Shown: positions 1 to 41,634 of the stretch, piece by piece
How the letters are laid out: the number at the start of each line of letters is the position of its first letter
Numbering within the stretch: position 1 is the stretch's first letter
Assembly: GCA_022766785.1 (NCBI GenBank)
Contig: JALEOL010000034.1
Span: forward strand, 1-41,634
Length of the DNA stretch: 41,634 bases
DNA from: Oscillospiraceae bacterium
GTDB taxonomy: Bacteria; Bacillota; Clostridia; Oscillospirales; Ruminococcaceae
Reading direction: 5' to 3'
The notes under the pieces: generated by a model
What the model saw: the letters and a program-made list of their open reading frames with translations, nothing else
Told to the model about the DNA's origin: nothing
The model's database searches: none
Made by a program: the position numbers and the translations under genes

Positions 1-251
1 ACTGCAAATACCTCGACTTTGCCGGAGTGCTCCGGGACAAGCTGCGCAGCAACGGCACCGTTGACACCGAGCTGAACCTCGTCCAGAGCCTGTACATAGA
101 CCGTCACACCGACGACCAGGCGGACGGCAACAACGTTGACAGCGACACCCAGCAGGCGGAGCTTGCACGGGCGCAGATACAGTACGACGCACTGATAAAT
201 TCCATGAACGGCAATTTCTCCAGGGTGAGAACTGCCATGACTGTAAAGTAA
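1..251 (+). CDS. flgB: Flagellar basal-body rod protein FlgB (3' part)
   Basis: Only the C-terminal part is in the window. The open frame runs from base 3 to the TAA at 249-251 with no stop before it, so the start lies upstream. FlgB is a proximal rod subunit built on the MS ring. The visible end carries the family signature DGNNVD followed by AELARAQIQYDALI, the amphipathic C-terminal helix that packs with the N-terminal helix in rod, hook and filament proteins. It is followed after 13 bases by flgC, the usual order at the head of clostridial and Bacillus fla/che operons. The promoter of the cluster must lie left of the window. An internal ATG at 27 is not the start. Confidence 0.93.
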   Translation, partial: CKYLDFAGVLRDKLRSNGTVDTELNLVQSLYIDRHTDDQADGNNVDSDTQQAELARAQIQYDALINSMNGNFSRVRTAMTVK

Positions 252-264
252 CGGAGGGCGGCAT

Positions 265-723
265 ATGGCATTCCTGAGTTCGCTGAATATCCCGCTTTCC
301 GGCATGACCGCAGAGCGGTTCAGACTTGACATAATCGCACAGAACGTCGCAAACGCCGACAATGTTGCCACAACTCCCGAGGAGGCGTACAAGCGGCAGA
401 TGGTGGTGTTCGGCGAGGACAAGACTTTCAAGAGCATCCTGACTACAAAGCTGGGAACCGGCGAGACCCATTTTCACAAGTACATAAAGTACCGCGGTGT
501 TGAGGCAAAGCGGGTGGTGGACGATCCTACCCCGGCGGAGCCTGTATACGATCCCACGCACCCCCTGGCGGACGAGATGGGCTATGTTTACGAGTCCAAT
601 GTTGACGTCGCGACAGAAGAGCTTGACTCCGTTGAGGCGGAGAACATGTACTCCGCAAATCTCGCGGTGTTCGAGGTAGTAAAGACCATGGCGACAAAGG
701 CGCTCAACATCGGCAAGGGCTGA
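265..723 (+). CDS. flgC: Flagellar basal-body rod protein FlgC
   Basis: This 152-residue protein has the normal size for FlgC, a proximal rod subunit secreted through the flagellar type III apparatus. The N-terminus has the rod-family motif GMTAERFRLDIIAQNVANA, with the N-A-N-A segment typical of FlgC. The C-terminus SNVDVATEELDSVEAENMY followed by ALNIGKG is the conserved terminal helix. The start is ATG at 265, with GGAGGG seven bases upstream. It sits 13 bases after flgB and 66 bases before fliE, so the three are surely cotranscribed. The residues between about 60 and 110 are variable among species and show nothing unusual here. Confidence 0.95.
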   Translation: MAFLSSLNIPLSGMTAERFRLDIIAQNVANADNVATTPEEAYKRQMVVFGEDKTFKSILTTKLGTGETHFHKYIKYRGVEAKRVVDDPTPAEPVYDPTHPLADEMGYVYESNVDVATEELDSVEAENMYSANLAVFEVVKTMATKALNIGKG

Positions 724-789
724 TAATAAAACGGCATGACGCGCAATTTTTTCAGCAGGGAAGCTCCTATTGAAAGGAACATTATTTAA

Positions 790-1119
790 ATGATGGATTT
801 TGTGCCGATAGGCAATCTGACAGAAATGAAGCCCATGGAGCCTATGACCCCGATGGGCACCGATAAATCAAACGCTCAGTACGCAGTGAATGTCGAGAAT
901 GCTTCTTTTCTCGATATCTTCAAGGGCATGGTGGATAACGTTGTCGAGACCAACGAGCAGGTAGACCGCGACGCTATCGACCTCATGCTGGGCAACATCG
1001 ACGACCTTGCGCAGGTGCAGTCTAATATCACTAAGGCGGCGGTCGCTGTAGAGCTGCTGGTGACGGTCAAGAACGAGGCGCTGAGCGCTTACAACACCAT
1101 CATCAACATGCAGGTGTGA
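790..1119 (+). CDS. fliE: Flagellar hook-basal body complex protein FliE
   Basis: FliE joins the MS ring to the rod and is one of the first type III export substrates. The protein is 109 residues, typical for the family. The C-terminal half has the diagnostic pattern DIDDLAQVQSNITKAAVAVELLVTVKNEALSAYNTIINMQV-like helix, here at about residues 65-109, matching the D-x-x-x-x-K-A-x-x-A-x-x-x-x-x-x-V-R/K-N-x-x-x-x-A-Y pattern of FliE. The start is ATG at 790, with GAAAGGAA about ten bases upstream; a second ATG directly follows, so either could initiate. It lies between flgC and fliF as in most Firmicutes. Confidence 0.93.
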   Translation: MMDFVPIGNLTEMKPMEPMTPMGTDKSNAQYAVNVENASFLDIFKGMVDNVVETNEQVDRDAIDLMLGNIDDLAQVQSNITKAAVAVELLVTVKNEALSAYNTIINMQV

Positions 1120-1176
1120 TACTTGCGCTAATACGCTGCCCGGGGAGCAGCTGAAAATCGGAGGTCGTTCAGATAG

Positions 1177-2853
1177 ATGAATGAAAAAGTAAAGTCCGTT
1201 GTAACGACGGTCAAGACCAAATGGACTGACGCGTCCAAAATGGCGAAGATACTTATTGTCTCCATTCCGGTCGTCGTTATAGCGATAATCATAATCCTGT
1301 GCGTTATATTTAATTCAAACAAATCAACGGCTGTGCTGTTCTCGGGGCTTTCCGGCTCTGAGGCAGGGGAGATCGCTACCGCTATCCAGGCGCTGGACGG
1401 CGCTCCTGAGGTAACGGTGAACTCGAACGGCGATGTCATCGTTCCGGCTGAACGTGCAGATGAGATAAGAATGCAGATGTGGGCGCAGGGCTATCCCAAG
1501 TCCACCACCAACTATGATATATGGGACAACGGCGTGGATCTCTGGAGCACCGACATGGACAAGCGTGAGATCAAGCGTCAGCAGCTGGAGACGCGTCTGG
1601 GCGCCACTATCGCCTCTATGGACAAGATCCAGGCGGCTACTGTAAACCTTACTCTGCCGGAGTCCTCTAACTACGTTATTTCGACACAAAAGGGCGAGAG
1701 CCAGTGCGCGGTGTTCCTCCAGCTCAGGAACGATGCCGAGCCGCTGACCAATGCGGAAGTCCGGGCGATCTACCGTGGAGTCACCACCAGCGTTGAGGGA
1801 CTGACCATAGAGAATGTTTCCGTTATGGACAGCAAGATGAACTCCTACGAGTGGATAGACCCCGAGCTTGACGATGTAGACGAAAACGAGGATAAGTCCG
1901 GCGTTGACATCGCAAGAAAGCGCCTTGACTTTGAGCAGGAATTCGTGCAGGTGCTCAAGGACGGTCTGGGCGAGATGTTCACCAAGATGTACGGCGAGAA
2001 CGGGTTCGCGTTCAACGTGTCCGCACGTCTCAACTACGACTACAAGGACGTTGAGTCCACCCAGTATCAGCCGGCCGAGGGCACCAATGCCGGCGTTATC
2101 AACCACCAGGATCAGGTGAACGAGGGCGGCGTGCTGGACGAGGACGGCGGCGTTGTCGGAGTTACCCCGGACGCGGATCTCTCCCCGGATTACCCCACAA
2201 TAACCGGTCTGGAGGACGGGCAGTCGTTCTACTACAACAAAAACGAGATACAGTACAGCGTTTCCAATATCAAAGAGACGATCAAGAAAGACGGTTACTC
2301 GATAGACGCGCTTACCGTGGGTCTTGTGGTGAACCAGACCAACATGACCGAGGCAGAGCGCGAGGCTCTCCAGAGTATCGTTGCAAACGCCGCAGGCACT
2401 ACCACTGAGTACGTTTCGGTGTATAATCTTCCGTTCTCGCTGGATAACGGCGTTGGCGGCGGCGATGGCGACGGCAGCGTACAGATCATCACTCCCAGGG
2501 TGGATACGTTCAGAGATGTGCTGCTGTATGTCGTTGTCGGTCTTGGCGTGCTGCTTATATTGCTGCTGGTGTTCACGCTGTTCATGGGACATTCCAGAAA
2601 GAAGAAGATCAGACGCCGCCAGGAGGCAGCGTTCGCAGCAGCTACCCAGGGCGGCAGTGCAGTCCAGCCCGGCGGTGCTACTTCCCAGGAGCCGGAGGCG
2701 CCCGAGGAGGTCGATTTCAACATCGCAAGCCTTACCGAGGAGGCAGCGAAGGAGTCCCGCGAGACTATACTCAAGCGCGAGATAAGCGACTTCTCAAAGA
2801 CCAACCCGGAGATCGTGGCGCAGATCATCAAGAATATGATGAAAGACAACTGA
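1177..2853 (+). CDS. fliF: Flagellar MS-ring protein FliF
   Basis: FliF oligomerises in the membrane as the MS ring, the platform for the rod, the export gate and the C-ring. The 558-residue protein has transmembrane helices at about residues 24-45 (KILIVSIPVVVIAIIIILCV) and 446-468 (LLYVVVGLGVLLILLLVFTL), with the extracytoplasmic YscJ/FliF ring-building region between them. That region includes GLSGSEAGEI near the start and REIKRQQLE with AATVNLTLPE inside the ring motif. The cytoplasmic tail ends in an acidic-basic helix (EISDFSKTNPEIVAQIIKNM) that is the known FliG-binding segment. The start is ATG at 1177, preceded by GGAGG eleven bases upstream. It is followed after 22 bases by fliG. 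Confidence 0.97.
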   Translation: MNEKVKSVVTTVKTKWTDASKMAKILIVSIPVVVIAIIIILCVIFNSNKSTAVLFSGLSGSEAGEIATAIQALDGAPEVTVNSNGDVIVPAERADEIRMQMWAQGYPKSTTNYDIWDNGVDLWSTDMDKREIKRQQLETRLGATIASMDKIQAATVNLTLPESSNYVISTQKGESQCAVFLQLRNDAEPLTNAEVRAIYRGVTTSVEGLTIENVSVMDSKMNSYEWIDPELDDVDENEDKSGVDIARKRLDFEQEFVQVLKDGLGEMFTKMYGENGFAFNVSARLNYDYKDVESTQYQPAEGTNAGVINHQDQVNEGGVLDEDGGVVGVTPDADLSPDYPTITGLEDGQSFYYNKNEIQYSVSNIKETIKKDGYSIDALTVGLVVNQTNMTEAEREALQSIVANAAGTTTEYVSVYNLPFSLDNGVGGGDGDGSVQIITPRVDTFRDVLLYVVVGLGVLLILLLVFTLFMGHSRKKKIRRRQEAAFAAATQGGSAVQPGGATSQEPEAPEEVDFNIASLTEEAAKESRETILKREISDFSKTNPEIVAQIIKNMMKDN

Positions 2854-2875
2854 CGCGCAGTGAGGGGGAATTGAA

Positions 2876-3895
2876 TTGGCAGAGAAAAAACTTGAGGATC
2901 TTACTCCAAATCAAAAGATCGCGCTGGTGCTCGCTGCAATGGGAGCGGACAATGCTTCGGAAATATACAAGCACCTGTCCGACGATGAGATAGAGGCGCT
3001 CTCCACCGAGGTCGCAAAGCTGGAATACCAGCCGATAGACGTGGTCGAGGGAGTGCTCAACGAGTTCTACGAGCTTTGCCTTACTCAGAAGGTCGTCGCG
3101 GAGGGCGGCGTTGACTACGCCCGTGAGATACTGGAAAAGGCGTTCGGGCAGGAAGCCGCGAACAACCTGCTCCAGCGTATCACAAAGCAGCTGAAGACCA
3201 AGTCCTTTGACTTCGTGAGAAAGGCGGACTACAAAAACCTGCTGGCTATAGTTCAGAACGAGCATCCGCAGACTATTGCGCTGATCCTTTCTTACGCAAG
3301 GATAGATCAGGCGGCGGCGATACTGGCGGAGCTTCCAAAGGAGAAGCGCGTCGAGGTCGTCGAGAGGATAGCCCGAATGGACAGGGCTTCACCGGACGTG
3401 ATAAAATCGCTTGAAGCGACGCTGGAGAAGAAGTTCGCGAACCTTGTCAACATCGACAGCATGGAGGTCGGCGGCATAAGCTACGTTGCGGAGGTAATGA
3501 ACAACGTAGACCGCGCAACCGAGAAATACATATTCGACGAGCTGTCCGCAAGAGATCAGAAGCTGGCGGATCAGATCAAGCAGAAGATGTTCGTGTTCGA
3601 GGATATCGTGTCGCTGGATCCCATGGCGATACAGGAGTTCACCAAGCAGGTGGATCCGAAGGATCTTGCCGTTGCTATCAAAGGCTCCACGCAGGAGGTC
3701 GCAGAGTGCATTTTCTCCAACATCTCCTCCCGTGCGAGAGAGAGCCTGCAGGCGGATATCGAGTATCTGCACAATGTTCGTATGCGTGACGTTGAGGCGG
3801 CTCAGCAGAATATCGTCGCGACGATACGCAGACTGGAGCAGGACGGCATTATCACGATATCCCACGGCGGAGGCGGCGACGAGGTCATTGCCTGA
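2876..3895 (+). CDS. fliG: Flagellar motor switch protein FliG
   Basis: FliG is the rotor subunit that receives torque from the MotA/MotB stator and switches direction with FliM and FliY. The 339-residue length is normal. The N-terminal FliF-binding domain begins LTPNQKIALVLAAMG. The middle domain carries the EHPQTIALILSYA motif of the FliM-binding patch near residue 125. The C-terminal torque domain includes FVFEDIVSLDPMAIQEF and the charged helix with SSRARESLQADIE that faces the stator. The start is TTG at 2876, chosen because GAGGGGGAA lies directly upstream and the alignment begins there. It sits between fliF and fliH. Confidence 0.97.
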   Translation: MAEKKLEDLTPNQKIALVLAAMGADNASEIYKHLSDDEIEALSTEVAKLEYQPIDVVEGVLNEFYELCLTQKVVAEGGVDYAREILEKAFGQEAANNLLQRITKQLKTKSFDFVRKADYKNLLAIVQNEHPQTIALILSYARIDQAAAILAELPKEKRVEVVERIARMDRASPDVIKSLEATLEKKFANLVNIDSMEVGGISYVAEVMNNVDRATEKYIFDELSARDQKLADQIKQKMFVFEDIVSLDPMAIQEFTKQVDPKDLAVAIKGSTQEVAECIFSNISSRARESLQADIEYLHNVRMRDVEAAQQNIVATIRRLEQDGIITISHGGGGDEVIA

Positions 3896-3936
3896 CGTAT
3901 GCTGCCTGAGAATTTCTGTATGACGGAGGGAAAGCA

Positions 3937-4875
3937 TTGTCAGTATTAAAGAGAAACTCCGTTTATTTCGGCGGCGGCGTTGATATCTCCAACTCCATCG
4001 AGCCGCCTAAGCGCCCGGCGCAGGCTGCCGCAGAAATTCCGAAAGAGCCGGCGCATGAGCCAGCCCCCGATCCGGAGCAGGAGCTTCTGGAGATAAAAAG
4101 GCGGCTGGAGCAGCGAGTAAGGGAGCTTGACGAGCGCGAGGCGGAGCTGGAGAAGACGCGGCAGTCCCTTGAGGAGATGAAGTCGCATTATGTGGAGCAG
4201 GGCAGGGAGGTTATCCTGGAAGCCAAGCGCCGCGCAGAGTCTATCATCTCCACGGCTAACGACAATGCCGCGCAGATAATCTCCGACGCCGAGGCGAACC
4301 GCGACAGCGTGTTTATCCGCGCCAAGTCCGAGGGATTTGAGCAGGGGCAGAGGGACGGTAAGGAAGCCTGCCTTGCAGCCGGGAGGGATATTCTGGAGGA
4401 AGCGAAGGCTTTCGCCGATAAGATCAATTCCGGGAAAGAGCAGCTGTTCGCTGATTATGAAAAGGATATCTACGACACCGTGATAGCTATCGCGAAAAAA
4501 GTCACGCTGGACAGCATTACATCAAAGGACAGCGCCGCTGTGAAGCGCCTTATCAAAAAGGCGGCAAAGGAATTCCGCAACAGCGAGCGAATCAAGATAA
4601 CCCTCTGCGAAAACGGAGCCAACGAGGAGCTTACGGCGGATTATGAGTATCTGAAGGAGCTTTGCGGCGGAATACAGTACGTTGACGTGGAGCTGCTGCC
4701 GGACGCTGAGCCGGGTACGGTGATCGTAGATAACGGCAGCGAGATAGTGGACGCAGGCATTCAGACCCAGCTGCGAATGATACAGGAGCTGGGGAGCGGA
4801 AAGTTCAAGTCGCCTGCAAAAAAGAAAAAGACCCCTCCCCCGGAGGAAGCTCCGGAGGACGAGGAGCAGTCCTGA
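3937..4875 (+). CDS. fliH: Flagellar export ATPase regulator FliH
   Basis: FliH binds the ATPase FliI, restrains it and docks it to the C-ring for type III export. The 312-residue protein begins with a proline/alanine-rich stretch (about residues 20-50). A long charged coiled coil follows (about 50-125, LEQRVRELDEREAELEKT and AKRRAESIISTANDNAAQII). Then comes the FliH/YscL C-terminal domain with YDTVIAIAKKVTLD, EFRNSERIKITL and the acidic PGTVIVDNGSEIVDAGIQTQ segment. The start is TTG at 3937, with ACGGAGGG at 3923-3930. The tail is lysine- and proline-rich, then acidic. The position between fliG and fliI supports the call. Confidence 0.93.
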   Translation: MSVLKRNSVYFGGGVDISNSIEPPKRPAQAAAEIPKEPAHEPAPDPEQELLEIKRRLEQRVRELDEREAELEKTRQSLEEMKSHYVEQGREVILEAKRRAESIISTANDNAAQIISDAEANRDSVFIRAKSEGFEQGQRDGKEACLAAGRDILEEAKAFADKINSGKEQLFADYEKDIYDTVIAIAKKVTLDSITSKDSAAVKRLIKKAAKEFRNSERIKITLCENGANEELTADYEYLKELCGGIQYVDVELLPDAEPGTVIVDNGSEIVDAGIQTQLRMIQELGSGKFKSPAKKKKTPPPEEAPEDEEQS

Positions 4876-4890
4876 CGGCGGAGGAAGCTC

Positions 4891-6210
4891 ATGGCACTTG
4901 ATCTCAGCGGATTTTGCGATGATATAAAAGAATATGACACCTTCCGCTACATGGGAAAGATAGAGAAGATCGTCGGCATGACCATTGAAGCCAGCGGCCC
5001 TGCCTGCAACATCGGCGATGTCTGCCGCATCTATTCAAAGGACATGCGCAGCTTTATCCGCGCGGAGGTCGTGGGGTTCAACAAGAGCAATATCCTGCTG
5101 ATGCCCTACACCGAGATCGAGGGCATAGGCCCGGGAAGCATTGTGGACTCCACCGGCGACAAGCTGACGGTGAAAGCAGGCGCAGGGCTTATCGGGCGTA
5201 TCGTTGACGCCACCGGAATGCCGCTTGACGGCGGAGAGGATCCCGGCTGCACCGACAGCATTTCGATCACCGGAGCGCCCTCAAACCCGTTCAACCGGCC
5301 GCCGATAAAGTCGCAGATAGAGCTTGGCGTTAAGGCGATAGACGGGCTGCTCACCATGGGCAAGGGTCAGAGAATGGGTATTTTCGCAGGCTCCGGCGTG
5401 GGAAAATCCACACTTATGGGCATGATCGCCCGTAAGGTCAAGGCGGATATCAACGTCATTGCGCTAGTGGGCGAGCGTGGCAGAGAGGTTCGTGAGTTCA
5501 TAGAGAGGGATCTTGGCGAGGAGGGCATGGCGCGTTCGGTGCTGGTGGTGGCTACTTCTGACCAGCCGGCGATGATGCGAAGCAAATGTCCCCTGACCGC
5601 CACCGCGATCGCGGAGTACTTCATGCGGCAGGGCAAGGACGTGCTGCTGATGATGGACAGCCTGACCCGTTACGCCATGGCGCTGCGCGAGGTGGGGCTT
5701 TCTACCGGAGAACCGCCGATAGCGAGGGGCTACACCCCGTCCATATACAGCAATATGCCGAAGCTGCTGGAGCGTGCCGGGAATTTCCCCGAAGGCTCTA
5801 TCACAGGAATTTACACCGTGCTCGTTGAGGGCGACGACACCAACGAGCCGATAGCCGATACGGTGCGTGGTATCATTGACGGTCACATCATTCTTTCGAG
5901 AAAGATAGCCGCGCAGAACCACTACCCGGCGATAGACATTCTGCCGAGCGTCAGCCGACTTATGTCGGAGATAGACACCCCGGAGCACAAGCAGGCGGCA
6001 GGAAAGCTGAGGAACCTGCTGTCGCTTTACAACAACAACGCAGACCTTATTTCAATAGGAGCCTACAAGCACGGCACAAATCCGGCGCTTGACGAGGCGA
6101 TACGCAAGATCGACAGGATAAACGAGTTCCTCATGCAGAAGGTCGAGGAAAGCTACACCCTGGAGGAAACGGTGCAGCTGCTTATCGCCGCAGTGGGCGA
6201 CGAGGAGTGA
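4891..6210 (+). CDS. fliI: Flagellum-specific ATPase FliI
   Basis: FliI is the hexameric ATPase that supports flagellar type III export; it is related to F1-ATPase beta subunits. The protein is 439 residues. The Walker A motif GSGVGKST is centred on K172, and the Walker B strand VLLMMDSLTRYA ends in D256. The family signatures REVGLSTGEPPIARGYTPS and TGIYTVLVEGDD are both present. The N-terminal barrel begins near residue 20 (GKIEKIVGMTIEASGP). The start is ATG at 4891, with GGCGGAGGAAG just upstream. It is flanked by its partners fliH and fliJ, with 15- and 19-base gaps. Confidence 0.97.
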   Translation: MALDLSGFCDDIKEYDTFRYMGKIEKIVGMTIEASGPACNIGDVCRIYSKDMRSFIRAEVVGFNKSNILLMPYTEIEGIGPGSIVDSTGDKLTVKAGAGLIGRIVDATGMPLDGGEDPGCTDSISITGAPSNPFNRPPIKSQIELGVKAIDGLLTMGKGQRMGIFAGSGVGKSTLMGMIARKVKADINVIALVGERGREVREFIERDLGEEGMARSVLVVATSDQPAMMRSKCPLTATAIAEYFMRQGKDVLLMMDSLTRYAMALREVGLSTGEPPIARGYTPSIYSNMPKLLERAGNFPEGSITGIYTVLVEGDDTNEPIADTVRGIIDGHIILSRKIAAQNHYPAIDILPSVSRLMSEIDTPEHKQAAGKLRNLLSLYNNNADLISIGAYKHGTNPALDEAIRKIDRINEFLMQKVEESYTLEETVQLLIAAVGDEE

Positions 6211-6229
6211 GCCAGCGAGGTGACATCTC

Positions 6230-6688
6230 TTGAAGAAATTCCAGTTCACATTACAGAAGCTGATGGACTTCCGGCAGCAGGAGCTTGACAGGCAGAAGAA
6301 CACCCTGAGCGCTCTCCAGGCCGATCTCCAGCGTATCTACCGGGAGAAAGAGGAGCTTATCCGCCGGGTGGAAGAATGCAGCGAGGAGCTTGACCTTGTG
6401 TGCCGTCAGGGCGCGCAGGCGTTTGAGATATCCGTGCGCAAGAGGTACATCGTGACGCTTCAGCAGGAGATACACGAGCATGACGCAAGCGCCGCGGTAA
6501 AGCAGCAGGAAATAAATAAGCAGCTGGGCTTGGTGGTGGAAGCCACAAAGGACGTCCGTACCCTGGAAAAGCTGGAGGAGAAGCAGCTGGAGGAATACAA
6601 GGCTGCCGCCGCAAAGGAAAACGAGCAGTTCATTGAGGAGTTCGTTTCCGGGCAGTCGATAAGAAAGACACAGAGCCAGGGAGCATGA
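6230..6688 (+). CDS. fliJ: Flagellar export chaperone-like protein FliJ
   Basis: FliJ is the coiled-coil stalk that inserts into the FliI hexamer and touches the export gate protein FlhA. The 152-residue protein is almost wholly predicted helical coiled coil with a heptad-like charged pattern (LMDFRQQELDRQKNTLSALQ at the start and TLEKLEEKQLEEYKAAAAKE near the end). It begins KKFQFTLQKLMDFR, the usual FliJ N-terminus. The start is TTG at 6230, placed by that N-terminus and the GCGAGGTG upstream. FliJ sequences diverge strongly, so position directly after fliI is an important part of the evidence. Confidence 0.9.
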   Translation: MKKFQFTLQKLMDFRQQELDRQKNTLSALQADLQRIYREKEELIRRVEECSEELDLVCRQGAQAFEISVRKRYIVTLQQEIHEHDASAAVKQQEINKQLGLVVEATKDVRTLEKLEEKQLEEYKAAAAKENEQFIEEFVSGQSIRKTQSQGA

Positions 6689-6745
6689 CAGCGCATATCC
6701 GGGCAGAAGCCCTGATATAGATATTAATTATAAGGAGGTGAGAAA

Positions 6746-8245
6746 ATGGCAGTAGCATTCAGCACGGGAAGTTCGGGCTATATGCGCAGCGACTTCATGA
6801 TATCCGACGCGGCGATACCGCAGAGGGTGGAGGAAGCGGTGCAGGCAGAGCAGAACGGCAGCTTCTCGCAGGTGCTGAGCGGAACCGGCGGCAGAACTGA
6901 TGTCCCGAAGGATACCGTTAGCATGGTGGAGAAATTCACCGGCGACGACGGCGGAGTGGATATGCAGGAGCTTGCACAGGCAGTCGCGGACGGCGAGGTA
7001 AGGCTGGAGGATATCCCGGAGGAGCTGCTCACGCAGGAGCTTTTCACGGAGCTTACAAAGCTGGTGAAAGTCCCGGACGATGACAACAAAGACGCTCCCA
7101 CAATGGAAGCGGCGCAGGAGGCTATGCAGGAGCTTGCGGCGTTATTCACGCAGCAGCAGACGGTACAGCCGGAGGTCGTGAGCGACAAGACCGAGGAGCT
7201 TTCAGAGCTTGCAGAGGTCGGAGCAGTACAGCCCCGGACGGAAGAAGTTCCAGAGTTTGAGGCAGCGGCACAGCCGGAGAAGCAGGCTGAAACAGTTCAG
7301 GATATCCCCACGGAGAACAAGCCCGTGGAAGTACCGCAGGATACGCAGCAGAAAGCTGACGTACCGGCGGAGGTGACTGAGCAGACAGCCGCAGCGGTGA
7401 AAACAGCTCAGCCGGAGCAGCCGCAGCAGCCGCAGCAGCCGCAGCAGTCGGTGCAGGAGCAGACCGAAAAATCAGCGGAGCAGCCCCGGGTGACAGCACC
7501 CCAGGCACCGCAGCAGGAAAACTCCACACAGCAAAGCGGAGCGGAGCTTTCAGACCAGCAGGGAGGTCAGCAGTTCACCGGGCAGGAACAAAGCGACATA
7601 AAGAGCTTCACCGTGAGAAAGTCCCAGGAGCAGCCGGCAGACGCCGCAGAGGAGGCGCCGGTATTTACCGAGCACAGCCAGCGCAGCAGAGTGGTGTCCA
7701 AGTCCGACGAGCTTGAGATGATAAGGACAAGTCAGGATACTTCGAAGCCGGAGGACAGCGCAGTGCAGGTGCAGCCCCAGGAGCTTATGTCAGAGCGTCC
7801 GGTGGTATTCACACGGGCGGACGGCGTAGAGATCGAGGTGAAACCGGCTGAGGTCGCAAGTCAGGTGGCTGACAGGCTGATCGAACGTTCCTCTGATCTC
7901 AGAGAGGGCGAGACGGAATACACCGTAATGCTGGAACCCCAGGATCTTGGCAGGATAACCGTCAGAATGACCAAAACGGCGGACGGCGCAGTTTCAGTGT
8001 CCATCGCGGCGGAAAATTCCAGAACGCTCCGCATAATCGAGGAGAACGGCGCGCATATCCAGGACAGCCTGAAGCAGAACGGCGTGCAGCTGGAGAGCTG
8101 GCAGACAGTCAGCGAGAGCCGGCAGGAAATGCACGCGGAGGATTACCAGAACAGCAGCAAAAATCCCTACCGTGAGAGCGAGGGTCAGAATAAGGAGGAC
8201 GACTCCGACGACAAGAGCTTCGCGGAACTTATCGCTTCGATGTAA
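6746..8245 (+). CDS. fliK: Flagellar hook-length control protein FliK
   Basis: FliK is a secreted ruler that measures hook length and switches export specificity through FlhB. At 499 residues it has the expected layout. The long, low-complexity, disordered N-terminal part is rich in Glu, Gln, Pro and Ala (about residues 90-350, including a PQQ tandem repeat). The compact C-terminal Flg_hook domain spans about residues 385-460, with VMLEPQDLGRITVRM, VSIAAENSRTLRII and LKQNGVQLESWQT. The start is ATG at 6746, with a very strong AAGGAGGTGAG site. Little of the N-terminal region can be aligned to other species. The domain and position between fliJ and flgD decide the call. Confidence 0.92.
   Translation: MAVAFSTGSSGYMRSDFMISDAAIPQRVEEAVQAEQNGSFSQVLSGTGGRTDVPKDTVSMVEKFTGDDGGVDMQELAQAVADGEVRLEDIPEELLTQELFTELTKLVKVPDDDNKDAPTMEAAQEAMQELAALFTQQQTVQPEVVSDKTEELSELAEVGAVQPRTEEVPEFEAAAQPEKQAETVQDIPTENKPVEVPQDTQQKADVPAEVTEQTAAAVKTAQPEQPQQPQQPQQSVQEQTEKSAEQPRVTAPQAPQQENSTQQSGAELSDQQGGQQFTGQEQSDIKSFTVRKSQEQPADAAEEAPVFTEHSQRSRVVSKSDELEMIRTSQDTSKPEDSAVQVQPQELMSERPVVFTRADGVEIEVKPAEVASQVADRLIERSSDLREGETEYTVMLEPQDLGRITVRMTKTADGAVSVSIAAENSRTLRIIEENGAHIQDSLKQNGVQLESWQTVSESRQEMHAEDYQNSSKNPYRESEGQNKEDDSDDKSFAELIASM
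7412..7447 (+). repeat. 9-bp tandem repeat inside fliK
   Basis: Four in-frame 9-base units, one CCGGAGCAG followed by three CCGCAGCAG, encode a Pro-Gln/Glu-Gln run in the disordered ruler region of FliK. Perfect tandem codon repeats such as this can gain or lose units by slippage without a frameshift. Confidence 0.85.
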
Positions 8246-8263
8246 GCGAGGAAAGGAGAGTAT

Positions 8264-9160
8264 ATGGCAGATACTTCAAAGATACTGTCATCGTCGGAAC
8301 AGATCCAGGCTAACTACGAGAAGTACAAGAGCAGGTTCAAGGATTCCACCGAGGAAATGGTGTCGTCTGAAACGTTCCTGAGCCTTCTGGTGGCGGAAAT
8401 GACCAACCAGGATCCTATGGAGCCTACCTCGAACACCGAGTTCGTGACGCAGATGGCGCAGTTCACTTCGCTGCAATACTCCAAGGACGCGGCTACCTAC
8501 GCACAGTCGAATTACGCTTCCAGCCTTGTGGGAAAGACGGTCACGGCACAGAAAATGGACGGCAGCGAGGTCGTCACCAAAACCGGCGTGGTCGACTCCG
8601 TAATGAAGTCTGGGGACAGTTATACGATCAAGATCGACGGCGTGAGCTTCGATATCTCAAAGGTCATTTCCATTGCCGACTCCAGTACAGACAGCACTGG
8701 CACAGGCTCCGGCAGCAGTTCGCTGGGTGAGCTTATCGCAAAGGCTTCGATGATGATAGGCATGAGCGCCACGGTAAATCCCTCGGTGGAGGGCGGTTCG
8801 CTTCTCGACTCGGGCATTATTTCATCTATCCAGGTCAAGGACGGTCAGGTGAGAGTGATCATCAACGACAAGGGCTATCTTCTCGAGGATATCGTAGAGG
8901 TCGCTTATCCCACTATCGAGACCGACGACAGCACGGAAAACACCGAACAGACCGATGACGACAGCACCGCAGACGATCCCACTCAGGCAGTGCAGTCCGA
9001 CGGAACTCAGCTCATTGACGCTGATGACAGCGAGGAGCTTACTGTTGAGGAGCAGAGCTACGCGGCGTTCGATATTGAGGACGTTGAGGAAGTCACCGGC
9101 GAGATCGTTCCGGACAGTACAATAAGCGAGGACATTGAGGATCTTGAGGATCTTGTATAA
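8264..9160 (+). CDS. flgD: Flagellar hook-capping protein FlgD with acidic C-terminal tail
   Basis: FlgD forms the scaffold cap on which hook subunits assemble and is later discarded. Residues 1-75 hold the strongly conserved export/assembly region (FLSLLVAEMTNQDPMEPTSN, FVTQMAQFTSLQ). The next part (GKTVTAQKMDGSEVVTKTGV, VDSVMKSGDSYTIKIDGV) is the usual beta-rich region. A second block near residue 170-220 (SIQVKDGQVRVIINDKGYLL) seems to repeat this fold. The last 80 residues or so are very acidic and threonine/serine-rich, with no match I know in FlgD. The start is ATG at 8264, with GGAAAGGAG upstream. At 298 residues it is longer than the usual Gram-positive FlgD. Confidence 0.92.
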   Translation: MADTSKILSSSEQIQANYEKYKSRFKDSTEEMVSSETFLSLLVAEMTNQDPMEPTSNTEFVTQMAQFTSLQYSKDAATYAQSNYASSLVGKTVTAQKMDGSEVVTKTGVVDSVMKSGDSYTIKIDGVSFDISKVISIADSSTDSTGTGSGSSSLGELIAKASMMIGMSATVNPSVEGGSLLDSGIISSIQVKDGQVRVIINDKGYLLEDIVEVAYPTIETDDSTENTEQTDDDSTADDPTQAVQSDGTQLIDADDSEELTVEEQSYAAFDIEDVEEVTGEIVPDSTISEDIEDLEDLV

Positions 9161-9172
9161 GAGCATGGAGGC

Positions 9173-9583
9173 TTGAAAATGCTGATAAGCGAGTATTTAG
9201 CGCTCCGCAGCCAGATCAGCGTTACCACAGGGAACACATCAGTCCAGCCGGGGCAGGGAATTGCCCGGGAGGCTGAACAAAGCGGCTCATTCGCCCGGGC
9301 GCTTCAGGAGAAGCTGGCGGAGAAGCACGGCGTGGAATTCTCAAAGCACGCATTGCAGCGTGTTGAGGAGAGGAGCATAGACCTTTCCGAGAACGACACA
9401 CTCGACCGACTCAACCGCGGCGTGGAGCTTGCGGCAGGCAAGGGCAGCAGCGAAACGCTGGTTCTTGTGGGAAGAAACGCTTTTGTTGTGAGCGTAAAAA
9501 ACAACAAGGTGATAACCACCCTTTCGGACAACGAATTACAGGGCAACGTTTTCACGAACATCGACTCTACCGTTATCGTATGA
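9173..9583 (+). CDS. Flagellar operon protein of the TIGR02530 type
   Basis: A small soluble protein of 136 residues that recurs between flgD and flgE in Firmicutes and some other phyla. Its biochemical role is not established. The family pattern is visible: an unstructured N-terminus, then VEFSKHALQRVEERSIDLSE, a central helix, and the end VSVKNNKVITTLSDNELQGN followed by VFTNIDSTVIV, which is the signature of the family. The start is TTG at 9173, with GGAG six bases before it; the next in-frame ATG is two codons on and could also serve. It lies 12 bases after flgD and 83 before flgE. A role in hook assembly is an inference from position only. Confidence 0.88.
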   Translation: MKMLISEYLALRSQISVTTGNTSVQPGQGIAREAEQSGSFARALQEKLAEKHGVEFSKHALQRVEERSIDLSENDTLDRLNRGVELAAGKGSSETLVLVGRNAFVVSVKNNKVITTLSDNELQGNVFTNIDSTVIV

Positions 9584-9604
9584 ATGGACCTGAATGGAAT
9601 TCAT

Positions 9605-9629
9605 GCCCCGGCTGCGACTGAGACGGGGC
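9605..9629 (+). other. Hairpin in the flgE leader
   Basis: GCCCCG at 9605-9610 can pair with CGGGGC at 9624-9629 around a 13-base loop. It sits in the 83-base gap before flgE, about 30 bases ahead of the flgE ribosome binding site, with no U-run after it. It is more likely an mRNA structure than a terminator. Confidence 0.45.
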
Positions 9630-9666
9630 GGCGGCAGAGCAACAACTAATTCTGGAGGTCAATAAA

Positions 9667-11634
9667 ATGGTAAAATCCCTTTACACCGGCGTTACCGGTA
9701 TGAAAACCCACCAGCAGAGAATGGACGTAATAGGCAACAACATCGCCAACGTTAATACCACGGGCTACAAGACCAATGTTGTCACCTTTGCGGACGTATA
9801 CTATCAGACAAAGAAGACCCCCTCCGGCGCTTCCACCACCAAGGGCGGCACTAACCCTATCCAGGTAGGCTACGGCGTTAAGCTCAATTCCACAACGCCG
9901 AACATGACCCAGTCCGGCTTCACCTTCTCCGACAGCATATATGATATGGCGATAGACGGCGAGGGCTTCTTCCAGGTAATGGACAGCGCAGGAAATATCC
10001 TTTACACCAGGGCAGGTATCTTCAATGTAGATGAGGAGGGCAACCTCGTTAACGCTTCCGGCTACAAGGTGCTGGGCGTTTCCGGCGACTTCGACGGTCA
10101 GCCCGCAGGCAGCCAGCCCATCAAGATAACTATCCCGGCGACCGACGCAAAGTGCTCCAGCGCGACCAAGACCATAAACGGCTGCGATGTCACCATTTCC
10201 GTTTCTGACCCGTCGGACAACACCGATATGTCAGTCACCTTCAACCAGGCGGAGTACCCGTTCGCTACATATTCCGCAGGCGTGCTGAACCTGTATTTCA
10301 ACAAGGATCAGCAGTTCGACTCGGCTCAGGCGTTTGAGGACGAGATCGCAAAGTGCCTTCAGGCTGGCGGTATCACACTGCCGGACGATGTTTCGATAAA
10401 GTTCGACTTCGAAAATCTCCCGGCTTCCACCTCCTCTCAGGTTGCAAAGGCAAGCGTTGACAGCTGGACTCACGCACTCGACCAGGCAAGCGTTGAGGCA
10501 AGGGCTGATGTAACTCCCACCGGATCTGCAACAAATATCTACGCTACCATTGCATTTGCGACAAACAACGCGAATACCTCCGACGCATATAACCATGCAG
10601 CTATAAATATCCAGTCTGGTTCGCCGACATCGGCAACTTATGATGCGAACTCTAACGCATGGACAATAACCATTGACACGAACACCAGACAGTCTGACCT
10701 TACGCAGGCGATCAAGACCGGTATTGAAGCCGCTAAGGCTGCTGACACCACAGGCGCGCTTGCAGGTCTTAACCTCTCTGTTACAAAGTTTGATATCCCT
10801 GCCGGCACACTTGCCACAGCGATCACAGGCTGGGGTTCTCCCCTGACCCTCGTTGACACGGATCCGGTTGTCACCAACATCAGCGCGACCGCAAGCCAGC
10901 CTGGCGCATATGCAAACAACTACAAGATAGTGTTCAAGTATATTTCCAACTACGACGCTCCCACAGCTCAGTGGGACGATAACACGCTCACTATCGGTAT
11001 CACAAATAAGGCTTACTCAACCGACGCAGACGCCCTCGCAGACATCAACGCAGCAGTTTCGGCAGCAGCAGGCGGAAACAGCCAGAAGATCTTCACCTTC
11101 GACGCCGGCAGCTTCGTTGGTATTTCGACGCTCACACCCGGTCAGAGAAAGGCGCTTTTCGGCTCCAATCCCTCCCTCTCGTTCGGCGACGGCGTGGATA
11201 GCTTCTACACCACCGTGGCGAAGTCCCTCTCCACCTTTAACCTCACCGATGGCAGAAAGGGCGCTGAGCAGAGCTACAAGGATCTCGAGAACGTCACCGT
11301 ACAGCAGGACGGCACTATCATCGGCTACCACGCTGTTCACGGCTACATGAACCTCGGCCGTATCGACATCGCGACCTTTGATAACCCCAACGGTCTTACC
11401 GCAATGGGCGGAACGCTGTTTGCCGAGAGCGTTGCTTCCGGTCAGCCGAAGCTCTGCGTTGCAGGTCAGGACGGCGCAGGCGAGGTGGTTTCCGGTGCGC
11501 TGGAGATGTCCAACGTGGATCTTGCACAGGAATTCACCGATATGATAACCACCCAGAGAGGCTACCAGGCAAACTCGAGAGTTATCACAACATCAGATAC
11601 AATGCTTGAGGAGCTTCTTTCCCTCAAGAGATAA
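9667..11634 (+). CDS. flgE: Flagellar hook protein FlgE, long form
   Basis: FlgE polymerises into the curved hook, the universal joint between rod and filament. The conserved N-terminus (SLYTGVTGMKTHQQRMDVIG, NNIANVNTTGYKTN) and C-terminus (GALEMSNVDLAQEFTDMI, TTQRGYQANSRVITTSDTML) are both intact. The rod/hook core GEGFFQVMDSAGNILYTRAG lies near residue 100. The middle, about residues 165-480, is an enlarged surface domain rich in Thr, Ala and Asn. It appears to contain three copies of a beta-strand/helix unit and has lower GC than its surroundings. The length of 655 residues is well above the 400 or so usual for hook proteins. The start is ATG at 9667, with TGGAGGT upstream. Confidence 0.95.
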   Translation: MVKSLYTGVTGMKTHQQRMDVIGNNIANVNTTGYKTNVVTFADVYYQTKKTPSGASTTKGGTNPIQVGYGVKLNSTTPNMTQSGFTFSDSIYDMAIDGEGFFQVMDSAGNILYTRAGIFNVDEEGNLVNASGYKVLGVSGDFDGQPAGSQPIKITIPATDAKCSSATKTINGCDVTISVSDPSDNTDMSVTFNQAEYPFATYSAGVLNLYFNKDQQFDSAQAFEDEIAKCLQAGGITLPDDVSIKFDFENLPASTSSQVAKASVDSWTHALDQASVEARADVTPTGSATNIYATIAFATNNANTSDAYNHAAINIQSGSPTSATYDANSNAWTITIDTNTRQSDLTQAIKTGIEAAKAADTTGALAGLNLSVTKFDIPAGTLATAITGWGSPLTLVDTDPVVTNISATASQPGAYANNYKIVFKYISNYDAPTAQWDDNTLTIGITNKAYSTDADALADINAAVSAAAGGNSQKIFTFDAGSFVGISTLTPGQRKALFGSNPSLSFGDGVDSFYTTVAKSLSTFNLTDGRKGAEQSYKDLENVTVQQDGTIIGYHAVHGYMNLGRIDIATFDNPNGLTAMGGTLFAESVASGQPKLCVAGQDGAGEVVSGALEMSNVDLAQEFTDMITTQRGYQANSRVITTSDTMLEELLSLKR

Positions 11635-11650
11635 CTGATTTAACTTGATT

Positions 11651-11676
11651 TCTCCCCTGTCAAGGGGCAGGGGAGA
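11651..11676 (+). other. Perfect 9-bp hairpin after flgE
   Basis: TCTCCCCTG (11651-11659) and CAGGGGAGA (11668-11676) are perfectly complementary around an 8-base loop. An alternative shorter hairpin can form because CCCCT in the left arm can also pair with AGGGG in the loop. No U-run follows, so it is not a standard terminator. It lies 16 bases after the flgE stop and ends about 21 bases before the flbD start. A 3' stabiliser or processing site for the flgE mRNA is an inference. Confidence 0.75.
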
Positions 11677-11697
11677 ATGATCAGGTTGAGGTATGAT

Positions 11698-11922
11698 ATG
11701 ATTTTTTTGACAAAGCTGGACGGAAAGGAATTTCTGCTCAACGAGCTGATGATCGAATCCGTCACTGAAACTCCCGATACGGTGATAACCCTCTCCAACG
11801 GGCACACCTATATCGTCAGGGAAAGCATGAAGGAGCTTCAGAACAAGATCCTCGAATACAACAGGCGGCGCCGGCGCTTCGGAAGACGATCCGCGGCGGA
11901 CGGGCATGATCCTTTGACATAA
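11698..11922 (+). CDS. flbD: FlbD/SwrD-like flagellar protein
   Basis: A 74-residue protein of the Gram-positive FlbD (SwrD) family. In Bacillus subtilis SwrD increases flagellar motor power, probably by acting on the stator. The sequence MIFLTKLDGKEFLLNELMIE, with ETPDTVITLSNGHTYIV after it, matches the family end to end. I place the start at ATG 11698, not at the earlier in-frame ATG 11677, because homologues begin MI-F/L-T-K and because AGGTTGAGG lies just upstream. The earlier ATG abuts the hairpin. The C-terminus is a basic patch (RRRRRFGRR). It is adjacent to motA, as in other Firmicutes. Confidence 0.92.
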   Translation: MIFLTKLDGKEFLLNELMIESVTETPDTVITLSNGHTYIVRESMKELQNKILEYNRRRRRFGRRSAADGHDPLT

Positions 11923-12015
11923 CTGACTTTCGGGCAGGGAACTGCCGTACATCATGAATACCTGGACGATACCGCAGCATTTGCGGTCTTGTCCAAGAAA
12001 AGGAAGGGATTCTTT

Positions 12016-12789
12016 TTGAATATCAGTATTATTATCGGCTGGGGCATTGCCTTTGGCATGGTCGTTTTCGGTATTTTCCAGGGCGGTCAGATGGACTGGT
12101 TCATCGACCCTCCGTCGCTGGCAATTACCATAGGCGGTACGATAGGCTGTCTTTTCGCGTCTTATCCGCTGAGTTATCTCGCAGGCGTGGGCAAGCGCTT
12201 CAAGCTCGTGTTCATGCCGAAAAAGTTCAAGCCCGAAAAGTACATCGACGATATCGTTGAGTACGCCAAGATCGCAAGAGGACGCGGTCTGCTGGCTCTT
12301 GAGGAAAGCGCGAACCAGTGCTCCGACCAGTTCATGAAGTCCGCTCTCATGCTCATCGTTGACGCAAACGACACCGCAAAGGTACGCGGAATGCTGGACG
12401 ACGCAATAAACTTCATGTGCGAACGCCACGACAATGGACGCGCGTTCTTTGAGAAGGGCGTTGCGGTATTCCCTGCATTCGGTATGCTGGGTACCGTTGT
12501 TGGTCTGGTAAACATGCTCAACACCATGGGTACCAACCCTGAAGGTCTTGCGGGCGGTATGGCTACGGCGCTTATCACCACGTTCTACGGCTCGCTTTTC
12601 GCGAATGTCGTGTTCAACCCTATGGCAAGCGCATTGCAGAACGCCCATAACGACGAGCTTCTTTGTATGCAGATCATCGAGGAGGGCGTGCTGGCTATCG
12701 CAGACGGCTCAAATCCGCGCTACATACAGGAAAAGCTGGAGTTCATGCTGCCTTCTTCTAAAAAGCGTGCTGCCAAGGCAGGGAACTGA
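12016..12789 (+). CDS. motA: Flagellar stator protein MotA
   Basis: MotA forms the pentameric, four-helix part of the ion-driven stator that pushes on FliG. The 257-residue protein has four hydrophobic segments: about residues 1-21, 30-50, the pair after FPAFGMLGTVVGLVNM near 155-175, and ALITTFYGSLFANVVF. The conserved Pro of FPAFG and the charged cytoplasmic loop (KVRGMLDDAINFMCERHDNG) are present. I choose TTG at 12016 because AGGAAGGG is well spaced before it and the protein then begins directly at the first helix. A TTG nine codons upstream (11989) is possible but lacks a good ribosome site and would add a basic peptide. Confidence 0.94.
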   Translation: MNISIIIGWGIAFGMVVFGIFQGGQMDWFIDPPSLAITIGGTIGCLFASYPLSYLAGVGKRFKLVFMPKKFKPEKYIDDIVEYAKIARGRGLLALEESANQCSDQFMKSALMLIVDANDTAKVRGMLDDAINFMCERHDNGRAFFEKGVAVFPAFGMLGTVVGLVNMLNTMGTNPEGLAGGMATALITTFYGSLFANVVFNPMASALQNAHNDELLCMQIIEEGVLAIADGSNPRYIQEKLEFMLPSSKKRAAKAGN

Positions 12790-12844
12790 CCGCTTAATTT
12801 GACAGAAAAATTACATTTTTTCAGTAAAAAAAGTCAAAAAGTAT

Positions 12845-12873
12845 TTGCATTTTCAGCGAATTTATGCTACAAT
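12845..12873 (+). promoter_or_regulatory. Sigma-A type promoter before motB
   Basis: TTGCAT at 12845-12850, a 17-base spacer and TACAAT at 12868-12873, with TG one base before the -10 (extended -10). It lies in the AT-rich 160-base gap between motA and motB and predicts a transcript start near 12880. A small palindrome, TACTCATGTGAGTA at 12912-12925, lies in the resulting leader. It is the clearest promoter inside the flagellar cluster. Confidence 0.65.
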
Positions 12874-12949
12874 AATATATTGGCAGGATATTGATATTCT
12901 GTCAGTGGGATTACTCATGTGAGTATTATTCCGAGGAGGTGGGACATCA

Positions 12950-13969
12950 GTGGCAAAGATCGAGAAAAAAGCGAAGGAAGACCACAGTAATGACTGGCTG
13001 TCTACATACGGCGACATGGTAACGCTGCTTCTGACGTTCTTCGTTCTGCTGTACGCTTCGTCGTCACAGGACGAGCAGAAGTTCCAGTACATATACCAGG
13101 CGTTCACCTCACACGGAAAGTATCTCAACCAGTATGTGGATTCGCCTAACCCCGTTCCCGAGGAGGGCGAGGGCACAGTCAGCGAAAAGCCCGACAGCAA
13201 CGGAGGTCAGGGCAATCTGCCCCAGAGCTTCGACCAGCTGTACCACTATATTTCGCAGTATGTTTCCGAGAATAACCTGGAGCAGTCCGTATCGCTGGAG
13301 AACGGTGCGGCTCACCTCAGTATCAGGTTTGACAACAACGTATTTTTCGAGCCGAACAGTGCGGTTCTCACCCAGGCGGGCAAGGATCTGCTGGACGGCA
13401 TAGGCCCCGGTATCAAGGCGGTCAAGACTTCCATAAAGACCTGCACCGTCAACGGTCACACCGCAAAGGCTATCTCAGAGGTCAATGACTGGGATCTGTC
13501 CGCTGGACGTGCCGTGAGCGTTGTAAAGTACATGGATTTCCGCAAGGTGCTGGATACCGAACAGTTCAGGGCAAAGGGCAGCGGCTATGCCGAGCCGATC
13601 GCGGATAACAGCACCCCGGAGGGTATGGCGCAGAACCGCCGCGTTGAGATGGTTCTGCTCAAGGCGGACGTGGATCTCACAGATCCCGACGTGCTCAAGG
13701 ATATCCTCAGGTTCGACTATGGCATCGATCTTGACAACTTCGACCCGGACGGCGATCACAGCAGCGACACCGAAAAGGTGCCCAATGATTATGCACAGTC
13801 CATTATCGATTCTCTGGAGCAGAAATATCCCGACCTTAACGGCGGAGGCTTGTCGGTAGGTCCGGTAATTCCCGGAGATTACGACACTTTCGCGGCGAAT
13901 GTCGAGTCTGACGACTCCGGATCAGACGCAGGCTCTGACGCAGGTTCCGACGCAGGAGCAGAGGAGTGA
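12950..13969 (+). CDS. motB: Flagellar stator protein MotB
   Basis: MotB couples ion flow to rotation and anchors the stator to peptidoglycan. Of 339 residues, the N-terminal part has the plug/transmembrane region DWLSTYGDMVTLLLTFFVLL, in which D22 is the ion-binding aspartate. The periplasmic OmpA-like domain runs from about residue 115 to 240 (FDNNVFFEPNSAVLTQ, VNGHTA, LSAGRAVSVVKYM, GYAEPIADNSTPEGMAQNRR). Beyond it lies an acidic C-terminal extension ending in three GSDA repeats. The start is GTG at 12950, with CGAGGAGGTGGG upstream. It has its own likely promoter, so stator subunit levels may be set separately. Confidence 0.95.
   Translation: MAKIEKKAKEDHSNDWLSTYGDMVTLLLTFFVLLYASSSQDEQKFQYIYQAFTSHGKYLNQYVDSPNPVPEEGEGTVSEKPDSNGGQGNLPQSFDQLYHYISQYVSENNLEQSVSLENGAAHLSIRFDNNVFFEPNSAVLTQAGKDLLDGIGPGIKAVKTSIKTCTVNGHTAKAISEVNDWDLSAGRAVSVVKYMDFRKVLDTEQFRAKGSGYAEPIADNSTPEGMAQNRRVEMVLLKADVDLTDPDVLKDILRFDYGIDLDNFDPDGDHSSDTEKVPNDYAQSIIDSLEQKYPDLNGGGLSVGPVIPGDYDTFAANVESDDSGSDAGSDAGSDAGAEE
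13919..13954 (+). repeat. 12-bp tandem repeat at the motB 3' end
   Basis: Three 12-base units encode Gly-Ser-Asp-Ala three times near the MotB C-terminus. The unit bases differ only at third codon positions, so the peptide repeat is kept while the DNA has drifted. Confidence 0.85.
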
Positions 13970-14031
13970 CGGCGTGAGGGTCCGAAGGTGCTTTTGTACC
14001 TTTGAGCAGTTTATTTTCAGGGGGGATACAG

Positions 14032-15021
14032 ATGGCAGATGTCCTGACGCAGGCGCAGATAGATGAAATGCTGAAGAACGTCGCCGCCGGCGCAGTTCCG
14101 GTGGTTTCGTCCAAGGAAGAGGAAAAGGTCAAGGAGTACGACTTCCGTGCCCCGAAGAAGTTCACGAAGGAGCAGATCAAGGTACTTGACGGTATCTTCG
14201 AGAACTATGCCCGTCTTCTTTCGTCCTATCTGACCGGTCTGCTGAGACTTTACTGCCGCGTATCGCTGGTGAACATCGAGGAGCAGCGGTACAGCGAGTT
14301 CAACAATGCACTCCCGGACTATGTTCTCATGGGCATGGTCGATATGGGGATAAAGAACGAGGAGGTCAGCGAGACCACGGTCATCGTGCAGATCTCCAAT
14401 ACGATAACCTTTACGATGATCGACAGGCTGCTGGGCGGCAGGGGCGAGTTCCGGGACGTGAACCGGGATTTCACCGAGATCGAGATCACCATTATGACAG
14501 ATGTGATGAACTCCATGGCAGGGCTTCTCTACGAGCCGTGGGCGACTCATATAGAGCTTGATCCGAAGCTCATCGGCATTGAGACCAATTCCAGAGTGGT
14601 GCAGACTATCGGTCATGAGGATACCGTTATAATCGTGGCGCTTGAGGTGGAGATAAACGGCGCAAAGTCCATCATCTCGGTATGTATACCTGCCATAAAT
14701 CTCGACGAGATAATGAGCAAGTTCATCTCGCGCTACAACGTTTCAAGAAGAAGGCTTGACGCGAACCGCGAGCAAGAGCGCCGCGATAACATCATGAACG
14801 GCATCAGCGACACCGATCTGAACATTACGGCGGTGCTCGGAGAGATCAATCTTGACCTGTACGAGGTGCTGACATTGCAGGTGAACGACGTCATTCCTCT
14901 GGGGAAGAGCATTACCAGCAACGTGGATGTAAGGATAGGAAACAAGCCCTGGTGTACAGGAAAGCTTGGTACCTATAATAACAAAAAGGCTGTAATGATT
15001 GATAATTTTATAGAGAATTGA
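14032..15021 (+). CDS. fliM: Flagellar motor switch protein FliM
   Basis: FliM is the C-ring protein that binds phosphorylated CheY and signals the change in rotation. The 329-residue protein begins with the CheY-P-binding segment VLTQAQIDEMLKNV (family pattern LSQxEIDALL). It then has the CheC-like middle domain (DYVLMGMVDMGI, LGGRGEFRDVNRDFTEIE) that binds FliG. The SpoA/FliN-like C-terminal domain follows from about residue 255 (LNITAVLGEINLDLYEVLTL, GNKPWCTGKLG). The start is ATG at 14032, with CAGGGGGGAT upstream; an earlier in-frame TTG at 14002 is rejected because it would displace the N-terminal motif. fliL, often found between motB and fliM, is absent. Confidence 0.96.
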   Translation: MADVLTQAQIDEMLKNVAAGAVPVVSSKEEEKVKEYDFRAPKKFTKEQIKVLDGIFENYARLLSSYLTGLLRLYCRVSLVNIEEQRYSEFNNALPDYVLMGMVDMGIKNEEVSETTVIVQISNTITFTMIDRLLGGRGEFRDVNRDFTEIEITIMTDVMNSMAGLLYEPWATHIELDPKLIGIETNSRVVQTIGHEDTVIIVALEVEINGAKSIISVCIPAINLDEIMSKFISRYNVSRRRLDANREQERRDNIMNGISDTDLNITAVLGEINLDLYEVLTLQVNDVIPLGKSITSNVDVRIGNKPWCTGKLGTYNNKKAVMIDNFIEN

Positions 15022-15034
15022 GGTAAAATGTTCG

Positions 15035-16240
15035 ATGGCTAATGAAAAGGATGCAAACGTTGAATTCAGCTCATACGAAATTGACGCGGTCGGCGAGATA
15101 CTTAATATAAGCATGGGCGCCGCTGCGACTGCCGTTTCTGAGCTGCTCAACGCCAAGGTCTGGATCACTACACCTCAGGTGAATGTGGTCAAGGCTGCCG
15201 ACCTTAATTATGACCGCCTTGAGCCTGCTATCTGCGTCAAGATCGTGTATGTTTCCGGTATCTCCGGTCAGAACATGATGGTTCTGAAGCAGGACGACGT
15301 TCAGCTGATACTAAACCAGCTGATGGGCAATCCGCTGGTGGTCTCGCCGGATTTCGAGTTTGACGAGATGAACATCAGTGCCGTTTCCGAGGTCATGAAC
15401 CAGATGATGGGCGCTTCCGCTACCGCGCTGTCAGACCTGCTGGGCATTTCCGTTGATATCTCCACGCCCACGCCGTATCTGATCGAGGAGACGAACTTCT
15501 GTCAGCTTGCGGAGCTTGATCCCGAGGAAACTATCGTCGCAGTCACATTCAATCTTTCTGTTGACGGAGTTATGAACAGCGAGTTCATGTCTGTGATGTC
15601 CGTTGAGCTTGCGAAGTCACTTTCCGGAAAGATGATCGACAAATTCAACGGCGACGCCGCAGAGGCGGAAAGCCAGGCTCAGGAGACTGCTGCACCTGCT
15701 CCTGCTACGGCTCCTGCCGCTCAGCAGACTGCTCCTGCACCTGCACCTGTACCGGCTCCGGCACCCCAGCCGGCTCCAATGCCGCAGCAGGGAGCGCAGG
15801 CACCCGCCGGGTATCCTTATCCGCCGCAGGGTCAGCCGCAGGGATATCCCGGGTACGGCTACGGTGGGCAGTATGCCGCTTATGGCGCTTATCCGCCGCC
15901 TGTTCCCCCGGTCAATATCCAGAACGCCCAGCTTCACCAGTTCGACGCGATGGATTTCGGGCTTCCGGCAGACCAGAAGGATAACCTCAAGCTGCTGATG
16001 GGAGTTCCGCTGGAGATCTCCGTTGAGATCGGCACCGCTAAGCGAAAGGTCAAGGATATCCTTGAATTCCAGCAGGGCACGATAATCGAGCTTGAACGCC
16101 AGGCAGGCGCGCCGGTCGATGTCGTGGTGAACGGCAATCTGATCGCCCGTGGAGATGTTGTAGTTATCGACGATAATTTCGCGGTGAGGATCACAGAGAT
16201 AGTGAAGTCCAATCTGATGGATACACTCAGCAAAGAATGA
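15035..16240 (+). CDS. fliY: Flagellar motor switch phosphatase FliY (CheC-FliN fusion)
   Basis: In Gram-positive bacteria FliY replaces FliN in the C-ring and dephosphorylates CheY-P. The 401-residue protein has a CheC-type domain (about residues 10-205). Both its active-site patterns are kept: D17, E21, N24 in IDAVGEILN, and E119, N122 in SEVMN, each followed by a distant Pro. A disordered linker follows (about 210-290), rich in Ala-Pro, then Tyr-Gly-Pro-Gln. The FliN/SpoA domain ends the protein (LMGVPLEISVEIGTAKRKVK, LERQAGAPVDVVVNGNLIAR). Unlike B. subtilis FliY, no separate LSQDEIDALL-type CheY-binding peptide precedes the CheC domain. The start is ATG at 15035, 13 bases after fliM. Confidence 0.95.
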   Translation: MANEKDANVEFSSYEIDAVGEILNISMGAAATAVSELLNAKVWITTPQVNVVKAADLNYDRLEPAICVKIVYVSGISGQNMMVLKQDDVQLILNQLMGNPLVVSPDFEFDEMNISAVSEVMNQMMGASATALSDLLGISVDISTPTPYLIEETNFCQLAELDPEETIVAVTFNLSVDGVMNSEFMSVMSVELAKSLSGKMIDKFNGDAAEAESQAQETAAPAPATAPAAQQTAPAPAPVPAPAPQPAPMPQQGAQAPAGYPYPPQGQPQGYPGYGYGGQYAAYGAYPPPVPPVNIQNAQLHQFDAMDFGLPADQKDNLKLLMGVPLEISVEIGTAKRKVKDILEFQQGTIIELERQAGAPVDVVVNGNLIARGDVVVIDDNFAVRITEIVKSNLMDTLSKE

Positions 16241-16291
16241 CATAATTTTGTACTGAATTAATACTACAATACATCAAGGAGAATTTTTGTA

Positions 16292-16654
16292 ATGGATAAG
16301 AAGATATTACTGGTGGACGACGCAGCTTTCATGAGAATGCTCATCAAGGACGCTCTGACTAAGAACGGCTACACTAATATCCTTGAAGCAGCCGACGGAC
16401 AGATCGCTTGCGATGTATACTCGGCAGAGAAGCCCGACCTTGTTATCATGGACATCACCATGCCCAACAAGACCGGTATCGAGGCGCTAAAGGACATCAA
16501 GGGCATGGATCCTATGGCTAAGGTAGTAATGTGCTCTGCAATGGGCCAGGAAGCAATGGTCGTTGAGGCTATCAAGCTCGGCGCTCTGGACTTCATCGTT
16601 AAGCCTTTCAAGCCTGACAGGATCTTACAGACCGTTAAGAAGGTCCTCGGCTGA
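16292..16654 (+). CDS. cheY: Chemotaxis response regulator CheY
   Basis: A single receiver domain of 120 residues. The phosphoryl acceptor is D54 (LVIMDITMP). The acidic pair is D9-D10, the switch serine is S82 in MCSAMG, and the conserved lysine is K104 in VKPF. When phosphorylated by CheA it binds FliM/FliY to change rotation. The position between fliY and fliO is that of cheY in Bacillus. The leader (16241-16291) is AT-rich, with TACAAT and an AAGGAG site, and a hairpin follows the gene, so it may be expressed at a level different from its neighbours. Its codons (more GTT, ACT, GCT) also look like those of a highly expressed gene. Confidence 0.96.
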   Translation: MDKKILLVDDAAFMRMLIKDALTKNGYTNILEAADGQIACDVYSAEKPDLVIMDITMPNKTGIEALKDIKGMDPMAKVVMCSAMGQEAMVVEAIKLGALDFIVKPFKPDRILQTVKKVLG

Positions 16655-16741
16655 TATCTGAGGCGGCTGCTCAGAGTGCAGGGCGGTCAAGTCACGGAGA
16701 TCCTGACGGTGCGCGTCCGGGTTTCGTGAAGCAGTATTTCC

Positions 16742-16772
16742 GCCGCACTATGTCTTATGGTGCGGCTGTTTT
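16742..16772 (+). terminator. Terminator-like hairpin between cheY and fliO
   Basis: GCCGCACTAT (16742-16751) pairs with ATGGTGCGGC (16757-16766), with one G-U pair and a 5-base loop, followed by TGTTTTG. The short U-run suggests partial rather than full termination, which would lower transcription of the export-gate genes relative to cheY. Confidence 0.55.
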
Positions 16773-16795
16773 GCGTTGAGACAGGAGGACAGGCA

Positions 16796-17137
16796 GTGGA
16801 ATATTTTCAGATGATAATGGCGCTTATCGGAGTATTGGCGCTGGTATTTCTGCTGTTCTGGCTGATGAAAAAGCTCAACAAGCGCGTTACGGTCAGCGAC
16901 AGCAGGCACATGAAGGTGCTGGAGCGCATAAATCTCGGGCAGGACAAAATGCTGCTGCTGGTAAGCGTCTGCGGAAAGTGCATGGTCATCGGCGTCACCA
17001 ATGGCAGGGTGGAGAAGATCCACGAGCTGGAGGAGACCGAGGATCAGCTTCTAGCGAAAAAGGACGAAAACGGCGGAAACCCGACATTCAGGGAGAGCTT
17101 CAAGACCGTGTTCAAGGACATGATGAACAAGAAGTAA
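16796..17137 (+). CDS. fliO: Flagellar export-gate assembly protein FliO/FliZ
   Basis: FliO (called FliZ in Bacillus) is a single-pass membrane protein that helps FliP assemble into the export gate. The 113-residue protein has one N-terminal helix (IMALIGVLALVFLLFWLMKK). The compact basic cytoplasmic domain contains MKVLERINLGQDKMLLLVSV and GKCMVIGVTNGRVEKIHEL, the family core. I place the start at GTG 16796 because ACAGGAGGACAG is well spaced before it. The ATG at 16757 is inside the preceding hairpin and would add 13 residues not seen in the family. It is followed by fliP after 18 bases. Confidence 0.9.
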   Translation: MEYFQMIMALIGVLALVFLLFWLMKKLNKRVTVSDSRHMKVLERINLGQDKMLLLVSVCGKCMVIGVTNGRVEKIHELEETEDQLLAKKDENGGNPTFRESFKTVFKDMMNKK

Positions 17138-17155
17138 GGCAGGAGGAACGGCAGC

Positions 17156-18067
17156 GTGTTCAGACAGTATCAGCTGACAAAAGAGAATAAGCGGCTTGTG
17201 CTGAGATTTGCCGTGTCCCTGCTTGTGACGGTGCTCCTGACGGTAATGCTGTGCACCCTCTCGGCGTTCGCGGAACAGGGGAGCGCGGAGCAGGTAGTTT
17301 CAACTGCTGAAGCTCCGCTGGAAACGGAAAAGCAGCCCGGGGATTACCTCGATACCGACCCCACATATGTCGGCAACGACACGGGTTCCTCGGTGATACA
17401 GGAGCTTATCGGCGTGGACGCTTCGCAGCCACTGGAGATCATCATTCTGCTGACGCTCATTGCGCTGGCTCCGTCGCTGCTTATCATGATGACCTGCTTT
17501 ACGAGGATCGTCATCGTGCTGGGATTTCTCCGCACGGCGATGCAGACCCAGAGCACTCCGCCGAATATGGTCATCACCGGAATGGCGCTGTTCCTGACGT
17601 TCTTCATCATGGCGCCGGTGTTCTCCGAGATAAACGAGGTGGCATACCAGCCCTACGTCAGCGAGGAGCTTACCACGCAGGAGGCACTGGAAGCGGCTTC
17701 CGTTCCGCTCAAGAAATTTATGCTAAAGCAGACCAGCAATGACGATCTGCAATTCTTCCTCGATCTTTCAAAGACGGAACCTCCCGAGGGCGGCTATACC
17801 GAGGAATACATTCAGAACGACCTCAGCCTGACGGTGATCGTGCCGTCGTTTATGATAAGCGAGCTGAAGCGCGCGTTCCAGATGGGCTTCCTTATCTTCC
17901 TGCCCTTCCTGGTAATAGACCTAGTTGTGGGAAGTACGCTCATGTCCATGGGTATGATGATGCTTCCGCCGGCGATGATCTCAATGCCGTTCAAGATACT
18001 TGTATTCGTGCTTGCGGACGGCTGGAACCTGCTGATAGGCTCCGTTGTCTCAAGCTACAACCTATAG
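17156..18067 (+). CDS. fliP: Flagellar export-gate protein FliP
   Basis: FliP forms, with FliQ and FliR, the helical core of the type III export gate. The 303-residue protein has an N-terminal signal-like hydrophobic stretch (LRFAVSLLVTVLLTVMLCTL), then an extracytoplasmic spacer. The conserved body follows: LEIIILLTLIALAPSLLIMM, TCFTRIVIVLGFLRTAMQTQ, the GMALFLTFFIMAPVF helix, then FMISELKRAFQMGFLIFLPF, LVIDLVVGSTLMSMGMMMLP and PFKILVFVLADGWNLLIGS. These are hallmark FliP sequences. The start is GTG at 17156, with GCAGGAGGAACG upstream. Confidence 0.97.
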   Translation: MFRQYQLTKENKRLVLRFAVSLLVTVLLTVMLCTLSAFAEQGSAEQVVSTAEAPLETEKQPGDYLDTDPTYVGNDTGSSVIQELIGVDASQPLEIIILLTLIALAPSLLIMMTCFTRIVIVLGFLRTAMQTQSTPPNMVITGMALFLTFFIMAPVFSEINEVAYQPYVSEELTTQEALEAASVPLKKFMLKQTSNDDLQFFLDLSKTEPPEGGYTEEYIQNDLSLTVIVPSFMISELKRAFQMGFLIFLPFLVIDLVVGSTLMSMGMMMLPPAMISMPFKILVFVLADGWNLLIGSVVSSYNL

Positions 18068-18089
18068 CTTTCAGAGGGTGGTGTGACTG

Positions 18090-18362
18090 ATGACGCAGGA
18101 CGTTATGATGGAGATATTCCTCGCGGCGATAATGCTGGCGTTCAAGCTGGCGGTGCCGATACTGCTCATTGCGATGATAGTCGGTCTTGTGGTGGCTATA
18201 CTCCAGGCGGCTACGCAGGTGCACGAGCAGACGCTCTCATTTGCGCCCAAGGCGGTCGCGGTCGGTCTGGCGCTGTTTGTTCTCGCACCCTGGATGACCT
18301 CGGAGTGTATCGACTTCGTGAACTTTATCTTCGAGAAGGTCGCCGCAGTGCCCATTACATAA
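18090..18362 (+). CDS. fliQ: Flagellar export-gate protein FliQ
   Basis: FliQ is the smallest gate subunit, with four copies around FliP/FliR. The 90-residue length is exactly that of the family. It has two hydrophobic helices: residues 14-37 (LAFKLAVPILLIAMIVGLVV-type) and 50-75 (AVAVGLALFVLAPWMTS-type). They are joined by the conserved VAILQAATQVHEQTLSFAPK loop. The start is ATG at 18090, with CAGAGGGTGG upstream. It lies 22 bases after fliP and 9 before fliR. Confidence 0.97.
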   Translation: MTQDVMMEIFLAAIMLAFKLAVPILLIAMIVGLVVAILQAATQVHEQTLSFAPKAVAVGLALFVLAPWMTSECIDFVNFIFEKVAAVPIT

Positions 18363-18371
18363 GGCGGCGCC

Positions 18372-19157
18372 ATGTCAGAGATCTGGGGTATCATTCAGAA
18401 CAACTTCGTTGTGGTTATCATGGTGCTGGCAAGGGTCAGCGGTATTTTTACGTTCAATCCGATATTCTCCCGCAACGGAGTTCCAAACATGGTGAAAGCA
18501 GGAGCGTCGCTCATGCTTGCGGTGGTCATGGCGACTGCCGGGGGATTTTCCTACACCATTCCGAATGGTCTGCTGCCGTTCGTGATGGATATAGCAAAGG
18601 AGCTTCTGGTGGGCTTCACGCTGGGCTTTTTTGTGAACCTGATGTTACAGATATTCAACTACGCCGGCGAGGTGGCGGATTTTCAGATCGGCTTTTCAAT
18701 GTCGAAGGGCTACGATCCGACCTTCGGCACGACCAGTATCATTACAAGATACTACAGCTGGTGGTTCATGATATATTTCTTCCTGGTGGGAGGACATCTG
18801 TCCTACATAAAGCTGTTCTCGGTCTCCTATGAGACGATACCGATAGGGTTCAGCGGTCTCAACATCAATTTCACCTATCTTATCGTTCAGTACCTGGAGA
18901 CGGTGATGACTCTCGGCTTAAAGCTGGCTATGCCGATAATCGCCGCGGAGCTTGTCACAGAATTCTGTATCGGTGTGCTGATGAAAGCCGTCCCGTCGAT
19001 ACATGTGTTCGTGCTGAACATACAGATAAAAATGCTGGTGGGATTTGTGGTGCTGGCGGCGAGCAGTACGATGATCGCCGGATTTATGCAGGATATCATG
19101 GATCTGATGTTCGCAAATCTCAACGGAATTCTGGAGCAGATGACCGCAGCCGCATAG
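18372..19157 (+). CDS. fliR: Flagellar export-gate protein FliR
   Basis: FliR caps the FliP-FliQ gate. The 261-residue polytopic protein has about six hydrophobic segments. Conserved points include LARVSGIFTFNPIFSRNGVP near the start, GFTLGFFVNLMLQIFNYAGE in the middle, DFQIGFSMSKGYDP, and the end PSIHVFVLNIQIKMLVGFVV. The start is ATG at 18372. Translation is likely coupled to fliQ (9-base gap). After it lies an inverted-repeat element, and then flhB. Confidence 0.96.
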   Translation: MSEIWGIIQNNFVVVIMVLARVSGIFTFNPIFSRNGVPNMVKAGASLMLAVVMATAGGFSYTIPNGLLPFVMDIAKELLVGFTLGFFVNLMLQIFNYAGEVADFQIGFSMSKGYDPTFGTTSIITRYYSWWFMIYFFLVGGHLSYIKLFSVSYETIPIGFSGLNINFTYLIVQYLETVMTLGLKLAMPIIAAELVTEFCIGVLMKAVPSIHVFVLNIQIKMLVGFVVLAASSTMIAGFMQDIMDLMFANLNGILEQMTAAA

Positions 19158-19190
19158 GGAGCTGTGCAAAACCAGTGCTGCTTCGCTGCG

Positions 19191-19299
19191 ATCAGCGTAT
19201 ACCTAGGGATACGCTGATTAAAGCGTAGCGTATCAAATTCAGCCGCGTGAGTATGCTCATTTGAACGGGGCGAATTTGATTTAATCAGCGTTTCCCTAG
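19191..19299 (+). mobile_element. MITE-like inverted-repeat element (copy A)
   Basis: The 172-base gap between fliR and flhB has no credible gene. Its core, 19203-19299, begins CTAGGGATACGCTGATTAAA and ends with the near-perfect inverse TTTAATCAGCGTTTCCCTAG (one mismatch). Inside, TCAAATTC and GAATTTGA form a second stem. The whole can fold as one long imperfect hairpin. Just left, ATCAGCGTAT (19191-19200) is an extra inverted copy of the end, giving a palindrome around CCTAGGG; this may be the remnant of a neighbouring copy. A related sequence occurs at 35640-35740. This is the structure of a small non-autonomous transposable element; no transposase is present. Confidence 0.7.
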
Positions 19300-19329
19300 A
19301 ATAACACGGCGCGTTGAAAGGGCGGTACT

Positions 19330-20394
19330 ATGGCAGGAGAAGAAAAAACCGAAAAGGCCACCCCGAAAAAGCGCCGGGATCAGCGCAAGGAGGGCAACGT
19401 CCTACAGAGCAAGGAGATCGTAACTGCGGTATCCGTGCTTGGTATTTTTTCGGCGATGCGGCTGCTGCTGGGGCTTGTCACCAAGTCAGTGATGGCGTAT
19501 TCCGGCTCGGTTTTCGAGCATATCGGACAGACCACTGTAAGCCAGGACACCATTATTTCGATATTCACGAACGTTATTACGGTGGTGGGTATCTGCGTGG
19601 GGCCTATCTGCCTTATCGCAATGGCGCTGGGTATCATTCCCACGGTGGCGCAGACCCGGGGTCTGTTCACGATGAAGGCGCTGAAGCCTAAGTTCTCGCG
19701 GCTTAATCCACTTTCGGGAATAAAAAAGCTGTTCTCGATGCAGTCGATCGTCAACATACTGAAGGGGCTTATCGAGGTAATAATCATCGGCGTTGTGATC
19801 TACAACGAGATACAGAGCCGTCTGCCGAAGTTCATCGCATTGATGAACACCGGGGTCATGCAGGGCGTCACCTACGCCATGCTGACGATATTCGACCTTG
19901 TGATGCTGATATGCATAATGCTGGTCTTTGTTGCGGCGGCGGACTTCCTGTTCCAGTGGTGGCAGTTTGAGAAAAAGCTCAAGATGTCCAAGCAGGAGGT
20001 CAAGGAAGAGTTCAAGCAGATGGAGGGCGACCCCCAGATCAAGAGCAAGATAAAGCAGCGGCAGCAGCAGATGGCGCAGATGCGCATGATGCAGGACGTC
20101 CCCAAGGCGGACGTGGTGGTAAGAAACCCGACGCACTTCGCCGTTGCACTAAAATACGACCAAGACAAGAATAACGCACCGCAGGTCATTGCCAAGGGCA
20201 AGGATTTTCTGGCGATGAGAATAGTGCAGATCGCGGAAGAAAACGACGTTATGACTATCGAGGATCCGCCGCTGGCACGTTCGCTGTACAGCATGGTGGA
20301 TATCGGCAGAGAGATCCCTGCGGAGCTTTACAACGCAGTCGCGGAGGTGCTGACGGTGGTTTACCGCGAGAAGCACAAAACGCTGCACGCTTGA
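19330..20394 (+). CDS. flhB: Flagellar export switch protein FlhB
   Basis: FlhB is the export-gate protein whose self-cleavage changes substrate class from hook to filament under control of FliK. The 354-residue protein has a basic N-terminus (EKTEKATPKKRRDQRKEGNV), four transmembrane helices (about residues 30-215), and the cytoplasmic domain. The autocleavage site N-P-T-H is intact (N266, in VVVRNPTHFAVALKYD). The C-terminus includes VQIAEENDVMTIEDPPLARS and the usual LYNAVAEVLTVVYR. The start is ATG at 19330, with GAAAGGGCGG upstream. An inserted repeat element separates it from fliR. Confidence 0.97.
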   Translation: MAGEEKTEKATPKKRRDQRKEGNVLQSKEIVTAVSVLGIFSAMRLLLGLVTKSVMAYSGSVFEHIGQTTVSQDTIISIFTNVITVVGICVGPICLIAMALGIIPTVAQTRGLFTMKALKPKFSRLNPLSGIKKLFSMQSIVNILKGLIEVIIIGVVIYNEIQSRLPKFIALMNTGVMQGVTYAMLTIFDLVMLICIMLVFVAAADFLFQWWQFEKKLKMSKQEVKEEFKQMEGDPQIKSKIKQRQQQMAQMRMMQDVPKADVVVRNPTHFAVALKYDQDKNNAPQVIAKGKDFLAMRIVQIAEENDVMTIEDPPLARSLYSMVDIGREIPAELYNAVAEVLTVVYREKHKTLHA

Positions 20395-20395
20395 T

Positions 20396-20424
20396 TTGAC
20401 AACACTACAATTCGTATATATTCG
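20396..20424 (+). promoter_or_regulatory. Possible weak promoter before flhA
   Basis: TTGACA at 20396-20401 directly follows the flhB stop. No good -10 sits at exact distance: TATTCG is at 17 bases and TATATT at 15. The surrounding 50 bases are AT-rich. This is a tentative call based mainly on the perfect -35 box. Confidence 0.35.
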
Positions 20425-20445
20425 GCATAATATTACAGAAAGGAG

Positions 20446-22572
20446 ATGGGCAGCATAGTCCGCAAGATACTGAGCAATTCGTTTGTTCTGTTTGTAATTT
20501 TCATCGTAATTGCGATAATCATACCGCTCCCCAGCTGGCTGCTGGACTTCCTGATACTGCTCAACATCTCCCTGAGCCTCATTATCCTTGTAATGACCAT
20601 GTTCATAAAAGAGGCGCTGGAGTTCTCGGTATTCCCTACAGTGCTGCTGCTGACAACTGTACTGCGATTGTCGCTGAACGTTTCCACTACGCGAGGCATT
20701 CTTTCCAGCGGCTACGCCGGCAATGTCATTGCGGCGTTCGGACAATTCGTAATGGGCGGCGACGCTATCGTCGGCTTTCTGATATTCATTATCATCGTTT
20801 TGGTAAACTTCATCGTAATCACCAAAGGCTCTGAGCGAGTATCCGAGGTGGCTGCGAGATTTACCCTGGACGCTATGCCCGGTAAGCAGATGGCTATCGA
20901 TGCCGACCTCAATGCAGGCATAATCGACGAGAACGAAGCCAAACGCAGGCGCAGCAACATTCAGCGCGAGGCGGACTTTTACGGCTCCATGGACGGTGCC
21001 ACGAAGTTCGTAAAGGGCGACGCGATAATGTCTATCGTCACCACTCTCGTAAACCTAATCGGCGGCGTTATCATCGGTATGGTGCGCGGCGGCGGTGATT
21101 TCAACACTATCCTCAACACCTATTCCCTGGCGACAGTCGGCGACGGTCTGTGTTCCCAGATCCCGGCGCTGCTGATCTCCGTTGCCACCGGTATGATAGT
21201 TACCCGTGCGGCAAGCGATGACAGCCTTGTAAACGACATCAAGAGCCAGTTCACGGCGCAGCCCTTTGTGCTGATGATAGCAGGTATCGTCATGGTGGTA
21301 ATGATGGTGATACCCGGCTTCCCGACTGTGGTGTGCCTTATTCTGGGCGTGCTGCTGATACTGGGGGCGTTCCTGCTCAACCGCAACAAGAAGAAAATGG
21401 CGGAGCTGGAGCTTGCCCAGCGCAAAAAGGCAGAGGAAAAGGAAATGGAAAAGCTCCCGGCGGACAACGACTACTACCGGGACATCGACAATGTGTTCAA
21501 GCTGCTGAACGTCGAGCCTATCGAGATGGAGTTCGGCTACAGCCTGCTGCGGCTTGTTGACGAGAAATCCGGCGGTAACTTCATCGAGCGTGTGGTTATT
21601 TTCCGAAAGCAGTTCGCGCTGGATATGGGCATGGTCATTCCCTCTGTCAGAATGACGGATAATCCCGAGATAAACCCCAATATGTACATCATCAAGATAA
21701 AGGGCGAGGAGGTCGCAAGAGGAGAGATACTGGTGGATCACTACCTGGCTCTGGACAGCGGCGACGTCACCCAGCAGATCGAGGGTATCGACACGGTGGA
21801 GCCTGCGTTCGGGCTTCCGGCGAAGTGGATATCCGAGGACAAGAAGATCATGGCGGACGTTGCGGGCTACACCCTTATCGATCCGGTTTCCGTCATGATA
21901 ACCCACTGGTCAGAGATCATGAAGCGCTACGCGCATGAGCTTCTTTCCAGGCAGGACGTCAACACCATGCTGGACAACGTGAAAAAGACCAACCCTATCG
22001 TGGTGGACGACATTATCCCGAAGGTCATTTCCGTGGGCTATCTGCAGAAGATACTCGCGAACCTGCTCAGGGAGGGCATTCCGATACGCGACCTGGAGAC
22101 AATACTGGAGACTATCGGCGACCACGCCAACGTGCTGAAGGACACCGATATCATCACGGAATATGTCCGCCAGTCGCTGAAGCGCACGATAACCCACCGC
22201 TTTGCCGAGGCGAATTCGCTGCGCGTTATCACACTGGATACCCAGATAGAGGATCTGATAGTAAGCTCCGTGAAGAAGTCCGACCAGGGCAGCTACCTAG
22301 CAATGGCTCCGGATATGATACAGCGCATCGTCGCGGCTTCCAACCAGGAGATAGACAAGATAAAGGACGTTATCCCGACGGTCATTATCCTGACTTCTCC
22401 GGTGGTGAGGATCTATTACAAGAAGCTCACCGACCAGTTCATACCGAACATCACGGTGCTTTCCTACAGCGAGATAGACTCCACCGCGCAGATACAGGCT
22501 ATAGGCAATATCTCTCTGAACCTGCCCGGTCAGCGCCCCTCGCCCATAGGTCAGCCGGCTGCGGCGCACTGA
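20446..22572 (+). CDS. flhA: Flagellar export-gate protein FlhA
   Basis: FlhA is the largest gate component; its nonameric cytoplasmic ring docks chaperone-substrate complexes. The 708-residue protein has about eight N-terminal helices. The FHIPEP-family signature lies near residues 115-165 (IVITKGSERVSEVAARFTLD, AMPGKQMAIDADLNAGIIDE). The four-domain cytoplasmic part runs from about residue 330. Conserved pieces include GYTLIDPVSVMITHW, GIPIRDLETILETIGDHA and DLIVSSVKKSD. The start is uncertain: ATG at 20446 directly abuts the AGGAG at 20441-20445, which is too close for normal initiation, while ATA at 20455 is at normal distance. Confidence 0.96.
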   Translation: MGSIVRKILSNSFVLFVIFIVIAIIIPLPSWLLDFLILLNISLSLIILVMTMFIKEALEFSVFPTVLLLTTVLRLSLNVSTTRGILSSGYAGNVIAAFGQFVMGGDAIVGFLIFIIIVLVNFIVITKGSERVSEVAARFTLDAMPGKQMAIDADLNAGIIDENEAKRRRSNIQREADFYGSMDGATKFVKGDAIMSIVTTLVNLIGGVIIGMVRGGGDFNTILNTYSLATVGDGLCSQIPALLISVATGMIVTRAASDDSLVNDIKSQFTAQPFVLMIAGIVMVVMMVIPGFPTVVCLILGVLLILGAFLLNRNKKKMAELELAQRKKAEEKEMEKLPADNDYYRDIDNVFKLLNVEPIEMEFGYSLLRLVDEKSGGNFIERVVIFRKQFALDMGMVIPSVRMTDNPEINPNMYIIKIKGEEVARGEILVDHYLALDSGDVTQQIEGIDTVEPAFGLPAKWISEDKKIMADVAGYTLIDPVSVMITHWSEIMKRYAHELLSRQDVNTMLDNVKKTNPIVVDDIIPKVISVGYLQKILANLLREGIPIRDLETILETIGDHANVLKDTDIITEYVRQSLKRTITHRFAEANSLRVITLDTQIEDLIVSSVKKSDQGSYLAMAPDMIQRIVAASNQEIDKIKDVIPTVIILTSPVVRIYYKKLTDQFIPNITVLSYSEIDSTAQIQAIGNISLNLPGQRPSPIGQPAAAH

Positions 22573-22604
22573 CGGCGTAAACTCACTCAGAAGGAGGGAA
22601 AAGC

Positions 22605-23372
22605 ATGGAAAGCAGCAATGCGGCGCTCCTGGAGGAGTACGGCATGAGCCACAGCGAGGCGCTCCGAAATGAGATAGTGCTCAAAAATCTCGGGCTGGTG
22701 CGTGCCTGCGCACTTTCCCTGCGTAATACCTTTATAAAATACGGCGACGTGGACGACGTTGTGAACGAGGGAGTTATCGCCCTGATGGACGCAATCGAGA
22801 GCTTCGACCCGACAAAGGGCGCAAAGTTCGAGACCTACGCTTCGCTGAAGATACGCGGCGCGATCATAGATTACGTCCGCAGGCAGGACTGGGTGCCGAG
22901 ACCTGTGAGAAAATTCGCCCGTGACCTTGACAAGGCGAACAGTATATTGTATAATCAATATAACAGGGCGCCCACAAATGCCGAGCTTGCGGAATACCTT
23001 GGAATGAGCGAGGATAAGCTGCTGAAGGGCATGGCGGACGCTTCCAACACAGTCACCCTCTCCTTTGAGGAGCTGCTGTACGAGGACAATTTCGAAGGCT
23101 CTCCCTCCGCTGATGAGGGCAGCGATTCACGGCTGCTGCGGCAGGAGCTGAGAGAAGTGACCGCTAAGGCGATAGCTTCCCTGAAGGAGAAGGAGCGCCA
23201 GGTCATCACGCTGTACTATTACAAGAGCATGAAGTATTCCGACATCGCAAAGGTCATCGGCGTGTCGGAGTCCAGAGTGTGTCAGATAAACACAAAGGCT
23301 ATGCTGGCGCTGAAAGCGGCGCTGGAGCCTTACATTAAGGGAAGTTCCCCGGAGAAGGAGGAGCAGTCTTGA
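22605..23372 (+). CDS. fliA: Flagellar sigma factor sigma-28 (FliA/SigD)
   Basis: This sigma factor directs RNA polymerase to late flagellar, stator and chemotaxis promoters once the hook is complete. The 255-residue protein has region 2 (YGDVDDVVNEGVIALMDAIE, SFDPTKGAKFETYASLKIRG, AIIDYVRRQDWVPRPVR), a region 3 helix-turn-helix (APTNAELAEYLGMSEDKLL) and region 4 (LKEKERQVITLYYYKSMKYS, DIAKVIGVSESRVCQINTKA). The start is ATG at 22605, with AGAAGGAGGG upstream. It directly follows flhA with a 32-base gap; the flhF and flhG genes commonly found there are absent. Its last codons overlap the start of flgF. Confidence 0.96.
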   Translation: MESSNAALLEEYGMSHSEALRNEIVLKNLGLVRACALSLRNTFIKYGDVDDVVNEGVIALMDAIESFDPTKGAKFETYASLKIRGAIIDYVRRQDWVPRPVRKFARDLDKANSILYNQYNRAPTNAELAEYLGMSEDKLLKGMADASNTVTLSFEELLYEDNFEGSPSADEGSDSRLLRQELREVTAKAIASLKEKERQVITLYYYKSMKYSDIAKVIGVSESRVCQINTKAMLALKAALEPYIKGSSPEKEEQS

Positions 23373-24103
23373 ACAGAGGATACTACTACGCCTGCAACGG
23401 CATGATAATGAACCAGCGCAAGCTGGACTGCATCGGCAACAATCTCGCCAATATGTCCACCGCAGGCTACAAGCGCGACACGATAATCACCAACCGCTTC
23501 CAGGAGCAGATGATACTTGTAAAGCACCGCGAGGAGACCTCCGGCACGTTCGCGCAGACATATGTCGATACTTCCTACACCGACCTCGGGCAGGGCACGT
23601 TTGAGTTCACCGAGTCGCCCTTTGACGTGGCGATAAACGGCGATGTGTACTTCAATATCGCCGGCTACAACGGTGAAACCATGCTCACAAGAAACGGTCA
23701 GTGGGAGCTGGACGGCGAGGGATATCTCTGCCTTTCCAATTCCGGCAGGATACTGGGCGAGAACGGCGAGATATATCTCGGCAACAAGGATTTCGTTATC
23801 GACAACGACGGTGCGATATACCAGGACGGCGAGCTTGTGGACAGGCTGCGGCTCTCATATATCGACCCCGAGGGGAACGTGGACAAGTTCGGCGCGAATA
23901 TGTTCACATCGGTACAGGCTGGGGAAGTCCCCGAGGGAACGCGGTTCGAGATAATCCAGGGCGCATACGAGCGCTCCAATATCGACCTGAATTACGAAAT
24001 GACCATGATGATGAACACCAACCGCATCTACGAGGCGTCAAGCTCTCTGGCGAAGCTTATCGACAGCATGAACCAGAAGGCAACGTCCATCTGCAAGATC
24101 TGA
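23369..24103 (+). CDS. flgF: Flagellar basal-body rod protein FlgF-like (FlhO)
   Basis: A 244-residue rod/hook-family protein. The N-terminus has YYACNGMIMNQRKLDCIGNN and LANMSTAGYKRDT, and the C-terminus GAYERSNIDLNYEMTMMMNT and NRIYEASSSLAKLIDSMN, both typical of FlgF/FlgG. The first of the paired genes after sigD corresponds to flhO in Bacillus, and both members are distal rod proteins. Which of the pair is the functional FlgF is inferred from order. The start is TTG at 23369, overlapping the fliA stop (TTGA), with AGAAGGAGGAG ahead, so translation is coupled. The middle EFTESPFDVAINGDVYFNIA matches the FlgE/F/G core domain. Confidence 0.9.
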   Translation: MNRGYYYACNGMIMNQRKLDCIGNNLANMSTAGYKRDTIITNRFQEQMILVKHREETSGTFAQTYVDTSYTDLGQGTFEFTESPFDVAINGDVYFNIAGYNGETMLTRNGQWELDGEGYLCLSNSGRILGENGEIYLGNKDFVIDNDGAIYQDGELVDRLRLSYIDPEGNVDKFGANMFTSVQAGEVPEGTRFEIIQGAYERSNIDLNYEMTMMMNTNRIYEASSSLAKLIDSMNQKATSICKI

Positions 24104-24127
24104 CAAAGCGCGAGTAAGGAGTAAGTC

Positions 24128-24853
24128 ATGAATATATCTTTCCATACCGGCAAGACCGCCATGATCGCCCAGGCACAGGCGCTCAATGTCTATGGCAACA
24201 ATATCGCAAACGTGAATACCTACGGCTACCAGACCGTCCGCCCCTCTTTCGCGGACTGCCTTTATTCCAGGCAGCGCGCCCCGGAGGAGGACTGGCAGAC
24301 CGGTCACGGCACCTACATACAGAAAACCGATATCATGTTTGAGGAAAGCTCGTTCTATTACACCGAGCGGCCGCTGGATTTCGCGCTGCCCGGCGAGGGC
24401 TTCTTTGCGGTGGAGAACCGTTACGGCGATGTGAACTACACCCGTGACGGCGCTTTCGCCATGACCCAGGCAGAGACCGGGGAGTGGTATCTCGTCAGCA
24501 GCAGCGGCGAGTATGTGCTGGACAGCAACAATCAGCGCATAGTCGTACCGTTCGACGCAGACAATGCAGCACCGGATTATGACGCTCTGAGGGATATGGT
24601 GGGCGTGTTCACCTTCGAGAACGTTTTCGGTATCGAGGCGGCGGCTACCAACCGGTATTCCGCCACTGACAGAAGCGGAGCGGCTGTCGCAGACCCAACC
24701 GCTGAAAAGCTCCAGGGTGTACTGATAACCTCCAACGTAAACCTTGCCGACCAGATGGTGAAGCTCATTGAAACGCAGCGTGCGTATCAGATAAGCTCCA
24801 GGGTGGTTACTACCTCCGATGAGTTCACAAGGATCGCGAATAATCTCAGATGA
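24128..24853 (+). CDS. flgG: Flagellar basal-body rod protein FlgG-like (FlhP)
   Basis: The second of the paired rod proteins, 241 residues. It has the N-terminal motif ALNVYGNNIANVNTYGYQTV, the core domain around RPLDFALPGEGFFAVEN and NYTRDGAFAMTQ, and the C-terminal SNVNLADQMVKLIETQRAYQ followed by VVTTSDEFTRIANNLR. This is the classical FlgG end. It probably forms the distal rod. The start is ATG at 24128, with AGTAAGGAG upstream and a gap of 24 bases after flgF. Assignment to flgG rather than flgF follows the C-terminal match. Confidence 0.91.
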   Translation: MNISFHTGKTAMIAQAQALNVYGNNIANVNTYGYQTVRPSFADCLYSRQRAPEEDWQTGHGTYIQKTDIMFEESSFYYTERPLDFALPGEGFFAVENRYGDVNYTRDGAFAMTQAETGEWYLVSSSGEYVLDSNNQRIVVPFDADNAAPDYDALRDMVGVFTFENVFGIEAAATNRYSATDRSGAAVADPTAEKLQGVLITSNVNLADQMVKLIETQRAYQISSRVVTTSDEFTRIANNLR

Positions 24854-24870
24854 TTTCTTAGGAGAACAAG

Positions 24871-25488
24871 ATGCTGAAAAACTATGATGAGTTATCTCCC
24901 GTGGCGATAGACTGCCTGCGTGAGATAGGCAATATCGGTTCGGGAAGCGCCGCCTCCTCGCTGTCGGAGATGCTGGGGAAGCCTATCGATATGAAGGTCC
25001 CCAACGTATGCGTGCTGGAATATCAGCAGATAATCGACACCATGGGCGGCCCGGAGAAGATAATAACCGGTATCCTGGTGCGGCTCCAGGGCGATATCAA
25101 GGGCATGATGATGTTCCTGCTGGAGGACAGCTTCGCGCAGGTGGTGCTGTCTACTTTCATGAGTGCAGACAACGTCCAGGTCACAAATCTAGACGATATG
25201 CAGCTTTCTGTTATAACAGAAATGGGAAATATCATGGCGGGAAGCTATCTCAGGGCGCTGAGTACTCTTACCGGACTAACTATCGACATGGATATCCCGT
25301 CAATGACGGTGGATATGCTGGGGGCTATCATGAGCGTGCCGATAATCGAGTTCTCGCAGGTGGGCGACAAGGTGCTGTTCATCGACGACGGATTTGCGAT
25401 AGACGGCGTGGATATCAAATCCAATATCATTCTTATCCCGGAGATGGAGTCTCTCGAAACGCTTATGAAGAAACTTGGTGTTATGTGA
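24871..25488 (+). CDS. cheC: CheY-P phosphatase CheC
   Basis: CheC removes the phosphate from CheY and, in complex with CheD, tunes receptor adaptation. The 205-residue protein carries two CheC active-site patterns. One is D14, E18, N21 in IDCLREIGN, with P44 at the expected distance. The other is E117, N120 in VITEMGNIMAG. Both key pairs are intact, so an active enzyme is expected. The start is ATG at 24871, with TTAGGAGAAC upstream. The stop overlaps the cheD start (TGATG). No cheA, cheW, cheB or cheR lies in the window. Confidence 0.95.
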   Translation: MLKNYDELSPVAIDCLREIGNIGSGSAASSLSEMLGKPIDMKVPNVCVLEYQQIIDTMGGPEKIITGILVRLQGDIKGMMMFLLEDSFAQVVLSTFMSADNVQVTNLDDMQLSVITEMGNIMAGSYLRALSTLTGLTIDMDIPSMTVDMLGAIMSVPIIEFSQVGDKVLFIDDGFAIDGVDIKSNIILIPEMESLETLMKKLGVM

Positions 25489-25967
25489 TGGCAAATCTGA
25501 CGATAGGTATTTCCGACCTGAAAGTGTGCAGGCCGCCGGACGTGCTGGTGACTTACGCCCTCGGCTCCTGCGTGGGCATATGCCTGCTGGACAGCGCCAC
25601 AGGAGTCGGCGGTATGTCCCACATAATGCTCCCGGACAGCACCCAGGCGACCAACGGCTCTGCCACCCCGATGCGCTTCGCCGATACCGCAGTGCCGATG
25701 CTGGTAAACGAAATGGTGAAGCAGGGAGCAGCGCGTTCCAGGCTGAAGGCAAAGATCGCCGGCGGAGCGGTAATGTTCGCCACCGCGAGCGACAGGTTCA
25801 ATATCGGCGAGCGGAATATCGTGGCGGTAAAAGAGGCTCTGCGCAAGGAGGGCATCCCGATCGTCGCCGACGATACCGGTCTAAACTACGGACGCACCGT
25901 GTTCTTTTACCCGGAGACCGGGATAATGGAAGTGCGCGCGGCTTCCAAGGGCAACAAACAGTTGTAA
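25488..25967 (+). CDS. cheD: Chemoreceptor glutamine deamidase CheD
   Basis: CheD deamidates receptor glutamines and binds CheC. The 159-residue protein has all catalytic residues: T22, C28 in YALGSCVGICLL, and H45 in MSHIMLP. It also has the family blocks LKAKIAGGAVMF, RFNIGERNI and DDTGLNYGRTVFFYPETG. The start is the ATG at 25488-25490 that overlaps the cheC stop. The same frame is open far upstream to 25008, but that part overlaps cheC and has no family similarity. This is the last gene of the flagellar cluster. Confidence 0.96.
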   Translation: MANLTIGISDLKVCRPPDVLVTYALGSCVGICLLDSATGVGGMSHIMLPDSTQATNGSATPMRFADTAVPMLVNEMVKQGAARSRLKAKIAGGAVMFATASDRFNIGERNIVAVKEALRKEGIPIVADDTGLNYGRTVFFYPETGIMEVRAASKGNKQL

Positions 25968-26018
25968 ACACCTCCGCCGGGGGATATTGCCGAGTATCCT
26001 CGATTTAACATACTGATT

Positions 26019-26071
26019 AAGACGCTATGATGACCGCGGTATCCCCGGGGAAGGTCAGGCGCCTTTTTGTT
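26019..26071 (+). terminator. Putative terminator of the flagellar cluster
   Basis: TGACC (26031-26035) pairs with GGTCA (26053-26057). Outside it AAGACGC pairs imperfectly with GCGCCTT (26059-26065), and the run TTTTTG closes the structure. The loop holds a CCCCGGGG palindrome. The place, 50 bases after cheD and before the promoter of the next gene, fits the end of the operon. The stem is imperfect. Confidence 0.55.
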
Positions 26072-26160
26072 ATGTTAATGGAAATATTGCCACATTGTTG
26101 ATAAATTCGAATTTTTTTGGTGCAACATGTACAAAATCTATAAAATAAACGTATTGCCTA

Positions 26161-26189
26161 TTTACAAATTGCAGGATTTGTGATAGAAT
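26161..26189 (+). promoter_or_regulatory. Sigma-A promoter with operator-like repeat before the oxidoreductase gene
   Basis: TTTACA at 26161-26166, a 17-base spacer, and TAGAAT at 26184-26189, with a TG extended -10. An inverted repeat ACAAAT (26164-26169) and ATTTGT (26176-26181), separated by 6 bases, overlaps the -35 box and the spacer, which would suit a repressor. The leader runs some 85 bases to an AAGGAGGAAA site. The rest of the 313-base gap, apart from the terminator, is AT-rich and shows nothing else. Confidence 0.7.
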
Positions 26190-26280
26190 AATATAAGATC
26201 AGACAGTGTGCCTATGCCACAAGCAGACCGCTGTCACAACGGCAGCCACCAGCTGCTGAATTTTAAGGAGGAAAAATCCA

Positions 26281-29200
26281 ATGGCTAGAGAAAAGCAAAC
26301 AATGGACGGTAATAACGCTGCGGCTCATGTGTCCTATGCGTTCACAGACTTAGCGGCAATTTACCCCATTACCCCCTCGTCAGTTATGGCAGAGGTCACC
26401 GACTCCTGGTCTACCGCAGGTGTCAAGAACATCTTCGGCGAGCAGGTAAAGGTCGTTGAAATGCAGTCAGAGGCAGGCGCAGCAGGTGCTGTTCACGGCT
26501 CTCTGTCCGCAGGCGCTCTCACCACCACCTATACCGCATCTCAGGGTCTGCTGCTGATGATCCCCAACATGTACAAGATCGCAGGCGAGCTGCTTCCGTC
26601 GGTTATCCACGTTTCCGCTCGTGCAGTCGCTTCCCATGCGCTGTCTATCTTCGGCGACCACAGCGATATCTACGCTTGCCGTCAGACCGGTTATGCTATG
26701 CTGTGCTCCACCAATCCTCAGGAAGTAATGGATCTCGGCGCTGTTGCACACCTCGCAACTATCAAGGGCAGAGTTCCTTTCCTGCACTTCTTCGACGGCT
26801 TCCGTACCTCTCACGAGATCCAGAAGATCGAAAAGTGGGACTATGAGACCCTCAAGGGCATGGTAGATATGGACGCTGTTCAGGCGTTCCGTGACAGAGC
26901 GCTCAACCCTGAGAAGCCTGTTCTCCACGGTTCCGCACAGAACCCCGACATCTTCTTCCAGGCAAGAGAGGCTTGCAACACATACTACAACAACATTCCG
27001 AATGTAGTTACCGAGTACATGAACAAGGTCAACGCAGAGATCGGTACAGACTACAAGCTGTTCAACTACTACGGCGCTCCCGACGCTGAGGAAGTCATCG
27101 TAGCAATGGGCTCCGTTTGCGACACCATCGAGGAGACCATCGACTACATGCTCAAGCAGGGCAGAAAGGTCGGTCTGGTTAAGGTAAGACTGTACAGACC
27201 GTTCGTATCCTCCGCATTCGTTGACGCTATCCCTGCAACCGTTAAGAAGATCTCTGTTCTCGACAGAACAAAGGAGCCCGGTTCTCTCGGCGAGCCGCTG
27301 TACCTCGACGTAGTAGCAGCTCTCAAGAAGGAGAACAAGTTCCAGGACGCTCTGGTATTCACCGGACGTTACGGTCTTGGTTCAAAGGACTGCAACCCGG
27401 CTCAGATCATCGCCGTTTACAACAACACCGAGAAGCCGGTATTCACCCTCGGTATCACTGATGACGTTACCAACCTGTCCCTCACTCCCACCGAGAACCC
27501 GAACACCACTCCGGAAGGCACCACCTGCTGCAAGTTCTGGGGTCTTGGCTCTGACGGTACCGTTGGTGCGAACAAGAACTCTATCAAGATCATCGGCGAC
27601 CACACCGACATGTACGCGCAGGCTTACTTCGCTTACGACTCCAAGAAGTCCGGCGGCGTTACCATTTCTCACCTGCGTTTCGGTAAGACGCCGATCAAGT
27701 CCACATACTTCATCAACAAGGCAAACTTCGTTGCATGTCACAACCCGTCCTATATCGACAAGTACGATATGGTTCAGGACGTTGTCCCCGGCGGCTCCTT
27801 CCTGCTGAACTGCCACTGGACAGTGGACGAGCTGGACGAGAAGCTCCCGGCTCCCGTAAAGGCTTACATAGCTAAGAACAACATCAACTTCTACATCATC
27901 AACGCTAACAAGGTGGCAAGAGAGATCGGTCTGGGCAACAAGACCAACACCGTGCTCCAGTCCGCGTTCTTCTCTATCGCGAATATCATTCCGCCCGAGG
28001 ACGCTATCACCTACATGAAGAAGATGGCGTACAAGTCCTTTGCCAAGAAGGGCGACGATATCGTCAACATGAACTACGCCGCTATCGAAAAGGGCGCAGG
28101 CGAGGTCATCAAGGTCGACGTTCCTGCTTCCTGGGCTGACGCCGAGGGTGAGCTTCCTGTTCACAAGGCTGAGGGCGACAACAAGTTCCTGGTTGACTTC
28201 GTAAACAAGGTTCAGATCCCTGTAAACGCTCAGCGCGGTGACCAGATCCCTGTTTCCACATTCGTTGACATGGACATTGTTGACGGTACATTCCCCCAGG
28301 GCTCCGCTGCTTACGAGAAGCGCGGTATCGCTGTTGATGTTCCCGAGTGGCAGACAGAGAACTGCATTCAGTGTAACCAGTGTTCGTTCGTATGTCCGCA
28401 CGCAGTTATCCGTCCTGTTATCATGACTGCTGACGAGGCTGCTGCTGCTCCTGCTTCCGCTAAGATGAAGGACGCAATGCAGCTCCCCGGCATGAAGTTC
28501 GGCATGACGATCTCCGTTCTGGACTGCACCGGCTGCGGCGTTTGCGCACAGGTTTGCCCGGCTAAGAACAAGGCTCTCGTTATGAAGCCCCTGGATACTC
28601 AGATGGATCAGCAGCCGGTATTCGACTATGCTGTTGCAAAGGTATCCGACAAGACCGAGGTTCACGAGAAGTTCAAGGAGACCACCGTAAAGGGTTCTCA
28701 GTTCAAGCAGCCGCTGCTCGAATTCTCCGGCGCATGCGCAGGCTGCGGCGAGACTCCGTATGCTAAGCTTGTAACTCAGCTGTTCGGCGACAGAATGTAC
28801 ATCGCCAACGCAACAGGCTGCTCCTCTATCTGGGCAGGTTCTGAGCCGTCCACTCCGTACACCACCAACAAGGAAGGCAAGGGTCCGGCTTGGGCTAACT
28901 CCCTGTTCGAGGACAACGCAGAGTTCGGTCTGGGTATGTTCCTGGCTCAGGACACTCTCCGCAAGAGAGCACAGAGCAAGCTGAAGGAGATCGCAGCGCT
29001 TGAGGGTCACGAGAAGGCTAAGGCGCTCATCGACGAGTACTTCGCAACCGAGAACGACGGCAAGGCAAACGCGGTTGCTACAAAGAACCTCGTTTCAGCA
29101 TTCGAGAACTGCCAGTGCTCCACAGAGCCGCTGGTAGCAGAGGTTCTGAAGCTGAAGAACTACCTCTCCAAGAAGAGCCAGTGGATCTTCGGCGGCGACG

Positions 29201-29844
29201 GCTGGGCTTATGATATCGGCTACGGCGGACTTGACCACGTTCTGGCTTCCGGTAAGAACGTAAACGTTCTGGTATTCGATACCGAGGTTTACTCCAACAC
29301 CGGCGGACAGGCTTCCAAGGCTACCAACGTGGGCGCAGTTGCACAGTTCGCAGCAGGCGGTAAGGACGTTAAGAAGAAGGATCTGGCAGGCATCGCAATG
29401 AGCTACGGCTACGTTTACGTTGCACAGATCGCAATGGGCGCTGACAAGAACCAGTGCTTAAAGGCTATCGCAGAGGCTGAGGCTTATGACGGACCTTCCC
29501 TGATCATCGCATACGCACCCTGCATCAACCACGGTATCAAGGGCGGTCTGACCATCGCTCAGCAGGTTGAGAAGGAAGCAGTTGAGGCAGGTTATTGGCA
29601 TCTGTTCCGCTTCAATCCGTCTCTGGCAGACGAGGGCAAGAACCCGTTCTCCCTCGACAGCAAGGCTCCGACCGGCGATTACAAGGCGTTCATGATGAGA
29701 GAGGTACGTTACAACTCCCTCATGCGTGCTAACCCCGAGAGAGCTACTGTTCTGTTCGACAAGGCAGTTAAGAACTCCGAGGCTAAGTACAAGCACCTCG
29801 TTGAGATGCAGAATATGTACGCTGACGAGTTCAAGCAGGACTAA
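26281..29844 (+). CDS. nifJ: Pyruvate:ferredoxin (flavodoxin) oxidoreductase
   Basis: This enzyme oxidises pyruvate with CoA to acetyl-CoA and CO2, reducing ferredoxin; it is the central anaerobic pyruvate step. The 1187-residue single chain has the usual fused domains. The N-terminal pyruvate domain has YAFTDLAAIYPITPSSVMAE. The ferredoxin domain has two CxxCxxCxxxC-type clusters, starting at C695 (CIQCNQCSFVCPH) and C749 (CTGCGVCAQVCPA). The cysteines binding the proximal cluster begin at about 819 (CAGCGETPY). The thiamine-binding motif begins near 972 (GDGWAYDIGYGGLDHV, then SNTGGQASKAT). The start is ATG at 26281, with AAGGAGGAAA upstream. Frequent GTT, GCT and GGT codons suggest high expression. 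Confidence 0.98.
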   Translation: MAREKQTMDGNNAAAHVSYAFTDLAAIYPITPSSVMAEVTDSWSTAGVKNIFGEQVKVVEMQSEAGAAGAVHGSLSAGALTTTYTASQGLLLMIPNMYKIAGELLPSVIHVSARAVASHALSIFGDHSDIYACRQTGYAMLCSTNPQEVMDLGAVAHLATIKGRVPFLHFFDGFRTSHEIQKIEKWDYETLKGMVDMDAVQAFRDRALNPEKPVLHGSAQNPDIFFQAREACNTYYNNIPNVVTEYMNKVNAEIGTDYKLFNYYGAPDAEEVIVAMGSVCDTIEETIDYMLKQGRKVGLVKVRLYRPFVSSAFVDAIPATVKKISVLDRTKEPGSLGEPLYLDVVAALKKENKFQDALVFTGRYGLGSKDCNPAQIIAVYNNTEKPVFTLGITDDVTNLSLTPTENPNTTPEGTTCCKFWGLGSDGTVGANKNSIKIIGDHTDMYAQAYFAYDSKKSGGVTISHLRFGKTPIKSTYFINKANFVACHNPSYIDKYDMVQDVVPGGSFLLNCHWTVDELDEKLPAPVKAYIAKNNINFYIINANKVAREIGLGNKTNTVLQSAFFSIANIIPPEDAITYMKKMAYKSFAKKGDDIVNMNYAAIEKGAGEVIKVDVPASWADAEGELPVHKAEGDNKFLVDFVNKVQIPVNAQRGDQIPVSTFVDMDIVDGTFPQGSAAYEKRGIAVDVPEWQTENCIQCNQCSFVCPHAVIRPVIMTADEAAAAPASAKMKDAMQLPGMKFGMTISVLDCTGCGVCAQVCPAKNKALVMKPLDTQMDQQPVFDYAVAKVSDKTEVHEKFKETTVKGSQFKQPLLEFSGACAGCGETPYAKLVTQLFGDRMYIANATGCSSIWAGSEPSTPYTTNKEGKGPAWANSLFEDNAEFGLGMFLAQDTLRKRAQSKLKEIAALEGHEKAKALIDEYFATENDGKANAVATKNLVSAFENCQCSTEPLVAEVLKLKNYLSKKSQWIFGGDGWAYDIGYGGLDHVLASGKNVNVLVFDTEVYSNTGGQASKATNVGAVAQFAAGGKDVKKKDLAGIAMSYGYVYVAQIAMGADKNQCLKAIAEAEAYDGPSLIIAYAPCINHGIKGGLTIAQQVEKEAVEAGYWHLFRFNPSLADEGKNPFSLDSKAPTGDYKAFMMREVRYNSLMRANPERATVLFDKAVKNSEAKYKHLVEMQNMYADEFKQD

Positions 29845-29865
29845 TTATCACCCAATAGCATTTTT

Positions 29866-29900
29866 CCCCTCCGGGCGACCGGGGGGGATCTTGTTATTTT
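29866..29900 (+). terminator. Rho-independent terminator after the oxidoreductase gene
   Basis: CCCCTCCGG (29866-29874) and CCGGGGGGG (29879-29887) form a 9-pair stem with one G-U pair and a GCGA tetraloop, followed by ATCTTGTTATTTT. It sits 21 bases after the stop codon. The same hairpin lies just beyond the stop of the converging XRE gene but has no U-run in that direction. Confidence 0.85.
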
Positions 29901-30139
29901 GGCTCAAAGAGCGAGTCGATCGTGGTATTCAGTATTTTTGCGATAACATACAGCTCCTTGTCGTTTGCCGCCCTGACCTGTCCCTCAAGCTTTGAGTAGC
30001 TTGTGGGATTTATGTCACAGCCTGCGGTCTGCATCATGGCAACGAAGTCCTTTTGCTTGATGTTCCGGCTTTTCCGCAGACGCTCGATGTTCCTGCCGAC
30101 TATGTTTGCCGTGCCGTAGTCCTGTTTTCTTGTTTTCAT
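29894..30139 (-). CDS. Small XRE-family (Cro/CI-type) transcriptional regulator
   Basis: An 81-residue DNA-binding protein consisting of almost nothing but a helix-turn-helix domain. NIVGRNIERLRKSRNIKQKD leads into FVAMMQTAGCDINPTSYSKL, where the second helix reads, and ends with ELYVIAKILNTTIDSLFEPK. No effector domain is present. The start is ATG at 30139-30137, with GAGG seven bases upstream. It is divergent from the small membrane-protein gene at 30260, and the 120 bases between them contain overlapping promoters and repeated operator-like sites. It therefore probably represses itself and that neighbour (inference). Confidence 0.85.
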   Translation of the reverse strand: MKTRKQDYGTANIVGRNIERLRKSRNIKQKDFVAMMQTAGCDINPTSYSKLEGQVRAANDKELYVIAKILNTTIDSLFEPK

Positions 30140-30168
30140 AGTAAGACCTCACTTTTTTTCTTACTAGA

Positions 30169-30194
30169 ATTATATGTGAAAAAACACTTGACAA
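30169..30194 (-). promoter_or_regulatory. Possible promoter of the XRE gene
   Basis: On the minus strand TATAAT occupies 30174-30169, about 30 bases before the start codon. The best -35 match, TTGTCA at 30194-30189, is only 14 bases away, shorter than ideal. It overlaps the -35 box of the divergent promoter. Confidence 0.4.
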
Positions 30195-30216
30195 AATTCC
30201 AAAATGGAATTATAAT
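30188..30216 (+). promoter_or_regulatory. Consensus sigma-A promoter of the zinc-ribbon membrane gene
   Basis: TTGACA (30188-30193), a 17-base spacer and TATAAT (30211-30216) match the consensus at all twelve positions. Its spacer is filled by a perfect inverted repeat, so it is likely strong but repressed. Confidence 0.85.
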
Positions 30217-30239
30217 ATAGATAATTCCAAAACAGAAGT
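30195..30239. promoter_or_regulatory. Operator-like repeats between the XRE gene and its divergent neighbour
   Basis: Site 1, 30195-30211, is the perfect inverted repeat AATTCC-AAAAT-GGAATT between the -35 and -10 boxes. Site 2, 30223-30239, is AATTCCAAAACAGAAGT, sharing the left half-site and a degenerate right half. The centres are 28 bases apart, near the start point of transcription. This is the layout of a Cro/CI-type operator pair; binding by the adjacent XRE protein is inferred. Confidence 0.65.
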
Positions 30240-30259
30240 ATAAGTAGGAGGCTTAGGTT

Positions 30260-30601
30260 ATGTACAAGGGTTGGACAAATTTTAACAGGGTGCTTATGGG
30301 TATGAGCATGGGAGTATATTTCGTGCTTATTGCTGTTGCTGTGATTTGTTTCCGCGATATCTGGTGGGTATGGATTCTGGGTTGCATTGGTATTTTTATG
30401 GTTTTTGCTGCGCATTGTATATGGGGTCTTTTCGTTGAGATGTCACAAAATATAATTATAATGTCGGAAAAGCTCAGCGGCGGTCAGGTAGAAAAAATAA
30501 AGAAAGACACCAGACCATGGATATGTAACCGCTGCGGAAATTTCAATCCTGCCAGCAGTGTGATATGTGGCAGCTGCGGACAGCAGAAGAGCGGTCAATG
30601 A
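30260..30601 (+). CDS. Small membrane protein with C-terminal zinc ribbon
   Basis: I do not recognise a named family. The 113-residue protein has two hydrophobic helices (about residues 13-31, LMGMSMGVYFVLIAVAVICF, and 36-58, VWILGCIGIFMVFAAHCIWG). A short amphipathic linker follows. The C-terminal zinc ribbon is WICNRCGNFNPASSVICGSC, with CxxC pairs at about residues 91-94 and 105-108. Both termini are probably cytoplasmic. The start is ATG at 30260, with TAGGAGGCTTAGG upstream. It has a consensus promoter with operator-like repeats and is divergent from a small XRE regulator, so the pair looks like a self-contained regulated module. Its function is unknown. Confidence 0.8.
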   Translation: MYKGWTNFNRVLMGMSMGVYFVLIAVAVICFRDIWWVWILGCIGIFMVFAAHCIWGLFVEMSQNIIIMSEKLSGGQVEKIKKDTRPWICNRCGNFNPASSVICGSCGQQKSGQ

Positions 30602-30612
30602 AAATTAACATG

Positions 30613-30646
30613 CTCCCCACTGTGTATGGTGGGGAGTTATTCTGTT
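30613..30646 (+). terminator. Rho-independent terminator
   Basis: CTCCCCAC (30613-30620) and GTGGGGAG (30629-30636) form an 8-pair stem around an 8-base loop, followed by TTATTCTGTT. It lies 11 bases after the stop of the zinc-ribbon membrane gene. Confidence 0.8.
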
Positions 30647-30670
30647 CCATGCTGTTTTTTCACAAACACC

Positions 30671-30699
30671 TTGCAAATCCCTCGCCTTTGTGATACAAT
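30671..30699 (+). promoter_or_regulatory. Sigma-A promoter of the PHP gene
   Basis: TTGCAA (30671-30676), a 17-base spacer and TACAAT (30694-30699), with TG making an extended -10. Transcription would start about 25 bases before the start codon, leaving a leader that is little more than the ribosome binding site. Confidence 0.75.
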
Positions 30700-30729
30700 G
30701 AGATACAGAACAAAATGGAGGGGAAAGAC

Positions 30730-31419
30730 ATGTACAAATACGAAACACATCTTCATACAAAAGAGGGAAGCGCCTGCGCCAGCGCTCCTGGGGCTGATAT
30801 GGCGAGGGCGCACAAGGCGGCAGGCTATGACGGGATATTCGTCACCGACCACTTCTTTAATGCAAACACCGCCGTGCCGAGGGATCTCCCCTGGGAGGAA
30901 CGCGTTGACAGATATTTCCTCGGATATGAGCGCGCAAAGGAAGTCGGGGACGAGATCGGGCTGAAAGTCTGGTTCGGGTGCGAATTCACGGTGTACAACG
31001 CCGATTTCCTGATCTACGGCATGACAAAGGACTGGATGAAGCAGAACGAGCAGGCGCTCATGCATATGGACGAGCGCGAGCTTTTCCGGGGACTGAGGGA
31101 TATGGGGTGCTTTATCGTTCACGCGCACCCGTTCCGCTATGATCCGTATATCCACCACATCAGCCTTTATCCGCATGATGTGGACGCCGTGGAGGTCATC
31201 AACGCCAGCCACGACCCCAGAAAGCTGTACAACGAGCGCGCAAAGCTCTACGCCGACAGCTACGGGCTGATAAAGACCGGCGGCTCGGACAGTCACCACC
31301 TGAACAGGCTTTTCGGCGGCGGTATCGACGTTCCAGAGCCGATAAACTGCCCCGAGGACTATCTCCGGCTGCTAAGAGAGGGAAAGGTCTACCCCAGGGA
31401 AAGAACTCTCGAAGTGTGA
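30730..31419 (+). CDS. PHP-domain metal-dependent phosphoesterase
   Basis: A 229-residue protein of the polymerase-and-histidinol-phosphatase (PHP) superfamily, hydrolases with a metal cluster bound by His, Asp and Glu. The characteristic motifs appear in order: HLHTKEGS near the start, GYDGIFVTDHFF, GCEFTVY, FIVHAHPFR, DAVEVINASHDP, and the final GGSDSHH. All expected metal ligands are present, so it should be active, but the substrate cannot be told; nucleotide or sugar phosphates are typical. I choose ATG at 30730, with GGAGGGGAAAG ahead of it, over the ATG at 30715 that lies within the ribosome site. It has its own promoter and terminator. Confidence 0.9.
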   Translation: MYKYETHLHTKEGSACASAPGADMARAHKAAGYDGIFVTDHFFNANTAVPRDLPWEERVDRYFLGYERAKEVGDEIGLKVWFGCEFTVYNADFLIYGMTKDWMKQNEQALMHMDERELFRGLRDMGCFIVHAHPFRYDPYIHHISLYPHDVDAVEVINASHDPRKLYNERAKLYADSYGLIKTGGSDSHHLNRLFGGGIDVPEPINCPEDYLRLLREGKVYPRERTLEV

Positions 31420-31438
31420 CAAAACCGCAAAAACCAAT

Positions 31439-31462
31439 GGGTGGGCGCTGCTCACCCTTTTT
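31439..31462 (+). terminator. Rho-independent terminator after the PHP gene
   Basis: GGGTGGGC (31439-31446) and GCTCACCC (31450-31457) form an 8-pair stem (one G-U) around a 3-base loop, followed by TTTTT at 31458-31462. It lies 19 bases after the stop. Confidence 0.8.
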
Positions 31463-31541
31463 CGGGTCATATCGAAGCCGCTGATTTTGTCGTTTCAGTC
31501 GGATTTCATATAGCGGAAATGTGAAAATTTCAAAAAAGGTA

Positions 31542-31570
31542 TTAACATTCACGCGAAAATGTGCTATAAT
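31542..31570 (+). promoter_or_regulatory. Sigma-A promoter of the class A PBP gene
   Basis: TTAACA (31542-31547), a 17-base spacer and TATAAT (31565-31570), with an extended -10 TG. The leader is about 75 bases. No other feature was seen in the 31463-31541 stretch. Confidence 0.75.
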
Positions 31571-31653
31571 AAAAGAGTACATGCAGATGTACAGTCATTG
31601 ATTTCCAGAAGATACCAGCTATGCCGGACATACGGCACAAGGGTGAACAAATA

Positions 31654-33948
31654 ATGGACAAGAAAAAAATAAAATACATCAAGATAAAGGAGGAGCCTCA
31701 GAAGAAGCCCTCCGGCAAGAAAAAAAAGAGCCGTGCGCTGAAAAACTTCGGGCACGCCATGACGATAGTCGGCACGACATTCTCTGCGATGCTGCTGATA
31801 CTGGTTATCATGGTGTGCATCGTGGTGACGGTGCTTGCGGTGTATGTGCTGGATTTCGCGGACAAAAGCTACGACGCGAACCTGCGCAATATCGAGATGA
31901 AGTACACCAGTTTCATCTACGGCTACGACGAGAACAACGAGCTTGTCGAGATAAAGCGCCTAGCCGCTGAGCAGAACCGCGTCTGGGTGGATTATGAGGA
32001 TATCTCCCCGTACCTCGTGGACGCTGTTGTGGCTTCCGAGGACAAGCGTTTCTATACCCACAAGGGCGTTGACTGGTACCGTACCGCAGGCGCGTTCTTC
32101 TCTAACGGCGACGGCGGCGGCGGTTCCACAATAACGCAGCAGCTTGTCAAAAACCTCACCGGCGATAACGAGAGAAGCTGGGAGCGTAAGCTGCGCGAGA
32201 TATTCCGTGCGCTCAGCCTGGAGGAGAAGTACACCAAGATCGATATCCTGGAGAGCTACCTCAACCAGATCTGGTTCGGCGGAATGGTGTACGGCGTCGG
32301 CGCTGCTTCCCAGTACTATTTCGGAAAGGACGCGTCGGAGCTTAACATAGGCGAGGCTGCGGTGCTTGCCGGAATGATACGAAATCCCGGAAAGATGTCC
32401 CCCTATTTCGACCTGACGCGCAGCAAGCAGCAGCAGAATTACGCCCTGCGCTGCATGTACGAGCAGGGAATGATCACCACCAAGGAATACGAGGACTTCC
32501 GCTACAACCGTATTCAGGTGCGCTTTGCGAAGCCGGTGTACGGCGATGATTACGGATATATCGACGAACGCACGCTCATAAAGGACGACGAGCCGGAGGA
32601 TAACGACGTTCAGCAGTCCGAGGGTTACGAGGCGTACAAGTGGAACGGCGACTACACCATTACCCAGGACTGGTACGTTGACGCCGCGATAGATCAGGTG
32701 ATAACAGACTTTGCCGACCTCAAGGGTATTACCTACACCTCGGCGAAAAACGAGCTTTACAACGGCGGATATAAGATCTACATCAACGAGAATATGAAGC
32801 TCCAGAAGATACTGGAGGAGAAATACCGGGATCCCTACACGGTGCTTTCCTATTACGACCCGGCTGCGCCGGAGGAGGATCTGATACAATCGGCGTTTAT
32901 CATCATGGACTACACCGGCACGGTGCAGGCTGTGGTGGGTGGTCTTGGAGAGAAGCCCGGCGACGGTACGTTCAACCGTGCGACCCAGGCGACGCGTTCT
33001 CCGGGTTCCACGATGAAGCCTATTTCCACCTATTCGCTGGCGGTTCAGAAAAATCTCATCACATACTCCACGCTTATCCCTGACGCGCAAATCAACATCG
33101 GCACCGAGAATGCGCCGCAGTACTGGCCGGAGAACTACGGTCATATCATAGGCGACGGCACGCTGCGCCCGGCGTGGTACGGTGTTCAGCAGTCTCTTAA
33201 TACCCTTGCGGTAAGAATAGGCAGAATGAACACCACAAAGTCCATGTACACTCAGCTCACGCAGATGCTGGGCTTCACAACGCTTGTAGAGCAGGATATC
33301 GCGCTTTCTCCGCTGTCCCTCGGCGCGCTTACCTACGGCGCAAAGCTGGTGGAGGTCGCAGGAGCGTACCAGATCTTCGGAAACGGCGGCGTTTACTACC
33401 GTCCGATGTTCTACAGCAAGGTGGAGGACAGCAAGGGCAACGTTATCCTTGAGCAGGATTTCTACGGCACCCAGGCTATAGACAGCGACACCGCGTGGGT
33501 GACCAACCGAATGATCTACAAGGTGGTAAACGGCGGCACCGGCACGGGACACTACGCACAGCTTGACAATGTTGAGGTAATAGGCAAGACCGGTACCTCG
33601 AACGCTGGCACCGACCTGCTGTTCATGGGACTTACGCCGGACTATGTGGGCGGTCTGTGGATAGGCTATGACGACAGCCGCGAGATCGGCGGCGGAGACG
33701 GCTGGAAGGCTGTGGCGGCGGTCTGGAAGGAAGTTATGAAGGATATCCAGGATACCTCCGAGATACACAAGTTCACACCGGACGCAACGGTTGTGGAGAA
33801 GCCGTACTGCACTATGACGGGACTTCTCGCCACAAACAAGTGTGAATCCACCGACATCGGCTATTATCGCGCGGACAATCTCCCGGATTACTGCAACGGC
33901 AATCATAAGGAGATAAGGGCGCAGATCAGGGCGGAGAACCCGGATTGA
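31654..33948 (+). CDS. Bifunctional class A penicillin-binding protein (PBP1A type)
   Basis: This enzyme polymerises lipid II and cross-links the glycan strands. The 764-residue protein has a lysine-rich cytoplasmic N-terminus and a signal-anchor helix (about 45-70). The GT51 glycosyltransferase domain has the catalytic E129 in ASEDKRFYTHKG, then GGSTITQQLVKNL and FGGMVYGVGAASQYYFGK. The transpeptidase domain has S452 and K455 in SPGSTMKP, S514 in SLN, and K645 in KTGT. All active-site residues are intact. I choose ATG at 31654, with AAGGGTG upstream, over ATG at 31621, since homologues begin with a short basic segment. It stands alone, with its own promoter and terminator. Confidence 0.95.
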   Translation: MDKKKIKYIKIKEEPQKKPSGKKKKSRALKNFGHAMTIVGTTFSAMLLILVIMVCIVVTVLAVYVLDFADKSYDANLRNIEMKYTSFIYGYDENNELVEIKRLAAEQNRVWVDYEDISPYLVDAVVASEDKRFYTHKGVDWYRTAGAFFSNGDGGGGSTITQQLVKNLTGDNERSWERKLREIFRALSLEEKYTKIDILESYLNQIWFGGMVYGVGAASQYYFGKDASELNIGEAAVLAGMIRNPGKMSPYFDLTRSKQQQNYALRCMYEQGMITTKEYEDFRYNRIQVRFAKPVYGDDYGYIDERTLIKDDEPEDNDVQQSEGYEAYKWNGDYTITQDWYVDAAIDQVITDFADLKGITYTSAKNELYNGGYKIYINENMKLQKILEEKYRDPYTVLSYYDPAAPEEDLIQSAFIIMDYTGTVQAVVGGLGEKPGDGTFNRATQATRSPGSTMKPISTYSLAVQKNLITYSTLIPDAQINIGTENAPQYWPENYGHIIGDGTLRPAWYGVQQSLNTLAVRIGRMNTTKSMYTQLTQMLGFTTLVEQDIALSPLSLGALTYGAKLVEVAGAYQIFGNGGVYYRPMFYSKVEDSKGNVILEQDFYGTQAIDSDTAWVTNRMIYKVVNGGTGTGHYAQLDNVEVIGKTGTSNAGTDLLFMGLTPDYVGGLWIGYDDSREIGGGDGWKAVAAVWKEVMKDIQDTSEIHKFTPDATVVEKPYCTMTGLLATNKCESTDIGYYRADNLPDYCNGNHKEIRAQIRAENPD

Positions 33949-33999
33949 CGCAGATACGCCTCATGATGTGAGTTCATGTGTTCTCACAGCAAATAATTT

Positions 34000-34036
34000 G
34001 ATCCCCCTCTATGTTACGGAGGGGGATCTGTTCTTT
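34000..34036. terminator. Terminator between the class A PBP and the chemoreceptor
   Basis: GATCCCCCTC (34000-34009) and GAGGGGGATC (34019-34028) form a perfect 10-pair stem, followed on the plus strand by TGTTCTTT and on the minus strand by AAATTATTT. The converging genes end at 33948 and 34052, so it may serve both. Confidence 0.85.
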
Positions 34037-34051
34037 ATTTTGTGGGCGCTG

Positions 34052-35545
34052 TCAAGCCTCGTCGCGGCTGATCTCAAGCAGCTTGTCCGATATTCCGGAA
34101 ACCTGTCCGAATGCGTCCTCCATCATCTGCACAAGCCCGTTTTGCAGCTCTATCGCACTGCGTATCGCCTTGACCTGTTCGATAGAGGAGTTCGCAACGT
34201 CCTCCATTGCGGCTGCGGAGCGTGCCACCTCTGACTGGCGCTGGGCGCTGGAGCGGATATTGTCCTGGGTCTCGATGACCGTTTTGCGCGAGCGGCTCTG
34301 GAGCTCCAGTATCTCGGCGGCTTCGGTTTTTGCACGGGTAATTTCCTCGATTCCCTCGGACACGTTCTTTTCGTTGCTGAGCACTGCGTCGCGGGTCTGC
34401 GCCATGCTCTCGTTCATGCGGTCGATCTGCTCGGAAATGCTCTGTGCTGCGCGCCTGCTTCCTGCTGCAAGAGTTCTTACCTGAGACGCCACCACCGCAA
34501 AGCCCCTGCCGTATTCCCCGGCGCGCGCAGCCTCGATCGACGCGTTGAGCGCAAGGATATGGGTCTGCTCGGCTATGTTCTCTATCGTTCCGGAGAAGCC
34601 GGCTATCTCGCGTACGCACTCTCCCAGGCTGTCGATCCTGCCCCGGATCTGCTCCCCGGATCGTCCGATCTGCTCAACAGAACCTGCGGCGTGCTCCATT
34701 GTCTCAATATAGCTGCTGCTTTTCTCAAAAGAGCTGTCGGCTATCTCCGCCATGCTTCCGGTCTGGTCGAGCACCTCGCTCATCAGCCTGTCCATGTCCG
34801 CTATTCCGGAACGTGTGGATCTGACGTGCTCCAGAGTGTCCTCGCAGCCGGTCATAGTCTTGGCAGCTTCGTTTTCTATGCGGCGGTTGTTCTCGGAGGA
34901 ATTGCGTATCGCGCCGCTGAGGTTCACGATAAGCCCGGAGAGCTTTTCGGACGCGGTGCCGCAGTTATTGAGTATATCACGCACCTTTTCGGAATCGTTG
35001 AGGTTCTCGAGGAGTTTTCTTGTTCTTCCGGAGAGCGCGATGAACACAGCTGACATAGCCACATATTCCATGGTGTAGCCGAGGGTGTAGGCTATGAACC
35101 AGCCCATGCGCGTGCGGTCGCCGAGGTCTGCGTTGCCGGAGCGGAAGTACACCGCCGCCACAAGACAGATATAACCTATAACGGAGGTCAGCACGGTGAA
35201 TTTTCTGTCAAAGTAAAGGCAGCTGAGCGCAATAGTAAGCAGGTAGGTCATATAGATACCGATATGCGCGTTGCTCGCCATAAGCGCGATGACTATCGCA
35301 ACCGCCACCACGCTGTAGTACTTGATGAATTTTGCCGGAACTTTCAGCTTTGACAGTATAATCGGGGAAACGGTGCACGTTACTCCGAACGGAGTAATTT
35401 GCAGCAGTTCCGGTATCGACACCTTAAATATTCCCAATGCGGAAAGCAGGAAGAAAACCGGAAAAATCAGCGTCATTCCCAGCAGGATACGGCACATCAG
35501 TTTGCTGACCGATCGTTCGTTTTTTTCAAAAAAGTCCTCGTTCAT
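34052..35545 (-). CDS. Methyl-accepting chemotaxis protein-like receptor with polytopic membrane domain
   Basis: A 497-residue chemoreceptor. The first 175 residues or so hold about six hydrophobic helices (including [18 protein letters not shown] and [15 protein letters not shown]) with only short loops, so it lacks the large outer ligand domain of classic receptors. A HAMP domain is not evident. The cytoplasmic part is a long coiled coil whose tip, about residues 320-370, is the conserved signalling hairpin ([20 protein letters not shown], then [17 protein letters not shown]). The tip binds CheA/CheW. The start is ATG at 35545, with TAAAGGAG upstream and an inverted repeat 24 bases before it. 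What it senses cannot be told; a membrane or energy cue is a guess. Confidence 0.88.
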
Positions 35546-35568
35546 GATTTCTCCTTTACATTATCCCT

Positions 35569-35591
35569 CATTCTGCATTTTCTGCAGAATG
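35569..35591 (-). promoter_or_regulatory. Perfect 9-bp inverted repeat upstream of the chemoreceptor
   Basis: CATTCTGCA and TGCAGAATG, separated by 5 bases, end 24 bases before the chemoreceptor start. There is no U-run on the minus strand, so it is more likely an operator or leader hairpin than a terminator. I found no convincing sigma-28 or sigma-A promoter beside it. Confidence 0.55.
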
Positions 35592-35639
35592 CCCTTACCG
35601 TTTTTTTAATTTTGCTCCTTTTCTTGAAGCGTTAGTGTG

Positions 35640-35740
35640 TTTATTAAAGCAGACGTTGCCGATCAAACACGAGATCTGCCCCGGACGTATTTCGCCACGG
35701 GGCTTGATCTGATACGCTGCGTACTAATCAGCGTGTTCCC
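35640..35740 (-). mobile_element. MITE-like inverted-repeat element (copy B, degenerate)
   Basis: Read on the minus strand, 35740 to about 35710 begins GGGAACACGCTGATTAG and continues GCAGCGTATC, closely matching the left end of the element between fliR and flhB (GGGATACGCTGATTAAA, then GTAGCGTATC). Within it GCCCCG and CGGGGC, flanked by GATC on both sides, form an inner hairpin, as in copy A. The other end (TTTAATAAA) is much more diverged. The upper end overlaps the stop codon of the ligase-like gene. Confidence 0.6.
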
Positions 35741-37424
35741 GGTTATCCGGGTGGGCGCACAGTATTCCTGCGAAAATTACCGCCAGCGGAATGTATACCA
35801 CCGAAATATCGTTTGTGATACCCATGACCAGCGCTCCTACCACAGAAGCGAACGCTCCTGCCATAGCGCCGCTGCCCAGGGCTGCCGCCGCGCCGCGTTT
35901 CAGCACCACCGCCGTCACCGCCAGTAAGATCAGCAGCGCCGGGATACCGCAGTACAGAGCGGTCTCAAGGTACATGCTGTGCGGCTTGTCGGTGAGAATG
36001 TTCGCGGTGCCGTGGGTGTTCAGCGCTCCCACGATGTCATTCTGTGGGAAGTAGAAGCACAGCTGCCCGGCGCCTGTTCCCTTGAATATGCACTGCCTGA
36101 GCGCCGGAAGTGTGTTGAGCCATATGTAGCCGCGCCCGGTGAGCATTCCGTAGTACTCCGAAAGCTCCGGGAACGCACTCTGCTCCAGCGGCTGGATATA
36201 GCCGTTAAGCCCGACGTAGCCAAGTCCGCCGTCGTACCTCGCGAACCTCAGCTTGTCGGCGTAGCCCAGGTCTAGCGACAGGATATCGCCGTCAAGCCGT
36301 GCGGTTATGCCGGCGATCTCCGCGGTATCACACGAGGAGGTGAGCAGGGAAGTCTCCCCGGAACGTTCATCGGTGAGACTTATGCCGTCCTGTTCAATGC
36401 GGATAAGAAGTTCGCCTTTGCCGGTAATCCGCAGAGTGCTTTCGGTCAATTCCGCTCCGGTGAGCTGCCAGCTGCTTTCCGGCGAATAGGACACGCTGTT
36501 GCCTGCTCCGGCGGTGAGTATACCCGGCTGGAATATCAGCAGCGCCGCAGCAGGCAGAGCCGCCGCAAACGGGATAAACAGGCGTGTAAGCGGCATTTTT
36601 TTACCTTTCGCCGCCCTGATGATACCGAACACCGCAAGCGCTATAACCTCGGCGAGCATTCCGTAGAACGCCGTGCTGGACATTGAGGAAAGCGCGGTGC
36701 ACAGTGCCGCTCCGGCGGAAACCGCCTGTACTGCGGCGGCTGCGTTCCGCTGTTCAGAAAGGGCGCATGCCAGCAGGAACGGGAACAGCAGTGCGCAGAA
36801 CTCACCGCAGGCAGAGCTGTTGCCGAAAAGCAGCATCGTTCCGGCGCTTTCTCCGGTGTGCCACAGGATATCCGTCAGCTGACCGAAAGTCTTTTCGATC
36901 AGCAGCATAACGCCGCAGAGAAGCCCCGATACGGTTGCACCTGTGGTGATGTACCGAAGATTTTCCCGGGAGAAGCCACCCTCGAGTGCCGCGAGGAACA
37001 GCGCCGCGAAGCCGATAAAGGCGGCAATTCCGGTGTTCTCTGAGGATATTCCCCAGAATGACAGCTCAGGGTGGAGCGAGAATATCCCGGATACCACCGC
37101 GCAAAGCAGAATAAGACCTGTTCCTGCAAGCGGCAAAAGCGCCTTTCTGTCAAGCAGCGGAGACTTTCTCGGGTGGTCGGGGAAGATCCTCTCGCCAAGC
37201 CAGAACAGTATCAGGCAAGCTCCCAGCGCGAACAGAACGATCTCACGGCTGCGCACGCACAGGTCGGTGAGCGCTCCTCCGTGGGCAGGCACGAACGGAA
37301 GCTCAGCGTCGCTAAGTTTCAGCGTCACCGGGAAGCAGATCACCGGATACAGGGCGATAAATATCCCGATGAGCATCATCGGAAACCTGGTGTAGACAGG
37401 CTCTTTAATTGGCTTGTGTTTCAT
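35724..37424 (-). CDS. O-antigen ligase/polymerase-like (Wzy_C-type) membrane protein
   Basis: A 566-residue polytopic protein with about ten to twelve hydrophobic helices, no signal peptide and a basic N-terminus (KHKPIKEPVYTRFP). Between helices, about residues 310-440, is a large outer domain of beta-rich sequence, followed by GRGYIWLNTLPALRQCIFKG and, after it, TDKPHSMYLETALYCGIPAL. This is the pattern of the O-antigen ligase (WaaL/Wzy) family, with conserved Arg, Gly-x-Gly and His before a final helix. Such enzymes transfer or polymerise lipid-linked glycans outside the membrane. I choose ATG at 37424, with AAGAGGTG upstream. It follows the PBP-like gene by 13 bases in the same operon. 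Its last residues and TAG stop lie in a repeat element. Confidence 0.78.
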   Translation of the reverse strand: MKHKPIKEPVYTRFPMMLIGIFIALYPVICFPVTLKLSDAELPFVPAHGGALTDLCVRSREIVLFALGACLILFWLGERIFPDHPRKSPLLDRKALLPLAGTGLILLCAVVSGIFSLHPELSFWGISSENTGIAAFIGFAALFLAALEGGFSRENLRYITTGATVSGLLCGVMLLIEKTFGQLTDILWHTGESAGTMLLFGNSSACGEFCALLFPFLLACALSEQRNAAAAVQAVSAGAALCTALSSMSSTAFYGMLAEVIALAVFGIIRAAKGKKMPLTRLFIPFAAALPAAALLIFQPGILTAGAGNSVSYSPESSWQLTGAELTESTLRITGKGELLIRIEQDGISLTDERSGETSLLTSSCDTAEIAGITARLDGDILSLDLGYADKLRFARYDGGLGYVGLNGYIQPLEQSAFPELSEYYGMLTGRGYIWLNTLPALRQCIFKGTGAGQLCFYFPQNDIVGALNTHGTANILTDKPHSMYLETALYCGIPALLILLAVTAVVLKRGAAAALGSGAMAGAFASVVGALVMGITNDISVVYIPLAVIFAGILCAHPDNREHAD

Positions 37425-37437
37425 CGGGGACACCTCT

Positions 37438-39210
37438 TCAGCCGTGTTTTCCGCATTTATCCGGGAGAGTTCCGTCAGCGAACCAGCCTGTCTCGGTATT
37501 AGTGCAGCCCTCCGCTGCGACGCCGCCGCTTTCCTGGCAGATCACGGCGCTCCTGGTATTTCCGCAGGGGGTGAACTCTGTGCGCTCCGGCTGCACCGCC
37601 GAGATCACCGAGTTCCACACAGACGCCGTGCCGGGATAGGAGCCTTCCTGTATCAGCTGTTCGCTGTCGTCGCATCCTATCCACAATGCGGCGCACATAT
37701 CCGCCGTGCCGCCTGCGAACCAGTTGTCGGTCACGACCTCGTTTGTGTTGTCACGGGTGCCGGTCTTGCCGATGACCTCGATACCGTCAATGGCGGCTTT
37801 TTTGCCAAGACCGTCCTCCATGGTGACGTTTGAGAGCAGCATTCTGTTCATTATCCAGGAGGTCTCCGGGGAGATCACCTGTTCGGTCTGGGCTTCCCAG
37901 GTGTACAGGGTCTTGCCGTCCCGGGTGGTTATGCTGTTGATGTAATGCGGCGGTGTGTAGCTGCCGCCGTTGCCGAATATCTGGTATGCCGCCGCCATTT
38001 CTGCCGGGGTCACGCCTTCGATGAGATAGCCCATGCCCATGCCGATCGGCACATTGTCGCCCTGGAGCAGCGAGGAAAATCCCAGCTTTCTCAGGAACTC
38101 AAGGCATTTGTCGCCGCCCAGCAGCTTTTCAAGGTACACCGCGCAGGTGTTCTTTGACTGCCGCAGCGCATAGGAGGTCATGACCTCGCCCTCAAATTCG
38201 CCGTTGTAGTTCTGCGGCCAGTTCATTTCGTCCGGCTTATCCGGAATAAATCCCGACCAGGTGGTAAGACCGTCCTCCAGCGCCGGGGAATACACGCTCA
38301 GCGGCTTTATTGAGGAGCCGGGGGAGCGCGGAATGGCGCACCTGTTCAGCGTTGTGCCGTCGCTGGCGCCGCCGGTGCAGCCCAGTACCGCGCCGGAGTA
38401 ATCGCTCACCTGCATTGCCAGCTGGAAGTGCCGCATAGCCGGCTTTTCGGTGATCTCTTTGTCAAGGGCGGACTGCACATTAACGTCCATGGTGGAGTTT
38501 ATGATAAGCTCTCCGCCGTAGACAAGCTCGGTCTGCTCACTGCCGGAATAACCAAGACCGTCCAGGATAGAGTAAAGCTCGTCCAGCAGCTGTGCGTAGT
38601 AGCTGCCGTCGGCGGTGCAGATATCCTGCGCGGCAAACGACACGCTGCCATATTCCTCCGCGATCTCAGCCTTTGACATGCCCTGGAGCCTTTTTGACCT
38701 GCATATATCCGCAAGCACTCCTGCTTCCTCGGTGGTGAGGTTCTCCGGCTTTTTCCCGAAGTAGAACGCCGCAGCGTTGTCCGCGCCGCATATCCCGTTT
38801 CCGAAATACGCCGTGGAGCAGTACAGCTCCATAAGCTCCTGGTCGGAGCGCCCGTCCTCCAGCGCCTTTGTCCGGGCGATAAGCTCCGTCACACCAGCGT
38901 CGGGGTAAAGCTCCAGCACGGTGAGTTCCGTCGCTGAATGAACACCCATGACGCTGGATACCGGATCCATTCTCAGCCTGCCGCCGCAGATGATCTTCAT
39001 GTTTTCGGCGCTGAGTGACAGCCCGGTGCGCAGTCTGCCAATGGAATAGACCGGCTCCTCACCGGAGAGTATCACGGTGCTGTCCGCAGCCGTGCTGAAC
39101 TCTCCGGAGGCTATGGAGTAATACACCCCGGACATTATCCCGACAGCCGCCAGAGACAGCGCTGCTATGCCGCTGACCGCAATGATCGCGGCTTTTACCG
39201 GTTTTTTCAC
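37438..39210 (-). CDS. Class A PBP-like protein with degenerate glycosyltransferase domain
   Basis: The 590-residue protein has a signal-anchor helix (about 7-30) and a class A layout. The transpeptidase domain is complete: S299 and K302 in SPGSSIKP, S352 in SKN, and K482 in KTGT. In the GT51 region (about 60-180) the later part is recognisable (TAYFGNGICGADNAAAFYFG, parallel to the intact PBP at 31654). However, the catalytic motif EDxxFxxHxG is replaced by CGGRLRMDPV, and the TITQQL motif is replaced by TELTVLEL. Polymerase activity is therefore probably lost. The start is GTG at 39210, overlapping the stop of the upstream gene (GTGA). It is probably a dedicated transpeptidase for its operon partner (inference). 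Confidence 0.88.
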   Translation of the reverse strand: MKKPVKAAIIAVSGIAALSLAAVGIMSGVYYSIASGEFSTAADSTVILSGEEPVYSIGRLRTGLSLSAENMKIICGGRLRMDPVSSVMGVHSATELTVLELYPDAGVTELIARTKALEDGRSDQELMELYCSTAYFGNGICGADNAAAFYFGKKPENLTTEEAGVLADICRSKRLQGMSKAEIAEEYGSVSFAAQDICTADGSYYAQLLDELYSILDGLGYSGSEQTELVYGGELIINSTMDVNVQSALDKEITEKPAMRHFQLAMQVSDYSGAVLGCTGGASDGTTLNRCAIPRSPGSSIKPLSVYSPALEDGLTTWSGFIPDKPDEMNWPQNYNGEFEGEVMTSYALRQSKNTCAVYLEKLLGGDKCLEFLRKLGFSSLLQGDNVPIGMGMGYLIEGVTPAEMAAAYQIFGNGGSYTPPHYINSITTRDGKTLYTWEAQTEQVISPETSWIMNRMLLSNVTMEDGLGKKAAIDGIEVIGKTGTRDNTNEVVTDNWFAGGTADMCAALWIGCDDSEQLIQEGSYPGTASVWNSVISAVQPERTEFTPCGNTRSAVICQESGGVAAEGCTNTETGWFADGTLPDKCGKHG

Positions 39211-41634
39211 TGCTCTTCCGCCCTGACGATAGAGTACCTGCCGTCAGCCAGTATTGAGAAATACCCGTCGCTGAGCGCCTGTGCGGATTCGCAGGGGAAT
39301 TCCTCGGAAATGGTCTGACCTTCTTTATTGATAAGTACGCCGGTGCTGCCGGTGCATGCTATCGCAACGCCGCCGCTGAACTTGGTCGCGTGCTTGTAGC
39401 TGCTGATAGTATTGAAGCCGGAATCAAGATATGTGCTGCCGCTGGAGGTCTGAGCCACCCACACAGAATCGTCAGCCTTTGAGATATCCTGGTACCAGTC
39501 ACTGAGCTTTGTCCAGGAGGAAATGCTCTGTGCCGCGGTCTCATACTCCGAGTTGTACCACTCCGGCTTGTAAACCGCGTATTCCGTGGAGGACACTACC
39601 CCGTCGCTGGTTGTGCGGCAGATAAGGACGTGATCGCTGTCGAACACCTTTGCTATCTGCATGTCGGTGTCAGTCGGGCCGCAGCCGCAGAACTTGGAGG
39701 AGCTGCCGGAGGTCTTTACAAGCTGGAACATGTCACCGGCGTTTATCGCGCTTATCTTGTCCGTTCCGTCGTCGCAAACCGGGAACGCCGCTCCGGTCTC
39801 GGCTGTTACGTTATATTCCTCAAAGGAAACGTCAGAGCCGTCCAGCTTCAGCTTGTAGGTGTAGTACATCGCGGAATTGCTGCCGTTTTTCTCGTGAAGC
39901 TCGGTGAACGTGAAGTATATCTCGCCGTTGAACACGCTGCACCCGGTGGTCATCACAGAGCCGGTGCCAAGCTCCTTGCTCCTGCTCTTGAAGCCGCTGC
40001 GCAGGAACTTCGGAACATCGCTGTTTTCCGTCACGAATTCCGCAGGCAGGGTGTACAGGTTCTTGCCGTCAATGCCGGAAATGCGGTATCCGCCGTAGTC
40101 CTGAACGACTACCACGGGATCGGGGCTGCTTCCCCACCAGACGTTATAGCAGGGAGGTATACCCATTACCTTGTTGCCGTCCCTGTCGATTATCCAGGAT
40201 ATATTGCTGCTGGAATATCTGCGCTTTCCGTCCCAGGTGGTGCTGACAAAGGCGTATTTGCCGCCCTCGCCGAAGAACGGTGAAATGTAGGAATACAGCA
40301 TAGTGCTGCCGGAGCCGGACACGGTGGACAGGCGGTATCTTCCGTTGTATTCCACTGCGAAGATATCAGAGCCGCTGCCCTGGAAGCTGCCGGATACATC
40401 GTTGAAGTGCCCGGTGGAATCGTTGCCCGGCGCAACCGTTACAATGCTGTAGGTAGCGCCTGCCGGTTCTGCAATGGGTTCGGTGGTGACTTCTGCGGTG
40501 GAGACATCAACGGTTGAGTCGCTGCCGCCGTTAAGCTCGTCCAGCATTTTCTTTATCTCGGGATCGCCGGTCTTGTCATAGCCGTCCTGGAGGTATTTTT
40601 TCGCGATATCAGGCTTACCCAGACCGATATACGCCTTTGCAATGCCGATGTACGCCTCGGCGCAGGTATCGTCAAGGTTTATCGCCTTTTCGAATTCGAT
40701 TATCGCCTTGTCGTATTCGCCGTCGTCCAGGTATTTGTTACCGAGTTCCACCAGCTTGTCAACGCTGCTGTTGCTGGTAAGGAAATACGCTGCAACGCCG
40801 CCTGCGGCTCCAAGTCCGACTAATGCTGAAGCGCCGATGATGATGAACTTTTTGCGGTTCTTGAAGCCCTTGGGTGTGGTCTTTTCCTGCTCCTCGCCGC
40901 CGTTGTCGGTGTCAGAGCCTGCGCCCGACAGCAGTACAGTTTCGCCGTCGTGGGAGCTGCCGTCCTTGGGGAGGTCGGCTCCCGGCAGGTCGTCGGCAGA
41001 ACGCGTGTCGATAGGAGCGCCCTGGGTGTCAGTTCTGCCGCGGTTCTTTACGGCAACGGTAGCTTCCCAGGACTTTTCCTCGCCGTCGTTTGATTTATCT
41101 TCGGTTTTCGGGGCAGCCGGAGCGGTCTGCTCGGGGATAGCCTTGGAGAGTACGGGGGAGGGTTTATTCCCGGTCTGTTCCGCCGCAGCTTTTGGAGCTT
41201 CGGGGAGTTTTTCCGGTGTGGGAGCAACAGGTTTTTCCTGCGCCGGAGTTACCGGGCTGGACTTGGTGTTCGCCGGAGCTGAGGGGGTGGGTGCTGTGGG
41301 TGCTCCGGGGTTATTCTGCACGGGTCTGAACGGTGCAGCCGCTGTGTTTACCGGAGTTCCGGGGAAAGGCGCAGTGGGAACGCCGGGATTGTTCGGCATG
41401 GGATTGTACGGGTGAGCTGCCATATTCGGCTGGTTCATCGGAGCACTGGGATAGGGATTGGGGGTGAACTGCGCCTGTCCGAAATGACCCATTGGCGCAG
41501 TGTTGTCCACGGGGCGCGCTGCTGTGAATCCCCCGTTCGGGGACGGTGCAGGGTTCGGGCTGCTGTCCGGGCGTTTGGTAGTCGCTCCGCAGAAGCCGCA
41601 GAATTTCACGCCGTCCTTTATTTCTTTACCGCAT
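39207..41634 (-). CDS. Zinc-ribbon, TPR and beta-propeller-like membrane protein (5' end outside window)
   Basis: The frame stays open to the window edge and reads CGKEIKDGVKFCGFCGA at the start, the second half of a double CxxC zinc ribbon, so the true start lies beyond base 41634. The GTG at 41609 is an internal valine. After the ribbon comes a long Pro/Ala/Asn-rich disordered region, then a charged stretch. One transmembrane helix follows (FIIIGASALVGLGAAGGVAA), then about two TPR repeats (KYLDDGEYDKAIIEFEKAIN, then AYIGIAKAYIGLGKPDIAKK). The large beta-rich C-terminal part has WG-repeat-like pieces (STGVLINKEGQTISEEF). The ribbon would be cytoplasmic and the rest outside. Exact function is unknown; a sensor or scaffold is a guess. 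It overlaps the next gene by 4 bases. Confidence 0.82.
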   Translation of the reverse strand, partial: CGKEIKDGVKFCGFCGATTKRPDSSPNPAPSPNGGFTAARPVDNTAPMGHFGQAQFTPNPYPSAPMNQPNMAAHPYNPMPNNPGVPTAPFPGTPVNTAAAPFRPVQNNPGAPTAPTPSAPANTKSSPVTPAQEKPVAPTPEKLPEAPKAAAEQTGNKPSPVLSKAIPEQTAPAAPKTEDKSNDGEEKSWEATVAVKNRGRTDTQGAPIDTRSADDLPGADLPKDGSSHDGETVLLSGAGSDTDNGGEEQEKTTPKGFKNRKKFIIIGASALVGLGAAGGVAAYFLTSNSSVDKLVELGNKYLDDGEYDKAIIEFEKAINLDDTCAEAYIGIAKAYIGLGKPDIAKKYLQDGYDKTGDPEIKKMLDELNGGSDSTVDVSTAEVTTEPIAEPAGATYSIVTVAPGNDSTGHFNDVSGSFQGSGSDIFAVEYNGRYRLSTVSGSGSTMLYSYISPFFGEGGKYAFVSTTWDGKRRYSSSNISWIIDRDGNKVMGIPPCYNVWWGSSPDPVVVVQDYGGYRISGIDGKNLYTLPAEFVTENSDVPKFLRSGFKSRSKELGTGSVMTTGCSVFNGEIYFTFTELHEKNGSNSAMYYTYKLKLDGSDVSFEEYNVTAETGAAFPVCDDGTDKISAINAGDMFQLVKTSGSSSKFCGCGPTDTDMQIAKVFDSDHVLICRTTSDGVVSSTEYAVYKPEWYNSEYETAAQSISSWTKLSDWYQDISKADDSVWVAQTSSGSTYLDSGFNTISSYKHATKFSGGVAIACTGSTGVLINKEGQTISEEFPCESAQALSDGYFSILADGRYSIVRAEEQ

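Follow-up and report, generated by a model that had tools for sequence, protein, structure and literature searches.

Peptidoglycan polymerization is known from GT51 and SEDS enzymes. Coupling of a SEDS enzyme to a penicillin-binding protein (PBP) is described for RodA and PBP2 in the accessible part of PMC10257715, and the protein pair reported here is likened to it from genes and models. The excerpted literature gives His as the residue at the catalytic position of WaaL and Asp at that of SEDS enzymes. The predicted S-layer O-transferases WsaB and WsfB carry a Wzy_C domain and are accompanied by a TPR motif (in WsfB) or by a neighboring TPR protein (WsaA), according to the available portion of PMC2943079.

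The window, i.e. the whole stretch of 41,634 nucleotides that was analyzed, is one entire contig (G000:C17) of a genome that is 85.75% complete. Three minus-strand open frames lie end to end in the ORF list (35724-37433, 37438-39210 and 39207-41633). The first, LIG (35724..37433, minus strand), is a polytopic protein of the O-antigen ligase/polymerase type with 569 aa from a GTG start, although an ATG at 37424 is also possible. The second, PBPd (37438..39210, minus strand), is a class-A-derived PBP of 590 aa that combines a transpeptidase domain with no more of GT51 than its C-terminal part, as indicated by Pfam and by 16 copies with the same loss (eight of them run through Pfam) that form one clade. 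The third, ZTPR (39207..41634, minus strand, with the frame running to 41633), comprises in Pfam a zinc ribbon, TPR and a C-terminal part without a Pfam match, together with a membrane segment recognized by eye. ZTPR is cut within the zinc ribbon because the window is one whole contig. The sequence-only reading had described three tightly linked genes with a 4-base overlap and a 13-base gap. The overlap, between the ZTPR and PBPd frames, was confirmed, and the gap between PBPd and LIG is 13 bases from the LIG ATG at 37424 or 4 bases from the GTG at 37433. Much of the remaining window (1177-24853) is occupied by a flagellar gene cluster with FliF, FliK, hook and rod proteins, an FliN-type switch protein, FlhB, a FHIPEP export protein and a sigma factor.

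The final 141 bases of the window are found again, letter for letter, at the end of contig C42 (L210), and a genome search located them nowhere else. The first codons of ZTPR thus appear to lie on C42, and a C42-C17 join is likely from the assembly. Read from C42, the genes immediately before ZTPR encode a TPR-bearing Ser/Thr kinase, another zinc-ribbon/TPR protein and a secreted protein (L210 14299-19057). This order suggests a six-gene run, made up of the C42 genes followed by ZTPR, PBPd and LIG, that may be under kinase control. A scan for promoters and terminators performed no better than on shuffled sequence.

PBPd matched the transpeptidase profile PF00905 in Pfam (E 4.8e-25) and carries the SxxK motif as SSIK (residues 299-302, 38305..38316), the SxN motif as SKN (residues 352-354, 38149..38157) and KTGT (residues 482-485, 37756..37767), all on the minus strand. 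In contrast, the GT51 match (PF00912) covers no more than profile positions 95-153 of 178; PBPd lacks the N-terminal portion, where motifs 1 and 2 lie, and keeps a C-terminal remnant at residues 114-172 (38695..38871, minus strand). The earlier description of a PBP that retains SxxK, SxN and KTG but lacks the GT51 catalytic motif was therefore accurate. We compared 16 distinct PBPd proteins, from the window, G028, nine genomes of one genus, and loci L073, L074, L075, L076 and L080; those records that are named carry the labels Ruminococcus, Oscillospiraceae or Clostridia. The three transpeptidase motifs were kept in 16/16, and some columns of the GT51 remnant were invariant in all of them. GT51 motif 1 or 2 was present in none of the 16, whereas among 35 class A PBPs motif 1 was found in 34 and motif 2 in 35, as scored with sequence patterns for these motifs. 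Homologues with intact GT51 residues had been named beforehand as a possible refutation; the homologues share the loss. In a quick LG+G4 tree of the transpeptidase columns, all 16 PBPd formed one clade (SH-aLRT 98), within which the long branches of the window and G028 join each other, a grouping that the program flagged as possibly false. The dN/dS of PBPd was 0.10-0.25 in six pairs, and the protein is under purifying selection. An artefact or a lone decaying pseudogene is ruled out by these values together with the 16 copies that keep their catalytic residues.

A lipobox pattern fitted 13 of the 14 PBPd copies outside the window and G028, and it also fitted 1 of the 35 class A PBPs. The fourteenth copy (G793) shows the same LTAC by eye, behind a start codon that was placed late; the window and G028 copies did not fit the pattern. 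In the predicted structure of PBPd (mean pLDDT 64.5), the transpeptidase domain is usable and residues 1-144 are unreliable. The best matches in sequence and among solved folds, the latter searched with this low-confidence model, were PBP4 of Listeria, which we take to be class A, followed by PBP1A, PBP1B and PBP2 with GT51. The N-terminal pedestal/dimerization domain of class B gave no Pfam match in the window PBPd at E up to 1.

LIG matched Wzy_C weakly (E 5.5e-5; 23.4 bits, under the cut-off of 31.7), and of the two other LIG proteins scanned, that of G774 also scored below the cut-off (16.9 bits) and that of L073 above it (32.8). Its predicted structure has a GT-C_B fold and resembles WaaL, including the conserved Arg and His; in the fold search the best match was WaaL and the second was SEDS enzymes. 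The weak profile match and the WaaL-like predicted fold agree with the initial view of LIG as a polytopic protein of the O-antigen ligase/polymerase type. R434 in the GRGYIW motif (36132..36134, minus strand) is a candidate Und-PP-binding Arg, by analogy with the WaaL and SEDS papers, and H485 in the DKPH motif (35979..35981, minus strand) is a candidate catalytic His, by analogy with WaaL. Both residues are invariant in 15/15 LIG proteins and in 44/44 rows of a wider alignment. A beta-rich insert at residues 326-407 (36213..36458, minus strand) has ten strands in the model and probably lies on the extracytoplasmic side. The idea of a SEDS-bPBP-like synthase, raised by the sequence-only reading, is thus upheld in that the LIG model resembles SEDS second only to WaaL, but not at the candidate catalytic residue, which is His as in WaaL instead of the Asp of SEDS. 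Membership of LIG in the SEDS family by sequence is ruled out: at E up to 1, PF01098 gave no match in the LIG of the window, although it detects two genes elsewhere in this genome.

PBPd is rare among relatives of the window. Some PBP match was obtained in 149 of 150 relatives, and besides the window a clear PBPd was found only in G028 (360 bits; other listed matches ≤209); likewise, among the 43 genomes of the window's genus, a clear PBPd was confined to the window and G028. At the family level (396 genomes), G774 stood out with 285 bits vs 209.5 for the next. The genus of G774 is taken to include Ruminococcus because the contigs of L077, which bears the label Ruminococcus flavefaciens, and of L078 appear from their length and proteins to be those of G800 and G838; they were counted once. 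In this genus, PBPd was present in 9/80 genomes at ≥587 bits (next match, 184), and the same nine carried LIG at ≥544 bits (next, 36), adjoining PBPd in 9/9. At these scores the presence and absence of LIG and PBPd were concordant in 80/80 genomes; in the better-quality subset of 42 genomes (≥90% complete, ≤5% contaminated), both were present in 4 and neither in 38. Because the nine linked genomes belong to one genus with shared ancestry, they do not represent nine independent events. Nevertheless, LIG and PBPd remain paired even where PBPd identity within the genus falls to 49%. Overall, LIG adjoins 15 of the 16 PBPd genes. No LIG was found in G028, a genome that is 76% complete and has its PBPd on a 4270-base contig. 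The 14 operons other than that of the window have LIG first, with frames overlapping by 1-14 bases (starts as placed by hand); in the window the order is reversed, PBPd preceding LIG by 4 bases.

Because of this joint presence, the overlap of frames, the PBP's loss of its own GT51 motifs and the fit of its partner to a GT-C fold, we favor, with a probability of roughly 0.4, a coupled pair in which LIG and PBPd work as glycosyltransferase and transpeptidase in the manner of SEDS-bPBP synthases. The two enzymes would form a unit of their own at the outer face of the cytoplasmic membrane. LIG, as a WaaL/Wzy-type GT-C enzyme, would move or polymerize an undecaprenyl-pyrophosphate-linked glycan, and PBPd, a putative DD-transpeptidase that gave up its own glycosyltransferase, would cross-link the LIG product or anchor it to peptidoglycan. 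The substrate could be lipid II or another lipid-linked glycan that is fixed on peptidoglycan or on a secreted protein. The usual third member may be one of a set of secreted proteins that share a signal peptide, acting as client or organizer. In this scheme we infer catalysis by LIG and PBPd, their physical contact, a joint product and the role of the third gene. The window also encodes an intact class A PBP (31621-33948, plus strand) and its genome contains two SEDS (PF01098) genes; therefore, PBPd is not the cell's only wall-synthesis route, and the pair is more likely to make a specialized surface or wall material than the bulk of the wall.

The third gene was first assigned to ZTPR. In Pfam, ZTPR matched TPR_2 (E 8.4e-8) and, partially, Zn_Ribbon_1 (E 2.3e-4; 21.3 bits vs a cut-off of 25). 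No blastp match to ZTPR at E 1e-4 was obtained in the compared stretches beside the other 15 PBPd genes, which rules it out as a conserved partner. Conservation of the neighborhood, proposed beforehand as a check, therefore holds for LIG and PBPd, at 15/16 PBPd genes, and was not seen for the zinc-ribbon/TPR gene. At 13 of the 16 PBPd loci the gene run also includes a secreted protein, which in the window operon lies before ZTPR; in G843 (L174 1-5564), two tandem copies of this secreted third gene follow PBPd. The C-terminal half of ZTPR shows no similarity to the secreted proteins (hhalign probability 3.6%). Among seven third-gene proteins from PBPd loci, four scored above the Pfam cut-off for dockerin and two above that for WG repeats; the G028 and window proteins had no Pfam match.

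Secreted proteins with differing mature parts share a signal-peptide motif, roughly M(K/N)RxxRKxxxF (L072, L073, L074, L075, L080, L171-L174, L053 and L210). The motif was detected in 18 distinct ORFs among 1282 ORF entries, all 18 in PBPd loci, a count that has to be read with a motif derived from these proteins, loci biased to them, overlapping loci counted repeatedly and some ORFs being one gene cut differently. The secreted protein of the window operon, on C42, starts with MKRPIKKALGF. In hhalign, only 20 residues of its signal peptide align with the secreted proteins of other operons (probability 80%). The G028 protein matched that of the window at E 3e-9 and that of L078 weakly, at E 7e-4. 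By sequence, homology of the window protein to those of other operons is weak, and we place it in the set because of its signal motif, its position, the G028-window match and the weak G028-L078 match.

The secreted proteins bear on the main rival explanation, in which LIG acts as a protein O-oligosaccharyltransferase or as a surface-glycan ligase, with the neighboring secreted protein as its client, and PBPd has an accessory role, opening or cross-linking peptidoglycan at the site where the glycoprotein is inserted. Because Wzy_C S-layer O-transferases occur with TPR partners, as described in the accessible part of PMC2943079, and a TPR gene of the window lies two genes away from LIG, we regard this explanation as a serious one, although on balance unlikely. 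The regular presence of the secreted gene is consistent with it, as are the Thr-rich tract that precedes the dockerin in the G774 secreted protein and the dockerin, WG-repeat or SLH proteins that adjoin some LIG relatives without PBPd. However, the window's secreted protein has no Thr-rich tract, and in G857, G823 and G862 the secreted gene is absent directly downstream with LIG-PBPd intact. Glycosylation of a client also offers no reason for the near-strict pairing of LIG with PBPd.

Elsewhere, LIG is rare. LIG was found in G122 and G069 among the 150 relatives, and besides the window only in G122 at E < 1e-20 among 394 genomes of the order. At the class level, 45 of 391 genomes had matches with E up to 1e-20, the relatives reaching ≤268 bits vs 624 for the window. 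In eight genomes of the window's genus, its own included, the LIG match falls on open frames of 1182-1337 aa; in L055 (G000:C35, 977-4879, minus strand), one 1300-aa protein combines an initiating sugar transferase (Bac_transf, E 4.8e-68) with a Wzy_C ligase/polymerase domain. A scan of 84,980 species with two peptide patterns kept 80 of 89 relatives, variants such as DKPHC falling outside the second pattern. PBPd was present in 7 of the 80 loci, a minimum for the whole collection, and tblastn detected no PBP in 73 of the 80, some of which are incomplete, indicating that LIG-type enzymes do not need a PBP. Similarly, tblastn found no PBP in 19 further class-level LIG loci (window excluded; flanks up to ~1.5 kb). 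Of 44 neighbors of LIG-family genes scanned, 11 matched Polysacc_synt_2, 7 transpeptidase, 3 SLH, 3 dockerin and 2 WG repeats. In L083, a SpoIIP protein (Pfam) and a polysaccharide-deacetylase-like gene (by eye) lie upstream of a LIG-family gene that has no PBPd, and L085 looks alike by eye. By eye and in a Pfam sample, the PBPd pairs are surrounded by a transglutaminase-like protein, a polysaccharide deacetylase with dockerin, a sugar nucleotidyltransferase, a YfhO protein, a cellulase, regulators and transporters, and no glycan-assembly or polysaccharide gene cluster was seen there.

These LIG relatives without a PBP would also be expected if LIG and PBPd merely shared an operon and a time of expression and acted on separate substrates. 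The reversed gene order of the window fits this explanation as well. We consider it quite unlikely nonetheless, in view of a pairing that persists at 49% PBPd identity in one genus, the overlapping frames and the 80/80 concordance. The least probable alternative, that PBPd does not build wall but senses beta-lactams or muropeptides, or acts as a decoy for them, and thereby controls LIG, could draw on the lipoprotein-type start (fitted by pattern in 13/14 copies other than those of the window and G028, and recognized by eye in the fourteenth), the lost glycosyltransferase part and the TPR-bearing Ser/Thr kinase encoded upstream in the window's operon, but all three transpeptidase motifs are kept and no kinase was seen by eye in the other operons.

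The coupled pair remains our preferred reading, with several points against it: a clear PBPd occurs in 2/43 genomes of the window's own genus, G028 has no LIG found, 73/80 LIG loci show no PBP by tblastn, the candidate catalytic residue is of the WaaL type, and tree support for the PBPd-paired LIG proteins as a set is only 42, the window row being a long branch. A bolder version, which we find doubtful, is that the pair is a further kind of wall synthase, separate from and convergent to SEDS-bPBP, in which a WaaL/Wzy-type enzyme took over the polymerization of lipid II, or of a relative bearing a peptide, from a class A PBP that was stripped of its GT51 catalytic part and became a lipoprotein in Ruminococcus-type operons. 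If lipid II is indeed the substrate of LIG, this would be new. A conserved operon that joins another Und-PP-using enzyme lineage to a transpeptidase without GT51 motifs would show how such pairs arise, and would connect surface glycan ligation with wall cross-linking in fiber-degrading gut and rumen bacteria. In a literature search with most subscription journals and all preprints outside its reach, and hence as weak evidence, we found no described O-antigen-ligase-type enzyme paired with a PBP; within the same limits, no described lipoprotein PBPs or class A PBPs lacking GT51 were found.

Compared with known systems, LIG differs from WaaL O-antigen ligases and Wzy polymerases (CAZy clan GT-C1) in its beta-rich insert, its PBP partner and the absence of a visible adjacent polysaccharide cluster. 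With WsaB/WsfB and the TPR partner WsaA, as far as the available text on them extends, the locus shares a Wzy_C enzyme, a TPR partner and a secreted surface protein as a possible client, but that text names no PBP, and here the TPR gene is seen in the window operon only. PBPd resembles class A PBPs (PF00912 and PF00905) in its transpeptidase domain, C-terminal tail and C-terminal GT51 remnant, and differs from them in lacking GT51 motifs 1 and 2 throughout and in the lipobox pattern of most copies. From SEDS-bPBP synthases (RodA-PBP2, FtsW-FtsI), the pair differs in that LIG has no match to PF01098, the profile of SEDS (CAZy GT119), and carries a candidate catalytic His of the WaaL type where SEDS has an essential Asp, a comparison made at the sequence level; in addition, PBPd is class-A-derived and lacks the class B N-terminal domain in Pfam. 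What the pair has in common with these synthases is a GT-C_B-fold membrane enzyme beside a transpeptidase-only PBP, and SEDS enzymes are the second-best fold match of LIG.
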